DNA of 37,463 nt. Source: a virus. The position numbers and the translations under genes are program-made. The DNA is taken from positions 1-37,463 of IMG/VR virus record IMGVR_UViG_3300037961_006247. One strand, 5' to 3'. Below the pieces are notes generated by a model that was not told where the DNA came from, did not search any database, and saw nothing but the letters and a program-made list of their open reading frames with translations. This document shows positions 1 to 37,463 of the stretch, piece after piece; position 1 is the stretch's first letter, and each line of letters begins with the position of its first letter.

Positions 1-24
1 ATGAATAAAGAAATAAAAGCATGA
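1..24 (+). CDS. 3' end of the upstream gene, possibly the N-terminal half of a split DNA polymerase
   Basis: Frame 1 is open from the window edge and ends at the TGA at 22-24, reading MNKEIKA. The TGA overlaps the next ATG in an ATGA junction. In T4 gp43 the region just before the DTDS motif is an alpha-helical segment reading roughly NEYLN, so this tail could be the end of a separate polymerase N-terminal subunit. That is inference, because only seven codons are visible. It could equally be any upstream gene, or one half of a frameshifted polymerase. Confidence 0.45.
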   Translation: MNKEIKA

Positions 25-953
25 AACATTTAGAAGATACTCCTTGGTGGATTTGTGATCCTGAAGATACTAATTATTGTACTTATAGTGATACTGATTC
101 AATTTATATGCATGCTGAACCTTTATTAAGGTTTAGACATAGCAATTTTGATGAAATGAGTGCTAGTGAAAAGGATGATGCTTTAGAAAGTATAGCAATG
201 GATTATGAAAAACTTGTTACTAATTCTTATGATAAATTAGCTACAGATTGTTTTAATGCTAAGGGTAAACATAGATTAGAAATGAAAACTGAATGTGTTA
301 TTCGTTCAGCTTATTTTAGAGCAACAAGACGTTATGCACAGTGGATTACTAAACAAGAAGGTATTGTAAAAGAATCATTAGATGTTAAAGGGTTAGAATT
401 TAAAAAAGCTAATTTTCCACCTGTATTAGGTAAATTTTTTCATAAAACATTAGTAGATGTTTTAAAGGGAGCTGAACAAAGTGAAATAGATAATAGAGTA
501 AAAGAATTTAAAAAACAAATTCTTGATGGTTCTATTCAATTAACAGAATTAGGTAATCCAACATCTGTAAAAACATTAAATAAATATACTGAGCGTAAAG
601 CTAGAGCTGGTGAAATGTTTACTGTTGTAGCTAAAGGTGCTCCTGCAGCTGTAAGAGCCGTTATTAGATATAATGATTTACTTAGATTTTGGGGTTTAAG
701 TAATAAACATAGTTTAATTACGCAGGGTGATAAAGTTAAATGGATTTATCTAAAACCAAACCCATATCAAATTGATGCCATAGCATTTTTAGATTGGGAT
801 TTACCTGAAAAAATACGTACATTTATAGAACAAAATGCTGATAGGAAAAAAATATTTGAAAGTATTTTATTAAATAAATTAGAAGGATTTTATAATGATT
901 TAGGTTGGACTCTAAATTTAAACCCATATAAAGAAATGTTTTTTAAATTTTAA
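21..953 (+). CDS. 43: DNA polymerase family B, C-terminal part (T4 gp43-like)
   Basis: This encodes the palm (C-terminal half) and thumb of a T4-type replicative DNA polymerase, which copies the phage genome in the cytoplasm. The motif C signature YSDTDSIY sits at residues 22-29; its two aspartates bind the catalytic metals. The last residues, KEMFFKF, resemble the clamp-binding tail of T4 gp43 (SLFDMFDF). At 310 aa it lacks the exonuclease domain, motif A and motif B. An in-frame TAA at 6-8 blocks any upstream extension in this frame, so the ORF truly begins at or near 21. The ATG overlaps the TGA of the frame-1 reading in ATGA. The polymerase is therefore split into two polypeptides or joined by frameshifting. 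The clamp and loader genes follow within 9 kb. The family call is firm; the split arrangement is an inference. Confidence 0.9.
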   Translation: MKHLEDTPWWICDPEDTNYCTYSDTDSIYMHAEPLLRFRHSNFDEMSASEKDDALESIAMDYEKLVTNSYDKLATDCFNAKGKHRLEMKTECVIRSAYFRATRRYAQWITKQEGIVKESLDVKGLEFKKANFPPVLGKFFHKTLVDVLKGAEQSEIDNRVKEFKKQILDGSIQLTELGNPTSVKTLNKYTERKARAGEMFTVVAKGAPAAVRAVIRYNDLLRFWGLSNKHSLITQGDKVKWIYLKPNPYQIDAIAFLDWDLPEKIRTFIEQNADRKKIFESILLNKLEGFYNDLGWTLNLNPYKEMFFKF

Positions 954-954
954 T

Positions 955-1344
955 ATGAGTAAGAAAAAGGACAAACCAGATATGTTTGCTGAAAATAAGG
1001 CTATCATGCCTTATGGAGATAGTGTTGGTGCTCCTTCAATTCATCCTACTAACATATCAGCTTATAAACAAGAAAAAGTAATTAAAACAAATCATTATTT
1101 CGAAGCTCGATTTGATGAAATAAAAGAAGAATATAGAAAATTATTAGAAGCATATAAATGGAATGAATTAGTTTATAATAGTGATTTTAGATTTGAACCT
1201 ATTAAAGGTAAAACTTACCATTTATATCAAAGAGGAGAAGATGAAACATTATTTTTATCATTAATAGGACCAGATGAGTGGAATCAAATTTATATAGGTT
1301 CCTTTAGATTAGATTCTGATGATAAATGGGATAAAATTAACTAA
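955..1344 (+). CDS. DUF2452-like conserved protein
   Basis: A 129-residue soluble protein with no signal peptide or membrane segment. The pattern MPYGDSVGAPSIHP near residues 18-31, followed by a helical region (FDEIKEEYRKLLEAYKWNE) and GKTYHLYQR...LFLSLIGPDEW, matches my memory of DUF2452 proteins, which occur in Bacteroidota and some phages. No catalytic motif is visible and the function is unknown. It starts two bases after the polymerase stop and ends two bases before the carbamoyltransferase gene, so it is probably co-transcribed with both. Confidence 0.65.
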   Translation: MSKKKDKPDMFAENKAIMPYGDSVGAPSIHPTNISAYKQEKVIKTNHYFEARFDEIKEEYRKLLEAYKWNELVYNSDFRFEPIKGKTYHLYQRGEDETLFLSLIGPDEWNQIYIGSFRLDSDDKWDKIN

Positions 1345-1346
1345 AT

Positions 1347-2939
1347 ATGAAAATATTAGGATTAACAGGAGGATTACATAGTGCTGGTTTAGCATATCTT
1401 GAAAATGGAGTACCTATATTTGCTTTTGAAGAAGAAAGATTTAATAGAATAAAGGCTTATAAAGATTTTTATGCTATGAAATTTAGGATGCCTTGGGAAT
1501 GTGGTCAGCATGTATGGTATCATAAAAACTATGATTGGTTAAAATTAGATTATATTACATCTCATTATGATGCTGACGTAGCTGAAAAAATATGGAGAGG
1601 AATAGGTTTAGGACCTTTTCCTAGTGAAAAATATATTAAAATAAATCATCATTTAGGCCATTGTGCTTTAGCTTATTATTGTAGTGGTTTTGAAGAAGAT
1701 ACTTTTGTAGTATCAATTGATGCATCAGGTGAAAAATATTCTTGTAGAATGTATCTTGGTAAAGATGGGAATATGGATGAAATTAATAATATTCCTTTAA
1801 CACATAAATCTTTAGGACATTATTATTCTATGCTTACTGAGTTTTTAGGTTTTAAAAGATTAAAAGATGAAGGTAAAATTGTAGGGTTATCATCTCATGG
1901 GGGTTATAGAAAAGAAGTTTATGATTGTTTTAATAAATGTATTACTATAAATGGTTTAAAAACTGATAAAGATAAAGGTAAAAAATATTTAGGAGGAATA
2001 TATGAAGATTTTTACAGACTTTGGTTTGAAGAATTTGGTAGTAAATTTACACAATTTGATGAAGATATTGCATATAATGGTCAGTTAGTATTTGAAGAAA
2101 AAGTACTTGAATTATTTAATAATTTACATGAAAAGTATCCTAACATTAAAAAAATTGCTTTAGCTGGGGGTATATTTGCTAATGTAAAATTAAATAAAAG
2201 AATTAATGAATTAGATTGGGTTGATGAAGTATTTGTTGCACCACCTATGGGAGATGAAGGGTTACCATTAGGTTCAGCATTAGCAGTTCATAAATTAAAG
2301 AACCCAGACTTTAAACCATTTAGACTAAATGATATATTTTTAGGTACTTCTTACATAGATGTTGTTCATGATAAAGAAAAATTTAATTGTAGACCATATT
2401 CTCCTACACAATTAGCCTTTGATTTAAAAGAAGGTAAAGTAGTAGGATGGTTTCAAGATAGATATGAACATGGTCCTAGAGCACTTTGTAATAGAAGTAT
2501 AATAGCAGATCCTAGTGTACCTGGGACCTATAAAAAAGTAAATGATAGACTGCAAAGAAATGACAATATGCCTTTTGCCCCTGTAGTACTTGATACTCAT
2601 GCAAGTAGTGTATTTAATGTTAAAAAATCAAAATATACTGCTGAATTTATGACTATGTTATATGATACTCATCTAGAATGGCATAATAAAATCCCAGCAG
2701 TAGTACATCCAGTAGATAAAACAGCAAGGATACAAATTGTAACTCCTAACTCAAATGGTAAATTTTATGATTTATTAAGAAAGTTTCATGCAGTAACTCA
2801 AATTCCAGTTTTATTAAATACAAGCTTTAATGTACATGGTGAACCTATAGTTTGTCATCCCAAAGAAGCTTTCGTACATTTGGACAACGAAATAGTAGAT
2901 ATTCTAGTAATTAATGATAAAGTTTATACTAAAAAATGA
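1347..2939 (+). CDS. Carbamoyltransferase, NodU/CmcH/TobZ family
   Basis: These enzymes transfer a carbamoyl group from carbamoyl phosphate, via carbamoyl-adenylate, to a hydroxyl group on a sugar, antibiotic or nucleotide. The 530 aa match full length for the family. The N-terminal Kae1/ASKHA-like domain starts MKILGLTGGLHSAGLAY and contains HHLGH at 101-105, the usual metal-binding histidines. AGGIFANVKLN and the PMGDEGLPLGSAL segment lie near the middle. The C-terminal YrdC-like carbamoyltransferase region contains EHGPRALCNRSI and LLNTSFNVHGEPIV, both highly typical. The gene overlaps the clamp gene by four bases (ATGA-type). Its substrate cannot be read from sequence. Placement inside the replication block, not the glycan block, favours a nucleotide or DNA target, but a glycan target is equally compatible with the family. 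Confidence 0.92.
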   Translation: MKILGLTGGLHSAGLAYLENGVPIFAFEEERFNRIKAYKDFYAMKFRMPWECGQHVWYHKNYDWLKLDYITSHYDADVAEKIWRGIGLGPFPSEKYIKINHHLGHCALAYYCSGFEEDTFVVSIDASGEKYSCRMYLGKDGNMDEINNIPLTHKSLGHYYSMLTEFLGFKRLKDEGKIVGLSSHGGYRKEVYDCFNKCITINGLKTDKDKGKKYLGGIYEDFYRLWFEEFGSKFTQFDEDIAYNGQLVFEEKVLELFNNLHEKYPNIKKIALAGGIFANVKLNKRINELDWVDEVFVAPPMGDEGLPLGSALAVHKLKNPDFKPFRLNDIFLGTSYIDVVHDKEKFNCRPYSPTQLAFDLKEGKVVGWFQDRYEHGPRALCNRSIIADPSVPGTYKKVNDRLQRNDNMPFAPVVLDTHASSVFNVKKSKYTAEFMTMLYDTHLEWHNKIPAVVHPVDKTARIQIVTPNSNGKFYDLLRKFHAVTQIPVLLNTSFNVHGEPIVCHPKEAFVHLDNEIVDILVINDKVYTKK

Positions 2940-3670
2940 TAAATAAATTAACAATACAATCAATTATTAATAAGTATTATCTTGGAGTAAATGAAGCTGT
3001 AAAATGGGTAGTTGAAGATAATGAATTAGGGATTAATTTTATGACCCCTACTAAAGATGTTATTGGATCTGTTTCATGTAAAAATTTCCAATTAGAAAAT
3101 AGTAAATTAGCTATTTATGATACTAAAAAATTATCAAGTCTAATTAACATTTGTAATGGAGATTTACTTTTAGAATTAGAAAAGAATAATGCTATTTACA
3201 CTAAATTAAAAATATCAGATTTAAATTTTAATCTAAATTATGCTTTATCGGATCCTTTATTAATAGGAAAAGTAGGAGAAGTAACAATACCAGATTGGGT
3301 TGTTGAATTAGATTTAACATCTGAAGATATTGATAATATTATTAGAGCAAAAAGTGCTCTATCTCAAATAGATAATATGTTAGTAACTACAACAACAAAT
3401 TTAGATAATGAAGATGTAGTTGAGTTTGTGTTTGGAGATGAATCTGGACATAATAATAAGATAACATATCAAATAAAAGGAGATATTAAAGAAAAAGATA
3501 TTAAATTACCATTTAATTCAGATACATTTAAAACTATTCTTCATGCTAATAAAGATATGGAAGGTGGTAAAATGTATTTAAGTAGTATGGGTTTAATTCA
3601 ATTAGATTTTGAATTAGATGATATTTCTTCAAGATATTTTATGGTAAGGAAGGCAGAAACAGAATTTTAA
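2936..3670 (+). CDS. 45: Sliding clamp DNA polymerase accessory protein (T4 gp45-like)
   Basis: A ring-shaped processivity factor that encircles DNA and tethers the polymerase; in T4 it also activates late transcription. The length of 244 aa is close to T4 gp45 (228). The segment LAIYDTKKLSSLINICNGD parallels gp45 VAIYDLNGFLGILSLVNDD. The end (YFMVRKAETEF) parallels the gp45 C-terminus (YVVALEADSTHDF). The position directly after the polymerase block supports the call. Overall identity is low, so the assignment rests on these two segments, length and context. It is probably the last gene of its transcript, because a promoter-like sequence follows. Confidence 0.8.
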   Translation: MINKLTIQSIINKYYLGVNEAVKWVVEDNELGINFMTPTKDVIGSVSCKNFQLENSKLAIYDTKKLSSLINICNGDLLLELEKNNAIYTKLKISDLNFNLNYALSDPLLIGKVGEVTIPDWVVELDLTSEDIDNIIRAKSALSQIDNMLVTTTTNLDNEDVVEFVFGDESGHNNKITYQIKGDIKEKDIKLPFNSDTFKTILHANKDMEGGKMYLSSMGLIQLDFELDDISSRYFMVRKAETEF

Positions 3671-3693
3671 CATACGTATAAACGAATATTAAA

Positions 3694-3724
3694 TTGACCT
3701 TAGGGCGCACGTTTTATATTTTTA
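3694..3724 (+). promoter_or_regulatory. Candidate promoter, degenerate copy of the TTTGG-N19-TATATTTA family, for hsp20
   Basis: TTG at 3694-3696 is followed after exactly 20 nt by TATTTTTA at 3717-3724. The spacing matches the stronger copies in this window. The base after TTG is A rather than G, and the -7 box has one mismatch to TATATTTA. The site lies in a 93-bp intergenic gap, 40 bp upstream of the hsp20 start. Confidence 0.45.
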
Positions 3725-4201
3725 TTAACCAGATGATCGAAAGACATCACAAAACTAAATGATATGAGTACATTATTTTATGAACACACCCCATTCGATA
3801 TTTTATATCGAAATTTTTTCAAAGCAGACGAAACATTCGCTCCTGCACTTAATTCAAAACAACCACATCCACTAGACATTTATTACGATCAAGAAGGTCT
3901 TTACTTCGAGATTGCATGTACTGGTCTTACAAAAGAAGATATCTCAATTGAGATTGAAGCTGATGTATTAAGGATATCCTATACTAAACCAAAAGATGAA
4001 GAAAAACTTGATCTGTCAGGTTATATTTACCATGGTTTAAGTAGGAAATCATTCAATTTAGGATATAAAATTGCTCCTAAATTTGATTTGACAAAAATAG
4101 ACGCTGAAATGGAAAATGGATTATTGAAAATTTCAATACCATTAACTAAAGAAGCTAAACCGAAAGCAATTAAAATTAAGTAACCTAAAAGCGCCCTTAG
4201 G
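3698..4201. repeat. Short inverted repeat flanking hsp20
   Basis: CCTTAGGGCGC at 3698-3708, upstream of hsp20, is an inverted copy with one mismatch of GCGCCCTTAGG at 4191-4201, downstream of it. Both arms are GC-rich islands in a very AT-rich background. The upstream arm lies inside the proposed promoter spacer and the downstream arm lies in a hairpin. It could be an operator pair, the borders of a small gene cassette, or chance. Confidence 0.45.
3764..4183 (+). CDS. Small heat shock protein, Hsp20/alpha-crystallin family
   Basis: An ATP-independent holdase that binds unfolding proteins in the cytoplasm. The protein has 139 aa, normal for the family. The alpha-crystallin domain runs from about residue 35 to 127 (PHPLDIYYDQEGLYFEIACTG onwards) and ends with the family signature GLLKISIPL at 119-127. 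The extreme C-terminus KAIKIK supplies the I-x-I motif used for oligomer assembly. Hsp20 genes are known in T4-like cyanophages. The gene stands alone between a promoter-like sequence and a hairpin, so it may be expressed separately from the chaperonin genes immediately downstream. Confidence 0.93.
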   Translation: MSTLFYEHTPFDILYRNFFKADETFAPALNSKQPHPLDIYYDQEGLYFEIACTGLTKEDISIEIEADVLRISYTKPKDEEKLDLSGYIYHGLSRKSFNLGYKIAPKFDLTKIDAEMENGLLKISIPLTKEAKPKAIKIK

Positions 4202-4203
4202 TT
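4182..4203 (+). terminator. Hairpin after hsp20, possible terminator
   Basis: AACCTAA (4182-4188) pairs with TTAGGTT (4197-4203) across an eight-base loop AAGCGCCC, giving a seven-base-pair stem. It begins inside the hsp20 stop codon. The following tract GGTTTATATTTTG is only moderately T-rich, so termination is uncertain. The 3' arm overlaps the -33 element of the next promoter. Confidence 0.45.
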
Positions 4204-4232
4204 GGTTTATATTTTGATTTTTCGTATATTAA
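4201..4232 (+). promoter_or_regulatory. Promoter of the TTTGG-N19-TATATTTA family, driving the chaperonin operon
   Basis: GTTGG at 4201-4205 and TATATTAA at 4225-4232 are separated so that exactly 20 nt lie between TTG and TATA. The box is preceded by TTCG, as in four other copies. The first downstream ATG is 4256, leaving about 23 nt after the box. It would transcribe the 102-aa gene, groES and groEL. Confidence 0.75.
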
Positions 4233-4255
4233 CGTTATAAAATAAAAAAAGTTAT

Positions 4256-4564
4256 ATGGCAAAAATTACAGACCCAAAAATGCATCCCTACTTTATAGGA
4301 AAAGACACACACTGTTATACAGTGTATGAAATAGTTACACCCCAAGAAAAATACCTTGCAAAAGGTAGTAAAGGAAAAGATTATGAAAAACCATTAGGAC
4401 ATTATTCTAATTTCGGATCTGCTTTACAAAAAGTAGCTACAGAAAAGCTAAATAATGAAAGAGATCATTATCATAGTATTCAAGAATATGTTGAAAGATG
4501 GGATAAATTGTTGGTTGAATTAAAAGAATTACAAAATTATAGAGGACTAAAAGCAAGTTATTAA
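4256..4564 (+). CDS. Hypothetical protein, first gene of the chaperonin operon
   Basis: A 102-residue soluble protein not recognised as any named family. The first half is probably beta-rich (HCYTVYEIVTPQEKYLAKGSKG...LGHYSNFGSALQKV). The second half is strongly helical and charged (EKLNNERDHYHSIQEYVERW). The layout of a short beta sheet followed by HYSNFGSAL resembles small phage proteins of unknown function. It sits two bases upstream of groES and about 23 nt after a strong promoter, so it is co-expressed with the chaperonins. That position suggests, but does not show, a role linked to folding. Confidence 0.7.
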   Translation: MAKITDPKMHPYFIGKDTHCYTVYEIVTPQEKYLAKGSKGKDYEKPLGHYSNFGSALQKVATEKLNNERDHYHSIQEYVERWDKLLVELKELQNYRGLKASY

Positions 4565-4566
4565 TT

Positions 4567-4857
4567 ATGAAATTAGAAGCATTATTTAACGCCGTAATTG
4601 TAAAACCAATTGAGGCAGAAGAAACTCAACATGGTAATATTATTGTACCAGATATGGGTAATGAAAAAAATCAAACAGGTGAAGTTGTAGCAGTTGGACC
4701 TGGAAAACACACAATCACAGGAGAATTTATTAAAACTATTAGTAGTGTAGGTGATATCGTAGTATTACCAACTCAAGGTTTTACAAAATTACCTTATGAA
4801 GGTGAAGAATATTGGGTAGGACCCGAAAATCAAGTATTAGCTAAAATTAACAAATAA
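4567..4857 (+). CDS. groES: Co-chaperonin GroES
   Basis: The Cpn10 lid that caps the GroEL chamber during ATP-driven folding. The 96 aa compare with 97 for E. coli GroES. The beta-barrel core reads LFNAVIVKPIEAEETQHGNIIVPD, with a mobile-loop region around residues 16-32. GEVVAVGPGK at about 38-47 is the classical GroES signature. VGDIVVLPTQG and the end ENQVLAKINK are also typical. It lies directly before groEL, 10 bp apart, as in bacterial groESL operons. The family call is firm. T4 itself uses a distantly related gp31 instead, so a canonical GroES here differs from T4. Confidence 0.96.
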   Translation: MKLEALFNAVIVKPIEAEETQHGNIIVPDMGNEKNQTGEVVAVGPGKHTITGEFIKTISSVGDIVVLPTQGFTKLPYEGEEYWVGPENQVLAKINK

Positions 4858-4867
4858 AATAAAAGAT

Positions 4868-6496
4868 ATGCCAGTATACAATAATAAAGAAGTTCGTTTT
4901 GGAGCCAAAGCAAGAGCTGAAGTAATGGAAGGTATTAATACACTAGCTGATGCCGTTGTATGTACATTAGGACCTAATGGTAGAAATGTTTTAATTGATG
5001 AAAATGGTTATGATGATAATTATAAGCCAATTCATACTAAAGACGGTGTTACAGTAGCTAAACATATTACAGTTCATGGATTAGTTAAAAATCTTGGGGC
5101 TCAATTAGTAAAACAAGCAGCACTAAAAACTGCAGATAAAGCAGGAGATGGTACAACTACTTCAACATTATTAGCTCGTGAGTTAATTAAAGAAGGTTTA
5201 AATCATCTTAATAATGGAGAAAATGCTGTTGAAATTAAACGTAGTATTGATAGAGCAGTAAAAGAAGTAATTGATATTGTTAGAGATCATATATCTAAAG
5301 AAATCTCATCTGAAGAACAATTACAGCAAATTGCAACAATATCAGCAAACAATGATATTGAAATTGGAAAACTTATATCAATGGCTATTGAAAAAGTAGG
5401 TAGAGATGGAGTTGTTCATATTGAAGAATCAAAATCAGGAGATACTTATTTAGAAACTGTTGAGGGTATGCAATTTGATAGAGGATATGCTTCACATTTC
5501 TTCGTTACAAATAATGCTGATATGAGTTGTACATTAGAGGATCCTTATATTTTAATTGCTAATCATAAATTTACACAAGTAAAAGAATTACTTCCTATTT
5601 TAGAAAGTGTTTCTAATGCTAATAAATCATTATTGATTATTGCTGATGATATTGATGGTGAAGCGTTAGCTACCCTTATTGTAAATAAAGCAAGAGGAAT
5701 TCTTAAAGTAGCAGCAGTTAAAGGTCCAGATTTTGGAGAAAGAAAAAAGTTAATTCTTGAAGATATTGCTGCTTTAACAGGTGGTGAAGTATTTGATAAA
5801 GATAAAGGAATGAAACTTGATAAATTTTCTTATGATTGGTTTGGGCAAGCAAGAACAGTTACAGTTACTAAAGAACAAACTACAATTGTTGATGGTAAAG
5901 GTGATGAAGAAACAATCAACCAGAGAGTAAGTGATCTTCAATCCCAAATTGAAAAAGAAGATACTCCATATGTTATAGAACATTTACAAAGTCGTTTAGC
6001 TAAAATGATTGGTGGGGTTTCTATAGTTCATGTAGGAGGTTATACTGAAGTTGAAATGAAAGAAAAAAAGGATAGAGTTGATGATGCTTTACATGCTACA
6101 AAAGCAGCATTAGATAAAGGTATTGTGCCTGGAGGTGGAGCTGCTTTATTATATGCTTCAAATGGTTTAGACAATGATGAATTAGGATATAGAATTGTTA
6201 AAAAAGCATGTAGAAAACCATTTATCCAAATCTTAACTAACGCAGGATATGATAATACAACAGCTGAAATGATAGCTAATGATCTTTGTAATTCTGGGGA
6301 TGGTTATTGGACAGGTTATAATTTAAAAGAAGGTGTAGTTACTAATATGGAAGAAGCTGGAATTTTAGATCCAACAAAAGTTACAATAACAGCTCTTGAA
6401 AATGCTTCATCTGTAGCAGGAACTATTTTATTAACAGAATGTGTTGTAACTGATCACCCAGATCAAAAGAAACCAGTTCCTGAAGAAACATTTTAA
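4868..6496 (+). CDS. groEL: Chaperonin GroEL
   Basis: The 60-kDa chaperonin subunit that forms the double-ring folding chamber. The 542 aa are full length (E. coli 548). The equatorial ATP-binding motif GDGTTT is at 93-98 with its aspartate at 94. The apical domain is present (about 200-390). The second equatorial segment carries DALHATKAALDKGIVPGGGAALL and KMIGGVSIVHVGG. All three domains appear intact with no frameshift. The usual C-terminal GGM repeat tail is absent; the protein ends CVVTDHPDQKKPVPEETF. It is paired with groES upstream and followed two bases later by a 91-aa gene. Phage GroELs are known from some large phages; an intact groESL pair beside Hsp20 is less usual. Confidence 0.97.
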   Translation: MPVYNNKEVRFGAKARAEVMEGINTLADAVVCTLGPNGRNVLIDENGYDDNYKPIHTKDGVTVAKHITVHGLVKNLGAQLVKQAALKTADKAGDGTTTSTLLARELIKEGLNHLNNGENAVEIKRSIDRAVKEVIDIVRDHISKEISSEEQLQQIATISANNDIEIGKLISMAIEKVGRDGVVHIEESKSGDTYLETVEGMQFDRGYASHFFVTNNADMSCTLEDPYILIANHKFTQVKELLPILESVSNANKSLLIIADDIDGEALATLIVNKARGILKVAAVKGPDFGERKKLILEDIAALTGGEVFDKDKGMKLDKFSYDWFGQARTVTVTKEQTTIVDGKGDEETINQRVSDLQSQIEKEDTPYVIEHLQSRLAKMIGGVSIVHVGGYTEVEMKEKKDRVDDALHATKAALDKGIVPGGGAALLYASNGLDNDELGYRIVKKACRKPFIQILTNAGYDNTTAEMIANDLCNSGDGYWTGYNLKEGVVTNMEEAGILDPTKVTITALENASSVAGTILLTECVVTDHPDQKKPVPEETF

Positions 6497-6498
6497 TT

Positions 6499-6774
6499 AT
6501 GAGTGAGAAAAAAATTGTTGAACATAATGAGTTAATTGCCACAAGAGTACCACCTGGAGACAGGTGGACTCTAGTTGGTGATGTAAAAAAAGAAGTATTT
6601 CCAAATTTAACAGATACTTTAGAAGCATTTTTCCATCAAACCGGTTTTAATGGAGCTTATAGATTAGATCCTATTGCTAGTAAATTATATGCTATACAAA
6701 CATCTAGTGTAGAGGTTAAAAAAGAAGCACCAAAAGTATATGGAATGTATGGTGAATTTAGGCAAGGGGTATAA
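6499..6774 (+). CDS. Hypothetical protein downstream of groEL
   Basis: A 91-residue soluble protein with no recognised family. It starts two bases after groEL, so it is probably in the same transcript. The central segment RVPPGDRWTLVGDVKKEVFPNLTDTLEAFF looks like a small mixed alpha/beta fold. The C-terminal part is basic and ends MYGEFRQGV. A promoter-like sequence begins right after its stop, suggesting it closes the chaperonin operon. The function is unknown. Confidence 0.65.
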   Translation: MSEKKIVEHNELIATRVPPGDRWTLVGDVKKEVFPNLTDTLEAFFHQTGFNGAYRLDPIASKLYAIQTSSVEVKKEAPKVYGMYGEFRQGV

Positions 6775-6775
6775 G

Positions 6776-6806
6776 TTGGTTATTTAAATAAAAGTTATTA
6801 TATTAA
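6776..6806 (+). promoter_or_regulatory. Weak candidate promoter before the clamp-loader gene
   Basis: TTGG at 6776-6779 and TATATTAA at 6799-6806 again have exactly 20 nt between TTG and TATA. It lacks the TTCG extension found at the strong copies. The box ends only four bases before the ATG at 6811, so a transcript from it would be nearly leaderless. The 36-bp gap between genes makes some promoter plausible. AT-richness makes chance matches likely. Confidence 0.35.
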
Positions 6807-6810
6807 GGTT

Positions 6811-7713
6811 ATGGAAAATTCGTTATTAGTAGAAAAATATCGCCCTACAGTATTAGAAAATTATGTGGGTAATGAGCATATTAAAAAAACAATATCACAA
6901 TATTTAGAACAGAATGATATTCAAAATTTAATATTTTATGGACCTGCTGGTACTGGTAAAACAACACTAGCAAAGTTAATAATTAAAAATCTAAATTGTG
7001 ATCACTTATATATTAATGCTTCTGACGAACGTGGTATTGAAACTATTAGGGATAAAGTCTCTGGTTTTGCGTCGGTTGCGTCATTTAAACCCCTTAAAGT
7101 TATTATCTTGGATGAAGCGGATTTTCTCACGATCCAAGCACAAGCATCACTCAGAAACATAATAGAAACATTTTCACGTACTACTAGATTTATTTTAACT
7201 TGCAATTATATAGAACGTATTATTGATCCCTTACAATCTAGATGTCAAGTACTTAAAATTGTACCTCCAACTAAAAAAGATGTTGCTAAACATTTAAATT
7301 GGATTTTACAACAAGAAGTAGTTATGCATGATGTAAAGGATTTAGTACCATTAGTTAATCAATGTTATCCTGATTTACGTAAATGTATTAACACTATACA
7401 ACTATCAATACAAGATAATGCTTTACAATTAGATCAATCAGTATTAGTATCATCTAATTATATGGTAAAAGTATTAAAAGAATTATCTAGTGATAAACCA
7501 AGATTTAATACTATTAGACAAATAATTGCAGATGCAAATGTTCAAGATTTTGAAGAATTATATAGATATCTTTATGATAATGCTCATATATTTGCTCTAG
7601 GTAAAGAAGGAATGGTAGCATATCATATTAATGAATATTCTTATCAATCTAATTTTAGAATTGATAAAGAAATTAACTGTATGGCATTAATAAATCAGTT
7701 AATAAATGTATAA
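6811..7713 (+). CDS. 44: Clamp-loader AAA+ ATPase subunit (T4 gp44-like, RFC small-subunit family)
   Basis: With gp62, this ATPase opens the sliding clamp and loads it at primer-template junctions. The N-terminus LLVEKYRPTVLENYVGNEHI is the RFC/gp44 hallmark and fixes the start. Walker A GPAGTGKT is at 44-51 and Walker B VIILDEAD at 97-104. Sensor 1 is CNYIERII around 131-138, and the arginine-finger SRC motif is at 143-145. The C-terminal helical collar follows. The 300 aa are close to T4 gp44 (319). It overlaps the next small gene by one base. The gp62-like partner lies about 1 kb downstream. Confidence 0.95.
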   Translation: MENSLLVEKYRPTVLENYVGNEHIKKTISQYLEQNDIQNLIFYGPAGTGKTTLAKLIIKNLNCDHLYINASDERGIETIRDKVSGFASVASFKPLKVIILDEADFLTIQAQASLRNIIETFSRTTRFILTCNYIERIIDPLQSRCQVLKIVPPTKKDVAKHLNWILQQEVVMHDVKDLVPLVNQCYPDLRKCINTIQLSIQDNALQLDQSVLVSSNYMVKVLKELSSDKPRFNTIRQIIADANVQDFEELYRYLYDNAHIFALGKEGMVAYHINEYSYQSNFRIDKEINCMALINQLINV

Positions 7714-7901
7714 TGAAGGATTTTATAAAGTTTGCTCTAGTATGGTACAGTCAACAAATGGCTATACCTTTTTGGGTAATAGGTCACGTTCATTTATCAT
7801 TAAATGTATATCAAGACTTACACGAAATAATCGCTAGTGTAGGTTTAAATATTTTAGTAGCGATTGGATTTTTAATAGATTATAAACAACAAAAAAAGTA
7901 A
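7713..7901 (+). CDS. Small membrane protein
   Basis: A 62-residue protein with two hydrophobic stretches, about 12-28 (AIPFWVIGHVHLSL region) and 40-56 (SVGLNILVAIGFLI), and a basic end DYKQQKK. It is probably an inner-membrane protein. It starts at the last base of the gp44-like gene (TAATG overlap) and ends three bases before the next ORF. No family is recognised, and its placement between clamp-loader genes gives no functional clue. Confidence 0.6.
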   Translation: MKDFIKFALVWYSQQMAIPFWVIGHVHLSLNVYQDLHEIIASVGLNILVAIGFLIDYKQQKK

Positions 7902-7904
7902 AAA

Positions 7905-8153
7905 ATGCAACAAAAACAACAAATGAACCTAAATGTAGACATTAAAAATACTACATCAATTGAAACTCCTGACGGTGGAGTAATTTTTCAACAAGGAGTA
8001 TTACTTCGTAATGTTTCTAAATTTGTAGTAGGAGCTGATGAGGATGCTCTTATGCCTATTCCGGTATTCTTTGATCCTACAACAGGTAAAATTTTAGAAT
8101 CAACAATTCCAGTTGAACTAAGAGACCAATATAAAGATCACGTTATAAAATAA
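7905..8153 (+). CDS. Hypothetical small protein
   Basis: An 82-residue soluble protein with a Gln/Asn-rich start (MQQKQQMNLNVDIKN). A beta-rich body follows: SIETPDGGVIFQQGVLLRNVSKFVVG, then PIPVFFDPTTGKILEST. The last phrase resembles a beta hairpin. It is compact, with no cysteines. It may be a small virion or accessory protein. The family is unknown. Confidence 0.6.
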   Translation: MQQKQQMNLNVDIKNTTSIETPDGGVIFQQGVLLRNVSKFVVGADEDALMPIPVFFDPTTGKILESTIPVELRDQYKDHVIK

Positions 8154-8159
8154 TAGGTT

Positions 8160-8699
8160 ATGCATCATGCCCCAATGCATTTTATTTATGAGACAAAGGT
8201 TCTCTATCCTGAATTTTTTAAAGATAAAAGATGGTTAGAAATAGGATCAGGAAATTGTTATCCTAAAGCTAAGTCTCATACTGAAAATTGTGAATGGGTT
8301 GGTGTTGATATAGAAGATGGTGAAAATGTAGATGTAGTATCTTTAGGACATCTTTATAAAAGTGATAAATTATTTGATGTTGTTTGTGCTTTTGAAGTAT
8401 TTGAACATGATCCTTATATTGATTTAACAGTTATTAATATGTTAAAGCATTTAAAACCCGGAGGGTTATTTATCATGTCATGTGCTGGTATAGGAAGACC
8501 AGAACACGGTACTTCAAGATCACATCCAGTAGCAATGCCTTTTACACAAGAAATGGATCGTTGGAAAGATTTTTATAGAAATAGAACGCCTTATGATTTT
8601 AAAATGATACCTCATTGGGATAGATTATCTAATGGATATTGGGGTATAAATGAAGGATTAGGAGATTTGTATTATAGAGGATTTAAAAAAGATAAGTAA
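8160..8699 (+). CDS. Class I SAM-dependent methyltransferase
   Basis: Transfers a methyl group from SAM to an unknown acceptor. Motif I is LEIGSGN at residues 26-32. The acidic residue after beta-2 is in VGVDIED, motif IV-like FDVVCAFEVFEHD is at about 75-87, and the post-motif LKPGGLFIMSCAG is also present. This pattern is typical of Methyltransf_11/23-type enzymes. At 179 aa it is short, with little room for a substrate domain. The tail NRTPYDFKMIPHWDRLSNGYWG may shape the substrate site. It sits between clamp-loader genes and overlaps the gp62-like gene by one base. Confidence 0.82.
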   Translation: MHHAPMHFIYETKVLYPEFFKDKRWLEIGSGNCYPKAKSHTENCEWVGVDIEDGENVDVVSLGHLYKSDKLFDVVCAFEVFEHDPYIDLTVINMLKHLKPGGLFIMSCAGIGRPEHGTSRSHPVAMPFTQEMDRWKDFYRNRTPYDFKMIPHWDRLSNGYWGINEGLGDLYYRGFKKDK

Positions 8700-9112
8700 T
8701 GAAACTTTGGGATTGGCTAGATGAAATAACAGTAAAGAAATCACCACCATCCAAATTCTCAGATGAGGATTGGGAAAGTTGGAATTCTTATATGGTTCAT
8801 AGATTTATATCTATGGGTCAAAAGAATATTGAAATAGCTAATATAGCTCAAAGAATGCATCCAACAGATAAAATAGGAATTTATAATTTTTATTGTAATA
8901 TGATTCCTAAGAAAAAAGTTTGGAATAAATACATTAAATCTAAAACAAAAGCAAAAAACAAAGAATTATTAAAATTAATTGCTAGTTATTTTGAATGTGG
9001 ATTTAGTGAAGCAGATGAGTATATTGATACTCTAGGTATGGATAAAATTAAAGATATCTTAAAATCAATGGGACAAGAAAAAAAATCAATAACTAAATTA
9101 ATTAAATTATGA
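8699..9112 (+). CDS. 62: Clamp-loader small subunit (T4 gp62-like)
   Basis: Non-ATPase partner of the gp44-like protein in the clamp loader. The 137 aa are shorter than T4 gp62 (187) but similar to the short gp62 proteins I recall from marine T4-like phages. Shared layout: an N-terminal DWLDEIT-type segment, then SYMVHRFISMGQKNIEIANIA, YNFYCNMIPKKKVWNKYIKS, and a C-terminal helix region ending IDTLGMDKIKDILKSMG. T4 gp62 has a comparable YGKWAKL...LLAKRYQ segment. Location 1 kb after the gp44 homologue supports it. No motif is diagnostic, so the call rests on layout and context. Confidence 0.72.
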   Translation: MKLWDWLDEITVKKSPPSKFSDEDWESWNSYMVHRFISMGQKNIEIANIAQRMHPTDKIGIYNFYCNMIPKKKVWNKYIKSKTKAKNKELLKLIASYFECGFSEADEYIDTLGMDKIKDILKSMGQEKKSITKLIKL

Positions 9113-9330
9113 ACATTCAAGTATACAAATTTTTAAAATCAGAAGCTGAAGCAGATAAAAATAAAGCATTAGCCAGTATTGAATTATTAACTAACCATCC
9201 AGCAGGTATTGGAGATCACTCAACTGGTGATTATTGGAATAATTGTAATGAAGCTCTTCGTTTATTAGCATCAGCAGATGAAAGATTAGAAATATTAGAA
9301 AAATATTTTAACAATAAAGAAGTAATATAA
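9109..9330 (+). CDS. Hypothetical small protein
   Basis: A 73-residue acidic, mostly helical protein (VYKFLKSEAEADKNKALASIELLT ... ALRLLASADERLEILEKYF). It contains a loop HPAGIGDHSTGDYWNNCNEAL, with two helices likely packing around it. It overlaps the gp62-like gene by four bases (ATGA) and touches the next gene by one base, so translation is probably coupled. The family is not recognised. Confidence 0.65.
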   Translation: MNIQVYKFLKSEAEADKNKALASIELLTNHPAGIGDHSTGDYWNNCNEALRLLASADERLEILEKYFNNKEVI

Positions 9331-9755
9331 TGGGAAGTACAGTTGAAAAATACTATGAAATGCAAGAAGACATTAAAAAAGGTAGAAGAACAAAAATCAC
9401 AGTTGATGAAGTACAATCCACTAGTGTAGTAGCTGAATTTGAATCAGAATACCCTGAATTATCTAAAGAATTTAAAAATATTCAATCTGAAATGTATGAA
9501 ATGTTTGCTGCTAAACACATGGATTATGGGCTAAATAATATCTCATTAGGTGGTGATTTAAAAATTGAAGCGGATAAAAAATTTTCACTTACAGGTTTAG
9601 CAATTAGACTTACAGATAAAATTTCAAGATTAAAGAATCTTCTTGTAAATGGTAAAAATTACGTTAAAGGAGAAGGAATGGAAGATACGTTTATTGATAT
9701 AGCTAATTATGGAATAATTGGTTTATTAGTAGGACGTGATAAATGGAAGAAATAA
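9330..9755 (+). CDS. DUF1599 / nucleotide-modification-associated (Nmad1-type) protein
   Basis: An all-helical protein of 141 aa. The pattern KHMDYGLNNISLGG at 62-75, then GLAIRLTDKISRLKNLL at 89-105 and EDTFIDIANYGIIGLLV at 118-134, matches the DUF1599 family. Comparative genomics has named this family Nmad1, because members lie near phage base-modification genes. The acidic residues (D65, D96, E118, D119, D123) resemble the metal-binding face of MazG-like nucleotide pyrophosphohydrolases. It probably acts on a nucleotide. The context with a carbamoyltransferase in the same replication block is suggestive only. Confidence 0.78.
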   Translation: MGSTVEKYYEMQEDIKKGRRTKITVDEVQSTSVVAEFESEYPELSKEFKNIQSEMYEMFAAKHMDYGLNNISLGGDLKIEADKKFSLTGLAIRLTDKISRLKNLLVNGKNYVKGEGMEDTFIDIANYGIIGLLVGRDKWKK

Positions 9756-9758
9756 GTT

Positions 9759-10703
9759 TTGGCTAGAAAAATACCTGCTATAGTAAAATTAATAAGAAAT
9801 TATAATCCTGAACCCATTAACCATGCGTTTCAGAAAAATGTTTCTTACTCACAACTTTCTATGTTTAGACAGTGTCCTAAAAAATGGTCACTTCAATATA
9901 AAGAAGGTCATAAACAATATACACCAACAATTCATACTGTGTTTGGATCAGCTTTACATGAAGCTATACAACATTATTTAACAGTAATGTATGATAAAAG
10001 TGGTGCAGCAGCCGATAGAGAAGATATTATAGGGTTATTTGAAGAAAAACTATCAGAAGAATATAGAGTACAATATAAAAAAAATGGCGATAGCCATTTC
10101 AGCAATGCTGTAGAGTTAAGAGAATTTTTTGAAGATGGTGTTAATATTATTAACTATCTAAAAAAGAACCGATCTAGATATTTTTCAAGAAAAAACACCC
10201 ACTTAGCAGGTTGTGAGGTACCTATTATTATAACGCCTAATAAACGTTATACAAACGTAGTATACCAAGGTTACTTAGATGTTGTGTTATATCATGAATA
10301 TAGTGATACTTTTACTATAATTGATATTAAAACATCAACAAAAGGTTGGAGTAAATGGGCAAAGAAAGATGAAGATAAACAATTCCAATTAATCTTATAT
10401 AAGAAATTCTTTAGTGAAACATTTAACATTCCATTAGAAAAAATTAATATAGAATTTTTTATTGTTAAAAGAAAACTATATGAAAGTGAAGATTATGTTA
10501 TACCAAGAATCCAACAATTCGTTCCTGCATCTGGGAAAGTGAAGATGAATAAGGCAACAAGAGCATTAGACGAGTTTATTACAAAAGTATTTGATAGAAA
10601 AGGATATGCTGATGTTGAACACCAAGCAACTCCTGATAATCCAAATAATAAATGTGACTGGTGTGCATTTTATAAAACACATTTATGTCCTGCGACATTT
10701 TAG
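9759..10703 (+). CDS. Cas4/RecB-like PD-(D/E)XK nuclease with a cysteine cluster
   Basis: Predicted exonuclease of the RecB/Cas4 type acting on phage or host DNA. Active-site elements in order: H67 (GSALHEAI), E153 (GCEVPI), D174 (GYLDVV) and D189-x-K191 (IIDIKTS), followed by a QFQLILYKKFF helix. Four cysteines, C39 (FRQCPKKW), C299, C302 and C310 (CDWCAFYKTHLC), match the layout that holds a [4Fe-4S] cluster in Cas4 and AddB. The start is TTG at 9759, just after the previous stop; no ATG lies in frame upstream of the conserved region. The 314 aa are longer than Cas4 (about 200), and no Cas genes are nearby. Confidence 0.85.
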   Translation: MARKIPAIVKLIRNYNPEPINHAFQKNVSYSQLSMFRQCPKKWSLQYKEGHKQYTPTIHTVFGSALHEAIQHYLTVMYDKSGAAADREDIIGLFEEKLSEEYRVQYKKNGDSHFSNAVELREFFEDGVNIINYLKKNRSRYFSRKNTHLAGCEVPIIITPNKRYTNVVYQGYLDVVLYHEYSDTFTIIDIKTSTKGWSKWAKKDEDKQFQLILYKKFFSETFNIPLEKINIEFFIVKRKLYESEDYVIPRIQQFVPASGKVKMNKATRALDEFITKVFDRKGYADVEHQATPDNPNNKCDWCAFYKTHLCPATF

Positions 10704-10745
10704 AATCCACATATATGTATATGCAAATATTAAAATATAAAAATT

Positions 10746-10940
10746 ATGACAAATAGTAAAGAAATGACACTAACTAGTGTTAAAGTAAGAAGTAATTTAT
10801 TTGAAAATTTTAAGATTGAATGTGTAAAACGAAAATTTAGTTTCCAAAAGCTTGCTGATAGAGCTATCTTTTTGTATCTTACAGATGAAGATTTTAGAAA
10901 ACAAATAAACAATCAAACTAATTTAGAAATTAAAGAATAA
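10746..10940 (+). CDS. Ribbon-helix-helix DNA-binding protein, putative
   Basis: A 64-residue protein with a beta strand LTSVKVRSNLFENFKIEC followed by two helices (KFSFQKLADRAIFLYL, DEDFRKQINNQ). This is the Arc/MetJ ribbon-helix-helix layout, in which the strand's alternating residues read the major groove. Small RHH regulators are common in phages. It follows a 42-bp gap after the nuclease gene and directly precedes the 12-kb glycan module, so it could regulate that module; this is inference. The gap contains AT-rich sequence but no copy of the TTTGG/TATATTTA promoter. Confidence 0.65.
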   Translation: MTNSKEMTLTSVKVRSNLFENFKIECVKRKFSFQKLADRAIFLYLTDEDFRKQINNQTNLEIKE

Positions 10941-10946
10941 AAATAA

Positions 10947-12377
10947 ATGAAAGAAGGTTATGTTAAACCAAATGATAGAAAAAAAATTCTATTATTAACA
11001 GATGATATTAGAGTTCATTCTGGAGTTGCACAAGTAGGTAGAGAAATAGTTGTTAATACTTGTCATAGATATAATTGGGTGCAAATGGCTGGTTCTGTAA
11101 AACATCCCGAAGCAGGGAAAACTACTAATTTAAATGCTGATTGTGGTAAAGAAAATGGAATTGATGATGCATCAGTTACATTATATCCTGTACATGGTTA
11201 TGGGGACCCAGATATATTAAAACGTGTAATTGAAATTGAAAAACCGGATGCTTTATTTCTAATTACAGACCCAAGATATTTCCAATGGGTATTTCAAATG
11301 GAAGAAGAAATTAGATCAAATATTCCTATTGCTTACTTAAATATTTGGGATGATATGCCAGCACCTCAATATAATGAAGAATTTTATGATTCATGTGATG
11401 CTTTATTTGGTATATCAAAACAAACAGTAGCAATTAATAAAATTGTTTTAGGTGATAAAGCTGATAATAAAATTATTAAATATGTACCTCATGGTTTAGA
11501 TGAAAAAAAGTATTTTCCATTAAAATCAGAAACTAAAGAATATAAAGAATTTAAAAATAGATATACTAGAGGTAAAGAAAAAGATTTTATTTTACTTTTT
11601 AATTCTAGAAACATTAGACGTAAATCAATCCCTGATGCTTTAGCAGCTTGGAAACTATTTACAGATGATCTTACCCCAGAACAAAAAGATAAAGCATTAT
11701 TTATTTTACATACTGAACCAGTAAGTGATCATGGTACTGATTTACCAGCTGTAATAGAATATTTAATGGGTCCTGATGATACATCAGTAATTATATCACA
11801 AGAAAAAATTCCTTACCAACAAATGAATTATTTGTATAATATGGCTGATGCTGTTATATTACTATCAGCAGCTGAAGGTTGGGGATTAGCATTAACTGAA
11901 TCATTACTTACAGGTACTCCTTTTATAGCAAACGTAACTGGTGGTATGCAAGACCAAATGAGATTTGTAGATGATAAAGGAAATTGGTATACTAATTCTA
12001 AAGAAATACCTTCAAATCAAAATAAAACATTTACAGAGCATGGAGAATGGGTTTTACCTGTTTATCCTAAAGCATTAGGAATGGTTGGTTCTCCTATAAC
12101 ACCTTATATTTGGGATAGTAGATGTGATTTTAAAGATGCATATCAAAATCTAAAAGAAATGTATGCTATGAGTAGTAAAGAAAGAAAAAGAAGAGGTAAT
12201 GAAGGAAGAAAATGGGCTATGGGAGATGAAGCTGGGTTTACAGCATCTAAAATGGCTAATAAATTTTCAGATGGGATGGATGAATTATTTTCTACTTGGA
12301 AACCAAGAGAAAAATTCGTATTCTTAAAGGACGATGATTTTAAACCTAGACAATTAAACCATAAATTAGTATATTAA
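10947..12377 (+). CDS. Glycosyltransferase, GT4-like (GT-B fold)
   Basis: A 476-aa protein predicted to transfer a sugar from a nucleotide donor. The N-terminal Rossmann domain begins KILLLTDDIRVHSGVAQVGREIV, with the glycine-containing acceptor loop. The second domain carries FILLFNSRNIRRKSIPDAL near residues 212-230. The nucleotide-sugar motif AAEGWGLALTESLLTGTPFI near 310-329 is the E-x7-E signature. No signal peptide or membrane segment is present, so it is cytoplasmic. It opens the glycan module, one base before the second GT gene. The donor and acceptor are unknown. Confidence 0.85.
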   Translation: MKEGYVKPNDRKKILLLTDDIRVHSGVAQVGREIVVNTCHRYNWVQMAGSVKHPEAGKTTNLNADCGKENGIDDASVTLYPVHGYGDPDILKRVIEIEKPDALFLITDPRYFQWVFQMEEEIRSNIPIAYLNIWDDMPAPQYNEEFYDSCDALFGISKQTVAINKIVLGDKADNKIIKYVPHGLDEKKYFPLKSETKEYKEFKNRYTRGKEKDFILLFNSRNIRRKSIPDALAAWKLFTDDLTPEQKDKALFILHTEPVSDHGTDLPAVIEYLMGPDDTSVIISQEKIPYQQMNYLYNMADAVILLSAAEGWGLALTESLLTGTPFIANVTGGMQDQMRFVDDKGNWYTNSKEIPSNQNKTFTEHGEWVLPVYPKALGMVGSPITPYIWDSRCDFKDAYQNLKEMYAMSSKERKRRGNEGRKWAMGDEAGFTASKMANKFSDGMDELFSTWKPREKFVFLKDDDFKPRQLNHKLVY

Positions 12378-13670
12378 ATGAAAAATACATTTTACGTAAG
12401 TTGCCCAATTGACACCTACTCAGGATATGGAGCTAGAAGTAGGGATTTTGTTAAAGCATTAATAGAATCAAATAAATATGATGTTAAAATTTTATCTCAA
12501 AGATGGGGTAATACCAGAAAAGGGTTTTTAAACGATTTTAAAGAATGGGAATTTTTAAAAAAATATATAGTACCTGGATTAAATGTTCAACCTGATATTT
12601 GGTGTCAAGTAACAGTTCCAAATGAGTTTCAAAAAGTAGGAAAATATAATATTGGATTAACAGCTGGTATTGAAACAACGGCTTGTGCTCATCAATGGAT
12701 TGAAGGTTGTAATAGAATGGATTTAATATTAACTTCATCAAATCATTCTAAAAAAGTATTTGAAGGCACTTCATATGAAGCTCATAATAAACAAACAGGA
12801 GAAAAAGGAACATTAAAATTAACTACACCAGTTAAAGTATTATTTGAAGGTGCTAATTTAGATGTTTACAAATCTATTAAAAAATTTGAAAATAAAAAAT
12901 TATTTAATCATATAAATAATATTCCTGAGAATTTTGCTTATCTATTTGTTGGACATTGGTTACAAGGTGAAATGGGTCAAGACAGAAAAAACGTTGGTTT
13001 ATTAGTAAAAGCTTTTTATGAGGTATTTAAAAATAAATCTAACGCCCCAGCTCTTATTTTAAAAACAAGTTGTGGTAGAGGAAGTCTTATAGATAGAAGA
13101 GAAGTACAAAAAAGAATTGATTCAATTAAAAAATCAGTACCAAGCAAAAAATTACCTCACGTATATTTAATTCATGGTGATTTATCTGACTCAGAAATGA
13201 ATGAATTGTATAATCACCCTAAAATTAAAGCAAATGTATCTGCAACTAAAGGTGAGGGATTTGGTAGACCATTATTAGAATTTGCTCTAACAGGAAAACC
13301 AACAATTGCAACAGGTTGGAGTGGTCATGTTGATTTTTTAGATGCTAAACTAACACCTATAATGGGGGGTAAATTAGAAGATATTCACCCATCAGCTCAA
13401 CAAAAAGATATGTTAATTGAAGGATCTAAATGGTTTAGTGTAGATCATGGTCATTTAGGACATTTCTTAACAGATGTAAAGAAAAATTATAAACAATGGA
13501 GTTCAAAATCTAAAGTATTAGGTAATAAACTTAAAAGAAATTTTAGTTTTGAAGCTATGAAAAACTTACTTATAGAGATTTTAGATGAAAATGTAGATGT
13601 ACCTACACAAGTAAAACTAAATATTCCTAAATTAGATGCAACTTCATTACCAACATTAAAAAAAGTATAA
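12378..13670 (+). CDS. Glycosyltransferase, GT4-like (GT-B fold)
   Basis: A 430-aa cytoplasmic glycosyltransferase. The N-terminus TFYVSCPIDTYSGYGARSRDFV has the serine/glycine loop of GT-B enzymes. The C-terminal domain has VSATKGEGFGRPLLEFALTG with the E-x7-E pattern, followed by KPTIATGWSGHVDFL. It immediately follows the first GT4 gene with no gap. The two proteins have similar domain plans but differ clearly in sequence, so they are probably not a recent duplication. They may act in sequence on the same glycan. Confidence 0.85.
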   Translation: MKNTFYVSCPIDTYSGYGARSRDFVKALIESNKYDVKILSQRWGNTRKGFLNDFKEWEFLKKYIVPGLNVQPDIWCQVTVPNEFQKVGKYNIGLTAGIETTACAHQWIEGCNRMDLILTSSNHSKKVFEGTSYEAHNKQTGEKGTLKLTTPVKVLFEGANLDVYKSIKKFENKKLFNHINNIPENFAYLFVGHWLQGEMGQDRKNVGLLVKAFYEVFKNKSNAPALILKTSCGRGSLIDRREVQKRIDSIKKSVPSKKLPHVYLIHGDLSDSEMNELYNHPKIKANVSATKGEGFGRPLLEFALTGKPTIATGWSGHVDFLDAKLTPIMGGKLEDIHPSAQQKDMLIEGSKWFSVDHGHLGHFLTDVKKNYKQWSSKSKVLGNKLKRNFSFEAMKNLLIEILDENVDVPTQVKLNIPKLDATSLPTLKKV

Positions 13671-13671
13671 A

Positions 13672-14127
13672 ATGGATAATTTAGTTAAATGTGATAGATG
13701 TGGATCTGATGCTTGTTATGTTCAAGAAGTAAATAATGAAATAAAAAACTATCAATGTTATGGTTGTGGTTTTATAACTAATTCATTATTAAAAAAAGAT
13801 AGTAGATTTTTTGAAGAACAAATGGAGTTACTACCTAATTTATATAAAGAATTAATGGGTGAGGCTGAAGATGGAAAAATTTGGATGCCTTCAACAGTAA
13901 ATCAACCTGAAAAAGGTATGATATTTGCTAATGGTAAATCATCTGATAATTGGAAATGGGCAGCTGTGTTAGCAGTTCCTGTAACAGAAGAAGAAAAAGA
14001 AAAATATCCAATACCAAATAAAAAAGGTGAATATTATAAGTGGAGAATGGATATGAGTACTATGAAAGAATTTGAAGAAAAAGACTATATTGAAGCATTA
14101 GATTATATAGGAATTTTTTCAGCATAA
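13672..14127 (+). CDS. Zinc-ribbon protein of unknown function
   Basis: A 151-residue protein. The N-terminal zinc ribbon has C7-x2-C10 and C29-x2-C32 (KCDRCGSDACY...YQCYGCGF). The rest contains GKIWMPSTVNQPEKGMIFANGK and KWAAVLAVPVTEEEKEKYP. It lies in the glycan module between glycosyltransferases and a sugar epimerase but has no enzyme motif. Zinc ribbons can bind nucleic acid or protein, and neither can be chosen here. Confidence 0.65.
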   Translation: MDNLVKCDRCGSDACYVQEVNNEIKNYQCYGCGFITNSLLKKDSRFFEEQMELLPNLYKELMGEAEDGKIWMPSTVNQPEKGMIFANGKSSDNWKWAAVLAVPVTEEEKEKYPIPNKKGEYYKWRMDMSTMKEFEEKDYIEALDYIGIFSA

Positions 14128-14138
14128 ATAAACACAAC

Positions 14139-14279
14139 ATGGGAAGAAACCAAGATAATGGAAATGTTCAATTAAATTCAATTAGAAATGAGTTTAATGA
14201 TAGAACATCATCTAAAAATTATTTAGGCCAAGCAAATAGAATGGCTTGGAATAGTAAAAGAAGATTTAGAACCATTTAA
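14139..14279 (+). CDS. Tiny basic protein, 46 aa
   Basis: A short ORF filling the gap between the zinc-ribbon gene and the epimerase. It reads MGRNQDNGNVQLNSIRNEF and ends NSKRRFRTI. It is Asn-, Ser- and Arg-rich with net positive charge. The start is preceded by AACACAAC and the stop lies three bases before the next ATG, which fits the dense packing seen throughout. No family is recognised. Coding status rests on its position and on codon use like that of its neighbours. Confidence 0.5.
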   Translation: MGRNQDNGNVQLNSIRNEFNDRTSSKNYLGQANRMAWNSKRRFRTI

Positions 14280-14282
14280 GAA

Positions 14283-15155
14283 ATGAAAATATTAGTAACA
14301 GGAGGAGCTGGCTTCATTGGAGTTAATCTAATAGAAAGATTAATAAAAGAAGGTCATGATGTTCATTCCTTAGACAATTATACTACAGGTACTGATAAAA
14401 ATCATTTACCTACAGTTCAATATTATAAAGGTGATGTAAGTGAACATGGAAGTTTTGATTGGTTTTTAGCTGAAGATTATGACATAATTTATCACTTAGC
14501 CGCTCAATCAAGAGTTCAACCATCATTTGAGGATCCATCAGAAACATTTACTTCTAATGTTTTAGGTACTAAAAGAGTATGTGAATTTGCTTTAAAAATT
14601 GGTGCTAAAGTAGTATATGCTGGTTCATCTTCCAAACACCACAATCCAGCAACATCACCTTATGCTATGTATAAATACTTAGGTGAAGGTGTTTGCAAAC
14701 TATATAAAGAATCTTTTAATTTAGAAGTTGAAATTTGTAGATTTTATAATGTATATGGTCCTGGTGAAGCATTAGATGAAGTAAATGGTAATGTAATTGG
14801 AATTTGGAGGTCAAGAGTTGAAAGAGGTGCTGATATTGAAATAGTAGGTGATGGTGAACAAAGAAGAGATTTTACCCATGTAGAAGATATAGTTGATGGT
14901 TTATACAAAATAGGAACTAAAAATATAGAACATCATGATGCTTGGGAATTAGGAACTGGAGTTAATTATTCAATTAATGAATTAGGTAAAATGTTTCAAA
15001 ATAAATTTAACTGTGAGATTTCATATTTAGAAGACCAACCAGGTAATTATAGAGCTACACTTTGTGAAAGTGAAGATGCTATTGAACTCTTAGGTTGGAA
15101 ACCTAAAGATCAATTATTATATTATATCAACAATTTAGATAAAAATGAATATTAG
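14283..15155 (+). CDS. NAD-dependent sugar epimerase/dehydratase (extended SDR)
   Basis: Acts on a nucleotide sugar, probably as a 4-epimerase or related enzyme. The Rossmann motif GGAGFIG is at 7-13. YHLAAQSRVQPSFEDP at about 70-85 is the region after the NAD site. The catalytic pair is Y127-x3-K131 (SPYAMYK), preceded by the AGSSS segment. The substrate region FYNVYGPGEALDEVNGNVI and FTHVEDIVDGLY follow. The 290 aa are slightly short for the GalE/WbpP-like group (about 310-340). It overlaps the next gene by 11 bases. The exact sugar cannot be assigned. Confidence 0.86.
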   Translation: MKILVTGGAGFIGVNLIERLIKEGHDVHSLDNYTTGTDKNHLPTVQYYKGDVSEHGSFDWFLAEDYDIIYHLAAQSRVQPSFEDPSETFTSNVLGTKRVCEFALKIGAKVVYAGSSSKHHNPATSPYAMYKYLGEGVCKLYKESFNLEVEICRFYNVYGPGEALDEVNGNVIGIWRSRVERGADIEIVGDGEQRRDFTHVEDIVDGLYKIGTKNIEHHDAWELGTGVNYSINELGKMFQNKFNCEISYLEDQPGNYRATLCESEDAIELLGWKPKDQLLYYINNLDKNEY

Positions 15156-15768
15156 TTACGCAATAACAGTTTGTGATGAATTTGTAGAAATTCAAAGATT
15201 AGTTTTATTTCTTTTAGAAAAAAAGCGTCCCGAAGATAATATTGTTGTATTATATGACATTAATAAAGGTCATGAAGGTATAGAACAATTTTTAAGAGCA
15301 AAATCAGTTAACTGTGAAATTGTTTGGATGCCAGGTGAATTTGATGGTCACTTTGCTAATTGGAAAAATAAATTAACTGATATGTGTAGTGGTGATTGGA
15401 TCTTTCAAATAGATGCAGATGAAATACCACATGAAACATTAATAGAATATTTGCCTGAAATAATATTAAGTAACCCTGATAATGAAGTTATTAGAGTTCC
15501 AAGAGTTAACACAGTACATGGTTTAACTGAAGAATATATTAGACAGTGGAGATGGAATGTAAACGATAAAGGTTGGGTTAATTGGCCTGATTTTCAGTGG
15601 AGAATTTATAAAAATATTCCTAAAATTAGATGGGTAAATAAAGTACATGAAGTATTAGAAGGATATAAAACATGGTCTAACCTTCATGAAGAGGAAAGAT
15701 TCGCTTTATATCATCCTAAAGATATAGAAAAACAAGTAAAACAAAATAATTATTATAATACATTATGA
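15145..15768 (+). CDS. Glycosyltransferase, GT2-like (GT-A fold)
   Basis: A 207-residue protein. The N-terminus ISYAITVCDEFVEIQRLVLFL is the GT-A donor-binding start. The metal-binding motif lies in WIFQIDADEIPHETL. A downstream WRIYKNIPKIRWVNKVHEVL segment is common in GT2 relatives that carry a histidine near the acceptor site. No transmembrane segment is present. It overlaps the epimerase genes on both sides (11 and 4 bases), so expression is tightly coupled. Confidence 0.82.
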   Translation: MNISYAITVCDEFVEIQRLVLFLLEKKRPEDNIVVLYDINKGHEGIEQFLRAKSVNCEIVWMPGEFDGHFANWKNKLTDMCSGDWIFQIDADEIPHETLIEYLPEIILSNPDNEVIRVPRVNTVHGLTEEYIRQWRWNVNDKGWVNWPDFQWRIYKNIPKIRWVNKVHEVLEGYKTWSNLHEEERFALYHPKDIEKQVKQNNYYNTL

Positions 15769-16772
15769 GTAAAAAAGTAGTATTAGTAACAGGAGTAGCA
15801 GGTTTATTAGGGAGTAGATTAGCTGACTGGATAATTAACAACACAGATTATAAAGTAGTGGGTGTTGATGATTTAAGTGGAGGGTATATTGAAAATATAC
15901 CTAAAGGTGTTAAATTTTATAAATTTGATCTTAAATCTTTAAATAGAGTAGATAGTTTATTTGAAAAGTGGAAACCAGATATTGTGTACCATTTTGCAGC
16001 TTATGCAGCTGAGGGATTAAGCCCTTTTATTAGAAAATATAATTATGAAAATAATTTAATAGCATCTACAAATTTAATTACTTGTAGTATTAAACATGAT
16101 GTGAATAGATTTGTATTTGCTAGTTCAATGTCGGTTTATGGTAATAAATATGAACCACCATTTCATGAAGATTTACAACAATCACCAATTGATCCTTATG
16201 CTGTAGCTAAGTATGGAGTTGAAATGGATTTAAAAATCGCTTATGAACAACATGGTTTAAAATATACAATTGTAAGACCACATAACTTTTATGGACAAAA
16301 TCAAAATATTTGGGATAAATACAGGAATGTATTAGGAATTTGGATGTACCAAATTATGAATGGTATGCAACCAACAATATTTGGTGATGGTGAACAAGTA
16401 AGAGCATTTAGTTATGTAGATGATTCTATTATTCCATTTTGGAATGCTTCACAAAGAGATGAATGTATTGATGAAATAATTAATTTAGGTGGTATTAAAG
16501 AATATACTATAAATGAAGCATGTAATATATTAATTAAAGTTACAGGTACTGATTTAAAACCTAAGTATTTAGAAGGTAGACACGAAGCTAAACATGCTTG
16601 GTCTACTTGGGAAAAGTCAGTTGAGTTATTAGATTTTGACCACAAAATTGATTTAGAAGAAGGATTAACTAAAATGTGGGAATGGGCTCAAACACAACCT
16701 ATGAGAGAAAGATTCTTTTGGGGTGAATATGAGTTAGATAAAGGAATTTATGAATTTTGGAAAACTGAATAA
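15765..16772 (+). CDS. NAD-dependent sugar epimerase (UDP-glucose 4-epimerase-like SDR)
   Basis: A 335-residue extended SDR. The Rossmann motif GVAGLLG is at 10-16, followed by the acidic VVGVDDLSGGY strand that selects NAD. YHFAAYAAEGLSPF lies near 75-88. The serine-containing ASSMSVYG is at about 119-126 and the catalytic pair Y145-x3-K149 (DPYAVAK). The substrate-binding part contains RPHNFYGQNQNIWDKY and FGDGEQVRAFSYVDD. The length fits GalE-type enzymes. It differs markedly from the SDR encoded two genes upstream, so the module likely makes more than one sugar or carries out sequential steps. Confidence 0.87.
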   Translation: MSKKVVLVTGVAGLLGSRLADWIINNTDYKVVGVDDLSGGYIENIPKGVKFYKFDLKSLNRVDSLFEKWKPDIVYHFAAYAAEGLSPFIRKYNYENNLIASTNLITCSIKHDVNRFVFASSMSVYGNKYEPPFHEDLQQSPIDPYAVAKYGVEMDLKIAYEQHGLKYTIVRPHNFYGQNQNIWDKYRNVLGIWMYQIMNGMQPTIFGDGEQVRAFSYVDDSIIPFWNASQRDECIDEIINLGGIKEYTINEACNILIKVTGTDLKPKYLEGRHEAKHAWSTWEKSVELLDFDHKIDLEEGLTKMWEWAQTQPMRERFFWGEYELDKGIYEFWKTE

Positions 16773-16783
16773 AATAAAAAGTT

Positions 16784-17407
16784 ATGAATAATGTTTATGA
16801 TTGTACTAATGAGTTAGAAACTAAATTAGCTGAGTACACAGGAGCTCCTTATGCTGTTTGTCTTGATAATTGTAGTAATGCTATATTCTTATCATTAATG
16901 TATGAAGGAGTTAAAGGTAAAGAAATTGAAATACCAAACAGAACGTACCCATCAGTTCCATGTGAAATAATTCATGCTGGGGGTAAAATTAAATGGAAAA
17001 AAGTTAAAGGTAAAACAATAACAGGAGCCTATAATTTAGGAGGAACTAAAGTATGGGATGCAGCATTAAGTTTTACTTATGGAATGTATAAACCAAATAC
17101 ACATATGTGTTTGTCGTTTACTGGCCCATTTAAACATTTTAAATTAAGTAAAGGTGGAGCTATTATAACTGATGATCATGATGCTTACCTATGGTTTAAA
17201 CGCGCTAGATATAGTGGTAGACGTGAATGTTCTTATCATGATGATAATTTTGATATGTTAGGTTGGAATTTTTATATGATGCCTGAATTAGCAGCTAGAG
17301 GATTATTATTAATGGGTCAATTTTGGAATGGTGAAAAACCGATAAGAAATAAGGATAAAACAATGCCTTATCCTGATTTATCTAAATTCCCAATTTACAA
17401 TCAGTAG
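16784..17407 (+). CDS. DegT/DnrJ/EryC1-like aminotransferase, short form
   Basis: Resembles PLP-dependent sugar aminotransferases, which add an amino group to keto-sugars. The substrate/PLP-site segments are present: CLDNCSNAIFLSL (28-40), PNRTYPSVPCEIIHAGGKI (51-69), WDAALSFTYG (91-100) and SFTGPFKHFKLSKGGAIITD (111-130), with K117 or K120 as the likely PLP lysine. At 207 aa it is little more than half the usual 370-400. It lacks the whole C-terminal small domain, though it ends in a normal stop with no sign of a frameshifted remainder downstream. It may be a reduced enzyme, a non-catalytic relative, or a decayed gene. Confidence 0.7.
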   Translation: MNNVYDCTNELETKLAEYTGAPYAVCLDNCSNAIFLSLMYEGVKGKEIEIPNRTYPSVPCEIIHAGGKIKWKKVKGKTITGAYNLGGTKVWDAALSFTYGMYKPNTHMCLSFTGPFKHFKLSKGGAIITDDHDAYLWFKRARYSGRRECSYHDDNFDMLGWNFYMMPELAARGLLLMGQFWNGEKPIRNKDKTMPYPDLSKFPIYNQ

Positions 17408-17408
17408 T

Positions 17409-18116
17409 ATGAGTAAGAGAGTAGCAATAATGCAACCCTACTTTCTTCCATATGTAGGATATTTTCATTTAATAAACTCAGTAGATGAGTTTGTAATTTA
17501 TGATAATATCCAATATACTAAAAAAGGTTGGATTAATAGAAATAGAATATTAGTTAATGGTAGTGATAAAATATTAACATTACCTATAAAAAAGGACTCT
17601 GATTATTTAGATGTTAAAGATAGATTTTTAGCTGATAGTTGGAGTAAGGAAAAAATAAAAATGCTAAATCAAATTAAAGCTGCTTATCGAAAAGCACCTT
17701 ATTATGATAGAGTATTTCCTATTATTAGTTCAATTTTTGAATTACCTAATACTAATTTATTTGAATTTATATTAGGAAGTTTACATTTATTAAATTCATA
17801 TTTAAGAGTTGATACTAAAATAACAGTATCATCAGATGTAAATATAGATCATACATTAAGATCAAGAGATAAAGTAATAGCTATATGTAAAGAATTAAAT
17901 GCTGACACTTACATAAATGCTATTGGTGGTCAAGAATTATATGATGTTCAGGATTTTAAAAATGAAGGTTTAGATTTAAAATTTATTAAATCACCTCCTT
18001 TAAATTATAAACAATATAATAATGAATTTGTTCCTTGGCTTTCTATTTTAGATGTTTTAATGTTTAATAAAAGACAAGATATAACGGATTATTTAAATGA
18101 ATATACTTTAGTATGA
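17409..18116 (+). CDS. WbqC-like family protein
   Basis: A 235-residue protein. The start VAIMQPYFLPYVGYFHLINS, followed by DEFVIYDNIQYTKKGWINRNRI and a THL-like LTLPIKKDSDYL, is the recognisable WbqC family signature. The family is found in O-antigen and capsule loci, where members are thought to help modify sugars such as N-acylated amino sugars. The reaction is not well established. Length matches the family (about 220-240). It starts one base after the DegT-like gene and overlaps the next gene by four bases. The pairing with an aminotransferase-like gene is consistent with amino-sugar work. Confidence 0.88.
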   Translation: MSKRVAIMQPYFLPYVGYFHLINSVDEFVIYDNIQYTKKGWINRNRILVNGSDKILTLPIKKDSDYLDVKDRFLADSWSKEKIKMLNQIKAAYRKAPYYDRVFPIISSIFELPNTNLFEFILGSLHLLNSYLRVDTKITVSSDVNIDHTLRSRDKVIAICKELNADTYINAIGGQELYDVQDFKNEGLDLKFIKSPPLNYKQYNNEFVPWLSILDVLMFNKRQDITDYLNEYTLV

Positions 18117-19078
18117 AATGGAAAAAATTAGGTCAAGTATTTGATCCAACAAAGTGGAATGATGGTATAAAGAGAGATTGGATGAAGTCCCATTCACAAT
18201 CAGTTAGTACTTTAATTAAAGATGATTGTGTTAGAGTTTATTTTGCTTGCAGACCAGAAAGGGAAGATGATGGTGAAATGAGTTCAAATACTACATGGTT
18301 AGAATTAGATAGAAATGATTTAACTAAAGTATTACGTGTATCAGATAAACCTGTAATGCCTTTAGGTGATATTGGTGCTTTTGATGAACATTCAATTTAC
18401 CCTTCATCTATTATTCAAGAAGGTGATAATATTAATCTCTATTATGCTGGTTGGTACAGATGTAAGTCAGTTCCATTTAATTGTTCTATAGGATTAGCTA
18501 CCAGTAAAGATGGTGGTGATACTTTTGAAAGATATGGAAGAGGTCCAATATTAGGCCCTTCTGCAAATGAACCTTATGTTATTAGTGGGCCTAAAATAAG
18601 AAAATTTGGAAATTCATATATTTTATTTTATCTTGCTGGAGAAAAATGGATAAACCATAATAATAGACCAGAAATAATTTATAAAATTAAAATGGCATTT
18701 TCTAAAGATGGTATTAATTGGTTAAAACATGACCAAAATATTATTGATGATATTTTAGGACCTAATGAATGTCAAGCAGGGCCTGATGTATTTTATAAAG
18801 ATGGAAAGTATCATATGTATTTTGTTTATAGAGAAGGTTTAGATTTTAGAAGCAAAAAAGGAAGAGGATATAAAATTGGATATGCCCACTCTACTAATTT
18901 AATAAATTGGATAAGAGATGATGAAAATGTAGGAATTGATTACTCAGATGAAGGTTGGGATAGTAAAATGCATCATTACCCTCATGTATTTCAGTTAGAT
19001 GATAAATGGTATATGCTTTATAATGGAAACGAATTTGGTAAATATGGATTTGGATTGGCAGTATTAGAAGATGAATAA
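18113..19078 (+). CDS. Glycosidase-like five-bladed propeller protein (GH43/GH32/GH130-like)
   Basis: A 321-residue protein. Repeated blade sequences are visible: VRVYFACRPE, INLYYAGWYRCK, YILFYLAGEKW, YHMYFVYREGL and WYMLYNGNEFGKYG. Each is a beta strand pattern followed by a polar turn, as in GH43/GH32/GH130-type propellers. SIGLATSKDGGDTFERYG and IGYAHSTNLINW are family-typical phrases. Acidic residues suitable for catalysis occur (for example in FDEHSIYPSS and AGPDVFYKDG), but I cannot assign them. There is no signal peptide, so it acts in the cytoplasm. In a surface-glycan cluster such proteins may be phosphorylases or glycosyltransferase-like accessory enzymes. Confidence 0.72.
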   Translation: MKWKKLGQVFDPTKWNDGIKRDWMKSHSQSVSTLIKDDCVRVYFACRPEREDDGEMSSNTTWLELDRNDLTKVLRVSDKPVMPLGDIGAFDEHSIYPSSIIQEGDNINLYYAGWYRCKSVPFNCSIGLATSKDGGDTFERYGRGPILGPSANEPYVISGPKIRKFGNSYILFYLAGEKWINHNNRPEIIYKIKMAFSKDGINWLKHDQNIIDDILGPNECQAGPDVFYKDGKYHMYFVYREGLDFRSKKGRGYKIGYAHSTNLINWIRDDENVGIDYSDEGWDSKMHHYPHVFQLDDKWYMLYNGNEFGKYGFGLAVLEDE

Positions 19079-20219
19079 ATCAACATTAGCACATATAAGA
19101 AATCATTTAGAGGTATGTAAAAATAATTTTATACCTAAATTAACTGCTTATGTAAATTTAACAGAGTATTCCCAAAAAATATTTTTAAGTGCTGATAAAT
19201 TTGAACGATTTAAAGATAATGAGTTAATAGGATTAATTGCAGCATATCCTAATGAAAATAAAAAAATTGCATTTATTACTAATGTAAGTGTAGATAAAAC
19301 ACATAGTAAAAAAGGAATAGGTACTTCATTATTAAATGAGTGTATTGAATACTATAAAAATAAAAAATATGAAGGAATTAATTTAGAAGTATTTAGACAG
19401 AATAAAAATGCTATAAATTTTTACTTAAAACATAATTTTAAAATAATAAAAAACGACGAAGAAAAAATAATAACAATGGGTATTAAATTAGAAAGAGATT
19501 ACAATAAAGAGTTTAAAGATACTGAAACGCATAAATATGCTTATAATTTTGATTTTGATGTAATGCATCCTTATATGATAAAATCATTTGAACCATATTT
19601 TGTTGATGGTAATTGTTTAGAATTAGGAAGTTTTAAAGGAGATTTTACTAAAAGATTACTTCCTTATTTTGATTACATTACTTGTGTAGAAGCTTCATCT
19701 GAGGCAATCAATGAAGCTAAAGAAAAAATAGGAAATGAGGTTAGATGGGTTGAAGGTAGATTTGAAGATATAAAATTACCTACTAAATATGATAATATTA
19801 TTATCACTCATGTACTAGAACATATAGAAAAACCAGTAGAACTTCTTAAAAAAATTAAAGACGAGTGGCTATCAGATAAAGGAAAATTATTTATAGTTGT
19901 TCCAAATGCTAATGCCCCATCAAGACAAATTGCAGTTAAAATGGGATTGATACCTCATAATACTTCAATTACACCTAGAGAAAAAGAACATGGACATCAT
20001 ATAACTTATACTTTAGATGTTTTAGATAGCCATGCTATTGAAGCTGGGTTAAATGTTACTAATAGGTCAGGAATATTTTTTAAAGCACTAGCTAATTTTC
20101 AATGGGATAAAATCTTAAAAACAGATATAATAAATAAAGATTATCTAGATGGATGTTATGCTCTAGGTCAACAATACCCAGATTTATGTTCAAGTATAAT
20201 GTTAGTTTGTAAGAAATAA
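19071..20219 (+). CDS. Fusion: GNAT acetyltransferase plus class I methyltransferase
   Basis: A 382-aa bifunctional protein. Residues about 10-139 form a GNAT N-acetyltransferase: NVSVDKTHSKKGIGTSLLNE at 71-90 holds the acetyl-CoA loop, and LEVFRQNKNAINFYLKHNF at 105-123 is the typical C-terminal part. Residues about 160-382 form a SAM methyltransferase: motif I LELGSFKGDF at 183-192, CVEASSEAI after it, then NIIITHVLEHIEKP and LFIVVPNANA. The latter half resembles the methyltransferases found in O-antigen clusters. It overlaps the neighbour genes by 8 and 1 bases. The two activities may acylate and methylate the same sugar, which is inference. No internal start suggests separate translation. 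Confidence 0.82.
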   Translation: MNKSTLAHIRNHLEVCKNNFIPKLTAYVNLTEYSQKIFLSADKFERFKDNELIGLIAAYPNENKKIAFITNVSVDKTHSKKGIGTSLLNECIEYYKNKKYEGINLEVFRQNKNAINFYLKHNFKIIKNDEEKIITMGIKLERDYNKEFKDTETHKYAYNFDFDVMHPYMIKSFEPYFVDGNCLELGSFKGDFTKRLLPYFDYITCVEASSEAINEAKEKIGNEVRWVEGRFEDIKLPTKYDNIIITHVLEHIEKPVELLKKIKDEWLSDKGKLFIVVPNANAPSRQIAVKMGLIPHNTSITPREKEHGHHITYTLDVLDSHAIEAGLNVTNRSGIFFKALANFQWDKILKTDIINKDYLDGCYALGQQYPDLCSSIMLVCKK

Positions 20220-20890
20220 TGAAAATACACATATATTACAGACATGCTTCAAATTGTGTAGTAAGAAATAGACCTCATTGGTTTACATTTGAAAAATGTT
20301 GGAAAAATTTACTTAAAACTATTGAAGGTAAAGATAATATTAATTTAACTTTAGCTTTAGATGGTAATATAGAAGATGATTTTACAAAAAATTATAGAGA
20401 TAAATTTGAATTATTTCCTACTAATCATCGTTCAAGTTTGTTGTCATATAGGGATCTATTAAAACATATCCAGAATACTAAGATGGATAAAGATGATCTT
20501 ATATATTTTGTTGAAAATGATTATTTACATTTAGATAATTGGGTTGATAAAGTAATTGATTTATTTTCATCTTACAAATCCTTAAATTATGTTTCTTTAT
20601 ATGATCATAATGATAAGTACATGCCTATGTATGATAATTTAGCATCAAAAGTAATAACCTCAAAAACACATCACTGGAGGACAACACCTAGTACTTGTGG
20701 TACTTTTATTATCACAAGAGATATGTTTGATCAAGATTATGATGTTTGGGAAAATGCGGTTGGAGACCATAATACTTTTATGTATCTTAATCAAGAAAGA
20801 CAAAGATATGTACTAACCCCAATACCAGGATTAGCTACACATTGTATGGAGGGATTATTATCACCTACTATAAATTGGGAACTTGTATGA
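20219..20890 (+). CDS. Glycosyltransferase-like protein (GT-A fold)
   Basis: A 223-residue protein. The N-terminal IHIYYRHASNCVVRNRPHWF contains a nucleotide-sugar entry pattern, and DLIYFVENDYLHLDNWVDKV near 96-115 gives an acidic END triad where GT-A enzymes hold the metal. WRTTPSTCGTFIITRDMF and VGDHNTFMYLNQERQ follow. This is consistent with a family like the GT2-related transferases of phage glycan clusters, but similarity is not strong enough to name the sugar. The stop overlaps the next start in ATGA. Confidence 0.7.
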   Translation: MKIHIYYRHASNCVVRNRPHWFTFEKCWKNLLKTIEGKDNINLTLALDGNIEDDFTKNYRDKFELFPTNHRSSLLSYRDLLKHIQNTKMDKDDLIYFVENDYLHLDNWVDKVIDLFSSYKSLNYVSLYDHNDKYMPMYDNLASKVITSKTHHWRTTPSTCGTFIITRDMFDQDYDVWENAVGDHNTFMYLNQERQRYVLTPIPGLATHCMEGLLSPTINWELV

Positions 20891-21519
20891 AAACAGATTT
20901 AAACGAAAAACTAGAAAACATATATAATCAAACTAAATCCTTTGATATACGTGAACATTTATATACTTTAAAAAAATATGCTTCATTAAGTAATCATGTA
21001 ACTGAAATGGGAGTTAGAGGAGTAGTTTCAACTTGGGCACTTTTAGCAGGTAAACCAAAGGTATTAAGATCATATGATATAACTCACCCTAGAGAATTTC
21101 AAGCAGCAAATGAACTAAATGATGTAATTAATATAGCTAATGAACATTACATTGATTATAGATTTATACAAAAAAATGTTTTAGAAGCTAATATAGCACC
21201 AACAGATTTATTATTTATAGATACTTGGCATGTTTATAAACAAATGAAAGCCGAATTGAAATTACACTCTCCTAAAGTACGTAAATGGATAATTATGCAT
21301 GATACTTCAAGTTGTGAGTTTGTTGATGAAGTAGGTTATGAAAAACATTTAGGATGGGATAACCCCAGACCTGAGGGTTTTCCTAGGGGTAAAGGTATTT
21401 GGCCTGCTATTGAAGAATTTTTAAAGGTTAATGAACAAAATTGGAGAATTAAGGAAAGATTTTATAATTGTCAAGGATTAACTGTGTTAGAAAGAGTATC
21501 AAATAAAAAAACTTATTAG
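20887..21519 (+). CDS. Methyltransferase-like protein (Methyltransf_24 / cephalosporin hydroxylase-like)
   Basis: A 210-aa protein if started at 20887 (MKTDLNEKLENIY), where ATG overlaps the upstream TGA. An earlier ATG at 20842 would force a 49-base overlap and add residues that look non-homologous, so I prefer 20887. The Rossmann motif is VTEMGVRGVVSTWALL and the metal/cofactor region LLFIDTWHVYKQMKAELKLHS, then WIIMHDTSSCEF. This layout is shared by SAM methyltransferases acting on sugars and by the related cephalosporin hydroxylase group. Function is inferred from fold only. Confidence 0.68.
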   Translation: MKTDLNEKLENIYNQTKSFDIREHLYTLKKYASLSNHVTEMGVRGVVSTWALLAGKPKVLRSYDITHPREFQAANELNDVINIANEHYIDYRFIQKNVLEANIAPTDLLFIDTWHVYKQMKAELKLHSPKVRKWIIMHDTSSCEFVDEVGYEKHLGWDNPRPEGFPRGKGIWPAIEEFLKVNEQNWRIKERFYNCQGLTVLERVSNKKTY

Positions 21520-22229
21520 TGGATATAGATTTTATAAATAATATAGTAACAGAAGTTAGAAAAAATAAAGTAACTATGGTTAGTGAACCTTTATTTCAAA
21601 CTACTATTAGAAATTATTATAACATCAATTCTATTCAAGGTGATATTGTTGAATGTGGTGTTTGGAGAGGTGGTTATTCTGTATTTTTGAGTCATCTATT
21701 TAAAGATAGAACAATATGGGTTTGTGATTCATTTGAAGGTTTTCAATCATTAAAAGATGCAAAGTATAACAAATTAACATACTCAGATCCTGTTAATGGA
21801 TTAACTGAGAGATTTCAAAAAGGCAATAATATGGGTATGGATGTGTCATTACTAGATGTACAGAATGTATTTAAACAATTTAATTTAGAAAATGACCCAA
21901 GGATAAATTTTGTAAAAGGGTTTGTTAATAAAACATTACCTAATATTAACATTAATAAAATTGCTTTATTAAGAATAGACGTAGATGGTTATTCACCTAC
22001 AAGAGAAGTATTAGATTATTTATATGATAAAGTTGAAAAAGGTGGGATGATTATATTTGATGATTTATGTTTATCTGAGGCCGCGGCAGCAGTAAAAGAT
22101 TGGATGATAGAAAAAAATATACCTTTAGAAGTACATAACCCCTATAATGATAAAATATATTCACTAAATGAAGTTGTAACACAATCAGAATCAGGATATT
22201 ATACAGGATCCTATATAATAAAAAAATAA
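21519..22229 (+). CDS. TylF/MycF-type O-methyltransferase
   Basis: A metal-dependent SAM O-methyltransferase; named members methylate sugar hydroxyls on macrolides. The 236 aa start at a GTG (21519) sharing a base with the previous TAG, in the same frame as the conserved N-terminal region. Motifs: GDIVECGVWRGGYSVFL (about 41-57), VWVCDSFEGFQSL-type acidic loop (WVCDSFEGF), and the metal site LLRIDVDGYSPTREVLDYLY followed by KGGMIIFDDL. These match the family closely. It is placed among glycan genes, which fits a sugar-methylating role. Confidence 0.88.
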   Translation: MDIDFINNIVTEVRKNKVTMVSEPLFQTTIRNYYNINSIQGDIVECGVWRGGYSVFLSHLFKDRTIWVCDSFEGFQSLKDAKYNKLTYSDPVNGLTERFQKGNNMGMDVSLLDVQNVFKQFNLENDPRINFVKGFVNKTLPNININKIALLRIDVDGYSPTREVLDYLYDKVEKGGMIIFDDLCLSEAAAAVKDWMIEKNIPLEVHNPYNDKIYSLNEVVTQSESGYYTGSYIIKK

Positions 22230-22230
22230 T

Positions 22231-23028
22231 ATGATAAGTTTAATTATACCAACATATAGAAACCCAGAGTATTTAGATATTTGTCTAAAATCAGCTACTG
22301 AACAACAATCAAATAAAAATGAAATTATTGTAGCTGTAGATGGTTATTATGAAGAAAGTAAATATATTTTAGATAAATATAAAGATGATATTAATGTACT
22401 TGATTTAGGAGAAAATCAAGGGATGCAACAAGCACTTAATTTAGCTGTTATGCATGCTACTAATGAAATTATTTTTATAGTAAATGATGATAATGTTTTT
22501 TGTAGTAAATGGGATGATGAAATTATTAAATCATTAGAAGGTAGAGAAAAAACAGTGCTTACTTTAAATCAAATAGAACCAACTGGCCCTGGTATATTTA
22601 AATTCCCAGTTAAAGACTTTGGTAAAAACCCAAAAGAATTTGATTATAAAGAATTTATTAAATATGAAAATTCAATTAAAAAAGAAGAATTAACAATAGA
22701 TGGTGGTATATTTCCATTTGCTATGTACAAAAAATATTATATGGCTGCAGGTGGGTTTGATACAATATATCAATCTCCATTTATATGTGACTGGGATTTC
22801 TTTTTAAAATTAGATTTGATGGGGTTAGGATTTGTAAGAACTCATAATGCGCATTTATATCATTTTGGAAGCACAGCTACTAAAAATGGTAAAGAAGGTG
22901 TTAGATTTAAATCAACTGAGGCACCAGCAGCTCAAACGTTTTTTTATAAGTGGGGTATGCCTCCACAATTATTTGAAAACAATTCTCATAGACCTAAGAA
23001 CGAATTAATTAGAGGGATAAAATTTTAA
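22231..23028 (+). CDS. Glycosyltransferase family 2
   Basis: A 265-residue cytoplasmic GT-A enzyme. The N-terminus MISLIIPTYRNPEYLDICLK is the classical GT2 start. NDDN sits in IIFIVNDDNVFCSKWDD as the metal-binding triad (about 89-92). GGFDTIYQSPFICDWDFFLK near 178-198 is the acceptor-site segment. The length is normal for short GT2 enzymes. It ends the continuous glycan module, with nine bases before the next gene. The sugar and linkage are unknown. Confidence 0.88.
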   Translation: MISLIIPTYRNPEYLDICLKSATEQQSNKNEIIVAVDGYYEESKYILDKYKDDINVLDLGENQGMQQALNLAVMHATNEIIFIVNDDNVFCSKWDDEIIKSLEGREKTVLTLNQIEPTGPGIFKFPVKDFGKNPKEFDYKEFIKYENSIKKEELTIDGGIFPFAMYKKYYMAAGGFDTIYQSPFICDWDFFLKLDLMGLGFVRTHNAHLYHFGSTATKNGKEGVRFKSTEAPAAQTFFYKWGMPPQLFENNSHRPKNELIRGIKF

Positions 23029-23037
23029 ATATTTATA

Positions 23038-23388
23038 ATGGAATCCCTAAATACACTACATATGGAAAAAGAAGATAAAAAAATGGAAAGAGAAGCTGTA
23101 TTTATTGAGATTGACTGGGAAAATCAAGAGGATTTAATCGAGTTATCTAAAAGCCCTAAATTTAAAGATTTTGTATTAAAAGAGTCATATAAAGCTATTG
23201 TATATGCTCTAAAAAATAATCTACCTAAAGCTGAGTTATTTAATATATTTAATTTATCAGTTATAGTAGAAATAAATAGATCTCAATTTAAAAAACCATT
23301 AAAGAAAATGATGCAAATGTTAATTGAAGAAGAGAGATATGAGGCATGTAATAAACTTAAAAAATTAATAGAAAAATATGAGTTATAA
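23038..23388 (+). CDS. Small protein with a C-terminal UVR-like motif
   Basis: A 116-residue helical protein. The last 30 residues, MMQMLIEEERYEACNKLKKL ahead of IEKYEL, resemble the UVR domain of UvrB/UvrC and ClpC adaptors, a helical hairpin used for protein contacts. The first part contains IDWENQEDLIELSKSPKFKDF. Starts at 23062 or 23083 are also possible because Met codons lie there and the first residues look unconserved. The function may be regulatory. The UVR resemblance is short. Confidence 0.55.
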   Translation: MESLNTLHMEKEDKKMEREAVFIEIDWENQEDLIELSKSPKFKDFVLKESYKAIVYALKNNLPKAELFNIFNLSVIVEINRSQFKKPLKKMMQMLIEEERYEACNKLKKLIEKYEL

Positions 23389-23539
23389 GTACAAATACTT
23401 TATTAAAAGTGATCCAAAAAAAGAACAAGTAGGAGTTGTAAATGCTGTAAACATCCAAGAAGCTAAAAAAATAGCTGCTGGTAGGAAAAAGATTAATGTA
23501 GAGTCATTTAACAATTTATTTGACGTAGAAAAACTATAA
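23378..23539 (+). CDS. Tiny protein, 53 aa
   Basis: A short ORF overlapping the preceding gene by 11 bases. It reads MSYKYKYFIKSDPKKEQ, with a middle VNAVNIQEAKKIAAGRKKIN and an acidic-hydrophobic end (FNNLFDVEKL). The pattern KYKYFIK...VNAVNIQEAKKIAAGRK suggests a short beta-alpha unit, as seen in small phage proteins with DUF-like folds. The stop lies two bases before the next ATG. No family is named. Confidence 0.5.
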   Translation: MSYKYKYFIKSDPKKEQVGVVNAVNIQEAKKIAAGRKKINVESFNNLFDVEKL

Positions 23540-23540
23540 T

Positions 23541-23948
23541 ATGGGACATGATATCCAAGGTAAAGAAGAAATTCAAAAATTATTTAAAGCAATGCTAGGT
23601 ACAGAAGTTAGTGTTAGAGATAATTTTGATGAAAACGAAGAAAAAATTTTCGGTACATTAATAAATAAACTTATTGATGCTGATACTATGGAAAATGAAT
23701 TGGCTTCAATAGGTGGTATTGATGCTAAAAAATTAACAGATCCACTTTGGATTGTTGTTGAAGGTTATATGGCAATGATATATGGTGAAGAAGCTACTAA
23801 AGTAATTTTATGGTATATCTATGATAGAGTTGATGCAGATGGTTCAATTATTCCTTTAGAAGGGAAAGATGGTAAACCATTTTATCTTAAAAACACCAGT
23901 GATTTATGGAGTTATATTAAATATAAATCCCCAACTTCCCCTAAATAA
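23541..23948 (+). CDS. Hypothetical acidic protein
   Basis: A 135-residue soluble protein. It has a helical first half (KEEIQKLFKAMLG, EEKIFGTLINKLIDADTMENELASIGGID), then a segment reading LTDPLWIVVEGYMAMIYGEEATKVILWYIYDRVDADGSIIPL. It is notable for the invariant-looking ILWYIYDRVDADGS patch. I have an impression that similar proteins occur in T4-like marine phages, but I cannot name one. A promoter follows its stop. Confidence 0.6.
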   Translation: MGHDIQGKEEIQKLFKAMLGTEVSVRDNFDENEEKIFGTLINKLIDADTMENELASIGGIDAKKLTDPLWIVVEGYMAMIYGEEATKVILWYIYDRVDADGSIIPLEGKDGKPFYLKNTSDLWSYIKYKSPTSPK

Positions 23949-23950
23949 GC

Positions 23951-23981
23951 TTGGATTTTTTAGTTTTTTTATGTATATTTA
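23951..23981 (+). promoter_or_regulatory. Promoter of the TTTGG-N19-TATATTTA family
   Basis: CTTGG at 23950-23954 and TATATTTA at 23974-23981 leave exactly 20 nt between TTG and TATA. This copy has ATG instead of TTCG before the box. The first downstream gene (24028) starts 46 nt later, leaving a longer leader than at the other copies. It would drive the zinc-ribbon and HTH-HNH genes and possibly the RmlB-like gene. Confidence 0.7.
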
Positions 23982-24027
23982 CGTATAAGTTTATAGTTAT
24001 ACTGTAGTATAAATTAAATTAAAACTA

Positions 24028-24276
24028 ATGGAAATGAAAATGATACCTTGTACAGCTTGTGGGGCACCTATGCCTGAATTAAGATTAACCAAATTTGGAT
24101 ATAAAGTTTGTGTTAATTGTTCAACTATAGGCGCATATAAAGCAGTTAGTACAATTAATGGGGAAGGTGACCATACATGGAATGATATCCAAATAATGAC
24201 CCCAGATCAAGTTGAAGTTTTTGAAAAAAGTCAAAAACCAATAAAACTTGATTCATATAAAAATTTAGATGCCTAA
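24028..24276 (+). CDS. Zinc-ribbon protein, putative regulator
   Basis: An 82-residue protein. C8-x2-C11 and C28-x2-C31 (MIPCTACGAPMPELR ... GYKVCVNC) form a treble-clef or zinc-ribbon finger. The remainder is NGEGDHTWNDIQIMTPDQVEVFE. Such short fingers often contact transcription or replication machinery. It sits just after a strong promoter and overlaps the HTH-HNH gene by eight bases, suggesting linked expression. No named family. Confidence 0.6.
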   Translation: MEMKMIPCTACGAPMPELRLTKFGYKVCVNCSTIGAYKAVSTINGEGDHTWNDIQIMTPDQVEVFEKSQKPIKLDSYKNLDA

Positions 24277-24895
24277 ACCAAGACCACTTACTAAAGAACA
24301 AATTTTAGCAGCAATAGCTAAAACTAAATCAAATGCAGCAGCAGCTAGGTATTTGAATTGTTCTTATGTACATTATAAAAAATGGGCTAAAATATATGAA
24401 AGTGATACCCATGATAATTTATTTGAACAACATAAAAACCAATCAGGAGTAGGTATTCCTAAGTTTTTAAGAGCAGGAGGCAAAGAACCTGCATTAATAG
24501 ATATTATAGAAGGTAGAGTAAACGCTTCATCATTTACACCTGAAAAAATTAAATACAGGTTAATTGCAGAGGGTTACTTAGAAGAAAAATGTGCTATATG
24601 TGGGTTTCAGGAAAGAAGAGTATTAGATTATAAAATACCTTTGTTATTACATTTTAAAGATAATAATAAACAAAATTATAAATTAGAAAATATTGAATTT
24701 TTATGTTATAATCATTATTTTTTAAATGTTGGGGATGTTTTTACAGATAAACAAATTGAAGGTATTGAAGATCATGTACCTGTTAATCAAAGTAAAGTAG
24801 AATGGGAAGTTGATGATTACCACATGCAACGACTTAAAGAATTAGGATTAGGAGATGATGATAAAGACGAATTAAATATAATATCAAGAATATGA
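24269..24895 (+). CDS. HTH plus HNH-like zinc endonuclease domain protein
   Basis: A 208-residue protein. The N-terminal region LTKEQILAAIAKTKSNAAAA and RYLNCSYVHYKKWAKIY (7-43) looks like a helix-turn-helix. The C-terminal part has C108-x2-C111 (CAICGF), H128, the N-rich FKDNNKQNYKLENIEFLCYNH (129-149), and C146-x2-H149. This is the HNH/treble-clef plan found in homing endonucleases and phage nucleases. The exact catalytic histidine pair is not certain. It could be a homing-type or regulatory nuclease. It overlaps the RmlB-like gene by four bases. Confidence 0.62.
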   Translation: MPKPRPLTKEQILAAIAKTKSNAAAARYLNCSYVHYKKWAKIYESDTHDNLFEQHKNQSGVGIPKFLRAGGKEPALIDIIEGRVNASSFTPEKIKYRLIAEGYLEEKCAICGFQERRVLDYKIPLLLHFKDNNKQNYKLENIEFLCYNHYFLNVGDVFTDKQIEGIEDHVPVNQSKVEWEVDDYHMQRLKELGLGDDDKDELNIISRI

Positions 24896-25776
24896 AAATA
24901 ATAGTTACAGGAGGGTTAGGATTTATAGGATCCGCATTTGTTAGAATGTTAGAGAAATACCCAAACATTAAAACAGTTATAGTAGATAAGGGCACGTATG
25001 CTTCTGACATTAGAAGAGTAGAAGGTTGCACTTATGAATTAATTAAAAAAGATATTTGTGATCTTACATTAGAAGATATAGGAACAAATGTTGACTATAT
25101 AGTTAACTTTGCAGCTGAGTCACACGTTGATAGATCAATATCTGATGGTTTACAATTTGTTCATTCTAATATTGATGGTGTTTTTAATTTATTAGAAATT
25201 GCAATTAAAATACCTTCATTAAAAAAGTTTATACAAATATCAACTGATGAAGTATATGGGGATAAATTAATAGGTGAGTCACTTACAACAGACATGCTTA
25301 ACCCATCCTCATACTACTCAGCATCAAAAGCTGCAGCTGATATGTTAGTTAAATCAGCAGGAAGAACTTATGGTTTACCTTATTTAATTACTCGTACTTG
25401 TAATAATTTTGGAGATATGCAACATCCAGAAAAATTTATACCAATTATCATGAATTGTATTGATGCTGATGTTGAGATACCAATTTATGGTGATGGTACT
25501 GCAGTAAGAGAATGGATATGGGTTGAAGATAATGTTACTGAAATATTTGATTTAATAGTAAACAATGCATCAGGAATAGCTCATATAGGATCTAGAGATA
25601 GATGGCAAAATAAAGAATTAGTTCAGTTAATGGGTGATATTCTAGGTAAAGAAGTAAAATGGAAATATGCTCCAGATAGATTAGGGCATGATAAAAGATA
25701 TGCTTTAAAATCTAACAATCAAGTTAATTTAACAATAGAAGACTATTTAAGAAATGTTTATGGCAAAGAGAACTAG
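24892..25776 (+). CDS. dTDP-glucose 4,6-dehydratase-like (RmlB family)
   Basis: A nucleotide-sugar 4,6-dehydratase, the branch point to deoxy sugars. GGLGFIG at 7-13 binds NAD. The dehydratase-specific TDEVYG (118-123) and catalytic Y142-x3-K146 (YYSASK) are present, with the SHVDRSI motif at about 77-84. The 294 aa are shorter than RmlB (about 350). The trimmed parts appear to be in surface loops and the C-terminus. It lies 1.9 kb beyond the glycan module rather than in it, after an HTH-HNH gene, and may represent a separately acquired glycan gene. Substrate specificity is unproven. Confidence 0.85.
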   Translation: MKIIVTGGLGFIGSAFVRMLEKYPNIKTVIVDKGTYASDIRRVEGCTYELIKKDICDLTLEDIGTNVDYIVNFAAESHVDRSISDGLQFVHSNIDGVFNLLEIAIKIPSLKKFIQISTDEVYGDKLIGESLTTDMLNPSSYYSASKAAADMLVKSAGRTYGLPYLITRTCNNFGDMQHPEKFIPIIMNCIDADVEIPIYGDGTAVREWIWVEDNVTEIFDLIVNNASGIAHIGSRDRWQNKELVQLMGDILGKEVKWKYAPDRLGHDKRYALKSNNQVNLTIEDYLRNVYGKEN

Positions 25777-25936
25777 AAATATCAAAAAAAGAAAACATGA
25801 TCAAATTGTAAATGATTATGATAAAGTTAAATCAAAGCATTTAGAAAAATTAGCCAATAAAATGCTTAAAGATGATGAAAAAAATAGTTTACTAAAAAGT
25901 AAAGTTATTAAAGGCGATTTTTTAGATAAATTTTAA
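25760..25936 (+). CDS. Small basic protein
   Basis: About 58 residues starting MAKRTRNIKKRKHDQIV. An earlier ATG at 25754 adds two residues; I prefer 25760 because it has the TTATG context usual here. The start overlaps the 3' end of the RmlB-like gene by 17 bases. The protein is very rich in Lys/Arg at the start and helical throughout, like nucleic-acid-binding or scaffolding peptides. No family is recognised. Confidence 0.5.
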   Translation: MAKRTRNIKKRKHDQIVNDYDKVKSKHLEKLANKMLKDDEKNSLLKSKVIKGDFLDKF

Positions 25937-25946
25937 ACTTAACATT

Positions 25947-26507
25947 ATGAAACTTTATAAATACAACAAAACAAAATTACAATATGAACCTGCAAATATT
26001 CCTTTGAATTTTCTCAAAACAATATTAGCAATTTGTACATTATTTTTATTTTTGGGATTAGCAATACCAACACAAAAAGAATATATAACAAATACTGAAA
26101 CAGTTTTAATAGTTGATGACTTAAATGAATTTAGTGAGGAAAAATTGATTGAAGAAATTAACAAATTAAATTTTAAATTTCCACATATAGTATTAGCACA
26201 ATCTATTTTAGAAACGGGCCATTATAAATCTAAAATATTTAAAGAAAATAATAACTTATTTGGAATGAAAGAAGCTAGAGTTAGATTAAATTTAGCTAAA
26301 GGTACTCAATACGGTCATGCTTATTATGATGATTGGCAAGAATCAGTTACCGATTATGCTTTATGGTATTCAACTTTTGCATATAGATGTAAATCAGAAA
26401 AACAACTATATAAATTGTTAGATAAACAATACGCTGAAGCAGATGCATATGTATCATCGTTACAGCACGTAATTAAAATTAATAATCTAAAAGAAAAATT
26501 CGAATAA
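25947..26507 (+). CDS. Membrane-anchored glucosaminidase (GH73-like peptidoglycan hydrolase)
   Basis: Cuts the glycan strands of peptidoglycan. The 186 aa begin with a basic cytoplasmic stretch. A single membrane anchor spans about 21-41 (LKTILAICTLFLFLGLAIP). The catalytic domain (about 66-186) carries AQSILETGHYKSKIF with the likely catalytic E89, and NNNLFGMK (101-108), both GH73/FlgJ/LytG hallmarks. YYDDWQESVTDYALWY matches the family's second conserved segment. The anchor suggests periplasmic delivery, for example a signal-anchor lysin or a tail/peptidoglycan entry protein. No holin or spanin was recognised next to it. Confidence 0.84.
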   Translation: MKLYKYNKTKLQYEPANIPLNFLKTILAICTLFLFLGLAIPTQKEYITNTETVLIVDDLNEFSEEKLIEEINKLNFKFPHIVLAQSILETGHYKSKIFKENNNLFGMKEARVRLNLAKGTQYGHAYYDDWQESVTDYALWYSTFAYRCKSEKQLYKLLDKQYAEADAYVSSLQHVIKINNLKEKFE

Positions 26508-26641
26508 TGGCAAAATTAGTTTCATCAGCATACAGGGGTACTACAAAGAAAAAAAGACCTGGGGTGCATGCAAAAACAAAAACATCAAAATTAAAACAAA
26601 GTAAAAATTATAGAAAATTATATAAAGGACAAGGAAAATGA
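26507..26641 (+). CDS. Tiny very basic conserved-looking protein, 44 aa
   Basis: It reads MAKLVSSAYRGTTKKKRPG and ends NYRKLYKGQGK, with about 14 Lys/Arg in 44 residues. It shares a base with the upstream stop and overlaps the next ATG in ATGA. I recall very similar short basic proteins in many T4-like marine phages, but no function is known. The basic character suggests RNA or DNA binding. Confidence 0.6.
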   Translation: MAKLVSSAYRGTTKKKRPGVHAKTKTSKLKQSKNYRKLYKGQGK

Positions 26642-26763
26642 GTAAAAATTCACCAAAATCGTTATACAACCATTTTATGGATTGGAGAAATACAATGGTT
26701 AAAAGAGGAGTTATTAAAATTAATAAGAAAAAAAACTTAAAACCATTACAACCAATTAAATAA
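26638..26763 (+). CDS. Tiny basic protein, 41 aa
   Basis: It reads MSKNSPKSLYNHFMDWRNTM followed by VKRGVIKINKKKNLKPLQPIK. It is coupled to the preceding tiny ORF by ATGA and abuts the next gene with no gap. There is a short amphipathic helix in the first half and a basic tail. It is too short to classify. Coding status rests on tight overlap, strand and neighbour-like codon use. Confidence 0.45.
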   Translation: MSKNSPKSLYNHFMDWRNTMVKRGVIKINKKKNLKPLQPIK

Positions 26764-26964
26764 ATGGATGATAAAATAAAATTAACATTTAGAACACCAT
26801 CATTTTTAGAATATTTTAATACATTTGAAGATGAAGTACTAATAGAAATGGCTCAGTATTATCCTGAAACATTAAAAAGAATGTGTACTTTAATAACATT
26901 AGATGCTCAACTTGAAAGAGAACGTCGTGTTACAAAACCATTAATGAACGAATATATAGCATGA
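26764..26964 (+). CDS. Small hypothetical protein
   Basis: A 66-residue helical protein: IKLTFRTPSFLEYFNTFEDEV, then LIEMAQYYPETLKRMCTLITLDAQLERER. It ends NEYIA and overlaps the kinase start by four bases. There are no cysteine pairs or charged patches of note, and no family is recognised. Its only context is the coupled sugar-kinase gene. Confidence 0.6.
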   Translation: MDDKIKLTFRTPSFLEYFNTFEDEVLIEMAQYYPETLKRMCTLITLDAQLERERRVTKPLMNEYIA

Positions 26965-27698
26965 AAATAGTAGTTATAGGAGAAACGTGTATAGATAAGT
27001 TTATATATTGTAAAATAAATAGATTGTCACCAGAGGCACCAGTACCTATTTTACAACCAATGTACACGAAACAAAACGCTGGTATGTCAGGTAATACTAT
27101 GGCTAATTTAAAAGCGCTTAGCCCTGAACATAAATTACTTCATTTTTGTAATTTATCACAAGTGACTAAAACAAGATATGTTGAAAAAAAGACAAATCAT
27201 ATGTTTTTAAGGGTTGATGAAGGTGATGATAAGATAGATCCTTTTGAATGGTCAGATGATTATGTTCATTTTATTAAAGATGCTGATTTAGTAATTGTAA
27301 GTGATTATAATAAAGGATACTTATCAGATTATGATTTAGAAAAAATAGCATTTCATTCAAAAATATCAATATTAGATAGTAAAAGGAAATTAACTAACCA
27401 CATTATTAAACATTTTGACTTTGTAAAACTAAACGAAGGTGAATGGAGAAATAATATTGAATTAGATGACGAAAATATTATTATAACTTTAGGTTCTAAA
27501 GGTTCAATGTATCAAGGAAAGTTATTTCCATCACCTAATCCACAAGAAACAATTGATGTTAGTGGAGCAGGTGATACTTTTACAGCTGCCTTTGCAATAA
27601 ATTATCTTGATACTAAAAGTGTTACGTCATCTATTTTATTTGCTAATGAAGTATCTGCTAAAGTAGTTAGTAAACGAGGAGTTCAAGTTCCTTCATAA
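26961..27698 (+). CDS. PfkB-type sugar kinase, HldE/RfaE kinase-domain-like
   Basis: A ribokinase-fold kinase resembling the N-terminal kinase of HldE, which makes ADP-heptose precursors. The N-terminus IVVIGETCIDKFIYC and RLSPEAPVPIL (21-31) are typical of heptose-7-phosphate kinase. AGMSGNTMANLKAL at about 40-53 is the substrate region, ISILDSKRKLT parallels family strands, and DVSGAGDTFTAAFA (199-212) holds the anion hole and catalytic D205. At 245 aa it is shorter than the usual 310-aa domain. No cytidylyltransferase domain follows. It could phosphorylate a sugar feeding the surface-glycan genes. Confidence 0.85.
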   Translation: MKIVVIGETCIDKFIYCKINRLSPEAPVPILQPMYTKQNAGMSGNTMANLKALSPEHKLLHFCNLSQVTKTRYVEKKTNHMFLRVDEGDDKIDPFEWSDDYVHFIKDADLVIVSDYNKGYLSDYDLEKIAFHSKISILDSKRKLTNHIIKHFDFVKLNEGEWRNNIELDDENIIITLGSKGSMYQGKLFPSPNPQETIDVSGAGDTFTAAFAINYLDTKSVTSSILFANEVSAKVVSKRGVQVPS

Positions 27699-27710
27699 TA
27701 TTTATAACAT

Positions 27711-28433
27711 ATGAATAAATTTATAATTAGTATTATAGCACTATTATTATTTAGCTGTGGAACCTATCAACTAGCCCCAGTAGATAAATGTTGTGAGACT
27801 GATGTAGTATATTTAGATGAAATTAAAGGTGATTCAGTAAACATATTTACGAAATTAGAATTTAATACTATTACATTAGATTTTAGACCATTAAGACCTA
27901 GATTTTATTGGGGGCATAATTATGGTTATTGGGGACACAGACCATTGTGGTTAGATTTTGATTACTGGTACAATGATTTTTATTACACAGGTTATTATTC
28001 TTATTTTTATAGACCTTGGAATTATTGGGATTGGTATATGAGACCATGGAGACCTTATAATGACTGGTATCAAGGACCATTTAATAATCAAGGTTATAAT
28101 GTTGTTTATAATGCTAGTAGAAGAGGTAGTTTAACATCTATATCTAATACTTTAAGAGTTAATAGAAATAAACCAAGAGTTAATGTGAATAAACCTGTTG
28201 TTGATAATTTTATTGCTAATTACAAACCTAACAATAATATTAATAACAATATTAGAGTTAAACCTAATAATAATTGGAAACCAGATAATAACAATAATAT
28301 TATAATTAAACCTAATAACAACTATTCTAGACCAAGTAATAACTACTCAAAACCAAGTAATAATTATTCTAGACCAAGTAATAATGTTATATCAAGACCA
28401 TCATCTACAAGTAGAGGAGGTAAAATTAATTAA
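27711..28433 (+). CDS. Predicted lipoprotein with Tyr/Trp-rich and Asn-rich repeats
   Basis: A 240-residue envelope protein. The signal peptide ends in the lipobox LLFSC, with Cys16 the likely lipidation site. The middle (about 60-125) is extremely rich in Tyr, Trp, Arg and Phe (YWGHNYGYWGHR, YWYNDFYYTGYYSYFY). The C-terminal third is Asn-rich, with three copies of an NNYS(R/K)PS unit near residues 203-223. No enzymatic motif. Lipidation suggests anchoring to the host membrane, and the repeats suggest binding to a surface or partner. It may block superinfection or coat the cell; this is inference. It starts 12 bases after the kinase. Confidence 0.75.
   Translation: MNKFIISIIALLLFSCGTYQLAPVDKCCETDVVYLDEIKGDSVNIFTKLEFNTITLDFRPLRPRFYWGHNYGYWGHRPLWLDFDYWYNDFYYTGYYSYFYRPWNYWDWYMRPWRPYNDWYQGPFNNQGYNVVYNASRRGSLTSISNTLRVNRNKPRVNVNKPVVDNFIANYKPNNNINNNIRVKPNNNWKPDNNNNIIIKPNNNYSRPSNNYSKPSNNYSRPSNNVISRPSSTSRGGKIN
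28317..28379 (+). repeat. Tandem repeat, three copies of 21 bp
   Basis: Units 28317-28337, 28338-28358 and 28359-28379, each ending CCAAGT and encoding NNYS(R/K)PS. The middle unit differs most (CTCAAAACC in place of TCTAGACC). The repeat lies in the lipoprotein's C-terminal region and preserves frame, so copy number can vary without loss of coding. Confidence 0.85.
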
Positions 28434-28436
28434 GTT

Positions 28437-28967
28437 ATGCAAACATTTTTCTACAAGTATGGTGAAGTAGAAACAAATAAACCATGGATAACACCTCCAC
28501 CAGCTGATAAATTTAATGGTTGGTTAGAAGATTTCAAAAAATTAGATTTAGAAGATTATGATGTTTATTTAGGAGGTAAGTATGTAATTGATCCTCTTAA
28601 TACTGAAGACGTTGATATTTGTTTAACAGGTCCGATTTACGATTATAATAGTTTATATAATATTCTTAAAATAGGATTAGATTTAGCTTTAAATAAATGG
28701 AATATATTTGTTGATATTAAACATTATGATAATATAGAGTTTTTTAAATACCCAAGACGTAAAGATTTTGTTAGATTACATTTAGTAACTGAAATGGCAG
28801 GTGAAGAAATTAAAATGGTAAATGGTGAAGTTTTATACCAAGGGACTAAACCTAAATTGATACCTCATAAATCAATCCCAGAAAATATAAGTGCTAATAT
28901 GCAAGAAATTCCATATTCAAAACAAATTGAAGATGGTAGAATTTATAACCCAATTAAACTTAATTAA
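28437..28967 (+). CDS. Nucleotidyltransferase-fold-like protein, tentative
   Basis: A 176-residue protein. YDVYLGGKYVIDPLNTEDVDICLTG at about 41-65 is reminiscent of the pol-beta-type nucleotidyltransferase pattern, a GG followed by a D-x-D-hydrophobic segment. DLALNKWNIFVDIKHYDNIEFF follows. No second family motif could be confirmed. It overlaps the next gene by one base. An alternative is an unrelated phage protein with a chance GG..DVDI. Confidence 0.5.
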   Translation: MQTFFYKYGEVETNKPWITPPPADKFNGWLEDFKKLDLEDYDVYLGGKYVIDPLNTEDVDICLTGPIYDYNSLYNILKIGLDLALNKWNIFVDIKHYDNIEFFKYPRRKDFVRLHLVTEMAGEEIKMVNGEVLYQGTKPKLIPHKSIPENISANMQEIPYSKQIEDGRIYNPIKLN

Positions 28968-29341
28968 TGAAAAAAGTTATACTGTTATTTTTAGTCCCAA
29001 CATTTTTTATAGCTCAAGACTTTAGAGAAACAGATAAACAATTACATTTTGCAGCTGGAACTGTTGTTGGGGCATTAGGATACCATTTATACAATGATAA
29101 GCATTTTGATCAACAAGGAGCTATATTAGCTGGTTTAGCTTCTGGGTTTGCAGCAGGTACTGCAAAAGAATTATTTGATACAGTTATACAAGGAGAAAAA
29201 TTTGATATTGAAGATTTATCAGCAACTGTGTTAGGATCCTTTACAATTGCAGTATCTATACCATTATTTAAAGAAGAACGTCAAAGGTTTAAAAAAAGAA
29301 AACGAAGACCCAAAAATCGTAAAAGAAAATGTGGGATATAA
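28967..29341 (+). CDS. YfiM/DUF2279-like membrane-associated protein
   Basis: A 124-residue protein with a short N-terminal signal (MKKVILLFLVPTFFIAQ). A family-like core follows: DKQLHFAAGTVVGALGY (23-39), then LAGLASGFAAGTAKELFD and a hydrophobic LSATVLGSFTIAVSIPLF near 85-102. The C-terminus is highly basic (RQRFKKRKRRPKNRKRK). The DK-x2-HF-x2-G segment is what I associate with YfiM/DUF2279 envelope proteins. It is probably in the periplasm or inner membrane. Its role in infection is unknown. Confidence 0.6.
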   Translation: MKKVILLFLVPTFFIAQDFRETDKQLHFAAGTVVGALGYHLYNDKHFDQQGAILAGLASGFAAGTAKELFDTVIQGEKFDIEDLSATVLGSFTIAVSIPLFKEERQRFKKRKRRPKNRKRKCGI

Positions 29342-29359
29342 AAGACTCCCGCGAAAATA

Positions 29360-29391
29360 TTTGGTTCCCCGAAAAAACTTTCGTATATTTA
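29360..29391 (+). promoter_or_regulatory. Promoter of the TTTGG-N19-TATATTTA family
   Basis: TTTGG at 29360-29364 and TATATTTA at 29384-29391, exactly 20 nt between TTG and TATA, with TTTCG just before the box. The first ATG of the following tiny gene is 29414, 22 nt after the box. One of the best copies. Confidence 0.82.
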
Positions 29392-29413
29392 CCATGTAAA
29401 TAAAGATAAAGTT

Positions 29414-29578
29414 ATGAGAACTAAGTTAATTGAATTTCTATTAGATAAAAAAAGTAAAGGTTTGCCTATGAATATAGGTGAAGCTATGAGTGTATTAAAT
29501 ATCACTCATGATGAAGGAGGTCCAATGGGAAAACAAGTTATAGTTTTCAGACAGGAGTGGGAAAAAAATAATAAATAA
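29414..29578 (+). CDS. Tiny protein, 54 aa
   Basis: Starts MRTKLIEFLLDKKSKG and continues NIGEAMSVLNITHDEGG, ending EWEKNNK. A short helical start leads into a beta-like segment KQVIVFRQEW. It begins 22 nt after a strong promoter, making it the first gene of that transcript, which argues that it is real. It could be a regulator. No family is recognised. Confidence 0.55.
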   Translation: MRTKLIEFLLDKKSKGLPMNIGEAMSVLNITHDEGGPMGKQVIVFRQEWEKNNK

Positions 29579-29595
29579 TTAAAATAATAAAGGTT

Positions 29596-29718
29596 ATGTC
29601 AAATCAAATTAATGAACAAATTTTAGAAGACTTGTTTGAAAAATATTTAGAACAAGGTTATAGTGAAGAAGAAGCTGCTAAATTAGTAGAAGAAGAATTT
29701 CAAATGCTTTACCTATAA
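29596..29718 (+). CDS. Tiny acidic protein, 40 aa
   Basis: MSNQINEQILEDLFEKYLEQ followed by EEEAAKLVEEEFQ and ending MLYL. Strongly acidic and helical. The start has the AAAGGTTATG context and the stop abuts the next ATG (TAATG). It could be a small binding peptide or an anti-factor. The function is unknown. Confidence 0.5.
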   Translation: MSNQINEQILEDLFEKYLEQGYSEEEAAKLVEEEFQMLYL

Positions 29719-30161
29719 TGGCACTCTGGAAATTTACAAACTTAAATAAATATGGTAACCCCAGGTCTAGAATTATCTATAAACCTGATGGTGAACCATT
29801 TGGTTTTAATCCTAAAGGATTTGGTTCATTTATAAATGTACGAATGTTTAGATATGAATATAAACATGAGGTATTACCTCCAACGTTAGCTACATTTAGA
29901 GGTCAAAAATATATTGTTCCTACTTGGCAAAAAGTAGATCCAAATACTACTCTTAATGATATTGAATGGATTAAGCCAAAACCTAAAAAACAAAGATCAA
30001 AAACAGTTATAAAAACTTTTAATAGTGGTAGTAGCGATGCTGTCTATACTACAAAATACTATCCAGACTCAGGTAAATATTATTGTGATTGTCCTGGTTC
30101 ATGGAGATCGTATGGTAACTGTAAACATATAAAAGAAATGAGAAATGATAAAAAACATTAA
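29718..30161 (+). CDS. SWIM-type zinc-finger protein
   Basis: A 147-residue protein. The C-terminal segment holds C123-x-C125 and C135-x-H137 (YYCDCPGSWRSYGNCKHIKE), the CxCx(n)CxH pattern of SWIM fingers, which bind DNA or protein. A basic linker KPKPKKQRSKTVIKTF lies before it. The N-terminal half (LNKYGNPRSRIIYKPDG...) shows no domain. It shares a base with the 40-aa gene. SWIM fingers are known in recombination and MuDR-type proteins, but no partner is visible here. Confidence 0.72.
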   Translation: MALWKFTNLNKYGNPRSRIIYKPDGEPFGFNPKGFGSFINVRMFRYEYKHEVLPPTLATFRGQKYIVPTWQKVDPNTTLNDIEWIKPKPKKQRSKTVIKTFNSGSSDAVYTTKYYPDSGKYYCDCPGSWRSYGNCKHIKEMRNDKKH

Positions 30162-30315
30162 AAACCATTTATTGACTTATTTATTTTCAGATTGGATGGA
30201 AAATGAAAAAGATGTATCTAAAATTATTAGTTTAAAAAATACATTACAAAGTCAACAAGATAAATTAACTGGGTATAAGCCTATAATAGGTTTTAATTTA
30301 AATAGAAACAAATGA
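30145..30315 (+). CDS. Tiny protein, 56 aa
   Basis: MIKNIKNHLLTYLFSDWMEN followed by KDVSKIISLKNTLQSQQDKL, ending NLNRNK. It overlaps the SWIM gene by 17 bases and the next tiny ORF by four (ATGA). Helical and mildly basic. Coding status is supported by chained overlaps only. Confidence 0.45.
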   Translation: MIKNIKNHLLTYLFSDWMENEKDVSKIISLKNTLQSQQDKLTGYKPIIGFNLNRNK

Positions 30316-30491
30316 AACATTACTTAAACGAAGGAAAAGAAATATTAAAAAAAGATAATAATTGGGATCCAAATGATTGGCAAGGTAGAAGTAAACAACA
30401 ATACGAAAGTAGTGCAGTTGGTGCTTTTATTTCTCTTTTAGGAATTGCATTAGCAATCACTTATTATATAATATTTAAATTTTTATTTTAA
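30312..30491 (+). CDS. Tiny membrane protein, 59 aa
   Basis: Starts MKHYLNEGKEILKKDNNWDP; a hydrophobic segment SAVGAFISLLGIALAITYY with IIFKFLF is the single membrane span at about 34-59. The N-terminal half is polar and probably cytoplasmic. It is coupled to the upstream ORF by ATGA, and the stop is one base before the next ATG. Unknown role; a holin-like helper is possible but unsupported. Confidence 0.5.
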   Translation: MKHYLNEGKEILKKDNNWDPNDWQGRSKQQYESSAVGAFISLLGIALAITYYIIFKFLF

Positions 30492-30492
30492 T

Positions 30493-30729
30493 ATGGATGA
30501 AGCTAAAATTAATAAAAATCAAAGGTATTGTCCTAATCCTGTTGTAATGGTATTTAAAACTTCAAATAGAAGTAATGCTAAAACTAAGATGAAAGTATGG
30601 AGAAATACAAATGTCGATTATATTAATACAGCTCCTAAACTACCAGGAGTTCCAGACTGCGCAGTAATATTGAAACTTGCGGTAGGTGAGAGTTTTATAG
30701 AAAAGTATCGATCTCTATACAAGTTATAA
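30493..30729 (+). CDS. Small basic hypothetical protein
   Basis: A 78-residue protein. The basic first half NKNQRYCPNPVVMVFKTSNRSN is followed by AKTKMKVWRNTNVDYINTAPKL and an LKLAVGESFIEKYRSLYKL tail. It starts one base after the preceding tiny ORF. Two cysteines are widely separated (13 and 56), so no zinc finger. No family is recognised. Confidence 0.55.
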   Translation: MDEAKINKNQRYCPNPVVMVFKTSNRSNAKTKMKVWRNTNVDYINTAPKLPGVPDCAVILKLAVGESFIEKYRSLYKL

Positions 30730-30757
30730 TATTTATCACCAAACATAAAAAAGTAAT

Positions 30758-31453
30758 ATGGCAACAAGAGCATTAATAGGATTTTTAGATGACGACAAAC
30801 AGCTTGTCGGAACCTATAACCATTACGATGGTTATCCTGAGCATTTAGGTAAAGTTTTAGTAAAACATTTTAATGATGAAGAAGCAGCTGAAAGATTAGC
30901 TAGCACAGGGTATATATCATCAATTGATATAGACACAGGAGATATTGATTCAAAATATGACGAAGAACCATCATACAAAGTATTAGATGCTGAGTCAGCA
31001 TTTGAAGCAGGATTAATGATAGGTGATATGGTAGATTCATTTGGAGGTGATTATGGATATGTTTGGGTTAAACCATTACAAAAATGGATTACTGTCAAAA
31101 ATAATGGAACTGCCAACATAGCTAAACAAATTGAGGATGAGTTAGGTGAGTCAGGAATGTATATGGTAGATGAAATAGAAGAAAATATTATGGAAGAAGG
31201 TTATGAAGCTAAATGGGCTAAATTCTTAAATGAAGCTAAAGATGTAAATTTTGATATAATTAAATCTTATATTAAAAACAAAGCAAATAATGGACAATAC
31301 CAAGATGGATCATTTGATTATGCTATAGATGCTTATATAGATTCACTAAAAAATAGCTTTAGACTAGGCGCTAAAGCGGATTATGTAGATTATGAAATGG
31401 ACGACTATGTTGAAGATTTCGATAACTACCTTTTCGATAGAATGGATAGCTAA
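30758..31453 (+). CDS. Conserved phage protein of unknown function
   Basis: A 231-residue acidic protein. The start MATRALIGFLDDDKQLVGTY and NHYDGYPEHLGKVLVKHFND match a pattern I associate with small conserved phage proteins of unknown role. The middle SFGGDYGYVWVKPLQKWITVK gives a beta-rich part and the C-terminus is strongly acidic. No catalytic motif. It starts 28 bp after the previous stop and is followed by the 161-bp structured gap, so it may end its transcript. Confidence 0.68.
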   Translation: MATRALIGFLDDDKQLVGTYNHYDGYPEHLGKVLVKHFNDEEAAERLASTGYISSIDIDTGDIDSKYDEEPSYKVLDAESAFEAGLMIGDMVDSFGGDYGYVWVKPLQKWITVKNNGTANIAKQIEDELGESGMYMVDEIEENIMEEGYEAKWAKFLNEAKDVNFDIIKSYIKNKANNGQYQDGSFDYAIDAYIDSLKNSFRLGAKADYVDYEMDDYVEDFDNYLFDRMDS

Positions 31454-31466
31454 ATCCATTAAAAAA

Positions 31467-31576
31467 CCAACACTTTAGGTTGGATAACACGGTCAAATTT
31501 ATTATCGTTCCCGTTCGACATTTGAAAAATGTATAAGTCGGCTACGATAAGTTATCTTAAGTAGTAGGCCACTACG
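31467..31576 (+). ncRNA. Structured non-coding RNA or 5' leader, candidate
   Basis: The 161-bp gap 31454-31614 has no ORF but contains nested complementary segments: CCAAC (31467-31471) with GTTGG (31479-31483); GATAAC (31483-31488) with GTTATC (31551-31556); TTATCGT (31502-31508) with ACGATAA (31544-31550); CGAC (31516-31519) with GTCG (31537-31540), or ACATTT (31518-31523) with AAATGT (31527-31532); and GTAGT (31561-31565) with ACTAC (31571-31575). The nested order is consistent with a long irregular stem plus small hairpins. It lies 38 bp upstream of the outer-membrane protein gene. It does not match a tRNA. It could be a riboswitch-like leader or a stable small RNA. Confidence 0.5.
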
Positions 31577-31614
31577 TTTTCAAATTAAACTAATTATTAA
31601 CCAAAATCAAAATT

Positions 31615-32031
31615 ATGAAAAAAATGATTTTAACATTAGCTCTGTCTCTTTTTATAGCAGTTGGAGTTAATGCTCAAAACGCAAAAGGTGACTGGTACGT
31701 AGGTACTGGTGACATTGCCAATGTATCATGGACTGAATGGTCTGTAAGCCCAACAGTTGGATACGCTTTTACAGATAAACTACAAGTTGGTTTAAATGTA
31801 TCACAAGCAGATTCTACTGAGGACGTTGGAATTGATGTACATGCAAGATATTTCTTTAATGAATTTTTTGTATATGCAGCATCTCCAGGACTTGAAACAG
31901 ATGCATTACAAGTAGGAGTTGGTAAAATGTTTTCATTCCACAAAAATGGAATGTTCATTGATCCTAAAGTTGTATACGATTCAGCAGCTAAAACAACTAA
32001 CTTACAGTTAGGGTTTGGCCTGAAGTTTTAA
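31615..32031 (+). CDS. Small outer-membrane beta-barrel protein with signal peptide
   Basis: A 138-residue exported protein. The signal peptide MKKMILTLALSLFIAVGVNA ends before QNAKGDWYVG with an A-x-A-like site. The rest shows short alternating beta strands typical of small barrels: WSVSPTVGYAFTDKLQVGLNV, IDVHARYFFNEFFVY, LQVGVGKMFSF and LQLGFGLKF, ending in a C-terminal aromatic Phe as outer-membrane proteins do. Length and pattern resemble OmpW/PorV-like or OMP_b-brl proteins of Bacteroidota. Its bases are slightly less AT-biased than most neighbours. It may alter host permeability or block other phages; that is inference. Confidence 0.78.
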   Translation: MKKMILTLALSLFIAVGVNAQNAKGDWYVGTGDIANVSWTEWSVSPTVGYAFTDKLQVGLNVSQADSTEDVGIDVHARYFFNEFFVYAASPGLETDALQVGVGKMFSFHKNGMFIDPKVVYDSAAKTTNLQLGFGLKF

Positions 32032-32057
32032 TTTTTATTAACTAAAAAAGAACAATT

Positions 32058-32285
32058 ATGGATAATGTAATTAAGTATGTAACTGGATTTTTTGGTGGAT
32101 TGTTATCAATTATGATGGCAGTTGTACCAGTAGCAATCCTATGGTATGTGTTAACAGGTACCACTATATTCGGAATGGATATAGTAGGAAATTTAACAGG
32201 TTTACTAACCGTATTCGGTGAAGGTGGATTTGTTGGATTAGTAGCACTAGTGATCTTAGCTAAATTCTTTATAGACAGAAAATAA
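32058..32285 (+). CDS. Small two-helix membrane protein
   Basis: A 75-residue protein with two hydrophobic segments, about 10-32 (GFFGGLLSIMMAVVPVAILWYV) and 55-70 (GEGGFVGLVALVILAKFF), and a short positive tail IDRK. The first half is glycine-rich. Holin-like in size and topology, but there is no direct evidence. It sits 26 bp after the outer-membrane protein gene and upstream of a strong terminator, so the two probably form one transcript. Confidence 0.65.
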   Translation: MDNVIKYVTGFFGGLLSIMMAVVPVAILWYVLTGTTIFGMDIVGNLTGLLTVFGEGGFVGLVALVILAKFFIDRK

Positions 32286-32313
32286 GCTAAGTTAAGATTA
32301 TCATGATAAAAAG

Positions 32314-32340
32314 AAAGGCGCCTTAATTGGCGCCTTTTTT
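32314..32340 (+). terminator. Intrinsic transcription terminator
   Basis: AAAGGCGCC (32314-32322) pairs perfectly with GGCGCCTTT (32329-32337) across the six-base loop TTAATT, followed by a run of T to 32340. Nine base pairs with a GC-rich core and a T tract make this the clearest terminator in the window. Its T tract overlaps the -33 element of the next promoter. Confidence 0.93.
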
Positions 32341-32369
32341 GGCTTCCATAAAAATTTTTCGTATATTTA
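32338..32369 (+). promoter_or_regulatory. Promoter of the TTTGG-N19-TATATTTA family overlapping a terminator
   Basis: TTTGG at 32338-32342 overlaps the terminator T tract; TATATTTA follows at 32362-32369 after the fixed 20 nt, with TTTTTCG before it. The ATG at 32375 lies only five bases past the box, so the transcript may be leaderless. Confidence 0.8.
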
Positions 32370-32374
32370 TTAAT

Positions 32375-32749
32375 ATGAATAATAAAGAAATATTACAAGT
32401 AGCAAATAAGGTATATCCTAAAATAAGGGAATACTATGGATTGGGTAAAAAAGAATACCCACCTATTGAAGTTCATAAAAACATATTAGTTAGATTAACA
32501 GGAGAACCAGAAGCTGAAGGTGAACCTGCTGATGCTGAGTTTGATAGAAAAGAAAATAAAATATTTTTATACACTGATTATAATAATAGTGTTGAAGATG
32601 TAATAAGAGGAATTATTCATGAATATATTCATTACTTACAATCAGGTTCATGGATGAAAAGATATTATAATATGGGTTATACTTATGGCAATCACCCATA
32701 CGAAGTTGATGCAAAGAAAGCTGAAAAAGACTGGAAGAAATTTGCATAA
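32375..32749 (+). CDS. Small zinc metallopeptidase-like protein
   Basis: A 124-residue protein started at ATG 32375. An upstream TTG at 32327 lies in the terminator and would encode an implausible extension. HEYIH at 82-86 is the HExxH zinc site, and E110 in NHPYEVDAKKAE is a plausible third ligand. This resembles minimal metallopeptidases of the SprT/IrrE-like gluzincin sort. There is no signal peptide, so it probably acts in the cytoplasm. The target is unknown; an early host-takeover role is possible. It is the first gene after a strong promoter. Confidence 0.7.
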   Translation: MNNKEILQVANKVYPKIREYYGLGKKEYPPIEVHKNILVRLTGEPEAEGEPADAEFDRKENKIFLYTDYNNSVEDVIRGIIHEYIHYLQSGSWMKRYYNMGYTYGNHPYEVDAKKAEKDWKKFA

Positions 32750-32752
32750 ATA

Positions 32753-32784
32753 TTTGGTTTCTCAAAAAAGGGTTCGTATATTGA
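32753..32784 (+). promoter_or_regulatory. Promoter of the TTTGG-N19-TATATTTA family
   Basis: TTTGG at 32753-32757 and TATATTGA at 32777-32784 with exactly 20 nt between TTG and TATA and TTCG preceding the box. It begins four bases after the peptidase stop. The next ATG, 32814, is 29 nt beyond the box. Confidence 0.8.
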
Positions 32785-32813
32785 CCCCATATTAATTAAA
32801 AACAATAAAGGTT

Positions 32814-32996
32814 ATGTCTAGTAAAATTAATTTCAAAGCACTTTTAGGTATGTTAGCTTCATTCTATGTTGCTTATTTAACAGCAGCTGGTATAATGCAA
32901 CAAATAATTCCATTCTCAGGTGAATTAAATGAGATGGGATTTTTTATTTTAAACCTAATTATGGGTGGTTGTTGTTTAATGTGTATTAAAAAATAA
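32814..32996 (+). CDS. Small two-helix membrane protein
   Basis: A 60-residue protein. Hydrophobic stretches at about 9-28 (ALLGMLASFYVAYLTAAGIM) and 42-57 (GFFILNLIMGGCCLMC), with a basic end IKK. The likely topology is a hairpin with both ends cytoplasmic. It starts 29 nt after a strong promoter with the AAAGGTTATG context. No family is recognised. Confidence 0.6.
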   Translation: MSSKINFKALLGMLASFYVAYLTAAGIMQQIIPFSGELNEMGFFILNLIMGGCCLMCIKK

Positions 32997-32999
32997 GTT

Positions 33000-33233
33000 A
33001 TGGCTGAAGTAAAAACATACGAAGATGGTTGGGACTGCGAACCAAAACTCCAAGAAGCAGTTAACGAAATAGATAAATGTCATCATTTTATATATGAGAT
33101 TAAAAATTGTGTACGTTCATCTGAATTAGATTATATGGTATATGAGATGAGAGATTTTCTCAATGCTGCAATTTGTAAATTAGATGAAATAGATGTTAAA
33201 CAAGAATTTAAAACTATAGAAGATGAGCGATAA
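33000..33233 (+). CDS. Small hypothetical protein
   Basis: A 77-residue acidic protein: VKTYEDGWDCEPKLQEAVNE, IDKCHHFIYEIKNCVRSSEL, DYMVYEMRDFLNAAICKLDE. It is helical with four cysteines spread at 14, 28, 38 and 62. A zinc site is conceivable but the spacing is irregular. It starts three bases after the membrane gene and overlaps the next by 11. Confidence 0.55.
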   Translation: MAEVKTYEDGWDCEPKLQEAVNEIDKCHHFIYEIKNCVRSSELDYMVYEMRDFLNAAICKLDEIDVKQEFKTIEDER

Positions 33234-33408
33234 AATATTTTGGGTAGACGATTTTCAAGGCACTGCAAAAGGCGGCTACTACTTCAGAGCATTTGACTTA
33301 GTTAAATTTATGAAGGATGTTGAAGAACAAGAAGATACCAAAGTGGTAGGTTTATCATTTGAAGGTAATAATGTAAATGTAATAATAAAAAAAGATGAAG
33401 AAAAATAA
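33223..33408 (+). CDS. Small hypothetical protein
   Basis: A 61-residue beta-rich protein: IFWVDDFQGTAKGGYYFRAFDL, then VVGLSFEGNNVNVIIKKDEEK. It overlaps its neighbours by 11 and 14 bases. It is possibly a small Tudor-like or OB-like fold; I cannot support either. Coupled with the preceding and following genes. Confidence 0.55.
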   Translation: MSDKIFWVDDFQGTAKGGYYFRAFDLVKFMKDVEEQEDTKVVGLSFEGNNVNVIIKKDEEK

Positions 33409-33781
33409 AAAAACATTTTTAACACCTAAGTGGTTAGAAATTAAATTAATGTATGAAAATGGAACTAATGGTTCTGATGAGTATGGTACTAATTTTCCAA
33501 TTGGTGGTGAATTAGACAAATTAACACGTGAATTTATAGACATCATAGGTGAATTTACTCATGAATTTGGATGGGATTGTGTCATTGAAGATGTTAAAAT
33601 GGATTTATGGAAAGAAAGAATTTGGTCACTAGTTGAAAATGCTGGTTTGCTTCCTAATATTGCTTGGAAAGATGATTTAGCTGCTGAATTAGAAAAAGAA
33701 GAAACTAAAGTAGATGATGATGATATTTGGGAAATGACTGAAGAAGAATTAGAAGAGGAAATTTATAAAACAATTAAATGA
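33395..33781 (+). CDS. Hypothetical acidic protein
   Basis: A 128-residue protein. The basic start MKKNKKTFLTPKWLEIKLMY leads to a mixed core with GELDKLTREFIDIIGEFTHE and FGWDCVIEDVKMDLWKERIW. A very acidic tail follows (KVDDDDIWEMTEEELEEEIY). Acidic tails often contact host RNA polymerase or DNA-mimicking targets, but nothing further supports that. It overlaps the next gene by four bases. Confidence 0.6.
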   Translation: MKKNKKTFLTPKWLEIKLMYENGTNGSDEYGTNFPIGGELDKLTREFIDIIGEFTHEFGWDCVIEDVKMDLWKERIWSLVENAGLLPNIAWKDDLAAELEKEETKVDDDDIWEMTEEELEEEIYKTIK

Positions 33782-34134
33782 TAGCATATAAAGAATTATT
33801 TATAGGTGTGTTTTGGTTTTTAATGGCACACCTAGTAACGTTTTACCAATTAAATGGTCAATTTTTTAAATCAACAGATTGGTTTAGAAAAAATGAATTT
33901 ATACTAGCTTGTTTTGGCTTAATTATATCTTATTTTTATATTTGGGGAACTAAATATGCTGTTAATGGATTTGATGGGTTATTATGGCCTGCTAGATTTA
34001 TTGGATTTGGTGTAGGAATGATTATCTATGCCTTACTAGTAAATTACCATTTTGGTGAAACTTTAACACCTAAAACAATAGTTAGTTTAGGTATAGCATT
34101 AATATTAATATGTATACAAGTATTATGGAAATAA
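33778..34134 (+). CDS. Four-helix membrane protein, SMR/EamA-like
   Basis: A 118-residue protein with four predicted membrane helices at about 7-24, 42-60, 70-92 and 97-117. The third holds GLLWPARFIGFGVGMIIYALLV and the fourth TIVSLGIALILICIQVLW. Length and topology match small multidrug-resistance (SMR/DMT) proteins, with SLGIALILIGV-like endings common in that family. The conserved glutamate of SMR pumps in the first helix is at E6 at best, so activity is doubtful. It overlaps the next gene. Confidence 0.55.
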   Translation: MIAYKELFIGVFWFLMAHLVTFYQLNGQFFKSTDWFRKNEFILACFGLIISYFYIWGTKYAVNGFDGLLWPARFIGFGVGMIIYALLVNYHFGETLTPKTIVSLGIALILICIQVLWK

Positions 34135-34457
34135 GAAAAATAAATAGTATAGGAATAGTTTTAGTATTCGCGTTAGTTATATTTACGTTTATGTTAATAA
34201 TGACAAATAAAACTCCTTATAAAAAGGAAGCAATACCTCCTAAATATCAAGATCAAGTAGATGAGTTAAATAAATCATTGTATGATGCCGAAAAAACTTA
34301 CTCATTAGATAATAACCCAAATATAGTACATTGGGAAATTATTGATGGTGAATTAAGCATTTATACAAAAGCAGATTCTATTAGAGATGAAAGAGAAAGA
34401 TGGAGATATAAAGATTCATTATATAAAGCAGAAACGAAAGGGCTTTTTGACAACTAG
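34125..34457 (+). CDS. Single-helix membrane protein
   Basis: About 110 residues from the ATG at 34125 (MEIRKINSIGIVLVFALVIF); an ATG at 34110 would give a longer overlap with the upstream gene. One N-terminal transmembrane helix (about 8-26) is followed by a polar domain likely facing the periplasm: EAIPPKYQDQVDELNKSLYD, then NPNIVHWEIIDGELSIYTKAD. It ends KGLFDN. It overlaps the SMR-like gene's stop by ten bases. The function is unknown. Confidence 0.6.
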   Translation: MEIRKINSIGIVLVFALVIFTFMLIMTNKTPYKKEAIPPKYQDQVDELNKSLYDAEKTYSLDNNPNIVHWEIIDGELSIYTKADSIRDERERWRYKDSLYKAETKGLFDN

Positions 34458-34480
34458 CCAGATATTAATACGTATATACA

Positions 34481-34699
34481 GTGATAACCGATTATTTAAA
34501 GTACCTAAATGGCAATGCTTATATTGTGAAAAGGGAAGTAGCCACACACAATTTTAGCATTAAAGGTGAAAACCGATTGAATATGGAGATGGTACAAGCT
34601 TTTATGAATTGGTTAGGATGTGATCATGTGTTGAGAACACAAACACATTTTTTATTTTGTGAAACAATCCACGACGCGGAAGTAGTTGAGGTTATGTAA
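34481..34699 (+). CDS. Small hypothetical protein with GTG start
   Basis: A 72-residue protein starting at GTG 34481 (MITDYLKYLNGNAYIVKREV). A beta-rich N-terminus is followed by LNMEMVQAFMNWLGCDHVLR and THFLFCETIHDAEVVEVM. The C-terminal part is mixed. A CGTATATACAG sequence just upstream resembles the phage promoter box but lacks the -33 element at 20 nt. No family is recognised. Confidence 0.5.
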   Translation: MITDYLKYLNGNAYIVKREVATHNFSIKGENRLNMEMVQAFMNWLGCDHVLRTQTHFLFCETIHDAEVVEVM

Positions 34700-34774
34700 A
34701 AAACCTTTTCGCTTGGTCATACCTCGGTTTTAACCTGGGAAACGTGTTGTGGGCTTAATTTTTAAATTAGTTAT
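34700..34774 (+). promoter_or_regulatory. 75-bp leader of the SAM synthetase gene
   Basis: This gap is clearly richer in G+C than its surroundings. The segment CCTCGGTTTTAACCTGGG is an imperfect inverted repeat (GGTT with AACC, CC with GG around it). Possible roles are a short terminator for the upstream gene or an RNA-level control of metK. I compared it with the SAM-II, SAM-III and SAM-V patterns I remember and found no convincing match. No copy of the phage promoter is present. Confidence 0.3.
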
Positions 34775-35737
34775 ATGATAAGAACAGCAGAATTCGTAAC
34801 ACCAAAGCACCCAGATAAGTTGTGCGACAGAATTTCAGATTTAATTTTAGATTTACATTTAGCAGAGGATCCTCATTCAAGATGCGCTATTGAAACTTGT
34901 GGTGGACATGGTAAAGTATTTATTACAGGTGAAATAACGTCAAATGCAGACGTTTCAGATGATGACATTAGAACAATTGTTCATAATGTAACAGGCATTG
35001 AAGACGTAACTATACATTTAGTAAAACAATCACCTGAAATAGCTCAAGGCGTAGACACTGGTGGAGCAGGTGATCAAGGAATTATGATTGGTTATGCTTG
35101 TAATGAAAATGAGGAGTTTGTACCTCAAGAGTATTATTTAGCTAGAAAGTTGTGTATGGAAATTTATGAAGTGTATCCGTTTGATGGTAAAACACAAGTT
35201 ACAATTATAAATGATGATTCAGTAAGAGTAGTTGCTTCATTCCAGAATTCAGATAGTAATACAATTAGACACATAATTAATTCATTTTTCTATAATTTTA
35301 AGTATAAAATTGACTCTGTTCATGTAAATCCAGCAGGTGAGTGGAAACAAGGTGGATTTGACGCAGATGCTGGTGTAACTGGTAGAAAATTAGCAGTAGA
35401 TAATTATGGTCCTAGAATTCCATTAGGAGGTGGTGCATTTTCAGGAAAAGATGCAACTAAAGTTGATAGATCCGCAGCTTATATGGCTAGAAAAATTGCT
35501 GTTGATTATCTTAAAGATACTAATGCTAATGAAGTGTTAGTAAGATTGGCTTATGCTATAGGTTATGATCAACCTTTAGAAGCATCAGTAATTATTGATG
35601 GTGTTCAATCGCCTTTAGAGTCTTCAGTGTATGATTTAACTCCAAAAGGTATAATTAACTACTTACAATTATTAGAGCCTACATTTAGTGAAACATCTGA
35701 GTGGGGTCATATGGGAAGATCAACGACTTGGGGTTAA
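34775..35737 (+). CDS. metK: S-adenosylmethionine synthetase (MetK)
   Basis: Makes SAM from methionine and ATP. The N-terminal phosphate loop normally reads SEGHPDK; here it is TPKHPDK (9-15), with Gly replaced by Lys and the catalytic His12 kept. DTGGAGDQGIMIGYACNEN at 94-112 is the classical second motif. TGRKLAVDNYGPR (202-214) and GGGAFSGKD (218-226) complete the active site, with DRSAAYMARKIAVDY. The 320 aa compare with about 384 for bacterial enzymes; the shortening is in loops and the C-terminus, and all core motifs are present. It precedes a promoter and a hydrolase gene. Phage MetK may raise SAM for the several methyltransferases in this window. Confidence 0.95.
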   Translation: MIRTAEFVTPKHPDKLCDRISDLILDLHLAEDPHSRCAIETCGGHGKVFITGEITSNADVSDDDIRTIVHNVTGIEDVTIHLVKQSPEIAQGVDTGGAGDQGIMIGYACNENEEFVPQEYYLARKLCMEIYEVYPFDGKTQVTIINDDSVRVVASFQNSDSNTIRHIINSFFYNFKYKIDSVHVNPAGEWKQGGFDADAGVTGRKLAVDNYGPRIPLGGGAFSGKDATKVDRSAAYMARKIAVDYLKDTNANEVLVRLAYAIGYDQPLEASVIIDGVQSPLESSVYDLTPKGIINYLQLLEPTFSETSEWGHMGRSTTWG

Positions 35738-35740
35738 AAA

Positions 35741-35772
35741 TTTGGAGAAGCAGGAGATCTTTCGTATATTTA
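35741..35772 (+). promoter_or_regulatory. Promoter of the TTTGG-N19-TATATTTA family
   Basis: TTTGG at 35741-35745 and TATATTTA at 35765-35772, 20 nt between TTG and TATA, with CTTTCG preceding the box. The hydrolase ATG is 17 nt beyond it. It starts four bases after the metK stop. Confidence 0.82.
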
Positions 35773-35789
35773 CAGAGTAAAATTAATTA

Positions 35790-36281
35790 ATGACAAAAAA
35801 GATATTATACTTACACGGTTTAGAAAGTCCCCAAGGTGGTGAAAAAGTAGATTTTCTAGCAACTAAAGCGTTTGTTCACGCTCCAGCTATTGATTATACT
35901 AGAAATGATATATTTTCATTTTTATGTTCTACTATTGAGGAGTTTAATCCAGATTTAATTATAGGTTCAAGTATGGGTGGTTATTCAGCATTTATTTTAG
36001 GTGCTCTTTATAAGATTCCTGTTTTAGCTTTTAACCCAGCTTTACATTCTAGAACATTAGAACCTAACTTCCCTCAGTTTGTAAAAGAGCATTTTCCTAA
36101 TGAATTTACTGTGGTGCTTGGTGAAAAAGACACCGTTATACCGCCTAATAAAACGTTAGATTGGCTTAAAGATCATGTTAAAGATAGATGGGTGAAGTCA
36201 GATATTCAAACGATTAAAACGATGGGACATAGAGTGCCTTTTACTGATTTTGTTGATATGTATAACAAAATAGTAAGATAA
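35790..36281 (+). CDS. YqiA/UPF0227-like alpha/beta hydrolase
   Basis: A 163-residue esterase-type enzyme. The N-terminus ILYLHGLESPQGGEKV matches YqiA. The nucleophile elbow GSSMGG puts Ser61 at the apex, D114 lies in GEKDTVIPP and H147 in MGHRVPF, giving a complete Ser-Asp-His triad. The small size fits the family. It has no signal peptide, so it acts in the cytoplasm. The substrate is unknown. It is transcribed from its own promoter upstream of the two genes with shared N-termini. Confidence 0.85.
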   Translation: MTKKILYLHGLESPQGGEKVDFLATKAFVHAPAIDYTRNDIFSFLCSTIEEFNPDLIIGSSMGGYSAFILGALYKIPVLAFNPALHSRTLEPNFPQFVKEHFPNEFTVVLGEKDTVIPPNKTLDWLKDHVKDRWVKSDIQTIKTMGHRVPFTDFVDMYNKIVR

Positions 36282-36285
36282 AATC

Positions 36286-36780
36286 ATGAAAGAATTACAA
36301 AATTTTAGAAGATTCCTTAACGAAGAAATAATGAAAGGAGATTCTGTTGTCCTTAAAGGTGATGATGAAAAAATGGAAGTACTATCAGTTAGAGATATGT
36401 TTGCTTCTGATTTAAAAGCTTATAGGGTTAAAAATGCAGATGGTGAAACATTTGAGTATTCAGAAGATCAAATTGAAAAAGTAAATTTAGAGGAAATGGA
36501 TGAAGAAAGTTGGAACGATAAAAATAGTCCAGCTAGAGGTGATCAATTAAGAGATCCTAAAAAAGTAGGTCAAGCAACTGGTCCTTATTCTATAAGAAAA
36601 GAAGGAATTGATGAAAATATGTACATTGATGATGAGGAATTTGAAATGGAAATGGGTAGATCTAAAAAAGATTCATTAAAGAAAGAAATGATGATTCATG
36701 TTGACCAATTATTAGATGGTAATATTGATATGAATGATTTTATGAATGTAGTAGAAGACATAATGAGTGAATTAAGATGA
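36286..36780 (+). CDS. Probable capsid-associated protein with a targeting-like N-terminus
   Basis: A 164-residue very acidic protein. It begins MKELQNFRRFLNEE, almost the same as the next protein (MKELHTFRKFLNEG), and both resemble the capsid-targeting sequence MKTYQEFIAEA of T4 internal proteins, which the prohead protease cuts after a glutamate. The remainder has VVLKGDDEKMEVLSVRDMF and FEYSEDQIEKVN, then a charged helical tail. The inference is an internal or prohead-core protein. It overlaps the next gene by four bases. Confidence 0.6.
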   Translation: MKELQNFRRFLNEEIMKGDSVVLKGDDEKMEVLSVRDMFASDLKAYRVKNADGETFEYSEDQIEKVNLEEMDEESWNDKNSPARGDQLRDPKKVGQATGPYSIRKEGIDENMYIDDEEFEMEMGRSKKDSLKKEMMIHVDQLLDGNIDMNDFMNVVEDIMSELR

Positions 36781-37334
36781 AAGAATTACACACATTTAGA
36801 AAATTTTTAAACGAAGGTACTTGTGGTTACACTCCAGATGGTAAACCAAGATCTAAACCAGCAGGTCCAATAAAAGAATTTGTTGGTGGTACTTTAGAAA
36901 AAAGAAATAATATTTTATTTGATAAATTAGTTCCTGGATCAGGTGCTGCAGAAACAGTTGAAGGTGAATTAATGAGAGCTATAAACAGATTAGTTTATAG
37001 ATGGTATAATGATGGAGATTATTTTTATAAAGGATATGGTGCTGAAACAGCAGGTCCTGCTCATTCATTCTTAGTTAATTCAAATCAAATTGACTTTCCA
37101 TTACAATCTACTTTAACAAGTACATTTAATAAAGCAATAGATGCTAGTGAAGATGGGTATGAAAGATTAATTAAATTTGCTTTAGAAAAAGTAGTAGATC
37201 ATGTTGAAGCAACTCCTGAAGATGAATACACACCATTAAAACAAGAAATGTTTGATTTTGAGTCTGAATTTGAAGATGAAGAAGTTTATGATGATGATTA
37301 CTATGATGAAGAAGATGATGACTATTATCAATAA
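36777..37334 (+). CDS. Probable capsid-associated protein with a targeting-like N-terminus
   Basis: A 185-residue protein starting MKELHTFRKFLNEGTCGYTP. The shared N-terminus with the previous protein is unlikely to be chance and resembles a phage capsid-targeting sequence. The body includes GKPRSKPAGPIKEFVGGTLE, INRLVYRWYNDGDYFYKGYG and GPAHSFLVNSNQIDFPLQ. It ends in a stretch of Asp/Glu/Tyr (DDDYYDEEDDDYYQ). A structural or internal virion role is inferred from the N-terminus alone. The stop shares a base with the next ATG. Confidence 0.62.
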   Translation: MKELHTFRKFLNEGTCGYTPDGKPRSKPAGPIKEFVGGTLEKRNNILFDKLVPGSGAAETVEGELMRAINRLVYRWYNDGDYFYKGYGAETAGPAHSFLVNSNQIDFPLQSTLTSTFNKAIDASEDGYERLIKFALEKVVDHVEATPEDEYTPLKQEMFDFESEFEDEEVYDDDYYDEEDDDYYQ

Positions 37335-37463
37335 TGCCTAAGAAAAGAAAATTAAATAGTAAAAATCCTAAATACTGGCCAGTTGATAAAACTGAACAGC
37401 CTGTCGTTGAAAGAGAATTAATTAATGTAATTTTAATTCCTGATGGGAAAAAAGTAAGAAAAG
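37334..37463 (+). CDS. Partial gene cut by the window end
   Basis: Begins MPKKRKLNSKNPKYWPVDKT, 43 codons before the edge. A basic proline-containing start followed by a beta-like VERELINVILIPDGKKVRK. It overlaps the preceding stop by one base, so it is expressed with it. Too little is visible to name a product. Confidence 0.6.
   Translation, partial: MPKKRKLNSKNPKYWPVDKTEQPVVERELINVILIPDGKKVRK

What the first reader, a model, noticed from the sequence alone, without database searches (positions are those of the whole stretch)
1..40. DNA polymerase begins at an ATGA junction just before the DTDS motif
The gp43-like ORF starts only 23 residues before the catalytic DTDS, with an in-frame TAA at 6-8, while frame 1 is open to the overlapping TGA. 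A split between motifs B and C would place catalytic residues on two chains, as known for split polymerases in some Aeromonas T4-like phages, but the exact breakpoint may differ. A -1 frameshift across AATAAAAGCATGA is an alternative.
Basis: partly seen in the sequence, partly recalled or inferred. Interest (0 to 1): 0.75.

Follow-up and report, generated by a model that had tools for sequence, protein, structure and literature searches.

The report
Two-gene phage DNA polymerase, new breakpoint
A large group of uncultured marine phages makes its T4-type DNA-copying enzyme as two separate proteins, cut at a loop just before the last catalytic motif, instead of one; such splits are known from a few phages and archaea, but not at this position or on this scale as far as I could find.

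Summary
In detail: 43A ends at TGA 22-24 and 43B starts at ATG 21-23 (ATGA overlap), 23 residues before DTDS, with in-frame TAA at 6-8. The window starts there because it is a contig fragment. A 99%-identical contig (L001) supplies the upstream gene: 43A, 556 aa, with exonuclease, motif A and motif B, ending NKEIKA*. The split thus lies between motifs B and C (RB69 residue ~611). The Aeromonas phage 44RR split maps elsewhere (RB69 ~512, before motif B). Of 191 distinct relatives, 133 were classed split, 132 with a measurable gap: 47 with ATGA, 7 with TAATG, 73 with >150 bp, usually other genes, between the halves. B lies in all three frames relative to A, which rules out frameshift, read-through and sequencing error. 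Both halves are under purifying selection; four 158-164 kb relatives show no other recognisable polymerase. Close relatives have one-chain versions, one with the future 43B start Met inside the chain; split and fused states are not single clades. Most likely 43A and 43B assemble non-covalently into one replicase, 43B being translated by coupling. Biochemistry is untested. Verdict: new variant of a known kind (split gp43).

The parts
1..24 (+). 3' end of gene 43A (N-terminal polymerase chain: exonuclease, motif A, motif B); last codons M N K E I K A stop; the rest of the gene lies beyond the contig end
   Evidence: Same reading frame continues upstream as a 556-aa ORF in near-identical L001 4334-6004; PF03104 exonuclease and PF00136 residues 23-200 in that chain
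21..24 (+). ATGA overlap: start codon of 43B (21-23) and stop codon of 43A (22-24)
   Evidence: 47 of 132 distinct relatives have the same 4-nt overlap; 8 of 53 neighbouring gene pairs in the window are also ATGA overlaps
21..953 (+). gene 43B, 310 aa: C-terminal polymerase chain with motif C (YSDTDS), RRY motif, thumb, and a C-terminal tail (NPYKEMFFKF) at the place of the gp45-binding tail of gp43
   Evidence: phrog_262 E 1.3e-49 over profile 565-850 of 856; phmmer to RB69 gp43 608-884; Foldseek of the predicted model to T4/RB69 gp43, best E 7.1e-8
2936..3670 (+). sliding clamp (gp45-like), expected partner of the assembled polymerase
   Evidence: phrog_223 DNA polymerase processivity factor, E 6.8e-8
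955..1344 (+). DUF2452 gene; not part of the enzyme, but in relatives a homologue sits between 43A and 43B
   Evidence: PF10504 E 7e-12; homologue between the halves in L036 and others

Best explanation
The phage encodes a T4-type family B replicase (gp43) as two separate polypeptides. 43A carries the 3'-5' exonuclease, the motif A aspartate and the fingers with motif B; 43B carries the motif C aspartates, the thumb and the clamp-binding tail. The break lies in a surface loop between the palm helix and the motif C hairpin. Ribosomes that end 43A restart on the overlapping ATG of 43B (termination-reinitiation, without a Shine-Dalgarno site, like other genes here). The two chains then fold together without a peptide bond, so that the active site is completed at the interface. 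Shown: gene structure, position, conservation, selection, distribution. Inferred: co-assembly, activity and the coupling mechanism.
For: 43A is found upstream in near-identical contigs and has exonuclease, DLTSLYPS and KILLNSLYG, while 43B has DTDS. In 132 distinct split loci with a measurable gap, 43A precedes 43B on the same strand; A ends at the same profile position and B starts 23 residues before DTDS in 126. B lies in all three frames relative to A (84/25/23), and 73 loci have >150 bp, up to 2687 bp, between them, mostly ordinary genes. dN is well below dS for both halves, e.g. B dN 0.067 vs dS 0.585, A 0.043 vs 0.600 for L034. In four 158-164 kb relatives the only recognisable polymerase matches are the two PolB halves; no PolA or PolIII-alpha match. 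In a fused relative (L343) the homologous place is predicted as a low-confidence loop (530-542) between helix 491-520 and the motif C hairpin, and the whole model aligns to RB69 gp43 with Z 31. 43B alone is poorly predicted at 90-125, the palm region that would pack on chain A. Precedent: the split 43A/43B of Aeromonas phage 25 co-purify and have polymerase activity (PMC2988022, citing Petrov 2010).
Against: No biochemical or proteomic evidence for this clade. No complex model was computed. The low confidence in 43B alone could have other causes. Completeness of the large relatives is not given, so absence of another polymerase is only as good as those records. Reinitiation is inferred from overlap alone, and many relatives do not have it.
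Confidence: 0.88

Rival explanations
1. Programmed -1 ribosomal frameshift at AATAAAAGCATGA yields one full-length polymerase.
For: The B frame is -1 to the A frame in the window and A-rich sequence precedes the junction. An in-frame continuation from A would be short.
Against: In 25 and 23 of 132 loci B is in the other two frames, and in 73 the halves are >150 bp apart. Canonical slippery heptamers occur in 3 of 47 ATGA loci. Junction sequences vary (GCATGA, TTATGA, CTATGA). B has a conserved N-terminal head starting at its own Met.
Confidence: 0.02
2. Sequencing or assembly error breaks one continuous gene.
For: Such errors are common in metagenome contigs at A-runs; L175 looks like one.
Against: 133 distinct loci from many samples share the split at the same place, including 158-164 kb contigs, and other genes lie between the halves in many.
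Confidence: 0.01
3. The halves are joined after translation by a split intein, as in Nanoarchaeum PolB or phage MIJ3 PolB.
For: Split PolB inteins exist (PMC4104785, PMC6892783, PMC10189870), and a 484-kb phage split at the same place carries inteins in motifs B and C.
Against: In the window clade the chain ends are too short for intein parts: about 22 residues from the GQ of the palm helix to the end of A, and 23 residues from the start of B to DTDS. No HN-S/T/C splice junction stands before DTDS.
Confidence: 0.02
4. The split polymerase is a decaying gene and another enzyme replicates the genome.
For: Weak PolA-like matches (421-429 aa frames, below the cut-off) in three of eight large relatives.
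Against: Purifying selection on both halves, invariant catalytic residues in 51 43B sequences, and no PolA or PolIII match in the four 158-164 kb records nearest the window.
Confidence: 0.05

Closest known systems
Split gp43A/gp43B of Aeromonas T4-like phages 44RR, 25 (Petrov, Ratnayaka and Karam 2010, as cited in PMC2988022)
   Same: T4-type PolB in two adjacent genes, 43A with exonuclease and motif A, 43B with motif C and thumb; in both, sequence elements sit between the halves in some phages (a GIY-YIG-type seg gene in phage 25; GIY-YIG genes in L069, L223, L335 here).
   Different: 44RR breaks at RB69 ~512, in the fingers before motif B, so motif B is on 43B; here the break is at ~611, after motif B. 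Amino-acid identity to any phage record is under 60%. The clade here is large, marine and uncultured, and mostly has overlapping or spaced halves rather than an untranslated spacer or intron.
Split archaeal PolB of Methanobacteriales and Nanoarchaeum equitans (PMC4104785)
   Same: Family B polymerase made from two polypeptides.
   Different: Thought to come from intein loss or to be trans-spliced by a split intein; no intein traces here. The exact archaeal breakpoint was not compared here.
484-kb uncultured phage LR756508
   Same: Polymerase broken at the homologous place, between motifs B and C, with about 3 kb of other genes between the halves.
   Different: Carries inteins in motif B and motif C; groups with fused enzymes (Mel-JY01 side) in the tree, with low support, so probably an independent split.
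One-chain gp43 of RB69, S-PM2, Pelagibacter phage Mosig, Microcystis phage Mel-JY01
   Same: Same domain order and motifs.
   Different: One continuous chain; the linker from the palm helix to motif C is about 14-16 residues shorter.

Membership tests
T4-type family B DNA polymerase (gp43) | PolB exonuclease plus polymerase domains with motifs A, B, C | tested here: met
   43A: PF03104, PF00136, DLTSLYPS, NSLYG; 43B: phrog_262 565-850, DTDS. All present when the two chains are taken together; 43A is known from L001, not from the window itself.
T4-type family B DNA polymerase (gp43) | Fold of gp43 | tested here: met
   43B model hits T4/RB69 gp43; fused relative L343 aligns over 733-744 residues to RB69 gp43, Z 31. 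No model of 43A itself was made.
T4-like phage (gp23 capsid lineage) | Gp23 major capsid protein in the genome | tested here: met
   PF07068 at E 1e-73 to 1e-77 in the five 155-164 kb relatives; not in the 37-kb window fragment itself
Split gp43A/gp43B of the Aeromonas phage type | Break in the fingers before motif B (RB69 ~512) | tested here: not met
   Break at RB69 ~611 after motif B
Split gp43A/gp43B of the Aeromonas phage type | The two chains co-purify and polymerise DNA | not testable with these tools
   Needs expression; known for phage 25 (PMC2988022)
Trans-spliced split-intein PolB | IntN at the end of chain A and IntC at the start of chain B | tested here: not met
   Chain ends too short and without splice-junction residues
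Programmed frameshift gene | Fixed frame relation and slippery site kept in relatives | tested here: not met
   All three frames, spaced halves, heptamer in 3 of 47

The most novel reading that the evidence does not exclude
Within one lineage of marine T4-like phages the replicase has switched more than once between one chain and two chains at a single permissive loop, with a start codon that already existed inside the fused chain (as in L343) serving as the start of the second subunit. The two-chain form has been stable long enough for unrelated genes to move in between.
Probability: 0.6. Interest if true: 0.6.

Novelty: new variant of a known kind. Interest (0 to 1): 0.5.

Why it matters
It shows that a replicative polymerase tolerates being cut right beside its catalytic aspartates, stably, across a large phage group. 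It gives a second natural breakpoint for gp43 and natural fused and split relatives to compare. It allows direct tests of how split enzymes arise and of whether two-chain replicases gain anything. It also warns annotators: 43B alone scores below the Pfam PF00136 cut-off, so the polymerase of such phages can look truncated or absent.

Tried and rejected
Nucleotide search of annotated phages with window 1-8000: no match. PF00136 on the window: no match, because 43B alone is below the cut-off. Frameshift, sequencing error and intein: rejected as above. Group I introns or other known RNA elements near the junctions of eight sources: none at the Rfam gathering score. Idea that the ~88-aa gene found between the halves in 56 loci is a third subunit: not favoured, since the 158-164 kb relatives carry it several kb upstream of 43A instead. 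Search for close relatives of fused L343: only itself. Paper searches for gp43A/gp43B found none, and searches for split PolB found no report of this clade or breakpoint; the library lacks most subscription papers. OM43 phage 'split DNA polymerases' (PMC10580990) were seen only as a mention and not compared.

Full report
What was checked. The window is a complete 37,463-base virus record that starts inside a gene. The stated features are all there: frame 1 reads MNKEIKA and stops at TGA 22-24, the frame of DTDS has TAA at 6-8 and ATG at 21-23, and DTDS follows 23 residues later. The 310-aa ORF is the C-terminal part of a T4-type DNA polymerase (phrog_262, E 1.3e-49, profile positions 565-850 of 856; RB69 gp43 residues 608-884).

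The missing half. A scan of viral contigs found L001, a contig that overlaps the window at 99.0% identity over 3062 bp; the same contig sits in a Flavobacteriales MAG as NZWA01000061.1. Directly upstream it carries a 556-aa ORF that ends ...NRVMNKEIKA* and overlaps the next ATG by ATGA. That chain has the PolB exonuclease and the first part of the PolB domain, with DLTSLYPS (motif A) and KILLNSLYG (motif B). L002 (95% identical in 43B) has the same arrangement.

Where the break lies. In an alignment with RB69, S-PM2, Mosig, Mel-JY01 and 44RR, the break falls at RB69 residue ~611, after motif B (N564) and before motif C (D621). The Aeromonas 44RR break falls at RB69 ~512, before motif B. Two PHROG families, phrog_2062 (502 aa, matched to our A residue 487) and phrog_1918 (382 aa, which covers motif B onward), fit that different, earlier break. 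Compared with RB69 and Mel-JY01 the joint of the two chains holds about 14 extra residues.

How general it is. Scans with five queries gave 191 distinct polymerase loci: 133 split, 47 fused, 11 with only the C-terminal part in reach; the split class includes L175, which is probably a sequencing error. In 132 split loci with a measurable gap, 47 overlap by 4 nt, 7 by 1 nt, 5 are within 50 bp, and 73 have more than 150 bp and up to 2687 bp between the halves. The frame of B relative to A takes all three values (84, 25, 23). The start Met lies 23 residues before DTDS in 126 of 132. The intervening genes are mostly ordinary (cupin, cytidylyltransferase, PLP enzyme, Smr, DUF2452, DUF6165, an unknown ~88-aa gene); three loci have GIY-YIG-type genes: SegE-like in L069 and T5orf172-type in L223, and, by eye, a similar gene in L335. 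These facts exclude frameshift, read-through, and sequencing error as general explanations. An intron is not possible where the genes overlap, and no Rfam match was found near eight junctions.

Selection and function. dN is far below dS in both halves between L001/window and relatives. Motif C, the RRY motif and many thumb residues are invariant among 51 43B chains. In four relatives of 158-164 kb the only matches to polymerase families tested are the two PolB halves; no PolA or PolIII-alpha. Three other, partly shorter records have weak PolA-like matches under the cut-off. The five records of 155-164 kb have a Gp23 capsid gene, so the lineage is T4-like.

Structure. The fused relative L343 was predicted with mean pLDDT 80 and aligns to RB69 gp43 over about 740 residues (Z 31). 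Its linker, residues 530-542, is predicted with low confidence and lies between the long palm helix and the motif C hairpin. The break is therefore in a loop. The 43B chain alone was predicted with mean pLDDT 73 and poor confidence at residues 90-125, palm strands that in the whole enzyme pack near motif A; this agrees with, but does not prove, a need for chain A. No model of the complex was made.

How it arose. In a 44-row tree L343, a fused enzyme, branches outside 33 others (support 87/90, not strong, and L343 is a long branch; T-part tree disagrees). Its linker reads ...NREIGNKEMTIQ-MKNLEDVPEYIC...DTDS, with an in-frame Met exactly 23 residues before DTDS, like the 43B start. Inside the 33, two groups are fused again (L157/L221 and the L297 group), with a different but mutually similar linker. 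Holding all split rows as one clade is rejected (p-AU 1.5e-13); holding the seven nested fused rows as one clade is only weakly rejected (0.035). So the state changed more than once; the direction and the part played by recombination are open.

Translation. None of 54 genes in the window has an SD-like tetramer upstream (random expectation 4.5), and start sites are A/T-rich; 8 of 53 neighbouring pairs have ATGA and 4 have TAATG. With MAG bins named Flavobacteriales and Flavobacteriaceae among the five genome hits, a Bacteroidota host is likely but not shown. Termination-reinitiation without an SD site is thus the normal pattern of this genome, not a special device of the polymerase.

Known precedents. 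PMC2988022 reports that 43A and 43B of Aeromonas phage 25 co-purify and have polymerase activity. PMC4104785 discusses split archaeal PolB. PMC6892783 and PMC10189870 describe PolB split inteins. None of the searches of the held papers showed this clade or breakpoint, but the library is incomplete. The overall rating is a new variant of a known kind.

Noticed in passing
L083 864-8788 (LR756508, 484-kb uncultured phage): Its PolB is broken at the homologous place with about 3 kb of other genes between, and looks to hold two inteins, one in motif B (KILIN/CFTPGHE...) and one in motif C (YTD/SCPGF...HN/TDS).
   Followed up: partly
L343 2315-4870: One-chain polymerase with the 43B-like head (MKNLEDVPEYIC) inside the chain, in the same gene neighbourhood (FolE, clamp, Hsp20, GroES, GroEL).
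   Followed up: yes
L069 204-641; L223 168-638; L335 3457-3936: GIY-YIG-type genes sit between 43A and 43B, similar to the seg gene between 43A and 43B in Aeromonas phage 25. Pfam was run on L069 and L223 only; L335 was judged by similarity.
   Followed up: partly
L264 5601-5885 and homologues: A conserved ~88-aa gene of unknown function lies between the halves in 56 split loci, and several kb upstream of 43A in the 158-164 kb relatives.
   Followed up: partly
L354, L355, L356: Weak PolA-like matches in 421-429 aa frames in three large relatives, below the family cut-off; possibly a divergent PolA.
   Followed up: no
L363 (G001:C1:150626-152065): The Gp23 capsid match of the 158-kb relative reads across one in-frame TAA; error, split gene or recoding not examined.
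   Followed up: no
window 1-37463: 0 of 54 genes have an SD-like tetramer before the start (4.5 expected at random places); all genes on one strand, A/T-rich start regions, G+C 28.6%.
   Followed up: partly
window 1347-2939, 3764-4183, 4567-6496: Carbamoyltransferase (NodU-like), a small heat-shock-type protein, GroES-like and GroEL-like genes stand beside the polymerase and clamp genes. The carbamoyltransferase was tested by Pfam; the chaperones were named from sequence only.
   Followed up: no
L065 4220-6001 and L077: 43A carries a C-terminal extension of about 30 residues in these relatives.
   Followed up: no
L175 202-2647: Polymerase frame breaks just after DTDS with overlapping frames, probably a sequencing error.
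   Followed up: no
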